NCBI GenBank assembly: GCA_028284365.1
Contig: JANQRW010000005.1
Span: 1 to 44,145 of the forward strand
Origin: Marinicella sp.
GTDB taxonomy: Bacteria; Pseudomonadota; Gammaproteobacteria; Xanthomonadales; Marinicellaceae
Reading direction: 5' to 3'
DNA length: 44,145 bases
The notes under the pieces: model-generated
Told to the model about the DNA's origin: nothing
Databases searched by the model: none
The model's input: the letters and a program-made list of their open reading frames with translations, nothing else
Position numbers and translations under genes: made by a program
Shown: one piece after another, positions 1 through 44,145 of the stretch
Position numbering within the stretch: position 1 is the first letter of the stretch
Layout of the letters: every line of letters begins with the position of its first letter

Positions 1-88
1 CTGCACGCGCCACGGTATTCAAAACTGGCTTCTTTATCTCCGATAAAACCGCCAATCTTTCATTACCTGCGCTGGTCGAGCCGATCAT
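1..88 (-). CDS. Possible 5' end of a divergent gene, unidentified
   Basis: Reading leftward from an ATG at 88, 29 codons stay open to the window edge and begin MIGSTSAGNERLAVLSEIKK. A good Shine-Dalgarno sequence (AGGAG) lies 5 bases upstream of the ATG, which is the main support. I do not recognise the product. It does not look like the start of RsmI, the usual divergent neighbour of mraZ. The opposite strand also has open frames here, so the call is weak. Confidence 0.25.
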   Translation of the reverse strand, partial: MIGSTSAGNERLAVLSEIKKPVLNTVARA

Positions 89-211
89 CGGCTCTCCTAA
101 TTCTCCAATAGCACAGTAATTAAAGTATCATGCGGCGCGGATAAATACAGGTGCCGTCAGTCATGAGATTTTAGGAAAGCATGTTCTGCAGCCTGGTTCT
201 TGTGCTTTTGT

Positions 212-322
212 ATGGTTGATGAGGTCTTGTTATGGGGTTGTGGTCTATTGGCAGCTTATGGTGGTATTTTCTCGGTCTTTGTTATTTGGATCATTTGTTA
301 TCGTATCTATAAAAATCAATAA
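212..322 (+). CDS. Possible small single-span membrane protein (36 aa)
   Basis: A 36-codon frame starts with ATG at 212 and encodes MVDEVLLWG followed by a continuous hydrophobic stretch of about 22 residues and a basic end (CYRIYKNQ). That is the shape of a single-pass membrane microprotein. No Shine-Dalgarno sequence is visible before the ATG, and I know no family match. It may be chance coding in the dcw leader region. The rest of 89-392 shows nothing else I can support. Confidence 0.2.
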   Translation: MVDEVLLWGCGLLAAYGGIFSVFVIWIICYRIYKNQ

Positions 323-392
323 CTTACAAGGATTATTTAATGTAAAATATCTGTTAAGTCATTGATACTACTCACTTTTTTACATTTCAAGC

Positions 393-421
393 TTGACTTG
401 CTTAGGTTTTCGACATAAAGT
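393..421 (+). promoter_or_regulatory. Putative promoter of the dcw cluster
   Basis: A -35-like TTGACT (393-398) is separated by 17 bases from a -10-like TAAAGT (416-421), directly upstream of the MraZ boxes and the mraZ start. In Escherichia coli the main dcw promoter lies in the same place and is repressed by MraZ. The -10 match is only moderate. Confidence 0.45.
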
Positions 422-423
422 GC

Positions 424-465
424 ATATTTGTGGAGTTAAGTAGTATATTTGTGGGATTTAGTAGT
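424..465 (+). promoter_or_regulatory. Tandem 21-bp repeats, putative MraZ operator
   Basis: Two adjacent 21-bp units (424-444 and 445-465) match at 18 of 21 positions. Each begins ATATTTGTGG and ends AGTAGT. Within them TGG/TAG-type boxes recur about every 10-11 bp (TGGAG at 431, TAGTA at 441, TGGGA at 452, TAGTG at 462). MraZ is known to bind direct TGGGN-type repeats spaced about one helical turn apart in front of its own gene, so this is the likely autoregulatory site. The second unit runs into the chosen mraZ start codon, which would let MraZ block both transcription and initiation. Confidence 0.55.
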
Positions 466-913
466 GTTTTACGGTGAAATTGCTTTAAATTTGGATGTTA
501 AGGGCCGGTTGGCGATACCTTCTATGTATCGTGAACCGATCAGTGATGTCTGTGATAACCGTTTGGTGCTTACCTATAATGCCTATGAGAATGACTCACT
601 TTGGCTCTACCCACAACACGAATGGGAAAAGGTTCGTGACTCAGTGATGGCGCTGAGTACGTTTGATCCCATGCACCGTGCTTTGCAACGTCGCTTGGTT
701 GGTAGTGCTTATCATGTGGTGCCAGATAAAGGTTCGCGTATCTTATTACCCATAACCCTGCGCCAGGTGGCTTCGATGGAGAAGCGCGTGGTGATGTTAG
801 GGTTGGGCAGTAAGTTCGAAATTTGGAATGAAGATGCTCTGCAAAAAACCCGTCATGAAGTCCCGGCTATGAATGGCGAAGTGTCAGATGACATGAAATC
901 ACTGGTGTTGTGA
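464..913 (+). CDS. mraZ: Transcriptional regulator MraZ
   Basis: MraZ is the DNA-binding first gene of the dcw cluster; it forms a ring-shaped oligomer and represses the cluster promoter. The protein shows the two SpoVT/AbrB-like halves of the family: an N-terminal NLDVKGRLAIP motif and a C-terminal DKGSRILLP motif. I chose GTG at 464 because the product then starts MFYGEIALNLD, matching the family start (MFRGxxxxNLD), and is 149 residues, close to the usual 150. The frame is open to a TTG at 449, which would add WDLV and break the family pattern. The stop overlaps the rsmH start (TGATG). Confidence 0.93.
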   Translation: MFYGEIALNLDVKGRLAIPSMYREPISDVCDNRLVLTYNAYENDSLWLYPQHEWEKVRDSVMALSTFDPMHRALQRRLVGSAYHVVPDKGSRILLPITLRQVASMEKRVVMLGLGSKFEIWNEDALQKTRHEVPAMNGEVSDDMKSLVL

Positions 914-1836
914 TGGGACAAGCGTTGCACCAAACCGTTCTACTTAATCAGGCAGTAGAAGCCCTCGCTGTGAAACCTGCGGGTTGTTACCTGGACGCCA
1001 CTTTCGGCAGAGGTGGGCACAGCCGCTTAATTCTGGAAAAAGTTGATCAGAACGGCAGCTTGGCAGTGGTTGACTGTGATCCCGAAGCGATTGAGTTTGC
1101 TTGTCAGTTACAGCAGGAGGATCAGAGGGTTTCAGTACACGTGGGCGCTTTCGAGCAGGTGTTACAGGATTTTTTGGCTGAAGGTTTGACATTTGACGGT
1201 ATTTTATTTGACTTTGGGGTGTCTTCACCGCAATTAGATCAAGCTGAGCGAGGTTTTAGCTTTCAGCAAGATGGTCCATTGGATATGCGCATGAACAATG
1301 CTGCTGGAATGACCGCGGCTGAGTGGGTTAATTCAGCTTCTGCTGATGAAATGAAAAAGGTTTTTTGGCGTTATGCAGAGGAAAAAAATGCCGGCCGAAT
1401 CGCGCGTAAAATTGTTGAAGCGAGGTCGGATAAGCCGTTGCGAACCACGTTTGATTTGGTCGAAGTGGTCAAAAGTGTCAATAAGCCAAATTATAAAATA
1501 AAGAAACATCCTGCAACCAGGGTTTTTCAGGCGATCAGGATTTTTATTAATGATGAGCTGGGGCAGGTTGAGCGTGTTTTGCCAATTGCCTTGGAGTTAC
1601 TTAAACCCCAAGGTCGTTTGGTGGTGATCAGTTTTCACTCGCTGGAGGATCGATTGGTTAAACGATTCATGCGTGATGCATCCAAGCCTCCAAAAGTGGA
1701 CCGCCGGATGCCAATGATTCCAGTAGGTGTCAAGCAGCCAGATTTAAAACTGGTTTCCAAGCCAGTGAAGGCTGTTGACTTTGATGAAAATGTCCGCGCG
1801 CGCAGCGCCATTATGCGAGTTGGAGAAAAGCTATGA
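913..1836 (+). CDS. rsmH: 16S rRNA (cytosine-1402-N4)-methyltransferase RsmH
   Basis: RsmH (MraW) uses S-adenosylmethionine to methylate N4 of cytosine 1402 in the ribosomal P site of 16S rRNA. The SAM-binding motif LDATFGRGGHS lies near residues 27-37. The family motifs FDFGVSSPQLD and ISFHSLEDRLVK follow in order, and the length of 307 residues is typical. ATG at 913 shares its A with the mraZ stop (TGATG), which implies translational coupling. A GTG at 910 directly upstream is possible but adds only one residue. It is the second gene of the cluster, as in most proteobacteria. Confidence 0.97.
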   Translation: MGQALHQTVLLNQAVEALAVKPAGCYLDATFGRGGHSRLILEKVDQNGSLAVVDCDPEAIEFACQLQQEDQRVSVHVGAFEQVLQDFLAEGLTFDGILFDFGVSSPQLDQAERGFSFQQDGPLDMRMNNAAGMTAAEWVNSASADEMKKVFWRYAEEKNAGRIARKIVEARSDKPLRTTFDLVEVVKSVNKPNYKIKKHPATRVFQAIRIFINDELGQVERVLPIALELLKPQGRLVVISFHSLEDRLVKRFMRDASKPPKVDRRMPMIPVGVKQPDLKLVSKPVKAVDFDENVRARSAIMRVGEKL

Positions 1837-2102
1837 ATTGGCAAAATGGCTTAACCGTGGTATTGGCTCTGTTGTTGATTGTGGTATTGGTGAATTATGT
1901 GTATTTCCAAAATGAAACACGTAAGTTGTTCGCCGCCACACAAAGTATTGAAAAAGAGAAATTAGATCTAAATGCTGAGTGGGCTCGTTTGCAGTTGGAG
2001 AAATCGACTTTGGTGGCTAATAACCGCATTGAGCAAGTGGCACGTGAAGAATTGAACATGAAATTGCCAGAAGATGAACAGGTTTTGGTCATAGTGCGAT
2101 GA
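1833..2102 (+). CDS. ftsL: Cell division protein FtsL
   Basis: FtsL is a small bitopic divisome protein that forms the FtsQ-FtsL-FtsB complex and helps activate FtsW-FtsI. The 89-residue product has a short cytoplasmic end (MNWQNG), one membrane span at about residues 7-26, and a periplasmic coiled-coil segment rich in heptad leucines (about 33-65). A conserved-looking end (EELNMKLPEDEQVLVI) follows. FtsL is poorly conserved, so the call also rests on its position between rsmH and ftsI. ATGA overlaps join it to both neighbours. Confidence 0.92.
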   Translation: MNWQNGLTVVLALLLIVVLVNYVYFQNETRKLFAATQSIEKEKLDLNAEWARLQLEKSTLVANNRIEQVAREELNMKLPEDEQVLVIVR

Positions 2103-3826
2103 GAAAATCACAACACAAACAAGTCAACATCAGTTTCAGAATAGCCATTGTCATGGCTTTTTTGCTGTGTTGTTTTGTGGTGGTGGTTGTTCGGGCATTT
2201 TCAATTCAGGTCAAAGGTGCTGAATTTTATCAATCTCAGGGAGAAAAGCGCCATGTGCGCGAAGTTGAAATTCCGGTCTCTCGTGGTTCAATTTATGACC
2301 GCAATGGGGAGCCATTGGCATTAAGTACTGCCATGGTTTCTGTGGGCATTGTGCCAGGACAACTGTTGGATCAATTCAGCAAGGTTGAACAACTGGCCGA
2401 AGTTTTGGAATTGGATGCAGATGAGCTTAAACAAATCATCACATCCAGAAAAGACCGGCAGTTTTTATTCATCAAAAGGCGCATCACGCCAATGCTTGCT
2501 GACCAGGTAAAGGCATTGAACATGAAAGGTGTGGAATTCAGAACGGAATTCAAAAGATTTTATCCAACCGGTGAAATACTGGCCAATGTGGTTGGTTTTA
2601 CTGATGTGGAAGACGTGGGTCAAGAGGGTTTGGAAAGAACTTATGACAACTGGTTGACTGGCTCTACAGGCAAGAAAACAGTGGTGAAGGATTTATTGGG
2701 TCAAGTTGTTGCTGATATAGATGTGGATGAGCTGGAACCAGCCAAACCAGGCAAAGACTTACACTTAAGCCTGGATCGAAGGTTGCAGTACGCAGCATAT
2801 CTGGAGCTGAAAAAAGCGGTTTATAAACACCGGGCAACTTCAGGTTCAGCAGTGGTATTAGACGTCAAGACTGGTGAGATTCTTGCCATGGTGAATCAAC
2901 CTTCTTTCAATCCCAATGGCAGTAAAGAAAGCTCTGAAGGTTTAAGAAACCGTTCTGTTACAGATATTTATGAGCCAGGATCAGTTATGAAGCCGTTTGC
3001 CGTGGTTGCGGCTTTGGAAAGCGCTGAATACACACCACAATCTGTAGTGAATACTTCACCAGGCGAGTACAAGGTAGATGGGTACATCATTCACGATTTT
3101 CGTGACTATGGAGAATTAAGTCTGGTCGATATTTTGGTTAAGTCAAGCAACATCGGGGTGGCTAAACTGGTTTTGGACTTAGGTAAAGAACACTTGTGGG
3201 ATGTTTACCACCGATTTGGTTTTGGTCAATCATCGGGAAGTGGTTTTATGGGTGAGTCAGCTGGTTATTTGCCACATTTTGATCGTTGGCGCACGGCTGA
3301 TCACGCAGCTTTGTCACGCGGCTATGGCTTGTCAGTGACTACCTTGCAATTGGCATCGGCCTATTCTGTATTTGCTAATCAAGGTCGATACCGAGCACCA
3401 TCATTTATTAAAGGAAACATTAATGAGGACAAAGCCATTCTTGACCCCATGATTGCATCACAACTGACTGATATGTTATCGCATGTTGTGATGGATAACG
3501 AAGGCCATAAAGCTTTTATCCCAAATTACACTGTGGCTGGAAAGACCGGTACTGCTCGGATTGCTGACAAAGGTGGTTATTCAGATAGTTACATGTCTTC
3601 ATTCGTTGGATTTTCGCCAGTGTCATCACCAAGATTGGTGGTGGCGGTCAGCATCAATGACCCACAAGGTGAAGATTACTATGGTGGTTTGGTTGCGGCA
3701 CCTGTATTTACAGAAATCATGAAAACTGGTTTGCGCTTACTCAATGTGCCCGCCGACCAAGTTTCAAGAACTTTGGTTCAAGCTGATGCTGAGGGTGAAT
3801 TTGAAGGAGCTGATGATGCGGAGTAA
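2099..3826 (+). CDS. ftsI: Septal peptidoglycan transpeptidase FtsI (PBP3)
   Basis: FtsI cross-links peptidoglycan at the division septum together with the glycosyltransferase FtsW. The 575-residue protein has an N-terminal membrane anchor (about residues 14-34), a class B PBP dimerisation region starting SRGSIYDRNGEPLA (61-74), and a transpeptidase domain. The active-site triads are visible: SVMK with catalytic Ser295 and Lys298, SSN at 349-351, and KTG at 482-484. The start overlaps the ftsL stop (ATGA). The acidic C-terminal tail (EGEFEGADDAE) overlaps the start of murE. Confidence 0.97.
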   Translation: MRKSQHKQVNISFRIAIVMAFLLCCFVVVVVRAFSIQVKGAEFYQSQGEKRHVREVEIPVSRGSIYDRNGEPLALSTAMVSVGIVPGQLLDQFSKVEQLAEVLELDADELKQIITSRKDRQFLFIKRRITPMLADQVKALNMKGVEFRTEFKRFYPTGEILANVVGFTDVEDVGQEGLERTYDNWLTGSTGKKTVVKDLLGQVVADIDVDELEPAKPGKDLHLSLDRRLQYAAYLELKKAVYKHRATSGSAVVLDVKTGEILAMVNQPSFNPNGSKESSEGLRNRSVTDIYEPGSVMKPFAVVAALESAEYTPQSVVNTSPGEYKVDGYIIHDFRDYGELSLVDILVKSSNIGVAKLVLDLGKEHLWDVYHRFGFGQSSGSGFMGESAGYLPHFDRWRTADHAALSRGYGLSVTTLQLASAYSVFANQGRYRAPSFIKGNINEDKAILDPMIASQLTDMLSHVVMDNEGHKAFIPNYTVAGKTGTARIADKGGYSDSYMSSFVGFSPVSSPRLVVAVSINDPQGEDYYGGLVAAPVFTEIMKTGLRLLNVPADQVSRTLVQADAEGEFEGADDAE

Positions 3827-5348
3827 TCAGTTACAACAGAAAGATTTGCAGTGGTTGTTGACTGAATTACATCAGCTCTCTGAAGGTTTTCCTGCGGTTG
3901 AGCCTTTTGATGAAGTTCATAATAAAATAATTCAGAATTTATGCCTGGACAGCCGTGAAGTGAAAGCTGGTGATGTGTTTGTGGCGCTGTCAGGTTTTAA
4001 CGTTCATGGAATGGACTATGCTTATCAGGCTGAACGAGCAGGCGCCATTGCCATATTGACTGAACCACCAAAAGAAGACCGTGCTAAATACGTGGGCCGT
4101 CAAAAACCACTGAAAGTTCCAGTTGTTGAATGTACTGATTTAAGTGAAATTTTAGGCGATTTAAGTTGTGCCTTTTATGATCACCCAAGCCGCCAGCTAA
4201 AAGTGACTGCGATCACTGGCACCAATGGCAAAACTTCAACAGCATGGTTGATGATGCATGCGCTGCAACAACTGGGTGTTAAAACTGGTTACATCGGTAC
4301 TTTGGGTGTTGGTGGCATTGAGCAGCTACAGTCGATGCAAAACACCACGCCATCAGCAATTGCAATCCAAAAAAACTTGGCAGATATGCTCAGAGGTGGA
4401 TATGAGCATGTCTGTATTGAAGTGTCTTCACATGCATTGCATCAGAATCGGTTTAAGGGCACTCAAGTCAATGCTGCTATTTTTACAAACTTAAGCCGTG
4501 ATCATTTGGACTACCATGAAAGTATGGCTGCATATGAAGCTGCCAAAATAAAATTATTCAAAGATTTCAGCCCTGAAATCAGCGTGATCAATGCTGATGA
4601 TGTGATTGGCCAATCATGGTTAGAACAAAAAGGAATGGGCCGACAAGTCCTGTCTTATGGCATTGAAAACAAAGCGGCTATATTGAGTGCTACTGATGTG
4701 AAACTGTTAATTGCGGGTATTGCGTTTAATGTGGTTGTGGCTGATGTTAAACATCACTTTGAAACATTTTTATTAGGACATTTTAACGTTCATAATTTGT
4801 TGGCTGTATTAGCAGTGTTGCATGCCAGTGGCCATGACTTTTCAGAATTGGTTTCAGTGGTCAACCAATTACAGCCAGTACCGGGTCGCATGAACCGAGT
4901 GGATGATCGGCGCAATGGTTCTATCATGGTGGTTGATTATGCACACACACCAGATGCCTTGGAGCAGGTGCTTAAAGCACTGCGCCAACACACAGAACAA
5001 ATCTTATGGTGTGTGTTTGGTTGTGGTGGCAATCGCGATAAAGGTAAAAGGGCCATGATGGGCTCAATTGCCGAAAAGTTAGCGGATAAAGTGATTTTGA
5101 CTGATGACAATCCACGTTTTGAAGCTTCTGCTCAAATCATTGCAGACATTGAAAGTGGTATGCAGACCAAACCACATGTGATCAACAACCGTGAACAGGC
5201 AATTGCCTATGTGCTGGATCAAGCGAATCAGGGTGACATTATTTTGTTGGCGGGTAAAGGCCATGAATCAACCCAAGAAATTAATGGACACTTATTGCCA
5301 TTTAATGACATGGAAGTGGTTAAAGGATTGTTGCAGGTGGCCTCATGA
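3816..5348 (+). CDS. murE: UDP-MurNAc-tripeptide synthetase MurE (meso-DAP adding)
   Basis: MurE adds the third stem amino acid to UDP-MurNAc-L-Ala-D-Glu in the cytoplasm. The product (510 residues) shows the Mur ligase ATP loop GTNGKTS at about 135-141 and the late motif DDNPRFE. DNPR is the signature of enzymes using meso-diaminopimelate rather than lysine. I chose ATG 3816 because AGGAG at 3805-3809 sits 6 bases before it; ATG 3813 is adjacent and equally in frame. The frame stays open further upstream, but inside ftsI and without family similarity. The start lies within the last codons of ftsI. Confidence 0.96.
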   Translation: MRSNQLQQKDLQWLLTELHQLSEGFPAVEPFDEVHNKIIQNLCLDSREVKAGDVFVALSGFNVHGMDYAYQAERAGAIAILTEPPKEDRAKYVGRQKPLKVPVVECTDLSEILGDLSCAFYDHPSRQLKVTAITGTNGKTSTAWLMMHALQQLGVKTGYIGTLGVGGIEQLQSMQNTTPSAIAIQKNLADMLRGGYEHVCIEVSSHALHQNRFKGTQVNAAIFTNLSRDHLDYHESMAAYEAAKIKLFKDFSPEISVINADDVIGQSWLEQKGMGRQVLSYGIENKAAILSATDVKLLIAGIAFNVVVADVKHHFETFLLGHFNVHNLLAVLAVLHASGHDFSELVSVVNQLQPVPGRMNRVDDRRNGSIMVVDYAHTPDALEQVLKALRQHTEQILWCVFGCGGNRDKGKRAMMGSIAEKLADKVILTDDNPRFEASAQIIADIESGMQTKPHVINNREQAIAYVLDQANQGDIILLAGKGHESTQEINGHLLPFNDMEVVKGLLQVAS

Positions 5349-6688
5349 TTCAAATGAACCTACATCAAATTTCAGCAGTGGTTGGTGGCAGCATGGTAGG
5401 TAAAGAAGCCCGAATCCAAGGAGTGACCACCGACTCCAGAGGTGATTGTCAAGGTAAGTTGTTCGTGGCACTTTGTGGCGAGTTTTTTAATGGAGAAGAC
5501 TATTGTCAACAAGCTGTTGAAAAAGGTGCAGCTGCGGTCTTAGTGGCTAATGCAGTTGAAGTTGAGGTACCACAGTTAATTGTCAAAGATACACTGGTTG
5601 CCTTACAGGCCATCGCCACAGCGTGGATTAAACAAACGGGTGTGAAGGTCATCGGTATCACTGGCTCCAATGGCAAAACCACTGTTAAGAACATGCTCTT
5701 TTCAGTTTTGAGCCAAAAATATAAGTGTTTTGCGACACAAGGTAATTTCAATAATGAAATTGGTGTGCCATTGTCATTACTTGCTGTGAAAAGTGATGAC
5801 GAAGTGGCGGTGATTGAAATGGGCGCGGCACAAATCGGTGATCTGAACAAACTGACAGATATTATCAAACCAGATATTTCTCTCATCACCAACATTGGAG
5901 ATGCTCATGTGGGTCGTTTTGGCAGTGTGGATAACATTGCTGTTGGTAAAGCTGAGGTTTATGAAGCTTTAGATATAGATGGTAAAGGCATAGTGAATTT
6001 AGACTCGCCTTATGCTGATGATTTTAAAACAAAAATAAAAGGCAGTGTGATTACCTTTGGACAAAATGTGGCGGCCGATTTTAGGTTGGTGGAAACCACT
6101 GATGGTTACGAAGTGATTACCAGAAGAGGTGAAACCATAACAATAAAATTGCCGATTTTGGGGTTGCATAATTATATGAATGCAACAGCAGTCTTGGCAA
6201 TTGCTTTGTCGATGAAATTGAAAATTGCCGAGGTTCAAAAGGGCTTGCATGAATTTGAGCCAGAAGCAGGGCGGTTACAAGTTCATGTAGTGAATCAGGG
6301 ATTTAAAGTGATTGATGATGCATACAATGCCAATCCAACTTCAGTCAAAGCGGCTATTGATGTACTGACGCAAGAACAACAACCAAAAGTTTTGGTGCTA
6401 GGTGACATGTTGGAGTTGGGTGATCATGGCCAACGACTACACCAGGAAGTGGGTCAGTACGCTGCTGTACAAAAATTAGATGAAGTAATGGCAGTGGGGG
6501 AGTTCGCTGAAGACATCAAACAGGGTTTTGGTACTGATCAAGGTGTTTGTGAAGCGTATGCCAAAGTCGATGATCTGATACAACACATCAGTGCCAACAT
6601 GCCAACGAAGGGTACAGTTCTGGTCAAAGGTTCACGCAATATGCGCCTTGAGAGGGTGGTAAATATGATGGTAGGAGGTGAAGTATGA
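5345..6688 (+). CDS. murF: UDP-MurNAc-tripeptide:D-Ala-D-Ala ligase MurF
   Basis: MurF joins D-alanyl-D-alanine to UDP-MurNAc-tripeptide, completing the cytoplasmic pentapeptide precursor. The 447-residue protein has the Mur ligase P-loop GSNGKTT at about 107-113. Further family motifs follow: the [13 protein letters not shown] stretch, [10 protein letters not shown], and [10 protein letters not shown] near residue 320. The ATG overlaps the murE stop (ATGA) and the stop overlaps the mraY start, so all three are translationally coupled. Length and position match the standard dcw order. Confidence 0.97.
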
Positions 6689-7767
6689 TTTATTGGCTAA
6701 CCCAACATTTCAGTGAATCAATTTCAGGGCTGAACTTATTTGGCTATTTGACTTTCCGTTCGATCATGGCGGCATTAACTGCTTTGTTATTGTCATTGTT
6801 TTTGGGCCCTTGGTTTATCAAAACATTGCAAATCAAACAAATAGGTCAACAAGTACGATCTTTAGGTCCTGAGTCACATTTAAGCAAACAGGGTACACCA
6901 ACGATGGGTGGCGCCATGATACTTGCGATCATTATCATGACTACTTTGTTGTGGGCTGATTTAAGCAACCAATACATGTGGGTGGCTTTATTCGTGTTGT
7001 TTGGTTTTGGTGCCATTGGTTGGGTTGACGATTACAAAAAGATCCATCTTAAAAGCTCTGCTGGTCTATCTGCCAAGTGGAAATACAGCATGCAATCACT
7101 GGTAGGTATTATTGCGGTGGTCTACTTATATGAATATGGACACAGCAGCATTCATGAGCAAATTGTTATTCCAGCCATCAGTAACTACAACTGGTCATTG
7201 GGCTGGCTGGCTATTCCTATGGGTTATTTCGTCATAGTTGGTTCCAGTAATGCAGTGAATTTAACAGATGGTTTGGACGGCTTGGCTATTATGCCAACGG
7301 TCTTGGTTGGGTCAGCCTTGGGCGTGTTTGCCTACGTTTCCGGTAACGCTGTGATTTCTGATTACCTGCTGTTGCCATTCATTCCAGGTACGGGTGAGTT
7401 AACTATTTTTTGTGCGGCCATTGCGGGATCCGGTTTAGGTTTTCTGTGGTTTAACACGTATCCGGCACAAGTTTTCATGGGTGATGTGGGCGCGTTGGCT
7501 TTGGGCGCAGCCTTGGGCTTGGTGGCGTTCATCACACGTCAAGAACTGGTGTTTTTTATTATGGCAGGGATATTTGTTCTTGAAACAGTATCGGTGATTT
7601 TACAAGTGGCTTCTTTTAAATTAACGGGTAAAAGAATTTTCAGAATGGCGCCGATTCATCATCACTTTGAATTAAAAGGTTGGGCAGAGCCTAAGGTGAT
7701 CGTACGCTTTTGGATCATCTCAATTATCCTGGTGCTGATCGGGCTGGCAACCCTGAAAATTAGGTAA
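6685..7767 (+). CDS. mraY: Phospho-MurNAc-pentapeptide transferase MraY
   Basis: MraY transfers phospho-MurNAc-pentapeptide to undecaprenyl phosphate, giving lipid I at the inner membrane. The 360-residue protein is strongly hydrophobic with about ten membrane spans. The family catalytic motifs are visible: GWVDDYKKI with the DD pair, [21 protein letters not shown], and the histidine motif [12 protein letters not shown] near the C-terminus. Length is the same as in Escherichia coli. The ATG overlaps the murF stop, and ftsW starts 3 bases after the mraY stop. Confidence 0.98.
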
Positions 7768-7770
7768 AAC

Positions 7771-8946
7771 ATGTCAACTAAGCAAAACAAAAAAGTCAAA
7801 GCAAGCTGGTACATCGTTGGTATTGATGTGTGGTTGGGTGTTGCCTTTTTAATGCTGTTAACAATTGGTGCTGTGATGGTGGCTTCTTCTTCAATTGCAG
7901 TTGCTGAAAATTCAGCCAATGACCCATTTTATTATTTCAAGCGTCACATTTTGTTTATTGGTTTGGGTGGCTTCATTGGTGTTTTGATAATGAATATATC
8001 CTCAGAATGGATGAGTCGATTGAGCCGGCCTGCTTTAATTTTAGGTGTTTTGGCTTTGATTTTGGTATTGATTCCAGGTATCGGTGTTGAAGTGAATGGT
8101 GCCCGCCGCTGGATTAACTTAGGCGTTTCAAGGTTTCAAGTGGTTGAAGCCATTAAGTTGGCTTTGATTATGTCCTTGGCTACCTACATTGTTAAGCACA
8201 AGAAAGGCATACAAAATTCGATGCTTGGCGTCTTGAAACCTTTGTTGGTTGCTGTTGTTATTGCCAGTTTGCTATTGGTTCAACCAGATTTTGGTTCTGC
8301 TGTGTTGTTGATGATCATTACATTAATTATGGTTTACATTGCAGGTGCAAGGTACCGTGACTTGACCTTATTGGGAATGTTGGCTGGTTCTGCCATGATG
8401 ATGATTGCTTGGGCGGAACCCTACCGGGTTAAAAGGTTGGTTAATTTTGTTGATCCTTGGCAAGACCCATTTAATGCAGGTTTTCAATTGGTGCAGGCTT
8501 TAATTGCTGTTGGCCGTGGTGAGTTAACAGGTGTGGGTATTGGTTCAAGTATCCAAAAGTTGTTTTACCTACCGGAAGCCCACACTGATTTCATTTTTGC
8601 TGTTTATGCTGAAGAGATGGGTTTCATTGGTGTGCTGTTGTTAATCGCTTTGTTTGTGGTTTTGATTTACCGCATTTTCAAAGTTGCTCGTGATGCTTTC
8701 GATCATGGCAATGAATATGCTGGATTTATCTGTACTGGGATAGCAGTGTGGTTGGCGCTACAGGCATTTTTAAGTATGGGCGTTAATTTAGGCTTATTGC
8801 CTACCAAAGGTTTAACACTTCCGTTTATTTCATCAGGAGGCAGTGCCATCATGATGAATATCATTGCACTAAGCGTGGTGTTTAGAGTTTCGTATGAAAA
8901 CCGCAAGCTCAATTTTCGCACCAGTCAAACGGAGGCAACAATATGA
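7771..8946 (+). CDS. ftsW: Septal peptidoglycan glycosyltransferase FtsW
   Basis: FtsW is the SEDS-family glycosyltransferase that polymerises lipid II at the septum with FtsI as partner. The 391-residue product has about ten membrane spans. SEDS landmarks are present: VEVNGARRWINLG, the QPDFGSAVLL stretch, the extracellular region PEAHTDFIFAVYAEEMGFIG, and the C-terminal LPFISSGGSA motif. The cytoplasmic N-terminus is short and basic (MSTKQNKKVK). Its stop overlaps the murG start (ATGA). Confidence 0.97.
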   Translation: MSTKQNKKVKASWYIVGIDVWLGVAFLMLLTIGAVMVASSSIAVAENSANDPFYYFKRHILFIGLGGFIGVLIMNISSEWMSRLSRPALILGVLALILVLIPGIGVEVNGARRWINLGVSRFQVVEAIKLALIMSLATYIVKHKKGIQNSMLGVLKPLLVAVVIASLLLVQPDFGSAVLLMIITLIMVYIAGARYRDLTLLGMLAGSAMMMIAWAEPYRVKRLVNFVDPWQDPFNAGFQLVQALIAVGRGELTGVGIGSSIQKLFYLPEAHTDFIFAVYAEEMGFIGVLLLIALFVVLIYRIFKVARDAFDHGNEYAGFICTGIAVWLALQAFLSMGVNLGLLPTKGLTLPFISSGGSAIMMNIIALSVVFRVSYENRKLNFRTSQTEATI

Positions 8947-9989
8947 ATTTTGCAATCATGGCTGGTGGGACTGGAGGGCATATCTTTCCTGGAATAGCGG
9001 TGGCCAAGTCGTTACAAAAGAAAGGGCACAAAATCTTTTGGCTTGGCGCACAAGGAGGCATGGAGGAGCGCATTGTTAGGCAACATGGGATTCAATTGAC
9101 CTTGTTACCCATTAAGCCACTACGAGGTAAAGGCATGATGGGTTTAATGACCATGCCTTTCAGGTTACTCAAAGGCATTTGGCTGGCGCGTAAGTTTTTT
9201 AAGAAAAACAATGTTGATGCTGCCATTAGTTTAGGTGGTTATGTTGCAGCACCAGGCGGATTTGCTACAGGTTTGTGTGCCACCAAGCTGATAGTGCATG
9301 AACAAAACAGTGTATTTGGTTTGACTAATAAGGCTCTGGCAAAGCGGGCACAATTGGTGATGACAGGTTTTGATTTAAGTGGCCAGTTCAACTCCAAATG
9401 GGTAGGTAATCCAGTGCGAGACAGCATTGAAAATATAGACAAGAAGTCTGATCGGGTCAAACCTGTCAATGTATTGGTCCTGGGTGGCTCATTGGGTGCA
9501 CAAAGCCTAAACCTGATGCTTCCTGATGCGCTATCGCCATGGATTGAAAGTGAAGCGATAAAAATTAAGCACCAATGTGGCCGTGAAAAGAAACGTGCCA
9601 CACAAGCAGCTTACGGCAACATGGCGGTACAGGTTGATATTCATGAGTTCATTCAAAACATGGCAGCAGCCTATCAATGGGCAGATATTTGTATTTGTCG
9701 TGCTGGTGCGTTAACAATCGCCGAAATTACCACCGTTGGAATTCCAACGGTATTCGTGCCATACCCTTATGCGGTAGATGATCACCAAACAGAGAATGCC
9801 TTGAGTTTGGTGAAAAAAAATGCGGCACTGATGTGGTCAGAAAAACAGGATCAAAGTGAATTTGTACAACTGTTTAAGTCATTGCTGGATGTGAAAACAC
9901 GAACAGACATGCAGCTTGCTTTAGCAGCGGTCAAAAAAGACCATGTTTCAGATGAGATTGCTTATTTGTGTGAACAGGTGGTGGCATGA
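8943..9989 (+). CDS. murG: UDP-GlcNAc:lipid I N-acetylglucosaminyltransferase MurG
   Basis: MurG adds N-acetylglucosamine to lipid I on the inner face of the cytoplasmic membrane, producing lipid II. The 348-residue GT28 enzyme has the N-terminal glycine-rich loop GGTGGHIFPG at about 8-17 and the HEQNSVFGLTNK segment. It also has a second glycine loop, GGSLGAQSLN, and the donor-binding motif CRAGALTIAE. Start and stop overlap ftsW and murC by ATGA junctions. Confidence 0.98.
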   Translation: MNFAIMAGGTGGHIFPGIAVAKSLQKKGHKIFWLGAQGGMEERIVRQHGIQLTLLPIKPLRGKGMMGLMTMPFRLLKGIWLARKFFKKNNVDAAISLGGYVAAPGGFATGLCATKLIVHEQNSVFGLTNKALAKRAQLVMTGFDLSGQFNSKWVGNPVRDSIENIDKKSDRVKPVNVLVLGGSLGAQSLNLMLPDALSPWIESEAIKIKHQCGREKKRATQAAYGNMAVQVDIHEFIQNMAAAYQWADICICRAGALTIAEITTVGIPTVFVPYPYAVDDHQTENALSLVKKNAALMWSEKQDQSEFVQLFKSLLDVKTRTDMQLALAAVKKDHVSDEIAYLCEQVVA

Positions 9990-11416
9990 GTTATTTGAAT
10001 CCAGAACATAAGTTTGCCAGCCGCATGCGTCGTATTCACTTAATTGGTGTGGGTGGTTCAGGCATGTCTGGCATTGCTGAAGTTTTACATAACCTGGATT
10101 TTAAGGTAAGTGGTTCTGATCTGAGTGCAGGAAAAGTCACAGAGCGGCTTCAAAAGATGGGTATTAAGGTGATGATTGGACATGATGCAGCACAGGTTGA
10201 AATGGCTGATGTGGTGGTCTATTCATCAGCGATTAAGGATGACAATCAAGAATTAAGAGCTGCCAGGGCAGCCCAGATTCCAGTTTTAACTCGGGCTGAA
10301 ATGCTGGCCGAACTGATGCGATTTAAGGTTGGGATTGCGGTTGCTGGAACGCACGGAAAAACCACCACTACGAGTTTGGTGGCCAGTATTTTGACTGAAG
10401 CAGGTTTGGACCCAACTTTTGTTATTGGTGGATTGCTCACCGCTGCTGGCACCAATGCCAGCTTGGGGGCAGGTGAATATTTAGTTGCTGAGGCTGATGA
10501 GTCTGATGGCTCGTTTCAATTGTTGCAACCAGTGGTGGCGATAGTTACCAATATCGATGAAGATCACATGGCGACTTTTGATAATGATTTGGATCAACTG
10601 AAACAGTCTTTTTCAACATTTTTACACCGAGTGCCTTTTTATGGTGTCACGGTGTTGTGTGTCGATGATGATCATGTTTATGAGTTGTCGCAACAAATTT
10701 CAAGGCATCAAATCACCTATGGGCTAAGTAACAGGGCCCAAATTCGTGGTGTTAATATCAGACAAGAACGCCAGCATATGTGGTTTGATGTGAGTATCAA
10801 TGGTAACTTGGTGATACAAGATGTGAAGTTGAACCTGCCTGGTTCACATAATGTTTTAAATGCCTTGGCTGCTATTGCGATTGGTGTTGAACTGGATGTC
10901 GAACTGCCAGCGATGAAAAATGCTTTGGCCGAGTTCAATGGTGTGGGTAGGCGCTTTAATATTTATACGAAACATAACATTGGTGGTAAAAGCGTTACCT
11001 TGATCGATGATTATGCCCATCATCCAACAGAATTGGCAGCGGCGATCGAAGCTTGTCAATCTGGTTGGCCTGAAAGTCGCTTAGTGATGGTGTTTCAGCC
11101 CCATAGGTACAGCCGCACTCGTGATTTATATGATGATTTTGCTGATGTGTTAGATGCAGTTGATTTGTTGATACTGAGTGAAGTTTATCCTGCTGGTGAG
11201 GCAGTGATTTCAGGAGCAACATCCAATGATTTATGTCGCAGTATTCGTAACCGCGGTAAATTGGATCCAGTTTTTGTACAAGACATCAATGCGGTGCCTG
11301 AAGCCTTAGCGCATGTGGTACAAGATGACGATGTTGTGATTATGGTTGGCGCTGGTAATATCGGTGCATTGATCCAGAATATGGTTCAGACAAATGCCGG
11401 AGGACAACATGATTAA
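9986..11416 (+). CDS. murC: UDP-N-acetylmuramate:L-alanine ligase MurC
   Basis: MurC adds L-alanine to UDP-MurNAc, the first step of stem-peptide assembly. The 476-residue product has a Rossmann-like UDP-binding start (HLIGVGGSGMSGIAEVL), the P-loop GTHGKTTTTS at 121-130, the central ligase motif EADESDGSF and the C-terminal-domain motif DDYAHHPTE. The last codons overlap the ddl start by 8 bases. There is no murB between murC and ddl, unlike some proteobacteria; murB may lie elsewhere. Confidence 0.97.
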   Translation: MSYLNPEHKFASRMRRIHLIGVGGSGMSGIAEVLHNLDFKVSGSDLSAGKVTERLQKMGIKVMIGHDAAQVEMADVVVYSSAIKDDNQELRAARAAQIPVLTRAEMLAELMRFKVGIAVAGTHGKTTTTSLVASILTEAGLDPTFVIGGLLTAAGTNASLGAGEYLVAEADESDGSFQLLQPVVAIVTNIDEDHMATFDNDLDQLKQSFSTFLHRVPFYGVTVLCVDDDHVYELSQQISRHQITYGLSNRAQIRGVNIRQERQHMWFDVSINGNLVIQDVKLNLPGSHNVLNALAAIAIGVELDVELPAMKNALAEFNGVGRRFNIYTKHNIGGKSVTLIDDYAHHPTELAAAIEACQSGWPESRLVMVFQPHRYSRTRDLYDDFADVLDAVDLLILSEVYPAGEAVISGATSNDLCRSIRNRGKLDPVFVQDINAVPEALAHVVQDDDVVIMVGAGNIGALIQNMVQTNAGGQHD

Positions 11417-12323
11417 GCAACACGTGCTTTTGGTACAAGGTGGTCAATCGGCGGAACGTGAAGTTTCTGTGCATTCGGGTGCGGCTGTTTACCAAGCTCT
11501 GATTGAGCTGGGGCATGAGGTGACTGTGGTTGATGGGTTTGAAGGCATCAAAGTATATGATGCAGATAACATTGATGTGGTATTCAATATACTCCATGGT
11601 GCCGATGGTGAAGATGGTAAATTGGCAGCATGGCTGGACTTAGAAGGTTATACCTCAACATGTTGTGATTTTGCTGGCAGCAGCGCAAGTTGGCACAAGG
11701 ATCAAGCCAAAGTCATAGTGGCAGCAGCAGGTTTAAAAACGCCAAGCAGCCAATTACTGAAACAAGCGAATGACTTACAGGTTAACGGAACGGGGCCTTG
11801 GATTGTTAAGCCTGCCACAGAAGGTTCCAGTGTCGGCTTGTTCAAAGCCAATGATGAGAGCGAATTAAAGCAAGCTGTTCAAGATGCTTTCAAAGTAGCT
11901 GACGAATTGTTGGTTGAGCGTTTCATTGATGGTGTTGAGTGTACTGTGGGTATTGTCGGTGATGTCGTTTTGCCAGTAGTCAGTATTGAGCCAGCCAGTG
12001 AACTGTATGATTATCAGGCAAAATACCAAAGTGATGCCACTCAATACCATTGTCCAGCTGGTTTTGATGAGTCATGGCAAGTGCGTTTACAAAAGGATGC
12101 TCAGATTGCCTATCAGTCATTGAATATCAATGGCTGGTGTCGGGTTGACTTTATCATTGATAAGCATGGTCAGCCTTGGTTCTTAGAGGTGAATACCACG
12201 CCAGGTATGACCAACAACAGTTTATTGCCAAAAGCTGCTGCGGTGCATGGTTGGTCTTTTAATAAACTGGTTGCAGAGATTCTGGCTACTGCAAAAGTTA
12301 ACACCGGAGTTGCTCATGAGTAA
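11409..12323 (+). CDS. ddl: D-alanine:D-alanine ligase
   Basis: The enzyme makes the D-Ala-D-Ala dipeptide that MurF uses. The 304-residue ATP-grasp protein starts QHVLLVQGGQSAEREVS, the usual Ddl N-terminus. It carries the phosphate-binding loop EGSSVGL and the metal and substrate motif FLEVNTTPGMT near the end. I chose ATG 11409 because GGAGGA lies 6-7 bases upstream and the product then matches family length; the in-frame upstream extension is only 5 codons. The gene overlaps murC and ftsQ by 8 bases each. Position favours the DdlB paralogue, hence the neutral symbol. Confidence 0.95.
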   Translation: MIKQHVLLVQGGQSAEREVSVHSGAAVYQALIELGHEVTVVDGFEGIKVYDADNIDVVFNILHGADGEDGKLAAWLDLEGYTSTCCDFAGSSASWHKDQAKVIVAAAGLKTPSSQLLKQANDLQVNGTGPWIVKPATEGSSVGLFKANDESELKQAVQDAFKVADELLVERFIDGVECTVGIVGDVVLPVVSIEPASELYDYQAKYQSDATQYHCPAGFDESWQVRLQKDAQIAYQSLNINGWCRVDFIIDKHGQPWFLEVNTTPGMTNNSLLPKAAAVHGWSFNKLVAEILATAKVNTGVAHE

Positions 12324-13056
12324 ATCATTACAGCTTACAGTGATTTTCAGTTTATTGGTGCTGCTATTGGTGGTGGCCATGATGAGTGGTTTGATCCAAT
12401 CAGATCGCTGGCGTATCACACAATTAGAAGTGGCAGCCGAATACAATCGAATTACACCAGAACAATTACGTTTGATGGTTGCTAAAACGCCTGAACGGTC
12501 TTTTTTCCGCTTGGATGCTGAACAAGTCAAAGCAAATATTGAGTCAATGTCATGGGTTAGGTATGCACATGTGGTTAAACAGTGGCCTGATACCCTGAAA
12601 GTAACCATCAAAGAACATCAAGCCAGCGCCATATGGAACGACAAAGATTTATTGAACCAGACAGGTGAAGTGTTTCAGGTGGAAGCAGTTGATCATTTAA
12701 ATGCATTACCAAGATTATACGGTTTAAATAAAGACTCAGTCTTAACTTTGGAATATTTCAATCGATTTAACCAGTTACTTAAACCCGTTGGTCATGAAAT
12801 CAGACAGGCCATCGTTAATGAGCGTGGTGACTGGCAATTAATTTTGCGTAATGGTTTGGAAGTGTTGTTGGGTTCAGAAAAACATGAAGCCAGAATCTTG
12901 TTATTGGCTGAAACATGGGATCAGTTGTTAGTGGCTTCTAACAGATTGCCTGAGCGGGTGGATTTACGTTACAGCAATGGTTATGTGGTGCGTTGGCGGG
13001 AACAACAAAAAGTAACAGACAAGAAAATAAGCTTTGATCAGCAAGATATAGGATAA
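12316..13056 (+). CDS. ftsQ: Cell division protein FtsQ
   Basis: FtsQ is a bitopic divisome protein that recruits FtsL and FtsB. The product (246 residues from ATG 12316) has one membrane span at about 8-28. A POTRA-type region follows (ITQLEVAAEYNRITPEQL), then the beta-domain pattern SWVRYAHVVKQWPDTLKVTIKEH with FtsQ-like spacing. ATG 12316 gives a normal short cytoplasmic tail; the in-frame extension to 12247 lies wholly inside ddl and was rejected. It overlaps ddl by 8 bases, and ftsA begins 2 bases after its stop. Confidence 0.95.
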   Translation: MSKSLQLTVIFSLLVLLLVVAMMSGLIQSDRWRITQLEVAAEYNRITPEQLRLMVAKTPERSFFRLDAEQVKANIESMSWVRYAHVVKQWPDTLKVTIKEHQASAIWNDKDLLNQTGEVFQVEAVDHLNALPRLYGLNKDSVLTLEYFNRFNQLLKPVGHEIRQAIVNERGDWQLILRNGLEVLLGSEKHEARILLLAETWDQLLVASNRLPERVDLRYSNGYVVRWREQQKVTDKKISFDQQDIG

Positions 13057-13058
13057 AA

Positions 13059-14282
13059 ATGGCGAAGAAGCAAGAAACAAGATTACAAGTTGGTTTGGAT
13101 ATTGGTACATCTAAAGTGGTTGCTATAGTGGGCGAACATCACCCAGATGGGTCAATAGAAGTGGTTGGGATTGGCTCATCACCTTCGCGTGGGTTAAAGC
13201 GTGGGGTGGTGGTCGATATTGAATCAACAGTACAGTCAATTAAACGAGCCATTGAAGAGGCAGAACTGATGGCCGGCTGTGAAATTCAGTCGGTTTACGT
13301 TGGTATTGCAGGCAGTCATATCCGCAGTATCAATTCAGATGGCATCGTAGCAATCAAGGATAAGGAAGTTTCTAAAGTTGATGTGGAAAAGGTGTTGGAT
13401 GCTGCCAAAGCGGTACCCATTCCCAACGACCAAAAAGTTTTGCATGTATTACCGCAAGAATATGTGATTGATGGTCAAGATGGTATCCGTCATCCGATAG
13501 GCATGTCAGGCGTGCGTTTAGAGGCGCGTGTGCATTTAATCACCGGCTCTGAGAGTGCAGCTCAAAACATCACTAAATGTGTGGCGCGTTGTGGATTATC
13601 AGTGGACCAAATGATCGTTGAACAGCTTGCGTCATCTACAGCGGTTTTGACAGATGATGAAAAGGAGTTAGGTGTGTGTATGGTGGATATTGGTGCAGGA
13701 ACAACGGATATTGCGGTATTTACCAATGGTGCGATTCGTCATGTATCAGCCATTCCAATAGCTGGAGATCAGGTAACCAATGACATCGCAGTGTCAATGC
13801 GTACACCAACTCAACATGCAGAAGACATTAAATTGAAATATGCCTGTGCCCTGCGGCAGTTGGCGTCGGCGGAAGAAACCATTTCAGTACCGAGCGTAGG
13901 AGATCGTCAACCAAGACGGCTGGCTCGACAGACATTAGCTGAAGTGGTTGAGCCGCGCTATGAGGAATTATTCAGCTTGGTGCAAGCTGATTTGCAACGC
14001 AGTGGCTACATTGATTTGATTGCTGCAGGTATTGTTCTAACCGGCGGTGCATCACGAATGGAAGGTGCCGTTGAGTTAGCAGAAGAAATATTTCATGTGC
14101 CCGTACGTTTGGGTGTGCCAGTCGATGTGGCTGGTTTGAAAGAAGTTGTGAATAACCCTGTCCATGCGACTGGTGTTGGGTTATTGCAATATGGTGGTAA
14201 CACAGATTTTGTTACTGACAGTGTTATGGAGTCAGAGGGCTGGCTGCATAAATTTAAAAAATGGTTTTTAGGTGATTATTAA
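13059..14282 (+). CDS. ftsA: Cell division protein FtsA
   Basis: FtsA is the actin-like ATPase that tethers FtsZ to the membrane and recruits later divisome proteins. The 407-residue protein has the phosphate-1 motif GLDIGTSKVVAIVGE near residue 13, the phosphate-2 motif VDIGAGTTDIAVF near 210 and the adenosine motif ILTGGASRMEG. The C-terminal amphipathic membrane-targeting helix (WLHKFKKWFLGDY) is clear. The length is close to the 420 of Escherichia coli. Confidence 0.97.
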   Translation: MAKKQETRLQVGLDIGTSKVVAIVGEHHPDGSIEVVGIGSSPSRGLKRGVVVDIESTVQSIKRAIEEAELMAGCEIQSVYVGIAGSHIRSINSDGIVAIKDKEVSKVDVEKVLDAAKAVPIPNDQKVLHVLPQEYVIDGQDGIRHPIGMSGVRLEARVHLITGSESAAQNITKCVARCGLSVDQMIVEQLASSTAVLTDDEKELGVCMVDIGAGTTDIAVFTNGAIRHVSAIPIAGDQVTNDIAVSMRTPTQHAEDIKLKYACALRQLASAEETISVPSVGDRQPRRLARQTLAEVVEPRYEELFSLVQADLQRSGYIDLIAAGIVLTGGASRMEGAVELAEEIFHVPVRLGVPVDVAGLKEVVNNPVHATGVGLLQYGGNTDFVTDSVMESEGWLHKFKKWFLGDY

Positions 14283-14295
14283 AGGTGGTTTGAGA

Positions 14296-14337
14296 ATGCC
14301 TATTGCGAATGAAACCATAAATGAGATTATTGATTAA
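14296..14337 (+). CDS. Possible 13-codon micro-ORF between ftsA and ftsZ
   Basis: ATG at 14296 opens a frame of 13 codons (MPIANETINEIID) closed by TAA at 14335-14337. An AAAGGTGG stretch lies about 7 bases upstream, so ribosomes could load here. The stop lies 15 bases before the ftsZ ATG and just before the ftsZ ribosome-binding site, so translation could affect ftsZ initiation. A frame this short may be chance. Confidence 0.25.
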   Translation: MPIANETINEIID

Positions 14338-14352
14338 TCGGAGGTATAGAAA

Positions 14353-15546
14353 ATGTTTGAATTAATGGAAACGGAAAATACAGGCGCAGTTATTAAAGTA
14401 ATTGGCGTTGGTGGGGGCGGTGGTAACACCGTACAACAAATGGTAGAGGCTGATATCGAGGGTGTGGAGTTTATTTGTGCTAACACTGATATGCAAGCCT
14501 TGGAAAAAACACATTGTAAAAATGTGGTGCGTATTGGACAAAATGTAACCAAAGGTTTGGGTGCTGGTGCTAACCCTGAAGTGGGCAGGCAAGCGGCTTT
14601 GGAAGACACTGAACGTTTGAAAGAATGCTTGACCAATACAGATATGGTGTTTATCACTGCTGGTATGGGTGGTGGCACGGGCACAGGTGCAGCGCCAGTA
14701 ATTGCTGCGATTGCTAAAGAGATGGGTATTTTAACAGTTGCTGTTGTAACCAAGCCATTTCCTTTTGAAGGGAAGCGTCGTATGGATGTGGCCAACAAAG
14801 GTATTCAAGATTTAGAACAGCATGTTGATTCACTGATTACGATTCCCAATGCAAAATTGTTAACACACTTTGGTCGTGATGTGACGTTGTTAAATGCTTT
14901 TAAAGCAGCTAATGATGTATTGCAAGGTGCGGTTCAAGGGATTGCTGAGTTAATCACTTGCCCAGGGTTGGTCAATGTCGACTTTGCGGATGTGAAAACT
15001 GTGATGTCAGAAATGGGTATGGCTATGATGGGCTCAGGTGTAGGTAAAGGTGATGATCGCGCTGCTACTGCAACAGAATTGGCCATGAATTCTCCTCTGT
15101 TGGAAGACATCGATATGCATGGTGCCAACGGTGTTTTGGTTAACATCACCGCTGGCATGGACATGACCATAGGTGAATATGAAGAAATTGGTGATTTAAT
15201 CAAAGAGTATGCATCAGATGAGGCGACTGTCGTGGTTGGTACTTCAATTGACATGGATATGAAAGATGAAATCAGAGTCACTGTGGTTGCAACTGGTTTG
15301 AATAAAGCAGTAAAACAAAAACAGTTTAAATCTGTAGAGATCGTTCGCAATGCCACCAACAATCGAGTGGAGCAGCCGATACGTGCTACCCGTGATGAAG
15401 GCGAAACTGAAACGGCTAATCGCAGTAGCAGCAACGCAACAAACAATGGCCAAGCAGTGATTGACCAGTTGCGTGACGGTAAAAGCCCGGTCGAAAATGA
15501 TGACTACTTAGACATTCCAACTTTCTTAAGAAATCAGTTGGATTGA
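14353..15546 (+). CDS. ftsZ: Cell division GTPase FtsZ
   Basis: FtsZ is the tubulin-like GTPase that polymerises into the Z ring. The 397-residue product carries the glycine loop [10 protein letters not shown] near 18-27, the tubulin signature GGGTGTG at 106-112 and the T7-loop catalytic segment [11 protein letters not shown] at 208-218. A variable linker and the conserved C-terminal peptide [12 protein letters not shown] follow; that peptide binds FtsA and ZipA-type partners. An excellent ribosome-binding site (GGAGG) lies 8 bases upstream, much stronger than elsewhere in the cluster, which fits high expression. The 70-base gap after ftsA may hold a promoter, but I cannot point to a clear one. 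Confidence 0.98.
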
Positions 15547-15629
15547 TTAAGCTTTACAAGTCGCAAAAAGATAACAATAAAGACAATCAAATTGGTTCAA
15601 TTTAGGTTGTCATGAAAAACGTCAGCCTC

Positions 15630-15666
15630 GCCGGCCACGCCACCTCCAGTGGCCGGCATTTTTTTA
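15630..15666 (+). terminator. Rho-independent terminator of the dcw cluster
   Basis: A perfect 9-bp stem (GCCGGCCAC at 15630-15638 and GTGGCCGGC at 15649-15657) with a 10-base loop is followed by a run of seven T. It ends transcription after ftsZ, 83 bases past the ftsZ stop, so lpxC must depend largely on its own promoter. Confidence 0.93.
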
Positions 15667-15728
15667 GTTGACATTTTAGGAGCTGTGGTAATTAAGTCAC
15701 AAGCGTTGTAAAAAAACCACAAAAGCCG

Positions 15729-15756
15729 TTGAATGAGGTATGCAGTGTGGTACAAT
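15729..15756 (+). promoter_or_regulatory. Putative lpxC promoter
   Basis: TTGAAT (15729-15734) and TACAAT (15751-15756) are separated by 16 bases, 38 bases before the lpxC ATG. A second TACAAT at 15774-15779 lies only 15 bases before the ATG. An isolated TTGACA at 15668-15673 sits just after the dcw terminator without a good -10 partner. The TTGAAT/TACAAT pair is the best-spaced candidate. Confidence 0.5.
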
Positions 15757-15794
15757 CCACAAAAATTGGTCATTACAATCAATAAGATTCGCCT

Positions 15795-16706
15795 ATGATT
15801 GCACAACAAACGTTAAAAAACACCGTTCGAGCCACAGGTGTTGGTATACACTCTGGACAGAAAGTTTTCATCACCTTGAATCCGGCACCAGTAGATACTG
15901 GTATCGTATTCCGACGTGTTGATTATAAGCGTCCGGTGGCCATCAAAGCCATGGCTGAAAATGTGGGTGAGACCAGCATGTCGACCACTTTAATTAAGAA
16001 TGGGATTAAAGTTGGTACGGTTGAGCACTTAATGGCTGCTTTAGCGGGAATGAACATTGATAACTGTTATGTTGATTTAAGTGCATCTGAAGTACCCGTT
16101 ATGGATGGTTCAGCGGGGCCATTTGTGTTTTTGATTCAATCTGCGGGTATCCAAGAGCAGTCGGCACCCCGGAAATTCATTAAAATTAAAAAGGAAGTAG
16201 AATTTACTGTAGATGATAAGTCAGCTACTTTATCGCCTTATTCGGGTTGTAAGTTTTCTTTTGATATTGAATTTGACCATCCGGCATTCGAAGAGCATTG
16301 TAATCATGTTGATATAGACTTGAATTCTCAATCATTCATCAAAGAAATTTCCAGAGCCAGAACCTTTGGTTTTATGCGTGACATAGAAATGCTGCGTAAT
16401 AACAATTTAGGATTGGGCGGCAGTATGGATAATGCGATTGTATTGGATGATTATCGTGTATTGAATAATGATGGATTGCGTTATGAAGCGGAGTTTGTCA
16501 GGCATAAATTATTGGATGCAATCGGTGATATTTACCAGTTGGGTCATCCCATCATTGGTGCTTACCATGGCCACAAATCAGGTCATTACTTGAACAACGA
16601 GTTGGCCCGCGCTTTACTGGCAGACGAATCGGCGTACGAAGTAGTGAGCTTTGAATCAACCAAAGATAAAGCAGAGCTCATGCTTCCAGCAGGCTTGTTT
16701 GCTTGA
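15795..16706 (+). CDS. lpxC: UDP-3-O-acyl-N-acetylglucosamine deacetylase LpxC
   Basis: LpxC is the zinc-dependent deacetylase catalysing the committed step of lipid A synthesis. The 303-residue product has the expected residues: His78 in [11 protein letters not shown], His237 and Asp241 in [10 protein letters not shown] as zinc ligands, and His264 in [12 protein letters not shown] as the likely acid/base. These match the Escherichia coli positions (79, 238, 242, 265) with an offset of one. Its position directly after ftsZ is standard. No secA follows; the next gene belongs to an accessory region. Confidence 0.97.
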
Positions 16707-16944
16707 TTGAATACCCCTACCGTTTGCTGTCAGTTGGTTAATCTCTTGGGGATTAGTATGATAATAAAGTATTGGGAGATTACTCGCACTTGATTTTGAA
16801 GCAGGTTCAAAATCTGACTTTCAATTACTTGACTACCTGATCACCTTCAACTACGTCATTCATTCACAGATCACTGGGTGTTTTTGTGGACCAGGGCTTT
16901 TGTACTAATCAACATTGCTTTATAATTCAAGAAAACAAAGGACT
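16707..16944. other. Intergenic region between lpxC and the borosin locus
   Basis: No gene is visible in these 238 bases. A TATAAT at 16921-16926, 18 bases before the acetyltransferase ATG, could be a -10 box for the downstream operon, but its -35 partner (TTTTGT or TTGTAC near 16898-16905) is poor. A short TAATC/GATTA inverted repeat near 16739-16756 lacks a T-run and is not a convincing terminator for lpxC. Confidence 0.35.
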
Positions 16945-17439
16945 ATGTCTCATTCATCCCTACTCACTTTAGAACCGTTATCAAAAGATGACAGAGTTTT
17001 GTTTGTTGGTATATATACTGATCCTGATACGATGAAACACATCGGACCTGCGCTCAAAAAAAATAAGGCTCTGGAGCTGTTTGAGAATGTGACCACTAAA
17101 AAGGACCGAAATCTATTTTACATCATCAGAAAAACACAAAATAAAGCTTCTTTAGGGGTCATTGGACTTATGAAAAACCATAAGAGTCAATCAGGCCATG
17201 AGTTGGGGGTGATGATTCTGAATAAATACAAAAATTTAGGATACGCCTACAAAGCCACAAGAATTCTTGTTAACTATGCATTTGATGAGTTGGGAGTACC
17301 ATCAATTGTTGTTTTCTGTCAGCTAGACAATGCTGGCGCAAACAGAATCGCTGAAGCGTTGGGCTTTAAAAACCAAGGTGTAGAGATTAATCCAAAAACA
17401 AATGTAAAAAGCATCAAATGGGAAATAATTCGTGAATAA
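16945..17439 (+). CDS. GNAT-family N-acetyltransferase
   Basis: The 164-residue product has the fold pattern of RimJ/RimL-type GNAT enzymes, which transfer acetyl from acetyl-CoA to an amine. It shows a beta strand GHELGVMILNKYKNLGYAYKA, where NLGYAYKA fills the acetyl-CoA pyrophosphate loop. The late family motif DNAGANRIAEALGFKNQG follows. ATG 16945 was chosen for its AAAGGA ribosome-binding site; ten upstream in-frame codons are unconvincing. The stop overlaps the methyltransferase start by 8 bases, so the two are probably co-translated. Inference: it may acetylate the peptide product of the locus, or protect the host, but the substrate is unknown. Confidence 0.85.
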   Translation: MSHSSLLTLEPLSKDDRVLFVGIYTDPDTMKHIGPALKKNKALELFENVTTKKDRNLFYIIRKTQNKASLGVIGLMKNHKSQSGHELGVMILNKYKNLGYAYKATRILVNYAFDELGVPSIVVFCQLDNAGANRIAEALGFKNQGVEINPKTNVKSIKWEIIRE

Positions 17440-18223
17440 TTCAAAAGAACAGTCAATAGGTAGCTTGGTTAATGTAGGACTTGGTATGACCCTTGGGTCA
17501 CACATCACGCCACTTTCCAGAAACTACATAGAAAAAGCCGATGTGGTATTTGTGGCTGCTTCTAACAACATAGTCGAACAATGGGTTCAAGGAATGAATG
17601 ATGATGTTAGAAGCTTGCAGCAGTATTACAGTGAAGGCACTTCTCGAATGATCACTTATCGGAAAATGGTTGATGTGATCATGTGTGAAGTGAGGGCAGG
17701 AAAAAAGGTTTGTGGTGCATTTTATGGTCATCCTGGTGTATTTGCCTGGGCGCCGCATGAGTCTATTAAACAGGCCAGGAAAGAAGGCTACAAAGCGCAT
17801 ATGGAAGCAGGGGTCTCAGCAGAAGATTGTCTTTATGCAGATCTTGGCATTGATCCTGGTAAATATGGTTGCACACACCTTGAGGCCACTCAGTTTATGT
17901 TCCGCAATAAAACATTTGATCCAACATCTTATTTAATTTTATGGCAAGTTGGCATTGCTGGAGACAAAAGCCTTACAAAATTTTCAACACCTGCTAAATA
18001 TAGACAAGTGTTGGTTGACTTGTTGTTGAAAACTTATTCTAAGGATTTTGAAATTATTCTGTATGAATGCGCTGTTTTACCCATTGAAAAGACCGTCATT
18101 AAAAAGATCAAACTGATTGAATTGGTGCATGCTGAATTAAGTTTGAAGACCACTGTGGTTTTTCCTCCTTATGAAAAAAGTGTTCTTAACAATGACATGA
18201 TCAAAATGATAGAAAACTTGTGA
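17432..18223 (+). CDS. Borosin-type peptide backbone alpha-N-methyltransferase (SonM-like)
   Basis: This 263-residue protein belongs to the tetrapyrrole-methylase fold and resembles SonM of Shewanella, which methylates backbone amides of a separate precursor peptide. Landmarks that align from memory with SonM are IGSLVNVGLGM near the N-terminus, LQQYY at 62-66, R72 and Y76 in SRMITYRKMV (the Tyr/Arg/Tyr active-site set of borosin enzymes), FYGHPGVFAW near 97-106, and VSAEDCLYADLGIDPGKYG. The C-terminus ends MIKMIENL with no fused core peptide, so it is the split type. Start is GTG at 17432, overlapping the acetyltransferase stop; no closer start codon is available. Cobalamin-pathway methylases share the fold, but LQQYY and YGHPGVF with a peptide gene downstream favour borosin. 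Confidence 0.9.
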   Translation: MNNSKEQSIGSLVNVGLGMTLGSHITPLSRNYIEKADVVFVAASNNIVEQWVQGMNDDVRSLQQYYSEGTSRMITYRKMVDVIMCEVRAGKKVCGAFYGHPGVFAWAPHESIKQARKEGYKAHMEAGVSAEDCLYADLGIDPGKYGCTHLEATQFMFRNKTFDPTSYLILWQVGIAGDKSLTKFSTPAKYRQVLVDLLLKTYSKDFEIILYECAVLPIEKTVIKKIKLIELVHAELSLKTTVVFPPYEKSVLNNDMIKMIENL

Positions 18224-18392
18224 ATGCTATGTTACGATAATTTTAAAGGTCAATGAGCTCAAGAGATTTCAAAACTTATGATCATTGTGAATAAAAATGC
18301 TGTATCCAACAGTAAATTCACCTTGTAAGTTTTGCTCTGGTTCTTCATGGACATATGTATTTTTCCCCAATAACAACTTAAAAGAGGTAGGT

Positions 18393-18572
18393 ATGAATGT
18401 TGAAATAAAAAATTTAGAATTAATTGGTCAAAATTCTTCTCTCAAACAACATGGGAATTTGGTTGAAATGTTAGCAGACTTAGGAATTGCAAAAGACTCA
18501 ATCAAAAGCATTCAGAAGAAGGAGTTTGTTTGTGCTCTTGTACCTGATGACGACGATGATTCAGAGGCTTGA
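18393..18572 (+). CDS. Candidate split-borosin precursor peptide (59 aa)
   Basis: The 59-residue peptide begins 169 bases after the methyltransferase gene with a strong ribosome-binding site (AAAGAGGTAGGT) before ATG 18393. Residues about 17-42 read as helical (GNLVEMLADLGIAKDSIKS), comparable with the helical borosin-binding leader of SonA (GLTDEQINAVM-like). The end EFVCALVPDDDDDSEA is a short hydrophobic block followed by five aspartates. In SonA the hydrophobic stretch near the C-terminus is the methylated part, so FVCALVP is the inferred core. The frame is open upstream to an ATG at 18297, adding 32 residues with a CKFC pair. That start has no ribosome-binding site, so I prefer 18393. 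Confidence 0.8.
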   Translation: MNVEIKNLELIGQNSSLKQHGNLVEMLADLGIAKDSIKSIQKKEFVCALVPDDDDDSEA

Positions 18573-18619
18573 TAATTAAATAGTCTTTATAAACCAGAGT
18601 TTACACAGAAAAAAATGGT

Positions 18620-20407
18620 ATGAGAATTAAGTACGCTATACTTGTTGTGTGCCTACTTTCTTTTTGTGTAAACTCAGAAACTGCTGACCTTTCGCTAAAC
18701 TCCACTGAAAGATCAGCATTAAGTGGAGATGAAATTGATCGCTTACTCTCACAAACCGATGCGATCAGAACCAGCGATTTTGTTACATTTACTAAAAACT
18801 TATCTGAACTCTCTGCAATAAAAAATAGCTTTTCAGAAAGCCAACTCTGTTTTTACCGTTTCCTTTCAGCATATAAACTTGGGTTAAGTGGAGATGTCGA
18901 ACAATCGATTCAGCAACTGCAGGTTATAAAAGAAGATTGCGAGTATTTGTCAATCACCATCCGAGTTGAGTCGTTATTGGCAAACATATATGCAATTTCA
19001 GGCGATTACCAAAAGGCTTTGACCAGTTTAGACAACATATTGTCTCAGATTGATAACGTCAATGATCAAGCACTTAAATTATTAATCTACTCGACGGCCT
19101 ATGTGGTCTACGATTTAGTTAATCAAAACCAGCTAAGCCTGGACTTTTCTCAACTCGTTATCGACCAGAAGCCTTCCCCAAAACAGTGGTGCAAAGCGTC
19201 TGTCTATAAGTACGTTGCTCTCATTAATTTAAACCAGCTTGGAATTAAAGAAACTGAAATTGCAGAGGTATTGAATCATTGTCGCCAACAAAGTGAAAAT
19301 ATTTATGCACAAGTTTTAAATGTTAACTGGATAGATTATCAACTTAAAAAGGCTGAATCGAAACAAGAAACGAATTTAATACATCAGAGTTTATTGGCAT
19401 CAGATGATTCCATCGTAGCCACCAGATACAAAAACTTGATTGTTTTCAAGGACAGTCTTATGGCTCGAATTTTAGAAAAATTGGGCAGATATGAAGAAGC
19501 TGTTGAATTTGCGAAGAAGGCATTAGAAGGAAGTGCATCTTTGGGTAATTCACAGCAAAAAATTGATGCACTTGATGTGCTGATTAATTATCACCAAAGC
19601 ACCCAAAGTTATAAAGAAGCCAATGATTATTTGTTGAAGAAAAACCTAGCTAAAATTAGATATTACTCAGACAAACAAGAAAAGTTAATGGCCTATCAAA
19701 CCATCAAACATGACAGCATGGCAAAATCCCACCGAATAGACTTTCTTAATCAGCAAAATGAAGTGTTGGTACTGGAGAAAGAATTGGCTGAAAAATCAAA
19801 AGCCAATCAATTGTTATTAAATTATCTGTTTGCTTCAATAGCTGTTTTGTTGTTGTATATAGGCTACAGAATTAAGAAACAACAAGAAATTTATAAGTCT
19901 CTGTCTGAAATGGATCACATGACAAAAATATACAATCGTAAGGGTATGAAGGATTATATGGAACACATGCTTCCCTATTCGCAAGAGAAAGAAGAAACCG
20001 TTGCTTTTGGTATCTTCGATTTGGACTTGTTTAAGAAAATCAATGACCAATATGGCCATACTGTTGGTGATTGGGTTATCAAATCAATCGTCAAGGCTTG
20101 TAAGGAACTTAATAATGAAAAGGCAACATTCGCCCGTTTAGGCGGTGAAGAATTTGCTCTTATCATGCGAGATTCAACATTAAATGATATTGCTGAATTT
20201 GCTGAAGCATGTCGATCCGCTATTAATTCCATCGAAACAGTATATGAAACAGGTCACCAATTTCATATTTCGGCGAGTTTTGGTATCACCACGACTCAAA
20301 TTTCTGGATACAACTTTTCCCGCTTAATGAACGATGCTGATGATGCGTTGTATGAGTCAAAAGAAAATGGCAGGAATCAGGTGACTGTTTACAGGACAGC
20401 CGCTTAA
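18620..20407 (+). CDS. TPR-containing membrane diguanylate cyclase
   Basis: The 595-residue protein has a signal peptide (about 1-19) and a long alpha-helical TPR-like periplasmic region with recognisable repeats (GDYQKALTSLDNI; GRYEEAVEFAKKAL). A coiled coil near 365-395, one membrane span at about 397-416 and a C-terminal GGDEF domain follow. The active-site motif is GGEEF (508-512), a functional variant, so it probably makes cyclic di-GMP. The RxxD inhibitory site normally five residues upstream is absent (NEKATFARL), so product inhibition is likely lost. It lies 47 bases after the peptide gene on the same strand, but a link to the RiPP locus is unproven. Confidence 0.88.
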   Translation: MRIKYAILVVCLLSFCVNSETADLSLNSTERSALSGDEIDRLLSQTDAIRTSDFVTFTKNLSELSAIKNSFSESQLCFYRFLSAYKLGLSGDVEQSIQQLQVIKEDCEYLSITIRVESLLANIYAISGDYQKALTSLDNILSQIDNVNDQALKLLIYSTAYVVYDLVNQNQLSLDFSQLVIDQKPSPKQWCKASVYKYVALINLNQLGIKETEIAEVLNHCRQQSENIYAQVLNVNWIDYQLKKAESKQETNLIHQSLLASDDSIVATRYKNLIVFKDSLMARILEKLGRYEEAVEFAKKALEGSASLGNSQQKIDALDVLINYHQSTQSYKEANDYLLKKNLAKIRYYSDKQEKLMAYQTIKHDSMAKSHRIDFLNQQNEVLVLEKELAEKSKANQLLLNYLFASIAVLLLYIGYRIKKQQEIYKSLSEMDHMTKIYNRKGMKDYMEHMLPYSQEKEETVAFGIFDLDLFKKINDQYGHTVGDWVIKSIVKACKELNNEKATFARLGGEEFALIMRDSTLNDIAEFAEACRSAINSIETVYETGHQFHISASFGITTTQISGYNFSRLMNDADDALYESKENGRNQVTVYRTAA

Positions 20408-20410
20408 CCG

Positions 20411-21667
20411 TTAAACTTTTTCTGCAAATTTAATCACACCATCGGTACCTGAAGATCTATCAAAGACACAAAAATAACTGCTGATAATCGGCAAACCAAT
20501 GACTGATTGATTGGGCCACTTTGGAATTTGATTTAACAAGGTAAAAAATGCCTGACCTGGAGCCAAAGCGTCCAATTGCCAATAGTGATCTGGTTGGCAA
20601 CATAAGGTCACTTCATTCTCTTCAGTTCCCTCAAAAGTGAAATAAAGATTAGGCCACTGCTTCAAATCTAAATTTTTTGGACAATAGGCCGATTGACTCT
20701 CTTGTGTCTTTTTAAATTCGTTAATGAATGTGAGGAGGTTAGGGTCGATGGCTTTAAATGAATCGATGATGTGCTCGTAAATTTGTTGTTGTAGCATCAG
20801 GTAACTTGACCCTGAATCAATGATTGCATTACTGAAAAAATTATGTACATGCGCTTCATCCAATGGCGGGGCTCTGAATGCATCAAAGCCAGAAACCCTT
20901 ACTGACAAGAGCTTGGTGTTGTAATAAGCATCGTGTACAACCTTCACCACTTGTGGCGAACCGTTGTATAAGCCTTTCTCTGCTTCAGCATCTCCAATAA
21001 CAAAGAGACCTTTATTTAAATCTTCGTTTTCTTTTTGTTCTAAAGTCATATTCTTTTGCGGAACATAAACAATGGAACGGTGGATGGATAAGGCAAATTT
21101 ATTGAGTGAAATATTTTCTTGTGCAAAGGCGGTAAAATTAGGTGTGATGTCCTTCTCAGGAAACTTTACTAAAAACTTTTTAAAAGCATCAATTCCAGTT
21201 TGCTCGATTTGTTCGGAAAAAGTCCATGGATACGTGTGCGTCTCATTGGTATTTTTTGATTCATAGTAGTTTGATAAATTATAACCTTTGTTTAAGTGGT
21301 GATAGGCAAGTCCCAGTATTCCATCCAAACTCAAAAAATTTTTTCCTTTTTCATTCGAAATGATTGAAAAAGAGGCATCATGGATAACAAATTCTGTGTC
21401 TCCATTAGAATAAGTAATTGTGGAATTCAACATTGGGCCAGCCCAACCGCCCATACCGTAGGTAACACACTGTGCTATCTGAGTTGTTGATGAATTGAGG
21501 TCTTTCTCAACTGAATAACGTGTGGCATGAAAGGCTAATGTGCTGCTGCCTGTATCTATTAATAGTTTTAATGGCACCTGCTCACTACCAACCAGCAACT
21601 CTAAGCTATAAGCACCTTGTGCTTGGGCAATATTAATTGGAAATTTAATGTGGTTATTTTTAGTCAT
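20411..21667 (-). CDS. Pepsin-like (family A1) aspartic protease, cytoplasmic
   Basis: The 418-residue product has both catalytic motifs of a bilobal pepsin: IDTGSS with Asp38 and IIDSGSS with Asp284. The flap tyrosine (Tyr70 in VTYGMGG) and the hydrophobic-Gly pattern LDGILGLAY near 114-122 are also present. A1 proteases are rare in bacteria; the known bacterial group (shewasins) likewise lacks signal peptide and propeptide. No signal peptide is visible here, so it should act in the cytoplasm without zymogen activation. Its stop lies 3 bases from the stop of the convergent GGDEF gene. Whether it trims the nearby precursor peptide is speculation based on position. Confidence 0.9.
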   Translation of the reverse strand: MTKNNHIKFPINIAQAQGAYSLELLVGSEQVPLKLLIDTGSSTLAFHATRYSVEKDLNSSTTQIAQCVTYGMGGWAGPMLNSTITYSNGDTEFVIHDASFSIISNEKGKNFLSLDGILGLAYHHLNKGYNLSNYYESKNTNETHTYPWTFSEQIEQTGIDAFKKFLVKFPEKDITPNFTAFAQENISLNKFALSIHRSIVYVPQKNMTLEQKENEDLNKGLFVIGDAEAEKGLYNGSPQVVKVVHDAYYNTKLLSVRVSGFDAFRAPPLDEAHVHNFFSNAIIDSGSSYLMLQQQIYEHIIDSFKAIDPNLLTFINEFKKTQESQSAYCPKNLDLKQWPNLYFTFEGTEENEVTLCCQPDHYWQLDALAPGQAFFTLLNQIPKWPNQSVIGLPIISSYFCVFDRSSGTDGVIKFAEKV

Positions 21668-21753
21668 AAACGAATTGAATCAAGACAGAGGACATTGGAT
21701 GAAAGTGCCAAGCAATCATTCACTGGATCCTGTTGGGTCTTTATTTATGTAGT

Positions 21754-21828
21754 TAAGGAATGTCTTTTGGTCTTCGGTCTCTGTTCCAAACTCGACTCTA
21801 CCTCCTGCATCCTTGCAGTCGTCATTCA
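21754..21828. repeat. 75-bp intergenic repeat, copy 1
   Basis: This segment recurs at 24420-24494 with the same length. The last 60 or so bases (from GGTCTTCGGTCTCTG to the CGTCATTCA end) are identical, and the first 15 vary slightly. The minus strand reads through as NDDCKDAGGRVEFGTETED in one frame in both copies, but no start or gene context supports a protein. It lies in the 241-base gap between the aspartic protease and the TPR-like gene. Confidence 0.85.
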
Positions 21829-21908
21829 AATTTGCGTTGCACTGAGCTAAGTCGAAGTGTTCCCGACTAATTTGAAAGCAACCACTACGCACTGTTATCA
21901 GTGTTGAG

Positions 21909-22667
21909 TTATTCCAGCTGGGAAGTGGCAAAATCAACATCCATTGCTTGTAATGCGTCTAACGGTTCAACTTCAGCCGCACGTTCATAATAAGCAGTGG
22001 CATCATTCATACCTTTATCGCCTTTCAATAATAAAACAGCATTACCCGCTTCAATCAAGTTAATGGCATTGGGCACAAGCTCAATGGATTTTTCGATGTG
22101 TTTATTCGCTGTTTTGGCATTGGCACCGTAGGTTAAGCTGCCCAATGTGGCTCCAACCTTATCAATGATTTCAGCATGATACATAGCCATGGCTAAATGT
22201 GCTTCTGCATGGTTTGGTTCAGCATCAAGCACCGAAGTCAACAAATTCTTTATTTTGCCGCCTAAACCTTTGGCCAAAGCTTTGGTTACGGAAATGGATT
22301 GTGAATAGCGTCCCATGGCCAAGGCAGTGGTGAATTGAGTGTTGGTACCACCTGTACCATCTTCGCCTAATAAGTAGGCCTGTTCCAACAGCTCTGTACA
22401 CTCGTCTTCATCTTCACAGATATAGTCTGTGTAAGCAACCACTGAGCGCTGTACCACTGGAACACCCTCTGCACCAAGAGCCAGGCCTGCTTCGGCTGCT
22501 GCTGCATAGTGTCCATTGTGAAACAAGAGCCAAGCTGCTAATAAATCACCTTGAGGTTCTGTTGCTAAGTCAGCGGCATGTAGATCTTCCCAGCATGAGG
22601 TTAAATCATCTGCTGATAAGTCTTGAATGAATTGTGAATCGGTGGCGTCCCAGTTAGTGATTTTCAT
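21909..22667 (-). CDS. TPR-like repeat protein, function unknown
   Basis: The 252-residue acidic protein is alanine-rich and alpha-helical. Its TPR-like pattern includes GDLLAAWLLFHNGHYAAAAEAGLAL, AEPNHAEAHLAMAMYHAEI and NDATAYYERAAEVEPLDALQAM. Such proteins are protein-interaction scaffolds; nothing here points to a specific partner. There is no signal peptide, so it is probably cytoplasmic. It is transcribed divergently from the phasin-like gene across a 117-base gap. No clear ribosome-binding site precedes the ATG, only an AT-rich stretch. Confidence 0.8.
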   Translation of the reverse strand: MKITNWDATDSQFIQDLSADDLTSCWEDLHAADLATEPQGDLLAAWLLFHNGHYAAAAEAGLALGAEGVPVVQRSVVAYTDYICEDEDECTELLEQAYLLGEDGTGGTNTQFTTALAMGRYSQSISVTKALAKGLGGKIKNLLTSVLDAEPNHAEAHLAMAMYHAEIIDKVGATLGSLTYGANAKTANKHIEKSIELVPNAINLIEAGNAVLLLKGDKGMNDATAYYERAAEVEPLDALQAMDVDFATSQLE

Positions 22668-22784
22668 ATTTTTTATTAATTTTGGAATTTTTTCTAATAA
22701 ATTTCAGCTTTAGTGTGTTTACTCTACAACCACTGATTACTATACCCACATCATCAATAAAACACAACAGAATGAGGTGTAACT

Positions 22785-23180
22785 ATGAACACAAAACAAA
22801 TTAAAGAAACAGCAAGAAATGCAGTATTGGCCGGTTTAGGTGTCGTTTCAATTGCACAAAAAGAAGCAACTAAAGCTTACGATCAAGCAGCTAAGAAAAC
22901 CAACAAGTTTTACGACACTTTAGTTAAAGAAGGTAAATCTTTAGAGAAGAAGTCAAAAAAATCAGTTGATCAGTTGACTGACAAAGCTGAAGGCAAATTC
23001 AATAACATCAAAAACATTGCCTCCAAGCAGTTCAGCAAAATTGAAAATGTTTTTGAAACAAAAGTAGAAAGCGCGTTAACCAAGTTAGACATACCAACAG
23101 TCGATGATTTAAAAGGTTTGAGTACTCGCGTTGAAACTTTGATTAAAGAAATCAAAAAGATTGAAAAGAAAGCCGCTTAA
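22785..23180 (+). CDS. Phasin-family (PhaI/PhaF-like) protein
   Basis: The 131-residue, lysine-rich, almost wholly helical protein starts with an amphipathic stretch (ETARNAVLAGLGVVSIAQKE) typical of poly(3-hydroxyalkanoate) granule-associated proteins. It ends with the pattern LDIPTVDDLKGLSTRVETLI, matching the phasin end in which a Pro-Thr-containing turn precedes a coiled coil. Phasins coat PHA granules, but relatives exist in cells without PHA, and no PHA synthase gene is in this window. The ribosome-binding site GAGGTG precedes the ATG. A terminator follows 42 bases after the stop, so it is monocistronic. Confidence 0.75.
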   Translation: MNTKQIKETARNAVLAGLGVVSIAQKEATKAYDQAAKKTNKFYDTLVKEGKSLEKKSKKSVDQLTDKAEGKFNNIKNIASKQFSKIENVFETKVESALTKLDIPTVDDLKGLSTRVETLIKEIKKIEKKAA

Positions 23181-23222
23181 TCGGAAGACTTTTCAATAAC
23201 GAGTTTGAACCTCGTCCCCCAG

Positions 23223-23251
23223 CAGCAGCCAAGGAAGGTTGCTGTTTTTTT
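23223..23251 (+). terminator. Rho-independent terminator after the phasin-like gene
   Basis: An 8-bp stem (CAGCAGCC at 23223-23230 with GGTTGCTG at 23237-23244, one G-T wobble), a six-base loop AAGGAA and a run of seven T form a standard intrinsic terminator. Confidence 0.88.
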
Positions 23252-23399
23252 GTGCCTCACAAAAGCCAATAAAATGGAGTTGGTCTAGACCTGAGCATTC
23301 GACATTCTATTGCATTTAAGTACAGAGTTGACAATCAGCTCTTTAATGATTCATGATAGCTTAAAATTTCACTGCTGTGTTCTTGAAAAGAACAAAATA

Positions 23400-23429
23400 T
23401 TCACCATAACACCACTGTTAAATTATAAT
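23400..23429 (+). promoter_or_regulatory. Putative promoter of the A-type Fe-S carrier gene
   Basis: A perfect TATAAT (23424-23429) lies only 7 bases before the ATG at 23437. A partial -35 (TTCACC, 23400-23405) sits 18 bases upstream. Transcription would start at about the initiation codon, implying a leaderless or nearly leaderless mRNA, and no Shine-Dalgarno sequence is seen. Confidence 0.45.
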
Positions 23430-23436
23430 ATCGCTT

Positions 23437-23763
23437 ATGTCTTTACAATTGACTCAACAAGCCGCTGATAGAATTCTGCATTTCATGTCCTTGGATCATA
23501 AGGCTATAGGTTTTCGTGTGTCAGTAAAAAAAATGGGTTGTTCCGGGTGGGGTTATGATGTGGCTCTGGTCCATCAGATTCACGCAGGTGAAGTAACCAT
23601 GGAGGACAAAGGCGTAACATTAATTGTGCCGGAAGAAGCTTTGGATAAAGTGGAAGGCACGGTGATTGACTATGAAAAACAAGGCATCAATCAGATCTTT
23701 GTATACAAAAACCCCAATGCCACAGGTTCATGTGGTTGTGGTGAAAGCTTTACCACCAATTGA
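23437..23763 (+). CDS. A-type iron-sulfur cluster carrier (IscA/ErpA family)
   Basis: The 108-residue protein is the usual length for IscA/SufA/ErpA carriers, which hold and deliver Fe-S clusters to apoproteins. The three conserved cysteines are present: Cys35 in KKMGCSGWGY, and Cys99 and Cys101 in GSCGCGESF. It stands alone, without iscS, iscU or hscAB. Which paralogue it is (IscA, ErpA or SufA) cannot be settled here, so no symbol is given. The promoter sits almost at the start codon. It is convergent with the pilin-like gene, whose stop is 13 bases away. Confidence 0.93.
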   Translation: MSLQLTQQAADRILHFMSLDHKAIGFRVSVKKMGCSGWGYDVALVHQIHAGEVTMEDKGVTLIVPEEALDKVEGTVIDYEKQGINQIFVYKNPNATGSCGCGESFTTN

Positions 23764-23776
23764 TAAGAGTAACCCA

Positions 23777-24304
23777 TCAGCCACAGGTGTTAATATTTTG
23801 AACCACCCTTGGTCGGCCGACATTACTGACCACAATTGCTTTACCGTATTCTGCGCCACGACTGTCACAAAAACGGATGGTTAAATTGGTTCCAGGTGCA
23901 AAACCGGTTTGAACGAAACGGATCTTTTGCCGGTGAATAGACGATTTAGCAACCAGATCTTGGCTCATCCTATTTTCGGCCAATAACATGGTGTCATCTC
24001 CGTCAAATCGACGGTTGCGATTCAAATCAGCAAACACCATCCAACCACCATGCCATTGACTGTTACCATCACAGGCATTAAATGATTCAGTGGCACATAA
24101 TATGACATGTTGATTCAGTGTGACGCTGTGATTGCGGGCATAATTAATGGTGGTAGACAAACGGTTTAATTCTTGAGTCATGGTTTGTGATTGTTTAAAA
24201 TCCCGGTAGTTAGGAACTGCATAGGCAGTTAGAATTGAAATGATACTTAAAGCGATAACCAACTCTATAAATGTAAATCCTTGATTGTTTTGTATGTTAA
24301 GCAT
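23777..24304 (-). CDS. Type IV pilin-like minor pseudopilin (FimT/GspH family)
   Basis: The 175-residue product has a prepilin leader ending in glycine (NNQG), cleaved before FTFIELVIALSIISILTAYAV. This hydrophobic helix includes the essential Glu at position +5. The C-terminal domain shows the FimT/GspH pattern ILCATES...C...WHGGWMVFADLNRNRRFDGDD. FimT-type minor pilins sit in type IV pili and, in some bacteria, bind DNA for uptake; GspH is a minor pseudopilin of type II secretion. It is solitary here, so the system it serves is open; gspCDEF lies about 4 kb away on the other strand. Confidence 0.88.
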   Translation of the reverse strand: MLNIQNNQGFTFIELVIALSIISILTAYAVPNYRDFKQSQTMTQELNRLSTTINYARNHSVTLNQHVILCATESFNACDGNSQWHGGWMVFADLNRNRRFDGDDTMLLAENRMSQDLVAKSSIHRQKIRFVQTGFAPGTNLTIRFCDSRGAEYGKAIVVSNVGRPRVVQNINTCG

Positions 24305-24419
24305 TTCAATTTCCCTGACTGATTAAAGTAATTGTTATTATGCCAATGAAGCTTAGTCTGAGCTTTGGTTAACTTCTGAAAATATTGTCTATTTTTTCTT
24401 ATAAAGAACGAAGTTCTCA

Positions 24420-24494
24420 TAAGGAATGCTATTGGGTCTTCGGTCTCTGTTCCAAACTCGACTCTACCTCCTGCATCCTTGCAGTCGTCATTCA
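24420..24494. repeat. 75-bp intergenic repeat, copy 2
   Basis: This is the second full copy of the element at 21754-21828, in the same orientation, near-identical over its whole 75 bases. It lies in the 505-base gap between the pilin-like gene and ssb. Its right end runs into an 11-bp inverted repeat. The remainder of the gap (about 24600-24749) shows a weak 5-bp GGCTG/CAGCC hairpin and no gene. Confidence 0.85.
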
Positions 24495-24517
24495 TTTTTG
24501 TTCCCTACAAAAATGAA
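24491..24517. repeat. Perfect 11-bp inverted repeat beside repeat copy 2
   Basis: TTCATTTTTGT (24491-24501) and ACAAAAATGAA (24507-24517) are exact reverse complements around a 5-base loop TCCCT. The hairpin overlaps the last four bases of repeat copy 2. It is AT-rich and lacks a T-run beyond the stem, so it is not a standard terminator. It may be the boundary structure of the mobile repeat. Confidence 0.6.
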
Positions 24518-24582
24518 AGCGACCACGGCTAGCATGACTTGCAATCTCAGGCTCACGGCCTTGCGGTATACTCTTATGTTTT

Positions 24583-24599
24583 ATTTTGCTTCGCAAAAT
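24583..24599. repeat. Short hairpin ATTTTGC-TTC-GCAAAAT
   Basis: A 7-bp perfect stem with a 3-base loop (counting the C-G neighbours, a TTCG-like tip) lies 66 bases after the previous hairpin, in the same gene-free gap. Its function is unknown; it could be a small REP-like palindrome or structure in an untranslated RNA. Confidence 0.4.
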
Positions 24600-24749
24600 C
24601 AGCAGTGGTTCATTACTTAGCCTTTGTTCATGGCTTATCAGTCTTTACGGTTAAGGTTTATTAAAACACCATTATCTCCAGTTCTTGCCTAACCGCGAGC
24701 GCCAGTCAGGCTGATCGCCAGCCTTCCTTGGTAAAATCAATGATCTCAG

Positions 24750-24778
24750 TTGAATAGGTTGTCAGCGCACCCTATAAT
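24750..24778 (+). promoter_or_regulatory. ssb promoter
   Basis: TTGAAT (24750-24755), a 17-base spacer and a perfect TATAAT (24773-24778) make a strong sigma-70-type promoter 31 bases before the ssb ATG. I see no LexA-type CTGT-N8-ACAG box, although ssb is SOS-controlled in some relatives. Confidence 0.7.
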
Positions 24779-24809
24779 CAAACTTTAAAATAATAATCAG
24801 GAAAATAGC

Positions 24810-25283
24810 ATGGCAAGAGGTATAAACAAAGTCATTTTGGTTGGAAACTTGGGTAACGACCCCGAAGTCCGCTATACACCAGCTGGGGCAGCTGTGACCA
24901 CCATTTCTGTGGCCACCACTGAAAGCTGGAAAGACAAGGAAGGTAACAAACAAGAAAAAACTGAATGGCATCGAGTGGTCTTTTTCAGTCGCTTGGCAGA
25001 AATTGCGGGTGAATACTTAAAAAAAGGCAGCCAGGTGTATATTGAAGGTAAATTGCGTACTAACAAATGGCAAGACCAAAATGGTCAAGACCGTTACACC
25101 ACAGAAATACTGGCTAATGAGATGCAAATGCTTGGTGGTCGCGGTGGTGACTCAGGCCAAGGTGGGTTTGGTGGCAGTGGCGGCATGCCTTCTGCGCCGC
25201 GAGCAAACAATAATAACAACCAACAACAAAATAATAATCCAGCACCAAATTTTGATGATTTTGATGATGAAATTCCATTCTGA
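24810..25283 (+). CDS. ssb: Single-stranded DNA-binding protein
   Basis: SSB coats single-stranded DNA during replication and repair and recruits partners through its acidic tip. The 157-residue product starts [21 protein letters not shown], the standard OB-fold beginning. It continues through [21 protein letters not shown] and ends in a Gly/Asn/Gln-rich linker with the conserved tip DDEIPF. The ATG is preceded by a ribosome-binding site (CAGGAAAA). uvrA, the usual divergent neighbour, is absent; a repeat-rich gap takes its place. Confidence 0.98.
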
Positions 25284-25319
25284 CAAATACCTTAGAGTAA
25301 AACGTAAAGAATGATCTAG

Positions 25320-25341
25320 GAAGACCCAAAGACATTCCTTA
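25320..25341. repeat. Fragment of the 75-bp repeat, inverted (copy 3)
   Basis: These 22 bases, read on the minus strand, match the left end of copy 1 at 21 of 22 positions (TAAGGAATGTCTTT then GGTCTTC). They match copy 2 at 19 of 22. Only the end of the element is present, just after ssb. It suggests a decayed or partly deleted copy in opposite orientation, or that the left end is itself a functional unit. Confidence 0.6.
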
Positions 25342-25361
25342 TAAATAAAACCTCTTTGTCT

Positions 25362-26252
25362 ATGCTTAACCGTCGTCAGTTCAACCAGTACCTGTTATCA
25401 TTGCCTTTATTCAGTGGCTTGGTTGCAAACAGAGTCCAGTCAGCCAACTATAATTTTCATGGCGTTGATTTACCTAAAATTGGAATGGGCACATGGATTA
25501 CTTTTGATCAAAATCCTGCACAGGTTAATTTGGGGAAATACGTTGATATTCTGAATGTATTTTTTGCTGCTGGTGGCCGTATGATTGATTCATCACCAAT
25601 GTATGGTGCGGCCCAACAATTGCTTGGCGCTGTCTTGCCTAAAGCAGACAATACGGACTTATTTGCTGCTACCAAAGTTTGGATCCCGGGTAAACAAATG
25701 GGTATTGATCAAATGAACCAGTCCATTAAATCGTGGGGCTTACAGCACATGGATTTGATGTTTGTGCACAATTTATTGGATTGGGAAACACATTTGCCAA
25801 CGCTTAGGGATTGGCGACATCAAGGTAAAATCAAATTCATAGGTGTCACGACTTCTCATGGGCGCAGGCATGCTGAACTTTTAGATGTCATGCAAAATGA
25901 AAAATTAGATTTTGTCCAATTCACTTATAACATCAACGACCGTGAAGCTGAGCATCGATTATTGCCTATGGCAGCTGATAAGGGGATCAAGGTGATTATC
26001 AACCGACCGTTTCAAACTGGGGGTTTATTCAGACGAGTTGCCAATAAGCCTTTACCTGATTGGGCGGTAGAAATTCAATGTGTGAATTGGGCTCAGTTTT
26101 TCCTCAAATTCGTCATATCTCACCCTGCTGTAACTTGTGCCATTCCGGCCACAAGCCAAGTTGAACATATGCGAGAAAACATGCAAGCACTCAAGGGGAG
26201 CTTGCCCGATCATGCAATGCGCCAAGAAATGGTTCAGTATTTCGAAAGTTGA
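25362..26252 (+). CDS. Aldo/keto reductase with Tat signal
   Basis: The 296-residue product is an aldo/keto reductase, an NAD(P)H-dependent TIM-barrel oxidoreductase. The catalytic tetrad can be placed as Asp76 and Tyr81 (MIDSSPMYG), Lys105 (AATKVW) and His136 (LMFVHNLLD). The N-terminus carries a twin-arginine motif (NRRQFNQYLL) followed by a hydrophobic stretch and a likely cleavage region near VQSA. It is therefore predicted to reach the periplasm folded, presumably with bound cofactor. I chose ATG 25362; a TTG two codons earlier is also in frame. The substrate cannot be told from sequence. Confidence 0.88.
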   Translation: MLNRRQFNQYLLSLPLFSGLVANRVQSANYNFHGVDLPKIGMGTWITFDQNPAQVNLGKYVDILNVFFAAGGRMIDSSPMYGAAQQLLGAVLPKADNTDLFAATKVWIPGKQMGIDQMNQSIKSWGLQHMDLMFVHNLLDWETHLPTLRDWRHQGKIKFIGVTTSHGRRHAELLDVMQNEKLDFVQFTYNINDREAEHRLLPMAADKGIKVIINRPFQTGGLFRRVANKPLPDWAVEIQCVNWAQFFLKFVISHPAVTCAIPATSQVEHMRENMQALKGSLPDHAMRQEMVQYFES

Positions 26253-26332
26253 TACAAAGGTCGTCGTTGCTTATTTCATTTCTACTCACTGAATGTTAAA
26301 ATGCTTTTCTTTTTAAAACAAACGTTTGAATT

Positions 26333-28105
26333 ATGGCAAATCTACCCGCTCCAGTCAAAGACATACAATTCATAGCTGACGAAGTTCTTGACCTGACTTC
26401 ACATTACCAAAAGCTCGGTGTTCACGATGATATAGATGTGGAAACATTCATGACCATTGTTGAAGAGGCTTCAAAATTTTTACATGAAAATGCAGGCCCT
26501 TTGAATCGTGTTGCTGATGAGCAGGGTTGTCATCACGAAGGTAATACAGTGACCACTCCAGATGGTTTTAAAGCGCTTTATAAAGCGTTTTGTGAATCTG
26601 GTTGGGCAGCCTTAGATGGTGATGTTAAATATGGTGGACAGGGTTTAAGTTATTGGTTACAGCTTATTTTGGGTGAGTTAAACACGTTTTATTGTCCTGG
26701 TTGGTCGAATTACCCTGGTTTGACTCATGGTGCACGTGAATTGATTGAACACTTTGCAACAGAGGAATTAAAGCAAAAGTTTTTACCCAGATTGACCACA
26801 GGTGAATGGACTGGAACGATGTGTTTAACCGAGCCGCATTGTGGTACTGATTTGGGTTTGGTTAATACCGCCGCAAAGCCCAGCGATGATGGTTCTTACC
26901 AAATCACTGGGACCAAGATATTCATTACCTCTGGTGAACATGATTTGGCTGATAACATCATTCATCTGGTGTTGGCGCGTTTGCCGGATTCGCCTAAAGG
27001 CACCAAAGGCATTTCACTGTTTTTGGTACCCAAAGTTTTACTGAATGATAGCCATGAACTGGGTGAGCGCAACACCTTAGGTGCGGCAAGTATTGAACAT
27101 AAAATGGGTTTGAATGGTTCTGCCACTTGCGTCATGAACTTTGATGATGCCAAAGGGTATTTGATTGGCGCACCTAATCAGGGTTTGAAGATCATGTTCA
27201 CCATGATGAACGGGGCGCGTTTGAACACTGGGATTCAAGGTTTGGCCGCGACACAAGCATCTTACGAAAGTGCTTTGGTTTATGCCAAAGAACGCTTGCA
27301 AATGCGAGCAGCAACTGGTCCAAAATTACCAAACAAACCAGCTGATCCTATCATCGTCCACCCTGATGTGCGTCGTATGTTGTTAACCCAAAAAGCTTTT
27401 GCTGAAGGTAATCGGGCTATGGCGTATTTTGTGGGGCAACAGATTGAAATCATTAAACACAGTAAAGATGAAGCAGAAGTAAAACGTGCGGATGGGTTAT
27501 TGGCGTTCCTAACACCCATCATCAAGGCTTTTTTAACTGAGGTTGCCTTAGAAGCAACAGATAATGGTGTGCAAATTTTCGGTGGTCACGGCTACATTCG
27601 GGAACATGGACAGGAGCAATGGCATCGTGATGCCAAGATTTTTACTTTATATGAGGGTACCACCGGTATTCAGGCATTGGACTTAACCGGTCGTAAAATG
27701 CTGATGATGCAACATGGACAGATTGGTGAAATGGCAGATATCATCCAAAACTTCATTAATGACACTGATACACCGTTGAATGGCGAACTGCAAAGTTATC
27801 TTGATATGTGGCAGGAAGTGACCCAATTTATTGTACAGCAAGCCCAGAAAAATCCGAATGAAGTAGGTGCTGCATCGGTTGATTATTTGATGCTCTCTGG
27901 CTATGTAATCCTTGCATATTTTTGGGCGCAATTGCATAATTCAGCAGAGCACAGCAAAGGTCAGTTAGGCGCCGATTTTTATAGTGGTAAGCAAAAAACA
28001 GCGAAATTTTACTTCGCCAAAATTTTGCCCAGATGTCACAGTCTGAAAGCCACCATCTTTACTGGTGCTGATCCTTTGATGGATATTGAAGAATCAGAGT
28101 TTTAA
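26333..28105 (+). CDS. Acyl-CoA dehydrogenase (FadE-like, ~590 aa)
   Basis: This flavoenzyme performs the first oxidation of fatty acyl-CoA beta-oxidation. The 590-residue length and C-terminal extension match the larger group with the extra acyl-CoA dehydrogenase C-terminal domain. Visible motifs are WTGTMCLTEPHCGTDLG and TKIFITSGEHDLADN (substrate and FAD contacts), GGHGYIREHGQEQW, and FTLYEGTTGIQALDLTGRK with the probable catalytic glutamate in YEGT. The gspC start lies only 9 bases after the stop, so the gene may share a transcript with the type II secretion genes, an unusual pairing. Confidence 0.95.
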   Translation: MANLPAPVKDIQFIADEVLDLTSHYQKLGVHDDIDVETFMTIVEEASKFLHENAGPLNRVADEQGCHHEGNTVTTPDGFKALYKAFCESGWAALDGDVKYGGQGLSYWLQLILGELNTFYCPGWSNYPGLTHGARELIEHFATEELKQKFLPRLTTGEWTGTMCLTEPHCGTDLGLVNTAAKPSDDGSYQITGTKIFITSGEHDLADNIIHLVLARLPDSPKGTKGISLFLVPKVLLNDSHELGERNTLGAASIEHKMGLNGSATCVMNFDDAKGYLIGAPNQGLKIMFTMMNGARLNTGIQGLAATQASYESALVYAKERLQMRAATGPKLPNKPADPIIVHPDVRRMLLTQKAFAEGNRAMAYFVGQQIEIIKHSKDEAEVKRADGLLAFLTPIIKAFLTEVALEATDNGVQIFGGHGYIREHGQEQWHRDAKIFTLYEGTTGIQALDLTGRKMLMMQHGQIGEMADIIQNFINDTDTPLNGELQSYLDMWQEVTQFIVQQAQKNPNEVGAASVDYLMLSGYVILAYFWAQLHNSAEHSKGQLGADFYSGKQKTAKFYFAKILPRCHSLKATIFTGADPLMDIEESEF

Positions 28106-28114
28106 TGCAAACGA

Positions 28115-28987
28115 TTGGATAAATACAAAAAACATTTAAAAACAATCATTACATGGGTGCTGCTGGGACTGCTGGTGGTGTTGTGGGTTCAATTCTTGTT
28201 GTTTCCCAAACACAAGTCCAACGCGATTGAAGCAGTGACAGCACCACCCGCCCAATTAAGTAATCGGGCAGCCTTGCCCAAGCCATCATCCTATAACATA
28301 TTTGGTTCCTCTGCAGTCAGTCAGATACCGTTGAGCATGCTCCAGGCAGAATCATCACTTAATTTAATCATAACGGGTATATTTGCCAGCAATGATCCGA
28401 GTCAAGGTCGTGCTTATATCAAAAACACCCAAGGTGATGAAAAGAAATTCAAAGTCGGCGATGAGGTCTTTGGTTTGGCCAAACTGGAAGCCATCCATGA
28501 AGAGCATTTGATTTTAAGCCGTAACGGCAAGCGAGAAAAAATGTCCTTAAACAAAGGCCATGATTTAAACACCCAAACAAGCCGAATCAACCAAGTTGAT
28601 AAAACAGCGAAATTGAAAAAAAATGCCAGTTCATCACAGCGTATTGCCAATCACATCAAAGGTGGTTCCAACTGGCAGGATGTACTTAACCAACAAAAAT
28701 ATGACCCCAATAAAATAGCCAGAATTGCTGGCAACATACAAGTGGTACAAGATGGCCAAGGTCAAATAGCTGGTTTGCGTGTGTCACAGTTAACCAGTGG
28801 CAGCGATTTGATGAAGCAGGGCTTGCGTGCCAATGATCAAATCGTAGCTGTGAATGGTGTCGAAATTTCCTATCAAAATGTTTTGAGCATTCAAAAACAA
28901 TTACAAAGTAGTTCAGATGTCAACGTGACAGTGATGCGCAATGGACGTAAAATGAACTTAAATCTTAACCTATCAGAGTTCCAATAA
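28115..28987 (+). CDS. gspC: Type II secretion protein GspC
   Basis: GspC is the inner-membrane protein linking the type II secretion platform to the secretin. The 290-residue product has one membrane span at about 10-30. A periplasmic homology region follows (SYNIFGSSAVSQIPLSMLQ through TGIFASND and AYIKNTQGDEKKFKVGDEV, about 58-125). The C-terminal PDZ domain starts RIAGNIQVVQDGQGQIAGLRV and includes GLRANDQIVAVNGVE. Start is TTG at 28115; an upstream in-frame TAA excludes anything longer and no ATG is near. The stop overlaps the gspD ATG. Confidence 0.92.
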   Translation: MDKYKKHLKTIITWVLLGLLVVLWVQFLLFPKHKSNAIEAVTAPPAQLSNRAALPKPSSYNIFGSSAVSQIPLSMLQAESSLNLIITGIFASNDPSQGRAYIKNTQGDEKKFKVGDEVFGLAKLEAIHEEHLILSRNGKREKMSLNKGHDLNTQTSRINQVDKTAKLKKNASSSQRIANHIKGGSNWQDVLNQQKYDPNKIARIAGNIQVVQDGQGQIAGLRVSQLTSGSDLMKQGLRANDQIVAVNGVEISYQNVLSIQKQLQSSSDVNVTVMRNGRKMNLNLNLSEFQ

Positions 28988-30873
28988 TGAAGAAAACCCG
29001 ATTAGCTTTAGTTTTATTGCTGAGTTTGTTGATGATGAAAGTGTCGGCTGAAGATCACATGCACACTTTAAATTTACAGGATGCAGAAATAAGGCTGTTG
29101 GTGGAAACCATCAAAGACATCACGGGGAAGAACTTCATCATTGATCCTGAAGTTACTGGCAAAATTACCGTTATTTCTGGTCAGCCGGTTTCTGAAGATA
29201 AAATTTATGATTTATTTTTATCAATCCTGAGTGTTAATGGTTTCACCACAGAAACTCAAGGTGACATCATTAAAATTATCCCGATTGATAAAAGCAATCC
29301 GCTTTCGGGTTTGACCAGCGATCATCCAGATCAACTAATGACTAAGATTTTTCGCATCAAGCACATCCCCGTTGAGGAAGTGATGAACATGCTGAAATCA
29401 ATGAACAGTAAAGCCAAGTTAATCAGTAATAAAGATTCAAATTTACTCATCGTTTCAGATAAAGCGGGTAATGTTGAAAAGATGGGACAATTGATAGCTA
29501 ATATTGATCGCAAATCTGATTCTTCGATTGAGCTGATTCCATTGCAATATGCCAATGCTCAGGATGTGGCCGATACCTTGTCACAATTATTAGAATCAAC
29601 CAACGCTTTAGGCCCACAGTCTAAGATTGTGCCTGATACCCGGACTAATGCGGTGATTGTGAATGCCAACCCATCATTGAAAGCCAAAATCATGAACATC
29701 ATCAGCCGCCTGGATGTGCCACTGGATACCAACACCCAAGCACAAGTGGTGTACCTGAAGTACGCATCTGCTGACAACCTGGTCCCTATTTTGGAGCAAC
29801 TGGCTAAGCCTGGACAAGGTGAAAATGCCGACAATGGCGTCAGTATTCAAGCGCACAATGAAACCAACTCTCTGGTTATCAATGCCCCTCCTGCGATTTA
29901 CCGCAACATTCAACAAGCAGTACAAATGCTGGACATCCGTCGACAACAAGTATTAATCGAAGCAATCATTGCTGAAGTAACTGTTGATAATTCCAAAGAG
30001 CTAGGCGTGGATTGGTTTGCCCCGATTGCTGGAGATTCAGATGATGGCATTGTTGGTGGTTCATTCACAGGTAGCACCTTGCCTAACCTCAGTGCTGATG
30101 AGCCGTTGGATGTGTTCGGTAGTTTATTATCCGGTGGTTTGAATTTAGGGTATTTGAATTTTGGTACGGGTAACAACGGCGAACAAATATTCAAATTCGG
30201 TGGATTACTCAAAGCCATTGCCACAAATGGCAACAACAATATTTTATCGACACCTTCAGTGGTTACCTTGAATCACCAAGAAGCTGCATTGTCTGTGGGT
30301 CAAGAAGTGCCCTTTGTAACTGGTCAGTTCTCAAACACTGGTAGCTCCGATCAGCAAGGCACACCCAACCCATTCACCACCATCCAGCGTGAAGACGTGG
30401 GCTTGTCTTTGACGGTCACGCCACACATCAATGAGGGTGGGCAAATAGTGGTAGACATTGCCCAGGAAATATCCAGCATTGACGCCACTGCGACCAGCGC
30501 TGTTGACCTGATTACCAATAAAAGGACCTTATCGACCTCAGTTATGATCCCTGATAATAACATCTTGGTATTAGGTGGATTGATTGATGATTCAGTGCGA
30601 GAAACCATCCGTAAAGTACCAGTCTTGGGTGATATTCCATTGATTAAAAATTTATTCAGGACCAAGAAAAGAACAAGAGTTAAACGTAACTTGATGATAT
30701 TTATTCATCCGCGGATTTTACACAACGATGCCCAACAAGAAATCATCAGCACCCAAAAATACAATGAAATTCGCCAACAACAGCTAGAAGAAATATCACC
30801 TGAAAAATTCCGTCGTGGTGAGCCCATACTGCCTGAAATAGAAGAGGCAACCAGCGATTCTGGCAACCAATAA
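28987..30873 (+). CDS. gspD: Type II secretion secretin GspD
   Basis: GspD forms the outer-membrane channel of type II secretion. The 628-residue protein has a signal peptide (about 1-21) and an N0 domain (LNLQDAEIRLLVETIKDITGKNFIIDP). N1-N3 repeats with the IPLQYANAQDVADTLSQLL and VYLKYASADNLVPILEQL pattern follow. The secretin core includes QVLIEAIIAEV, VPFVTG, the VGLSLTVTPHI stretch and VLGGLIDD. Length is near the family average. The ATG overlaps the gspC stop by one base, and gspE begins after a 5-base gap. Confidence 0.96.
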   Translation: MKKTRLALVLLLSLLMMKVSAEDHMHTLNLQDAEIRLLVETIKDITGKNFIIDPEVTGKITVISGQPVSEDKIYDLFLSILSVNGFTTETQGDIIKIIPIDKSNPLSGLTSDHPDQLMTKIFRIKHIPVEEVMNMLKSMNSKAKLISNKDSNLLIVSDKAGNVEKMGQLIANIDRKSDSSIELIPLQYANAQDVADTLSQLLESTNALGPQSKIVPDTRTNAVIVNANPSLKAKIMNIISRLDVPLDTNTQAQVVYLKYASADNLVPILEQLAKPGQGENADNGVSIQAHNETNSLVINAPPAIYRNIQQAVQMLDIRRQQVLIEAIIAEVTVDNSKELGVDWFAPIAGDSDDGIVGGSFTGSTLPNLSADEPLDVFGSLLSGGLNLGYLNFGTGNNGEQIFKFGGLLKAIATNGNNNILSTPSVVTLNHQEAALSVGQEVPFVTGQFSNTGSSDQQGTPNPFTTIQREDVGLSLTVTPHINEGGQIVVDIAQEISSIDATATSAVDLITNKRTLSTSVMIPDNNILVLGGLIDDSVRETIRKVPVLGDIPLIKNLFRTKKRTRVKRNLMIFIHPRILHNDAQQEIISTQKYNEIRQQQLEEISPEKFRRGEPILPEIEEATSDSGNQ

Positions 30874-30878
30874 GGACA

Positions 30879-32360
30879 ATGAGCACCAAACCTGTGAAAC
30901 TGCCATCTTATAGTTTTGCCAAAAACCGTGGTGCCACCATCTTGCAACAGGACGCCGATGGCCAAATTATTTTGGCAGTTTCCAAGGAAGCATCACCGGC
31001 TGCCATAGCTGAATTACAACGGTTAAGTGAACAACCGGTAGAAATCAACTTCTTTGAGGTTGCTGAGTATCAACAAGTCATCCAAAAAATTTATCACCAC
31101 CAACAATCAATGACTGACAATGTGGTGGCGGATTTGGATAATTCTGAAGCTGAATTGTCTCAAGTGGCTGAAGCATTGGCTGAACCTGAGGATTTATTGG
31201 AAAGTAACGATGATGCACCGATCATTCGTTTGATCAATGCTTTGTTGGCAGATGCGGTAAAAGTCAATGCTTCTGATATACACATAGAACCTGGCGAAGA
31301 CTTTTTATCCATTCGCTACCGAGTGGATGGTGAATTACAGGAAGTCCTGACACCTGATCGGAGTTTGTCACAATTAATTGCTTCACGGGTTAAGATCATG
31401 TCTAAACTGGACATTGCTGAAAAGCGTTTACCACAAGATGGCCGCATATCTTTAAAGATAGCCGGACATCCGATTGATGTCCGGGTCTCAACCATTCCAG
31501 GTGCTTTTGGTGAGCGCATTGTGATGCGATTATTGGATAAAAAAGCGGGACAATTAAGCCTGAAGCAATTGGGTATGAACAATCGACATTTGGCGATGAT
31601 GCAAGACTTGGTTAAATTACCACACGGCATCATTCTGGTCACTGGCCCAACAGGTTCAGGTAAAACCACCAGCTTGTATGCAGCGATAGAAGCCATCAAT
31701 GAGCGCAACCGCAACATCATGACCATCGAAGATCCAATTGAGTATCACTTACAAGGTATCAGTCAGACTCAGGTTAACAGCAAGGTTGAGATGACGTTCG
31801 CGCGTGGATTGCGTGCTATTTTGCGACAAGACCCAGATGTTATTATGATTGGTGAGATACGAGATCTGGAAACGGCTGAAATTGCCATACAAGCCAGTTT
31901 AACAGGTCATTTGGTGTTTTCTACTTTACACACCAATACTGCCATCGGTGCCATAACACGTCTGATAGACATGGGTGTGCCTCCATTTTTGTTGGCCTCA
32001 TCAGTCAAGGCGGTGGTGGCGCAGCGTTTGGTTAAAAAGTTAAATCCACAGACACGCCTGCCACAAACTGTAGATACAACCACACGAACAGCTTTGCAAT
32101 TACCTGACCATGTATCCGAGGTCTATCAAGCCGATGAGCGTTTGCCGATTAATCAGGCTTATGCTGGTCGCATGGGTGTGTTTGAAATCATCACCATGGA
32201 TCAACATTTAAAAACCATGATTCATCAAAACAAAGCCGAAAATGAAATGGCTGCTTACGCCCATGATTTGCACCCCAGTATTGAGGCAGATGCTCGTGAC
32301 AAGCTGGTGTCAGGTGATACCAGTATTGATGAAATTCTGCGAGTTATTCACAGCGGCTAA
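30879..32360 (+). CDS. gspE: Type II secretion ATPase GspE, lacking the zinc motif
   Basis: GspE is the cytoplasmic hexameric ATPase that drives pseudopilus assembly. The 493-residue product has the N2-type region ASDIHIEPGEDFLSIRYRVDG and the Walker A loop GPTGSGKT at 256-263. An Asp box (MTIEDPIEYHL), Walker B (DPDVIMIGEIRD) and His box (TGHLVFSTLHTN) follow. Most GspE and PilB proteins carry a zinc-binding CxxC...CxxC insert after the RLVKKL segment. Here that region (about residues 388-430) has no cysteine, and indeed the whole protein appears cysteine-free. It still ends with AGRMGVFEIITMD, so the fold is complete. Confidence 0.95.
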   Translation: MSTKPVKLPSYSFAKNRGATILQQDADGQIILAVSKEASPAAIAELQRLSEQPVEINFFEVAEYQQVIQKIYHHQQSMTDNVVADLDNSEAELSQVAEALAEPEDLLESNDDAPIIRLINALLADAVKVNASDIHIEPGEDFLSIRYRVDGELQEVLTPDRSLSQLIASRVKIMSKLDIAEKRLPQDGRISLKIAGHPIDVRVSTIPGAFGERIVMRLLDKKAGQLSLKQLGMNNRHLAMMQDLVKLPHGIILVTGPTGSGKTTSLYAAIEAINERNRNIMTIEDPIEYHLQGISQTQVNSKVEMTFARGLRAILRQDPDVIMIGEIRDLETAEIAIQASLTGHLVFSTLHTNTAIGAITRLIDMGVPPFLLASSVKAVVAQRLVKKLNPQTRLPQTVDTTTRTALQLPDHVSEVYQADERLPINQAYAGRMGVFEIITMDQHLKTMIHQNKAENEMAAYAHDLHPSIEADARDKLVSGDTSIDEILRVIHSG

Positions 32361-32365
32361 GGCAG

Positions 32366-33595
32366 ATGGAAGCGTTTGAGTATACTTCGCTGGATAACAG
32401 TGGTAGGCAACAAAAAGGCATCATTCAGGCTGATAATGAAAAACAAGCCAGACAGTTACTGCGCCACCGAAATCTAACGCCGATCCAATTGAACCATGTG
32501 GTTGATCGCAACACAGAGTCGAATAAAAGCCAAGGCATAAACCAGAGAACACAACGCCTTACCCTCAAGAAAACAGAGTTGCCTTTGTTAGTCAGGCAAT
32601 TGGCAACACTGGTTCAAGCCGGCTTGCCTTTGGATGATGCGCTTAAAACCCTGGTTGAACAAAGTGAGTCTAAAAACTCTGAGCGAATCTTATCCAGCGT
32701 GCACGCTAAGGTTTTAGAAGGACAGTCTTTGGCAACAGCCATGCGTCAATTTCCCAAAGCGTTTGATGAATTGGTGGTGACCAGTATTGAAGCGGGTGAG
32801 CAATCGGGCCAATTGGAAGCCGTATTGTTGCAACTGGCTGATTATTTGGAAACCCGAGATGAAATGGGCAAACAGTCCATGTCAGCGTTGATATATCCAA
32901 TTGTATTGATCGTAACGGCCATTGGGGTGGTCGCTGGTTTAATGATTTACATTGTACCCAAAGTGATTCAGGTGTTTGAGAGCAGTCAAGTTGAATTGCC
33001 TGCGATGACTCAGGTTTTGATTAACGTCAGTGGGTTTTTGTCGGGTTATGGCATCTATTTACTTGGTTTTATTTTACTTTTAACCTTTGGTTTTGTGGCC
33101 CTGCGACAATACCCGCCTTTTGAGTTAGCATATCACCGCTTGATATTGAAATTGCCTGGTATTGGTCGTTTGATCCGTGTGGGTCAAGCTGCGAGGTTTA
33201 CCAGAACTTTGGGTATTTTGACCCAAAGTGCAGTACCAATTGTGTCTGCATTGGCGCTGTCCAAACAAGTAGTGAATAACCGTATTATGGAGTTGGCATG
33301 TGATGATGTGGCCACTGCTGTCAGAGAAGGTAGCTCCTTGGCGAAAGCGATGCAAAATACAGCTCAATTCCCACCTCTTAGCGTTAAGTTGGTCAATTCA
33401 GGAGAGCAAAGCGGTAAACTTAGCGAGATGTTGGTGAGGGCTGCTTTGGTACAAGAAAAAGATGTCGAAAACAAACTTAAAACCTTGATTGGTGCCATTC
33501 AACCCTTGGCTATATTATTTGTGGGTTTGATGGTATTATTTATCGTTTTAGCCATGTTGTTACCTATTTTTCAAATCAACACCATCATTCAATAA
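32366..33595 (+). CDS. gspF: Type II secretion platform protein GspF
   Basis: GspF is the polytopic inner-membrane platform protein that couples GspE to pseudopilus growth. The 409-residue product starts with the family signature EAFEYTSLDNSGRQQKGIIQAD. It contains two T2SSF domains, seen in PLLVRQLATLVQAGLPLDDALKTL and in RFTRTLGILTQSAVPIVSALAL with the matching GEQSGKL motif in each half. Three membrane spans are visible, the last at the C-terminus. No gspG-N genes follow; ftsE starts 6 bases later. Confidence 0.95.
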   Translation: MEAFEYTSLDNSGRQQKGIIQADNEKQARQLLRHRNLTPIQLNHVVDRNTESNKSQGINQRTQRLTLKKTELPLLVRQLATLVQAGLPLDDALKTLVEQSESKNSERILSSVHAKVLEGQSLATAMRQFPKAFDELVVTSIEAGEQSGQLEAVLLQLADYLETRDEMGKQSMSALIYPIVLIVTAIGVVAGLMIYIVPKVIQVFESSQVELPAMTQVLINVSGFLSGYGIYLLGFILLLTFGFVALRQYPPFELAYHRLILKLPGIGRLIRVGQAARFTRTLGILTQSAVPIVSALALSKQVVNNRIMELACDDVATAVREGSSLAKAMQNTAQFPPLSVKLVNSGEQSGKLSEMLVRAALVQEKDVENKLKTLIGAIQPLAILFVGLMVLFIVLAMLLPIFQINTIIQ

Positions 33596-33601
33596 ACCCT
33601 C

Positions 33602-34279
33602 ATGATCATTGATTTTAACCGCGTCAGTAAATCCTATGGCAAACATAACAAGGCCTTGGTTGATGTCAGTTTTGAAGTTGAAGCTGGTGAAATGTTGTTT
33701 CTGACGGGGCATTCTGGTGCTGGCAAGACTTCGATATTGAAGCTGATCATGAAAATTGAAGAAATGAGCTACGGACAGGCACAGGTCAATGGTTTTCAGC
33801 TGCGGAATATCAAAGAACACCAGCTACCGAAATACCGCCAAGGTTTAGGCATGATTTTTCAAGATCATAGGCTGTTGGAAAATCGTACGATTCTGGATAA
33901 TGTTGCTATGTCTTTGTGGATTCGTGGTTACAGCCAAACCGAAAGCTTAAAGCAGGCAAGAATTATTTTACAGCAGGTTGGTTTAGAAGATAAATTACTT
34001 TTTTACCCCAGCCAATTATCCAGTGGACAGCAGCAGCGAGTTGGTATTGCCCGCGCCATAGTCAGTAAACCGGATATATTACTGGCTGATGAGCCCACTG
34101 GTAACCTTGATCCAGATTTGTCACTGGAATTGATGGAACTGTTCATGAAAATCAATGAGGCAGGAACTACTGTAGTGATTGCTTCGCATGATTTGATTTT
34201 GATTAAACGCTTGCGCAAACGGGTGTTGATACTCGATTCAGGCCAGTTAATTGACGATTACCGTCCTGAATTGACATGA
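33602..34279 (+). CDS. ftsE: Cell division ATP-binding protein FtsE
   Basis: FtsE is the ABC ATPase of the FtsEX complex, which controls septal peptidoglycan hydrolases. The 225-residue protein shows Walker A GHSGAGKT (36-43), a Q-loop near GMIFQDHRLL, the signature LSSGQQQR, Walker B ILLADEPTGNLD and the H-loop ASHD. The DHRLLENRTILDNVA segment is typical of FtsE. Usually ftsE follows ftsY; here it follows gspF after 6 bases, so it may be transcribed from the secretion operon. The stop overlaps the ftsX start (ATGA). Confidence 0.96.
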   Translation: MIIDFNRVSKSYGKHNKALVDVSFEVEAGEMLFLTGHSGAGKTSILKLIMKIEEMSYGQAQVNGFQLRNIKEHQLPKYRQGLGMIFQDHRLLENRTILDNVAMSLWIRGYSQTESLKQARIILQQVGLEDKLLFYPSQLSSGQQQRVGIARAIVSKPDILLADEPTGNLDPDLSLELMELFMKINEAGTTVVIASHDLILIKRLRKRVLILDSGQLIDDYRPELT

Positions 34280-35211
34280 ATCAACTAGCCAAACAAGCAC
34301 CAGGTTCCTTCACTAAATGGTATCGTGGCCATTTAAGGGCGATGAAAGAAGGCTTGAAAATGCCTTTGCATGCGCCTTTCTCTAGTTTGTTTATGGTAAT
34401 TACTTTAGCCATTTGTTTTTATTTACCCTTGGTGATGTGGACCTTGTGGCAAAATTTTGCTGAAGTGGAAGCCAGGTGGCAAGGACAGGGAAGCATGGCA
34501 TTGTTTTTACAGCAGGGTTTGGATGGCAACCAAGTACAAGCAGTACAAGAAGAGTTAGGTGATCGGAATTTGATCAGTGAGGTTGTTCTGATTGATAATG
34601 ACACCATCAAAACCAATTTGAGTCAAGACCCACAACTTAAGCAAATCATTGATGTGATCAAGTCTCATGAATTGCCTGACCAGATCATGTTAAAACCGCA
34701 TCCCAATGCCACTACTGAACAAATTCAGACACTGGCACAAAAATTACAACTTAACCCTGATATCGAGTACGTTAGTTTTGATGCTGACTGGTTTAAGCAG
34801 CTTAAGAGCTTGACCCAGGCCTTTTATTATTTGATGCAAGCAAGTATTGTGGTTTTTTTGGTGATTATCTTTGTCTTTTTGAGCCATTCAATTGGTTCTG
34901 AAGTGGCCTTACACAAAGGTGAAATTGGGTTGAAAAAATTGCTGGGTGCCACTGCCGCTCAGATCAGACGGCGCTTTTTATATGGTGGTGTTTATTATGG
35001 TGTGTGTGCTGCTTTATTGGCAATTGTGTTTTTGAACATAACCCTTTGGTGGTTACAAAATCCTATTCAAGAGATTTCTCAATCTTTTGGTAAGGAAGTC
35101 ATCATCACATCACCTGGTTTTAATCACTTCTTTTGGTTTTTGACACTAGCAGTTGTAGTGACTTGGTTGGGGTCTCGAATCAGTGCTACAAACCACATCA
35201 GGAAGTTATGA
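34276..35211 (+). CDS. ftsX: Cell division permease-like protein FtsX
   Basis: FtsX is the membrane partner of FtsE and relays ATP hydrolysis to periplasmic amidase activators. The 311-residue product has a basic N-terminus, a first membrane span near 35-57 and a periplasmic domain of about 130 residues. Three C-terminal spans follow, with the FtsX motif EVALHKGEIGLKKLLGATAAQIRRRFL between spans. Length and topology match gammaproteobacterial FtsX. rpoH, the usual next gene, is absent. Confidence 0.95.
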   Translation: MNQLAKQAPGSFTKWYRGHLRAMKEGLKMPLHAPFSSLFMVITLAICFYLPLVMWTLWQNFAEVEARWQGQGSMALFLQQGLDGNQVQAVQEELGDRNLISEVVLIDNDTIKTNLSQDPQLKQIIDVIKSHELPDQIMLKPHPNATTEQIQTLAQKLQLNPDIEYVSFDADWFKQLKSLTQAFYYLMQASIVVFLVIIFVFLSHSIGSEVALHKGEIGLKKLLGATAAQIRRRFLYGGVYYGVCAALLAIVFLNITLWWLQNPIQEISQSFGKEVIITSPGFNHFFWFLTLAVVVTWLGSRISATNHIRKL

Positions 35212-35257
35212 TTTTGACAAATAGTGACAATACCTGCAATCAAATAAATCATTGGTG

Positions 35258-35263
35258 TACAAT
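35258..35263 (+). promoter_or_regulatory. Possible -10 box next to the response-regulator start
   Basis: TACAAT lies 6 bases before the ATG at 35270, which would give a leaderless transcript. The matching -35 region is poor. A TTGACA at 35214-35219 is too far from it (38 bases) and has no good -10 of its own. Confidence 0.3.
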
Positions 35264-35269
35264 GTTGGC

Positions 35270-36070
35270 ATGAATGAATCGCAGAAAGTTCTGATAGCTG
35301 ACTCTTCTAAATTAGCCAGGAGATTAACAGAAAAGTTGGTTAAAAAAATTGCACCGTATACAGATGTATTTTCTGTTAGCTCGGTTGAACAGGCAATTGA
35401 AAAGCTAAAAAGTAACCGCGTTGATTTAATTATTTCAGCCCTTCGACTGCCAGATGATGATGGTACAAAAATCTGTGAATATGTTCGTGAGAATCATCAT
35501 TATTTACCGGTTATCATAGTCTCTGGTGATGTAGACTCGCGCTTGCAAGACCGCATGTTAAGTAGCGATGTAACTGATTATATCGATAAAGCAGCTGGCC
35601 AAAAGGGATTGGAGATTTTTTTGCGTGGTTTATTGCGTCCTGATGATGAAATCAACGGTAAAATTCTTTACATTGAAGATTCTGCTGTGGTGGCACATGC
35701 CACTAAAAAACTACTTCAAAATCATCATCTGGAAATTACCCACAAAGTCAGCGTTACAGATGCGAAAACAGAAGCGTTGGAAAGCCAAGTAGCATTGGAA
35801 AAGTTCGATTTGGTATTGACAGATTATTATTTAAAGAACAATGAAACTGCTTTGGAAATATTGGATTATTTCCGCAATGATTTAGGGCTTGATAAAATAG
35901 AAATGCCTTTTGTAATAATGACAGGTGATGAAAACACTGAAAATCAAAAGCAGATTTTAAATTTGGGTGCCAATGATCTTATTGGTAAACCTGTTAATCA
36001 AGAAGCCTTAGTTAAGAAAATCAAATTTCAGGTTAGATTCACTCAATTTCATCGCCAAAAAAACGAATGA
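35270..36070 (+). CDS. Tandem-receiver response regulator, first receiver degenerate
   Basis: The 266-residue protein consists of two response-regulator receiver domains (about 5-122 and 130-262) with no output domain. In the second, the phosphoacceptor is Asp185 (DLVLTDYYL), with acidic pair ED136-137, Thr218 (IMTGD) and Lys240 (IGKPV), so it should be phosphorylated. In the first, the aspartate position is Ala57 (VDLIISALRLP) while Lys107 remains, so it is probably a pseudo-receiver used for dimerisation or binding. No histidine kinase is adjacent. Start ATG 35270 was chosen over an in-frame upstream TTG at 35252. ung follows after 3 bases. Confidence 0.9.
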   Translation: MNESQKVLIADSSKLARRLTEKLVKKIAPYTDVFSVSSVEQAIEKLKSNRVDLIISALRLPDDDGTKICEYVRENHHYLPVIIVSGDVDSRLQDRMLSSDVTDYIDKAAGQKGLEIFLRGLLRPDDEINGKILYIEDSAVVAHATKKLLQNHHLEITHKVSVTDAKTEALESQVALEKFDLVLTDYYLKNNETALEILDYFRNDLGLDKIEMPFVIMTGDENTENQKQILNLGANDLIGKPVNQEALVKKIKFQVRFTQFHRQKNE

Positions 36071-36073
36071 TTA

Positions 36074-36748
36074 ATGCAACCAAAAATTCATAAAAGTTGG
36101 TTAGAACATCTCAGTGATGAGTTTCGACAGCCTTATATGCAGAATCTAAAGGCTTTTCTACAGCAAGAAAAACAGGTCAGAAAAGTCATATACCCACCGG
36201 GTGGATTAATGTTTAATGCGCTTAATAGCACGCCTTTGAATAAAGTGAAAGTGGTGATACTGGGACAAGACCCATATCATGGTCCAGGTCAGGCACATGG
36301 TTTGTCTTTTTCGGTACCAGATGGGGTTAAACCACCACCGTCTTTGCTCAATATATTCAAAGAAATTCATCAGGATTTAGGCATTGAAAACCACAAGGGC
36401 AACCTACAAAGCTGGGCTGATCAAGGTGTTTTACTGCTTAATTCTGTTTTATCTGTTGAGAAAGCCCAAGCTGCGAGTCACCAAGGCAGAGGATGGGAAC
36501 AATTTACTGACAAAATCATCGCTGTTATCAACGAACATTGTATTAACGTTGTTTTTATGTTGTGGGGTAGCTATGCCCAAAAAAAGGGCGCGCACATCAA
36601 CTCACAAAAACATTTGGTTTTAAAAGCACCACATCCCTCGCCCTTATCTGCCCATCGCGGCTTTTTTGGGTGTGGTCACTTTTCCAGATGTAATCAAATG
36701 CTTGAAAAACATGGCAAGACACCAATTAACTGGGACTTGTATGATTGA
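36074..36748 (+). CDS. ung: Uracil-DNA glycosylase
   Basis: Ung removes uracil from DNA to start base-excision repair. The 224-residue family 1 enzyme has the catalytic water-activating loop [18 protein letters not shown] with Asp66. It also has the uracil-binding segment [11 protein letters not shown] and the minor-groove loop [13 protein letters not shown] with the catalytic histidine. Length equals typical bacterial Ung. It starts 3 bases after the response regulator stop, so it is probably co-transcribed with it. Confidence 0.98.
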
Positions 36749-36799
36749 GTTTATGACCATTGTGCTATGATAAGTAACTGTTTTTTTTGGTGCGGTACC

Positions 36800-38602
36800 A
36801 TGAAGTACATAATTGTCTTATTATTTGTCATCAGCAATATTGCCAGTAGCAAACAAGAATCGAATACCAGTAAGCTGGGTGCTGATGGTGGCTATTTACA
36901 AATCCATACTTTTTATCGACTTTTAAATCAATTTGGAATACAAGTTAAAGACGGTGTTTCAGACAGAAAAGTTGATTGGGTACAAAATCCTAATAAATTA
37001 AGTATTCGAGCAGCCAGTGGCTTACAACTGAAATCCGTTTATGGTGGCTTGGATGCTGTTACCGGAGGTCGACTTTATCTAAACGGTTCATTCACATGGG
37101 ATTTACCAGATGGTAGCCATTATGAATTTAAGAACTTGCAGTTACAACCAACGCAACAAGCACTAAAAACGGGTGATTTAGTCGTTATGGATGTGTTGGA
37201 TGCCAATGGCCAAGTGTTGTTCTATTTAAATAACATTCATGCAGGGTTTGATCAAAACATGACCCAAATCTTTTTCGAGAATATGGATTTAAGGATCAGT
37301 CCCTATCTGGCCAAACAAATCAATCAACCAAATCTGGCTGATCATGTTGCAGGCCATGCACACATGTATTCCAATTTAATTATACCAGCTGACTATAAGG
37401 CACAAGAAATTCCATTGGGGGCTTGTAATGCAGGTGATAATTGGCCACCTGCAAACCCTGATGTGGATGTGGCCTTGATTGGTATGGATGAGGTTGAGTA
37501 CCTGGGTGATTTTGATGACAGTCACGTGATAATTACTCCTTCAGCCACTTTGGAGAATGTAGGTACTGCAGATGTGGCTTGGTGGCGAAAATTCACTGGA
37601 AACAATCCCCCCTATGATAATGACCAGCATCCTTATCTGGTTTGGAACATGTATCGTGAAATTGATAACCGATTTGAACAAATTGGCAGGTCTGGCGTTA
37701 AGCATGCATTCTTTACAGTGAACACTTCGTGTCCGTGTCCTGGCGGTCAAATTCTATTCCCAACCTGCAGGGATAAGTACAGTGTTGGGAACAACGATTC
37801 ATCATCACATTTGGGCCCGAGAACTAACGTCAGTGCTTTTGCTGGTCTGTGGGAAAGCACAGGTTCATTCTTTGATCAAGATGGTAATGGAGTACAAGAT
37901 ACTTCATCTGATGGCTTGGGGCAAAATCGCATGGTTGTTGCTGAGTCCGATTTTGCAGACAGCAATCTGAAGTATTATATCTCATCATGGTATGTGATCA
38001 GAGATGATGTCAATATTTTTAACAACATGGGGTTCAGGCAAGTAAATTTAACAGCTAATGGAACTGGCTGGAACATTAATTCAACGCCAGGCAGCTTATT
38101 TGATCAAGGCTCAGCAAGTTCTGCTTATGTAAGCCCCAATCCTGCAAATCACTCCAATGGTGAAGCCTCACAAATGATAACGCGAGCGAACGAAGGTCAC
38201 TTAACTGTTGCTATTAAAGTTATTGACAATAAAGATGGCACTTACCGTTATAACTACATGATTGAAAACCATGATTATGACCCACAGGTGCAAACAATTA
38301 CTTTACCGTTACCAAGTTCTTCAAGTATGACTGACTTTGTGTTTTCTGACCTTGATGAAGATAACAGTAACAATTGGAGTGTGATGCACCTTAATAACCG
38401 TTTAGTCTTACAAGCTCCAGTAGCTAATGCGATAGATTGGGGCACACTTTACAGTTTTTCGTTCACCACTGATTCAGTGCCCCAAGCAGGCAATGTCAGA
38501 TTGGCTGGATTAGAAAATGGTGGAGCTGAATTTGATGTTATGGTGATTACGCCATTTTTTGATGATTTAATTTTTGAGAACGGCTTCGATATTCTGAACT
38601 AA
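36800..38602 (+). CDS. Large secreted protein of unknown function
   Basis: The 600-residue product from ATG 36800 begins with a signal peptide (KYIIVLLFVISNIASS) and is otherwise hydrophilic, Asn/Asp-rich and probably beta-rich. It contains a cysteine cluster (TSCPCPGG...FPTC near 300-320) and an EF-hand-like segment FDQDGNGVQDTSSDG that could bind calcium. The end FDDLIFENGFDILN resembles the short IF-x-NGF-type C-terminal motif I recall from exported proteins of related gammaproteobacteria; its role is unknown. Upstream in-frame codons to 36767 would place residues before the signal peptide and were rejected. I know no enzyme family for it. Export by the nearby type II system is possible but unproven. 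Confidence 0.8.
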   Translation: MKYIIVLLFVISNIASSKQESNTSKLGADGGYLQIHTFYRLLNQFGIQVKDGVSDRKVDWVQNPNKLSIRAASGLQLKSVYGGLDAVTGGRLYLNGSFTWDLPDGSHYEFKNLQLQPTQQALKTGDLVVMDVLDANGQVLFYLNNIHAGFDQNMTQIFFENMDLRISPYLAKQINQPNLADHVAGHAHMYSNLIIPADYKAQEIPLGACNAGDNWPPANPDVDVALIGMDEVEYLGDFDDSHVIITPSATLENVGTADVAWWRKFTGNNPPYDNDQHPYLVWNMYREIDNRFEQIGRSGVKHAFFTVNTSCPCPGGQILFPTCRDKYSVGNNDSSSHLGPRTNVSAFAGLWESTGSFFDQDGNGVQDTSSDGLGQNRMVVAESDFADSNLKYYISSWYVIRDDVNIFNNMGFRQVNLTANGTGWNINSTPGSLFDQGSASSAYVSPNPANHSNGEASQMITRANEGHLTVAIKVIDNKDGTYRYNYMIENHDYDPQVQTITLPLPSSSSMTDFVFSDLDEDNSNNWSVMHLNNRLVLQAPVANAIDWGTLYSFSFTTDSVPQAGNVRLAGLENGGAEFDVMVITPFFDDLIFENGFDILN

Positions 38603-38694
38603 GTCTGAATAAGCAGGTATAAGTTTTCTGCATGGAACGCCCATATCTGTTAGAATACGCGTTTTTTAATACTTTAGGAAATTATTTAGTTTAT

Positions 38695-38913
38695 ATGGCG
38701 AAAGAAGACGTAATTGAATTGGAAGGTAAAGTCATCGACACCTTACCCAATACCATGTTCAGAGTAGAGTTGGAAAATGGTCACATTGTGACAGCTCATA
38801 TCTCTGGCCGCATGCGCAAACACTACATCAGAATTTTAACTGGCGACACAGTCACAGTTGAACTCACACCTTACGATTTAAGCAAAGGTCGCATCACCTT
38901 CCGCAGTAAATAA
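38695..38913 (+). CDS. infA: Translation initiation factor IF-1
   Basis: IF-1 binds the ribosomal A site during initiation. The 72-residue OB-fold protein ([19 protein letters not shown] ... [20 protein letters not shown] ... KGRITFRSK) is nearly identical in pattern to other proteobacterial IF-1. ATG 38695 gives the universal length; the frame is open to 38632 but adds unrelated residues. A TAGAAT at 38651-38656 is a likely -10 box. It ends in a terminator shared with convergent clpA, and the infA-clpA-clpS neighbourhood is common in this class. Confidence 0.98.
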
Positions 38914-38928
38914 TTTTCTAAATAAAAA

Positions 38929-38950
38929 AAAGCCCTTTTCAGGGCTTTTT
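38929..38950. terminator. Bidirectional terminator between infA and clpA
   Basis: AAAAAAAGCCCT, a TTTTC loop region and AGGGCTTTTTT form a hairpin flanked by A-run and T-run, so it can terminate both convergent transcripts. The right arm reaches the clpA stop codon (38950-38952), leaving the two genes only 36 bases apart. Confidence 0.92.
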
Positions 38951-41223
38951 TAATGTGCTGTGGGTGATTCTTCAACCGCAGAAAGCATCAGCGTGCTGGG
39001 TACGATTTCAAAGTTTAATTCATCATTGATTACGTTGACTTTGACCAACCCCCCGTCTTTTAGTTTGCCAAATAGAATGTCATCAACCAATGGTTTCTTA
39101 ACATACTGGTCTATGGCACGTTGCATGGGCCTGGCACCCATTTCTGGATTGTAACCTTTTTCTACCAGCCATTCTCTGGCAGCCTGATTGATACTGAATG
39201 TAATACCAGGTTCAATGAGTTGTTGTTCCAGCTCAATCATGATTTTATCAACAATTTTTTCGATGTGCGTTTTTTCTAATGCTTTGAAAGGAACGATGGC
39301 ATCCAGTCTGTTTCTGAACTCTGGTGTAAAGTGCCGGTTCAGTTCAATCATCGCATCGGTGCTGCGATCCTGTTCGAGAAAACCAAAACTATTTTGTCCA
39401 AAAATACCAGCCCCGGCATTCGTGGTCATCACCAGCAGCACATTTCTGAAATCAGTTTCACGTCCGTTTGAATCAGTTAATTTACCGTTGTCCATTACCT
39501 GTAACAAGATGTTCATTACATCGGGATGAGCTTTCTCGATTTCATCCAATAATACAATTGCATGTGGGGTTTGGTGTACTTTATCAGTCAACAAACCGCC
39601 TTGGTCATGACCGACATAGCCTGGAGGTGCGCCTATCATTTTAGCAACCGTATGTGGTTCCATGTACTCAGACATATCAAAGCGAATCAGTTTTAAACCC
39701 AGGTGATGTGATAACTGTTTCACCACCTCAGTTTTACCAACACCTGTTGGGCCAGCGAAAATTAAGTTTGCCACTGTGCGGTTGTCTCTGTTCAAACCTG
39801 CCCGGGCCATTTTTATGGCGTTGGATAAGGTTTCAATGGCTTCATCTTGACCAAAAATAACATGTTGTAAATTACGCTCTATAGATTGTAATTTCTGACC
39901 GTCTTCTTGGCTGATGTCATCAACCGGGATCTTAGCTATGGATGCGATCACGCGTTTGATATCACTTGCGTTGATGTCCTGTTCATGTAAGCCTTGAATC
40001 TTTTGCCAAGATCCGGCTTCATCAATGGCATCTATTGCTTTATCAGGTAAAAATTTGTCACTGATGTGCTTGGCAGAAAGCTTAACAGCAGCTTTGATGG
40101 CATCGTCTTTGTAAGTGACACCGTGGTATTCCTCGAAGTGCGCCTGTAAGCCTTTGAGTATGTCAATCGCTTCATCCTGAGTAGGTTCTGCTACTGTGAT
40201 TTTTTGAAATCGGCGTGACAAGGCACGATCACGGTCAAAAACCGTACGCACTTCGTCTTGAGTAGTTGCGCCTATACAACGCAGCTTGCCTTGACTCAAT
40301 GCCGGCTTCAGAAGGTTTGATGCATCCAGTGAACCGCCTGAGACTGCGCCTGCTCCAATGATGGTGTGAATTTCATCGATAAACATGATGGCGTGATCTA
40401 TGCTTTGAATATATTTGATGACGGCTTTCAGGCGTTTTTCAAAATCTCCACGGTATTTAGTCCCTGCCAGCAAGCCACCCAGATCCAGTGCAAAAACATG
40501 TGCATTTTGCATGACTTCAGGGACTTTTTTATTGACCACGTTTAAGGCCAGACCTTCTGCAATTGCTGTTTTACCAACGCCAGGTTCACCAACCAATAGC
40601 GGATTGTTCTTTGATCGACGCATTAGAATTTGTACCATACGCTCTAATTCGGCTTCACGGCCGATCAGTGGATCTATTTCACCTGCGGTTGCTCTTGCGT
40701 TCAAATCGATCAAAAATTCCTTACCGCTGTCTTTGGCTTCTGTATTGTCTTCGCTGTTTTGTTCAATGGTATCAGGTTTGAGTGCATCTTCACTGCTGCT
40801 ATCACCGTGTGCTATGCTGCGAACCACATCAAACCTTGTGATGCCTTGCTTGTTCAGTAGATAAACCACATGTGAATCCATTTCATCAAACATGGCGACC
40901 AAAACTCGATCACCAGTTACGCTTTTTAATTCTGCTGATTGAGCTGAATAAATAGCTCGTTGAATAACCCGACGAAAAGCCAAGGTTGGTTGTGTTTCCA
41001 GTTCGGTTTCAGCTGGTAGAATCTTGACATGTTGTCCAATCAAAATTTCTAATTCTTGTTGCAACAATTGTTTGTCAGCACCTACCATTTTGAGGATGTT
41101 GCTGGCATGTTTGTTATTTAAGAGCGCCAGCATCAAATGTTCCATGGTCAATAATTCATGACGCTTCTGACGCGCTAATTTATAGACTTCATTGATGCTT
41201 TGATCTAAGTGTATGTCTAACAT
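38950..41223 (-). CDS. clpA: ATP-dependent Clp protease ATP-binding subunit ClpA
   Basis: ClpA is the AAA+ unfoldase that feeds substrates, including N-degron proteins brought by ClpS, to ClpP. From ATG 41223 the product is 757 residues, like Escherichia coli ClpA. It has an N-domain (LTMEHLMLALLNN), a first AAA+ module with GEPGVGKT (212-219) and a second with GPTGVGKT (491-498). A ClpP-docking region near GIFGQNSFGFLEQDRST follows. Seven extra in-frame codons upstream (to 41244) lie inside clpS and were rejected. The start overlaps the clpS stop (TGATG), so both are coupled. Confidence 0.97.
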   Translation of the reverse strand: MLDIHLDQSINEVYKLARQKRHELLTMEHLMLALLNNKHASNILKMVGADKQLLQQELEILIGQHVKILPAETELETQPTLAFRRVIQRAIYSAQSAELKSVTGDRVLVAMFDEMDSHVVYLLNKQGITRFDVVRSIAHGDSSSEDALKPDTIEQNSEDNTEAKDSGKEFLIDLNARATAGEIDPLIGREAELERMVQILMRRSKNNPLLVGEPGVGKTAIAEGLALNVVNKKVPEVMQNAHVFALDLGGLLAGTKYRGDFEKRLKAVIKYIQSIDHAIMFIDEIHTIIGAGAVSGGSLDASNLLKPALSQGKLRCIGATTQDEVRTVFDRDRALSRRFQKITVAEPTQDEAIDILKGLQAHFEEYHGVTYKDDAIKAAVKLSAKHISDKFLPDKAIDAIDEAGSWQKIQGLHEQDINASDIKRVIASIAKIPVDDISQEDGQKLQSIERNLQHVIFGQDEAIETLSNAIKMARAGLNRDNRTVANLIFAGPTGVGKTEVVKQLSHHLGLKLIRFDMSEYMEPHTVAKMIGAPPGYVGHDQGGLLTDKVHQTPHAIVLLDEIEKAHPDVMNILLQVMDNGKLTDSNGRETDFRNVLLVMTTNAGAGIFGQNSFGFLEQDRSTDAMIELNRHFTPEFRNRLDAIVPFKALEKTHIEKIVDKIMIELEQQLIEPGITFSINQAAREWLVEKGYNPEMGARPMQRAIDQYVKKPLVDDILFGKLKDGGLVKVNVINDELNFEIVPSTLMLSAVEESPTAH

Positions 41224-41543
41224 CACACCACCTCCGCCACACACAACAGTGGGTGCTCATGCTCACGTGCATACTCGTTGACCAGTGCTGTTTTGGTTTC
41301 AGCCACTTCATGCGTGTAAATCCCACACAAACCTTGCCCTCTTGTGTGTACGTGTAACATGATTTGTGTTGCTTTTTGTTCATCCATATCAAAGAATTTT
41401 TGCAGCACTTCAATCACAAAATCCATAGGCGTATAATCATCGTTAAGTAACATGACTTTGTACATTTTGGGTTCTTTGAATTCAGTGTCAGTTTGTTCAA
41501 GTATCTCGGCACCGAATTCGTGTTTATTATCTTTATCTGACAT
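41223..41543 (-). CDS. clpS: ClpS adaptor protein
   Basis: ClpS delivers N-end-rule substrates to ClpA. The 106-residue protein has a flexible N-terminal extension and then the core [20 protein letters not shown], where NDD and the TPMDFV segment form the substrate pocket. [21 protein letters not shown] follows. Gene order clpS-clpA is standard. A promoter candidate lies about 30 bases upstream. Confidence 0.97.
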
Positions 41544-41569
41544 TTTTTCTTAATTTTTAATTCAACTGC

Positions 41570-41598
41570 ATATATTTGAGTTTAACATGATAATTCAA
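41570..41598 (-). promoter_or_regulatory. Putative clpS-clpA promoter
   Basis: On the minus strand TTGAAT (41598-41593) is followed after 17 bases by ATATAT (41575-41570), or after 18 by TATATG. It lies 27 bases before the clpS ATG. The -10 match is moderate. Confidence 0.45.
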
Positions 41599-41847
41599 GT
41601 GCATTTACCACTTCTAATTATAGCTCATATCCTAAATATAATACGGTAGAACTCTGTTGATAAAACAGCTGCAAGTTACAACCTACTAGATATTGACCTT
41701 TTCTAAAAATATTACCTAGTGGCTTAGTATAAGATTTTGTTGCAAATCCTGTCATATGATAGAATCAAAATAGTTGTCAGAAGTACCTAAAATTTAAAAT
41801 GGAAAGATATTTCTACAATTAAAAAATATGATAAATCAATAAAGGAA
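41599..41847. other. AT-rich gene-free region upstream of the interrupted gene
   Basis: No gene is visible between the clpS promoter and the inverted repeat in front of the interrupted reading frame. A TATAAT at 41637-41642 (plus strand) has no fitting -35. The stretch is notably AT-rich compared with the dcw cluster, consistent with a boundary to acquired DNA. Confidence 0.4.
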
Positions 41848-41884
41848 ATATTTTCCCATAACACTTATAACAATGGGAAAATAT
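41848..41884 (+). promoter_or_regulatory. Perfect 12-bp inverted repeat before the interrupted gene
   Basis: ATATTTTCCCAT (41848-41859) and ATGGGAAAATAT (41873-41884) are exact reverse complements around a 13-base spacer containing CTTATAAC. The right arm ends about 10 bases before the ribosome-binding site (AAGAGGAGAGGG, 41894-41905) of the gene at 41910. It could be an operator for a dimeric regulator over a TATAA-type -10 box, or an RNA hairpin controlling translation. There is no T-run, so it is not a terminator. Confidence 0.65.
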
Positions 41885-41909
41885 CGAATTTTCAAGAGGA
41901 GAGGGCTAC

Positions 41910-42464
41910 ATGAAAAAATTCATTATTTTAATGCTGATTTCAATTTCGTACAATTCAATGGCTGTATGTGAAGATGAAATGCAAGGCGTAGGTGGAAATT
42001 ACATTGACGCAACAATACAAGTTGACAACATTTCATCTGGTTCAAATCATACCTAGTCCTTATGCGACCCTGGTGAGGATGGCGGTGGAGTCGTTTTGCC
42101 ACCTATCACAGTTACCGGTTATGTCAATTTGGCAAGTTCAGCTATGTTTATTAGTGTCATTTACACGGTAGCAGGCAGTGGTGGTTCCAGCGGAGGCTCG
42201 GGAGATTCGTTTGTTAGTATCGATCAATTAGATGGTTGTCATAACATCACAGGAGATGCTCGAATGGATGTAGGGACGGCAGCTTTTGTTCTTGCAAGAA
42301 GCCAAGCTTTAACACCCAGAGATCAAAGAAGGTTTGCAGCGAAATATAGACCTGGCAGTACTTTTGAATTACCATTTCCTGATGGTAGCGTTGCAAGATT
42401 TGAGGTTGGTGTTTGGAATTTTACAGAACCGCTGGTTGCAGAAAAACCAAATTCTTGTCAATAA
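41910..42464 (+). pseudogene. Exported protein gene with in-frame TAG
   Basis: An ATG at 41910, behind a very strong ribosome-binding site, starts a signal peptide (KKFIILMLISISYNSMA) and mature residues to codon 48. There TAG at 42054-42056 stops the frame. The same frame then continues without interruption for 136 codons (from SLCDPGEDGGG, through VVLPPITVTGY and a GGSSGGSGDS linker, to AEKPNSCQ). The two parts look like one protein of about 184 residues. This may be a nonsense mutation, a sequencing error or readthrough; no strong internal start with a ribosome-binding site is seen after the TAG. The product family is unknown to me. The downstream gene starts 1 base after the stop. Confidence 0.75.
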
Positions 42465-42465
42465 A

Positions 42466-43317
42466 ATGACTGTTGTTAGTAAATATAAAACTTTATTAGT
42501 AGCTATTATCGCAGTGATTATAGCTATTGTATTTTTTTATAAATTTCCAAATGAAAGCATTAATTCTTCCAATCATCAGAACCTGGATGAACAAGATTCT
42601 CAAGTCAAAGATATTGCACAGAATTTATCTTATTTACACCCTGTAATTAAAGATCAATCTCATCTAACTGACTATGATTTACATAAATCATGTGGGTTTA
42701 GCGAAAATAAATTTCACGAGTCTATGGATGGTGTCGATTATAACTCAATGTCTGAGTTAGAACTGGCTCACATTGAAAAAACATTGGTTAATTGTGAAGA
42801 CTGGTTTGAAAACTTGGCACAAATTAGCAGCTCAGAATTAAATCAAATTAAACTTAGAATAAGAGAAAAAAATCAAATTTTAAGGGAGTTAAATACTCTA
42901 AGCGCTGAAGCGAGCTATGATGTTAAAATAATTTCTAAAGCAAAAACATTAGTTCAACATCAGGATCCAGACATTTCAGCTTCCGCACTATTATATCTGT
43001 TAACATATGATAATGAGTTTATCAATAAAGTTGGTGAAGAGATGGGTACATCAGATGTGTCTTTCTTACGTGCTAACTTAGATTTATCTGTTTTATATAG
43101 TTGTCAAAAAGGATTAGACTGTCAATCAGATAGCGCTTTAATGCAAGATATGTGTGTTATTGATGAAAGTTCATGTAATTTATCTTTTAACGCTTGGTTA
43201 AGGCAGAATAAAACTATGAATCAATACGATGATATGATTATTTCTTTAAATATCATTAATTCAATTATTAGTTCAAATTGGTTTGAACAAACCGCTGGTA
43301 TTGATTCGATAGAGTAA
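42466..43317 (+). CDS. Membrane-anchored protein of unknown function
   Basis: The 283-residue product from ATG 42466 has a basic N-terminus, one membrane span or uncleaved signal at about 10-28 (LLVAIIAVIIAIVFFY), and a helical, Asn/Ser-rich exported region. That region has paired cysteines (CGFSENKF; NCEDWF; SCQKGLDCQ; CVIDESSCN). The last two pairs suggest periplasmic disulfides. The ATG lies 1 base after the preceding gene's stop, so the two form an operon. Upstream in-frame codons to 42334 run antiphase through that gene and were rejected. I recognise no family. Confidence 0.7.
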   Translation: MTVVSKYKTLLVAIIAVIIAIVFFYKFPNESINSSNHQNLDEQDSQVKDIAQNLSYLHPVIKDQSHLTDYDLHKSCGFSENKFHESMDGVDYNSMSELELAHIEKTLVNCEDWFENLAQISSSELNQIKLRIREKNQILRELNTLSAEASYDVKIISKAKTLVQHQDPDISASALLYLLTYDNEFINKVGEEMGTSDVSFLRANLDLSVLYSCQKGLDCQSDSALMQDMCVIDESSCNLSFNAWLRQNKTMNQYDDMIISLNIINSIISSNWFEQTAGIDSIE

Positions 43318-43605
43318 CAGTGTTTTATTACTAATTTCATCAATGGTGATTCTTACTGTTTGAAAAAATTGATATTTAAAGTGTGTGTAATTATTCGCCA
43401 TTTTAAATGATTTAACTGATGTAGTTTCAGCGGTGAAATGGAAAATTTAATAAAGTTTATCGTTGAGATAGAGTCTCGAGCCTGAGCACTAAGGGCGTTC
43501 TTTTTGGACTTTTTACATAAGTTTTTTGTTTTCAATTGGGTTTTTACCGATATTTTATCAATCAATTCAATTTATTATTCCTGGACGCTTTAAGAGTTGT
43601 CTTTT

Positions 43606-43639
43606 TTGAAATTGAGCTATGCATGTATGCTCAATTCAA
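43606..43639. repeat. Inverted repeat upstream of the alkB-like gene
   Basis: TTGAAATTGAGC (43606-43617) and GCTCAATTCAA (43629-43639) pair with one unpaired A, around an 11-base spacer TATGCATGTAT. It sits about 90 bases before the alkB-like ATG. No T-run follows, so an operator is as likely as a terminator. The rest of 43318-43605 is AT-rich and I see no gene in it. Confidence 0.45.
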
Positions 43640-43667
43640 ACATCATAAACAAAAATCAATAAAAGAT

Positions 43668-43681
43668 TGACCGAACGGTCA
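43668..43681. promoter_or_regulatory. TetR-type operator palindrome
   Basis: TGACCGAACGGTCA is a 6+6 palindrome with two central bases. Sites of the form TGACCGNNCGGTCA are recognised by many TetR-family repressors, including regulators of lipid and alkane catabolism. It is centred about 52 bases before the alkB-like start codon, a normal place for repression. No TetR gene is in the window, so the regulator must lie elsewhere. Confidence 0.6.
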
Positions 43682-43726
43682 GCCAGTGATATTGTTTTCT
43701 ATGATTCTCACAGACAATCAAGCATC

Positions 43727-44050
43727 ATGACACAACAAAAGCCGAAAAAATATTTGTGGATTTTATCAACACTGCTGCCATTGTTAGGTTTGGCAGGCAT
43801 TGGGTTGTACGAAGTGACCTCGGTGAGTTTTCTGCTGGTCACACCTTTACTTTTTATCTATATCGTTGTGCCGGCATTGGATCATGTGTTTTCACAAGAT
43901 GACACCAATCCAAATGAGTCAGATGTTCCAAAGCTAGAAAATACGGCTTATTACAATTGGATTTTGTATTTGATGATTCCTGTGCATTTCTTTGTATTTA
44001 CATTCATTGTTGCTTATATGGTCTCAGAGCCATTAATGTGGTGGATGTGA
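43727..44050 (+). pseudogene. alkB-like alkane hydroxylase, truncated at its 5' part
   Basis: From ATG 43727 the frame encodes 107 residues matching the N-terminus of membrane alkane 1-monooxygenases. Two spans are visible (YLWILSTLLPLLGLAGIGLYE; FLLVTPLLFIYIVVPALDHVF), followed by SQDDTNPNES, where AlkB has GEDxxNPPE, and a third span. It ends at MWWM. Full AlkB proteins are about 400 residues with eight or more His ligands; none of those histidine boxes is present here. The stop TGA coincides with what looks like an insertion-sequence end, so the gene appears interrupted. Upstream codons to 43667 overlap the operator and were rejected. Confidence 0.7.
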
Positions 44051-44145
44051 CCTTCCCCCCGAACTTCTGCCATCCTGAAGTAGAGTTTCCATGTTAATTA
44101 TGCCGCCTGTTTTGCAAATTGTGAAGGCGGTAAATAGTTCAATGA
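44048..44145 (+). mobile_element. Probable left end of an insertion sequence
   Basis: The sequence TGACCTTCCCCCC begins exactly where AlkB similarity stops and continues with a non-coding leader. That leader contains CCGCCT/AGGCGG inverted arms (44103-44108, 44125-44130) and GGCGGTAAATAGTTCAATGA at the window edge. A TG start followed by a C-rich terminal repeat is typical of IS3-type elements. Only 98 bases are visible and no transposase or second end can be seen, so the family is a guess. Confidence 0.5.

Follow-up and report, generated by a model that had tools for sequence, protein, structure and literature searches.

A gene cassette of Marinicella sp. appears to encode a split borosin, and the peptide that it yields may be a signal read by a sensor encoded next to the precursor gene. 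The cassette lies in a stretch of 44,145 nucleotides that was analysed as a whole and is termed here the window (contig JANQRW010000005.1 of assembly GCA_028284365.1). Assignment of the window locus to the type IV split borosins is well supported, with the chemistry predicted from the genes. The reading favoured here, with a probability of roughly 0.58, is that the type IV split-borosin cassette is coupled to a dedicated sensor and that the mature peptide would be the ligand of this sensor's TPR domain. A role as a signal is suggested because the precursor gene usually adjoins a membrane sensor gene in relatives. We infer the TPR sensor to be the receptor from gene linkage, fusions, exchange of the output domain and paired divergence.

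The features of the cassette are collected in Table 1. The start of the methyltransferase (MT) gene overlaps the stop of the GNAT gene by 8 bases. Open reading frames ahead of the cassette are presumably ftsA, ftsZ and lpxC. The original prediction confined the borosin locus to positions 16945-18572. The genes placed there are present, but the segment is too short; a downstream TPR-GGDEF protein and a pepsin-like protease were missed, and these two change the likely biology. A scan for promoters and terminators returned sites that are not in excess over shuffled sequence. An anti-phage defence system was considered and ruled out, as 0 of 5 proteins matched PADLOC models at E 0.01. A dispersed short repeat is found at 21700-21900 and also near 24420-24500; a 201-base query gave 49 matches in the window's genome, and one copy is situated upstream of a second precursor-sensor pair of that genome (L127, 4566-4682).

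Table 1. Features of the split-borosin cassette in the window
Feature	Position	Strand	Details
GNAT acetyltransferase (Acetyltransf_3), 164 aa	16945..17439	+	ATG at 16945; PF13302, E 6.6e-24
SonM-type borosin alpha-N-methyltransferase (MT), 263 aa	17432..18223	+	GTG start; PF00590, E 7.3e-16
AGAGG, Shine-Dalgarno-like, of the precursor gene	18383..18387	+	by eye; 5 bases ahead of ATG
Borosin precursor, 59 aa	18393..18572	+	ATG at 18393; relatives and leader profile match
Precursor parts			leader 1-44, putative core F45-P51, acidic tail D52-A59; presumed leader/core boundary
Putative core FVCALVP (residues 45-51)	18525..18545	+	alignment of precursors
TPR-GGDEF diguanylate cyclase, 595 aa, membrane	18620..20407	+	domain models and hydropathy
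Pepsin-like (A1) aspartic protease, 418 aa	20411..21667	-	PF00026, E 1.9e-14

The best PDB match of the MT is SonM (7ltc; 225.6 bits, E 6.9e-66), followed by dbOphM/OphMA (E 1e-47 to 1e-43). Residues Y58, R67, Y71 and Y93 of SonM correspond to Y66, R72, Y76 and Y98 of the window enzyme, counted along the PDB-match alignment, and these four residues are invariant in 16/16 aligned MT sequences. The roles of the residues in SonM catalysis are treated in the available part of PMC8429565. The alignment to SonM, together with the lack of a fused core in the 263-aa protein, bears out the initial proposal of a SonM-like MT with a Tyr66/Arg72/Tyr76 pattern and without a core of its own. A precorrin or diphthine methylase, which the same proposal had named as one outcome that would speak against it, was rejected: PF00590 denotes the superfamily only, and the best solved homologues are borosin MTs. 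The NCBIfam models YabN and cobM_cbiF reach 47 bits and 15.8 bits against cut-offs of 525 and 259.65, respectively. The locus is therefore classed as a split borosin because the closest relatives of its MT are SonM and then OphMA, and because the leader profile matches SonA-type leaders. It displays a separate MT homologous to SonM/OphMA, the active-site residues and an adjacent discrete precursor with a related leader, as expected of type IV. Two tandem MT domains within one frame of 540-545 aa were also observed elsewhere, at L108 (G087:C52) and at G166:C345.

The 59-residue peptide does have its own ribosome-binding site, as had been predicted; AGAGG is found five bases ahead of the ATG. 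The C-terminus was expected to be hydrophobic, which is correct for the short FVCALVP stretch, but the acidic sequence DDDDDSEA follows. A conserved peptide next to the MT gene was likewise anticipated, and the same leader motif and tail are found beside the MT in the loci of relatives. When 181 loci were searched as 23,080 segments, an iterated profile picked up 205 such peptides, spread over 159 of the loci; these counts and the relatives beside the MT rule out a chance open reading frame. A Pfam match of the peptide to PARP_reg (E 0.022) is under the cut-off and was disregarded. Peptides of the window type share the motif LExxGQxxSLKQ, followed by a short stretch with Cys and Pro and then an acidic tail. 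In an alignment of 32 precursors, Cys47 and Pro51 are each kept in at least 90% of the sequences. Proline-rich C-termini are seen in the precursors of three other loci (L062, L077 and L207).

Leader profiles of the window type and the SonA type match each other with an hhalign probability of 95.8 (E 7.9e-9). SonA itself is recovered from the PDB (E 3.9e-6) by a profile that includes two SonA-like rows, but not by one without these rows and not by the window peptide alone. The window leader is about a dozen residues shorter than those of the longer relatives, with the gap ahead of the core. Residues 1-44 are probably a short relative of the borosin binding domain, as judged from these profiles.

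MT homologues are present in 94 of 200 genomes of the order and in 53 of 60 genomes of the genus Shewanella. Across the phylum they were detected in 15 of 398 genomes, 14 of which belong to the same class. The comparison of gene neighbourhoods drew on 80 MT loci from the order, on 20 stretches picked for their sensors or proteases or for a missing MT, and on 80 named loci. To these were added 40 loci out of 75 MT places in Shewanella and 9 from other groups. From the first three sets and the window, 24 of 181 loci were dropped as duplicates on the basis of shared protein ends, which left 157. A strict same-strand count, which excludes 8 MT loci and 3 GGDEF genes for their position at contig edges, places a GGDEF gene near 117 of 130 non-edge MT loci; 13/130 fail. 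For a broader count of 177 loci, the Shewanella loci were added, edge loci were kept, either strand was accepted and L277 was left out as a duplicate of L221. Here a GGDEF gene is found within 2.6 kb of the MT in 168/177 loci. The rough expectation for a random gene is ∼2% (18 GGDEF genes in the 3.11-Mb genome of the window), and since the loci are related and the number of GGDEF genes differs by genome, probabilities based on independence overstate the case.

The linkage extends to the precursor, which lies directly upstream of 141/177 non-edge GGDEF genes with a median gap of 12 nt; upstream of the remaining 36 no precursor was detected. The order MT-precursor-GGDEF is found in 40/40 Shewanella loci, which were divided by eye into 21 of the SonA type and 19 of the window type; in two of them (L260 and L292) the GGDEF frame is broken. 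An unsupervised clustering of neighbours in 81 loci produced a GGDEF cluster in 64, an MT cluster in 57 and a GNAT cluster in 30, with the next largest in 12. Among the nine loci from other groups, a GGDEF protein of the TPR-GGDEF family is near the MT in five (L297-L300 and L302), four of these with a precursor. One further locus of this set, L305 (G288:C199), showed neither a GGDEF nor a precursor neighbour. Its distant MT forms the N-terminal part of a 1174-aa frame that has no other Pfam domain. Around a single MT in L079 (G080:C10:35364-47089) five TPR-GGDEF genes are clustered, possibly an expanded receptor array.

The cyclase has a hydrophobic N-terminus, a predicted periplasmic TPR sensor at about residues 21-397, a transmembrane segment at 398-416 and a GGDEF domain at 430-587 (PF00990, E 6.8e-39). 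The signature GGEEF at 508-512 is intact and is invariant in 30/30 aligned proteins. Cys191 and Cys221 are also invariant, in the same 30/30 and in 40/40 Shewanella proteins. The GGDEF domain is present in 30/30 homologues; the Pfam models for TPR detect only some of these proteins at E 0.001 (TPR_12 in 9/30). By hydropathy only, an N-terminal hydrophobic segment and another at 330-470 are displayed by 28/30 aligned homologues. The topology and the invariant cysteine pair would fit a periplasmic sensor.

An ordinary type IV split borosin might instead act outside the cell, as an antimicrobial, a metallophore or a public good, and the cyclase might sense another cue and merely time production or biofilm growth. 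MT and precursor are indeed homologues of known split-borosin components, and a cyclase in the operon may simply co-regulate. We consider this explanation unlikely, as three findings run against it. One is that the sensor half co-occurs with the MT: among the 200 genomes of the order, 73 carry both, 5 the sensor only, 21 the MT only and 101 neither, i.e. an MT is found in 73/78 sensor-bearing genomes and in 21/122 genomes that do not have the sensor half. The five sensor-only genomes, with no MT detected, are G038, G059, G093, G118 and G177; in G093 a peptide-like open reading frame upstream of the cyclase appears degenerate by eye.

Exchange of the output is the second finding. In three loci (L301, L303 and L304) the output is swapped to a hybrid histidine kinase and the TPR sensor stays, adjoining an MT and a precursor-like open reading frame. 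These kinase sensors have the same N-terminal layout and match the sensor profile at E 2.7e-14 to 5.1e-18. However, the match has a large composition bias and the three sensors are without the cysteine pair, and the kinship may therefore be a mere generic TPR likeness. Their precursors score only 14-17 bits.

The third finding is that 7/141 precursor-sensor pairs have no MT of at least 150 aa detected in the examined stretch. One of them, L127, is from the genome of the window, and two more, L128 and L129, are from sister genomes, which have an MT elsewhere. Several of the seven sit close to the end of a contig or on a short one, and one (L139) has a 93-aa MT fragment. In L127 (G000:C10:4000-16000) a second precursor precedes a tandem pair of TPR-GGDEF genes, with no detectable MT nearby. 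MT-like stretches spotted there by eye were set aside for want of tblastn support; a GNAT-like stretch is supported (tblastn E 1.1e-6).

Divergence of precursor and sensor was compared in 16 loci with at least two pairs. Rank correlation gave no significant result: the observed value was reached in 646 of 2000 within-locus swaps. A quartet statistic, picked after the rank-correlation test had failed, was reached by 0/1000 within-locus swaps, and by 7/1000 for Marinicella alone and 17/1000 for Rhodanobacteraceae alone. Whether whole peptides or only the cores were used, the quartet test was passed; the automatic cutting of cores was wrong for at least 4 of 33 pairs (one each in L077, L160, L161 and L218). 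Joint duplication of neighbouring genes, with no binding between the products, could also yield the quartet result.

The nearest solved chain of the GNAT protein is 3fbu, 'Acetyltransferase, GNAT family' (E 6.6e-8). In 71/177 loci the MT has a GNAT homologue within 1 kb. By core type, as assigned by a text pattern, these are 65/96 loci with Cys-containing acidic cores, 1/22 with acidic cores without Cys, 0/50 with SonA-like or other cores and 5/9 with no detected precursor. This distribution fits a tailoring role but does not single out an acceptor, and the acetylated product of the initial proposal would be one possibility. Whether the GNAT is instead a self-protection enzyme or an unrelated passenger is a question apart from that of signalling, and either role is rather doubtful. 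Spermidine and diamine acetyltransferases are among its solved relatives, which would agree with self-protection or a passenger, and no GNAT was found within 1 kb of the MT in 106/177 loci, including 31/96 with Cys-containing acidic cores. On the other hand, 65 of the 71 GNAT loci have Cys-containing acidic cores, 23 of the 24 MT loci with a protease nearby also carry a GNAT, and in the window the GNAT and MT genes overlap.

The pepsin-like protease has both D(T/S)G catalytic motifs, DTGSS and DSGSS, and by eye no signal peptide. Its best PDB matches are beta-secretases (E 5.5e-13). The gene was found in 20/200 genomes of the order; an MT accompanies it in 18 of these, and the sensor in all 20. 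In Shewanella loci of the window type, a protease homologue is situated upstream of the MT in 17/19. Lee and co-workers are said to have reported in 2024 that shewasin A matures a borosin precursor.

Regulation might also be wholly intracellular. The precursor or its leader would then be a subunit that controls an MT-cyclase complex from the cytosolic side, with methylation as a mark of state and no released product. Gene fusions point in this direction: in L091, L102 and L111 the TPR, GGDEF and MT parts form a single protein with a precursor adjoining each, and the MT part comes after the GGDEF domain, in a region predicted to be cytosolic. No exporter was identified among the larger neighbour clusters, which were the ones annotated; beyond GGDEF, MT and GNAT no cluster exceeds 12/81 loci. 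Shewasin D, a relative of the protease, is mainly cytoplasmic according to the available part of PMC4814920, so that the peptide would still need a route to a periplasmic sensor. An intracellular role is nevertheless improbable, given that the invariant cysteine pair of the partner lies in its predicted periplasmic region and that a protease near the MT in 24/177 loci suggests a released core.

In the favoured model, in which the TPR sensor would bind the mature peptide, the leader would dock on the SonM-type enzyme, and backbone amides in FVCALVP are likely to be methylated, judging from homology. The adjoining pepsin-like protease could plausibly release the modified core, although a protease homologue is close to the MT in only 24/177 loci. 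Tailoring of Cys-containing acidic cores by the GNAT, perhaps through acetylation of the new N-terminus, is a plausible further step. The comparative genomics suggests that the mature peptide then reaches the periplasm, where it would bind the TPR domain of its own diguanylate cyclase and switch c-di-GMP synthesis. The conserved unit would be the precursor plus the TPR-sensor protein, and the MT may serve it in cis or in trans, or as a part fused to the sensor. The bacterial split borosin would thus be a signalling peptide with c-di-GMP as the usual output and, rarely, a phosphorelay.

The closest known system is SonM/SonA of Shewanella oneidensis (PMC8429565, in the part available), which has a separate MT, a small precursor, the same active-site residues and a related leader. 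A GGDEF gene is also next in line in all 21 SonA-type Shewanella loci examined. The window system differs in its leader, shorter by about a dozen residues, and in a side-clamp loop that is 3 residues shorter than that of SonM. Its core has Cys, Pro and an acidic tail. The window has in addition a GNAT and a pepsin-like protease, and neither is found near the MT in 50 loci of the SonA-like or other type.

Contact between borosins and GGDEF domains is not wholly new. The legend of Figure 1 in PMC11395268, on borosin architectures, names a GGDEF-containing domain, and a GGDEF-bearing architecture is to this extent already in print. We would guess that it refers to fusions like those of L091, L102 and L111. 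In the window, by contrast, the MT and the TPR-GGDEF protein are encoded by separate genes that flank the precursor gene. The available portions of PMC11395268 contain nothing on sensor pairing, kinase variants or signalling. Beyond this legend, a literature search, with the main borosin papers of 2022-2024 outside it, did not find a link between borosins and diguanylate cyclases.

The protease resembles the shewasins in its A1 family membership, its two D(T/S)G motifs and the lack, by eye, of a signal peptide (PMC4814920, in part). Marine bacterial homologues have Ala after the Gly of the second motif (PMC4814920, same part), whereas the window protease has DSGS. In the window its gene lies past the cyclase and on the other strand; in window-type Shewanella loci the homologue is upstream of the MT. 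By its motifs, the window protease is an A1 relative and not a shewasin proper.

Peptide-responsive regulators with TPR domains are known from Gram-positive bacteria as the RRNPP family. Both systems pair a small ribosomal peptide with a TPR sensor encoded alongside. The RRNPP regulator is cytosolic, whereas the TPR domain described here is predicted to be periplasmic, on a membrane cyclase or kinase, and the peptide would be a borosin.

There is perhaps an even chance that the gammaproteobacterial split borosins as a class are signalling peptides, each precursor beside its own TPR receptor and with c-di-GMP, occasionally a phosphorelay, as the output. Backbone methylation, joined in one branch by GNAT capping and pepsin-type cleavage, would then produce a protease-resistant ligand. 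Provided that every precursor is encoded within a few bases of its own membrane receptor, function can be tested by single-gene deletions and a c-di-GMP reporter. Should the proposal be true, a ribosomal backbone-methylated peptide would join the inputs of c-di-GMP signalling, and the rare pepsins of bacteria would in part be explained.
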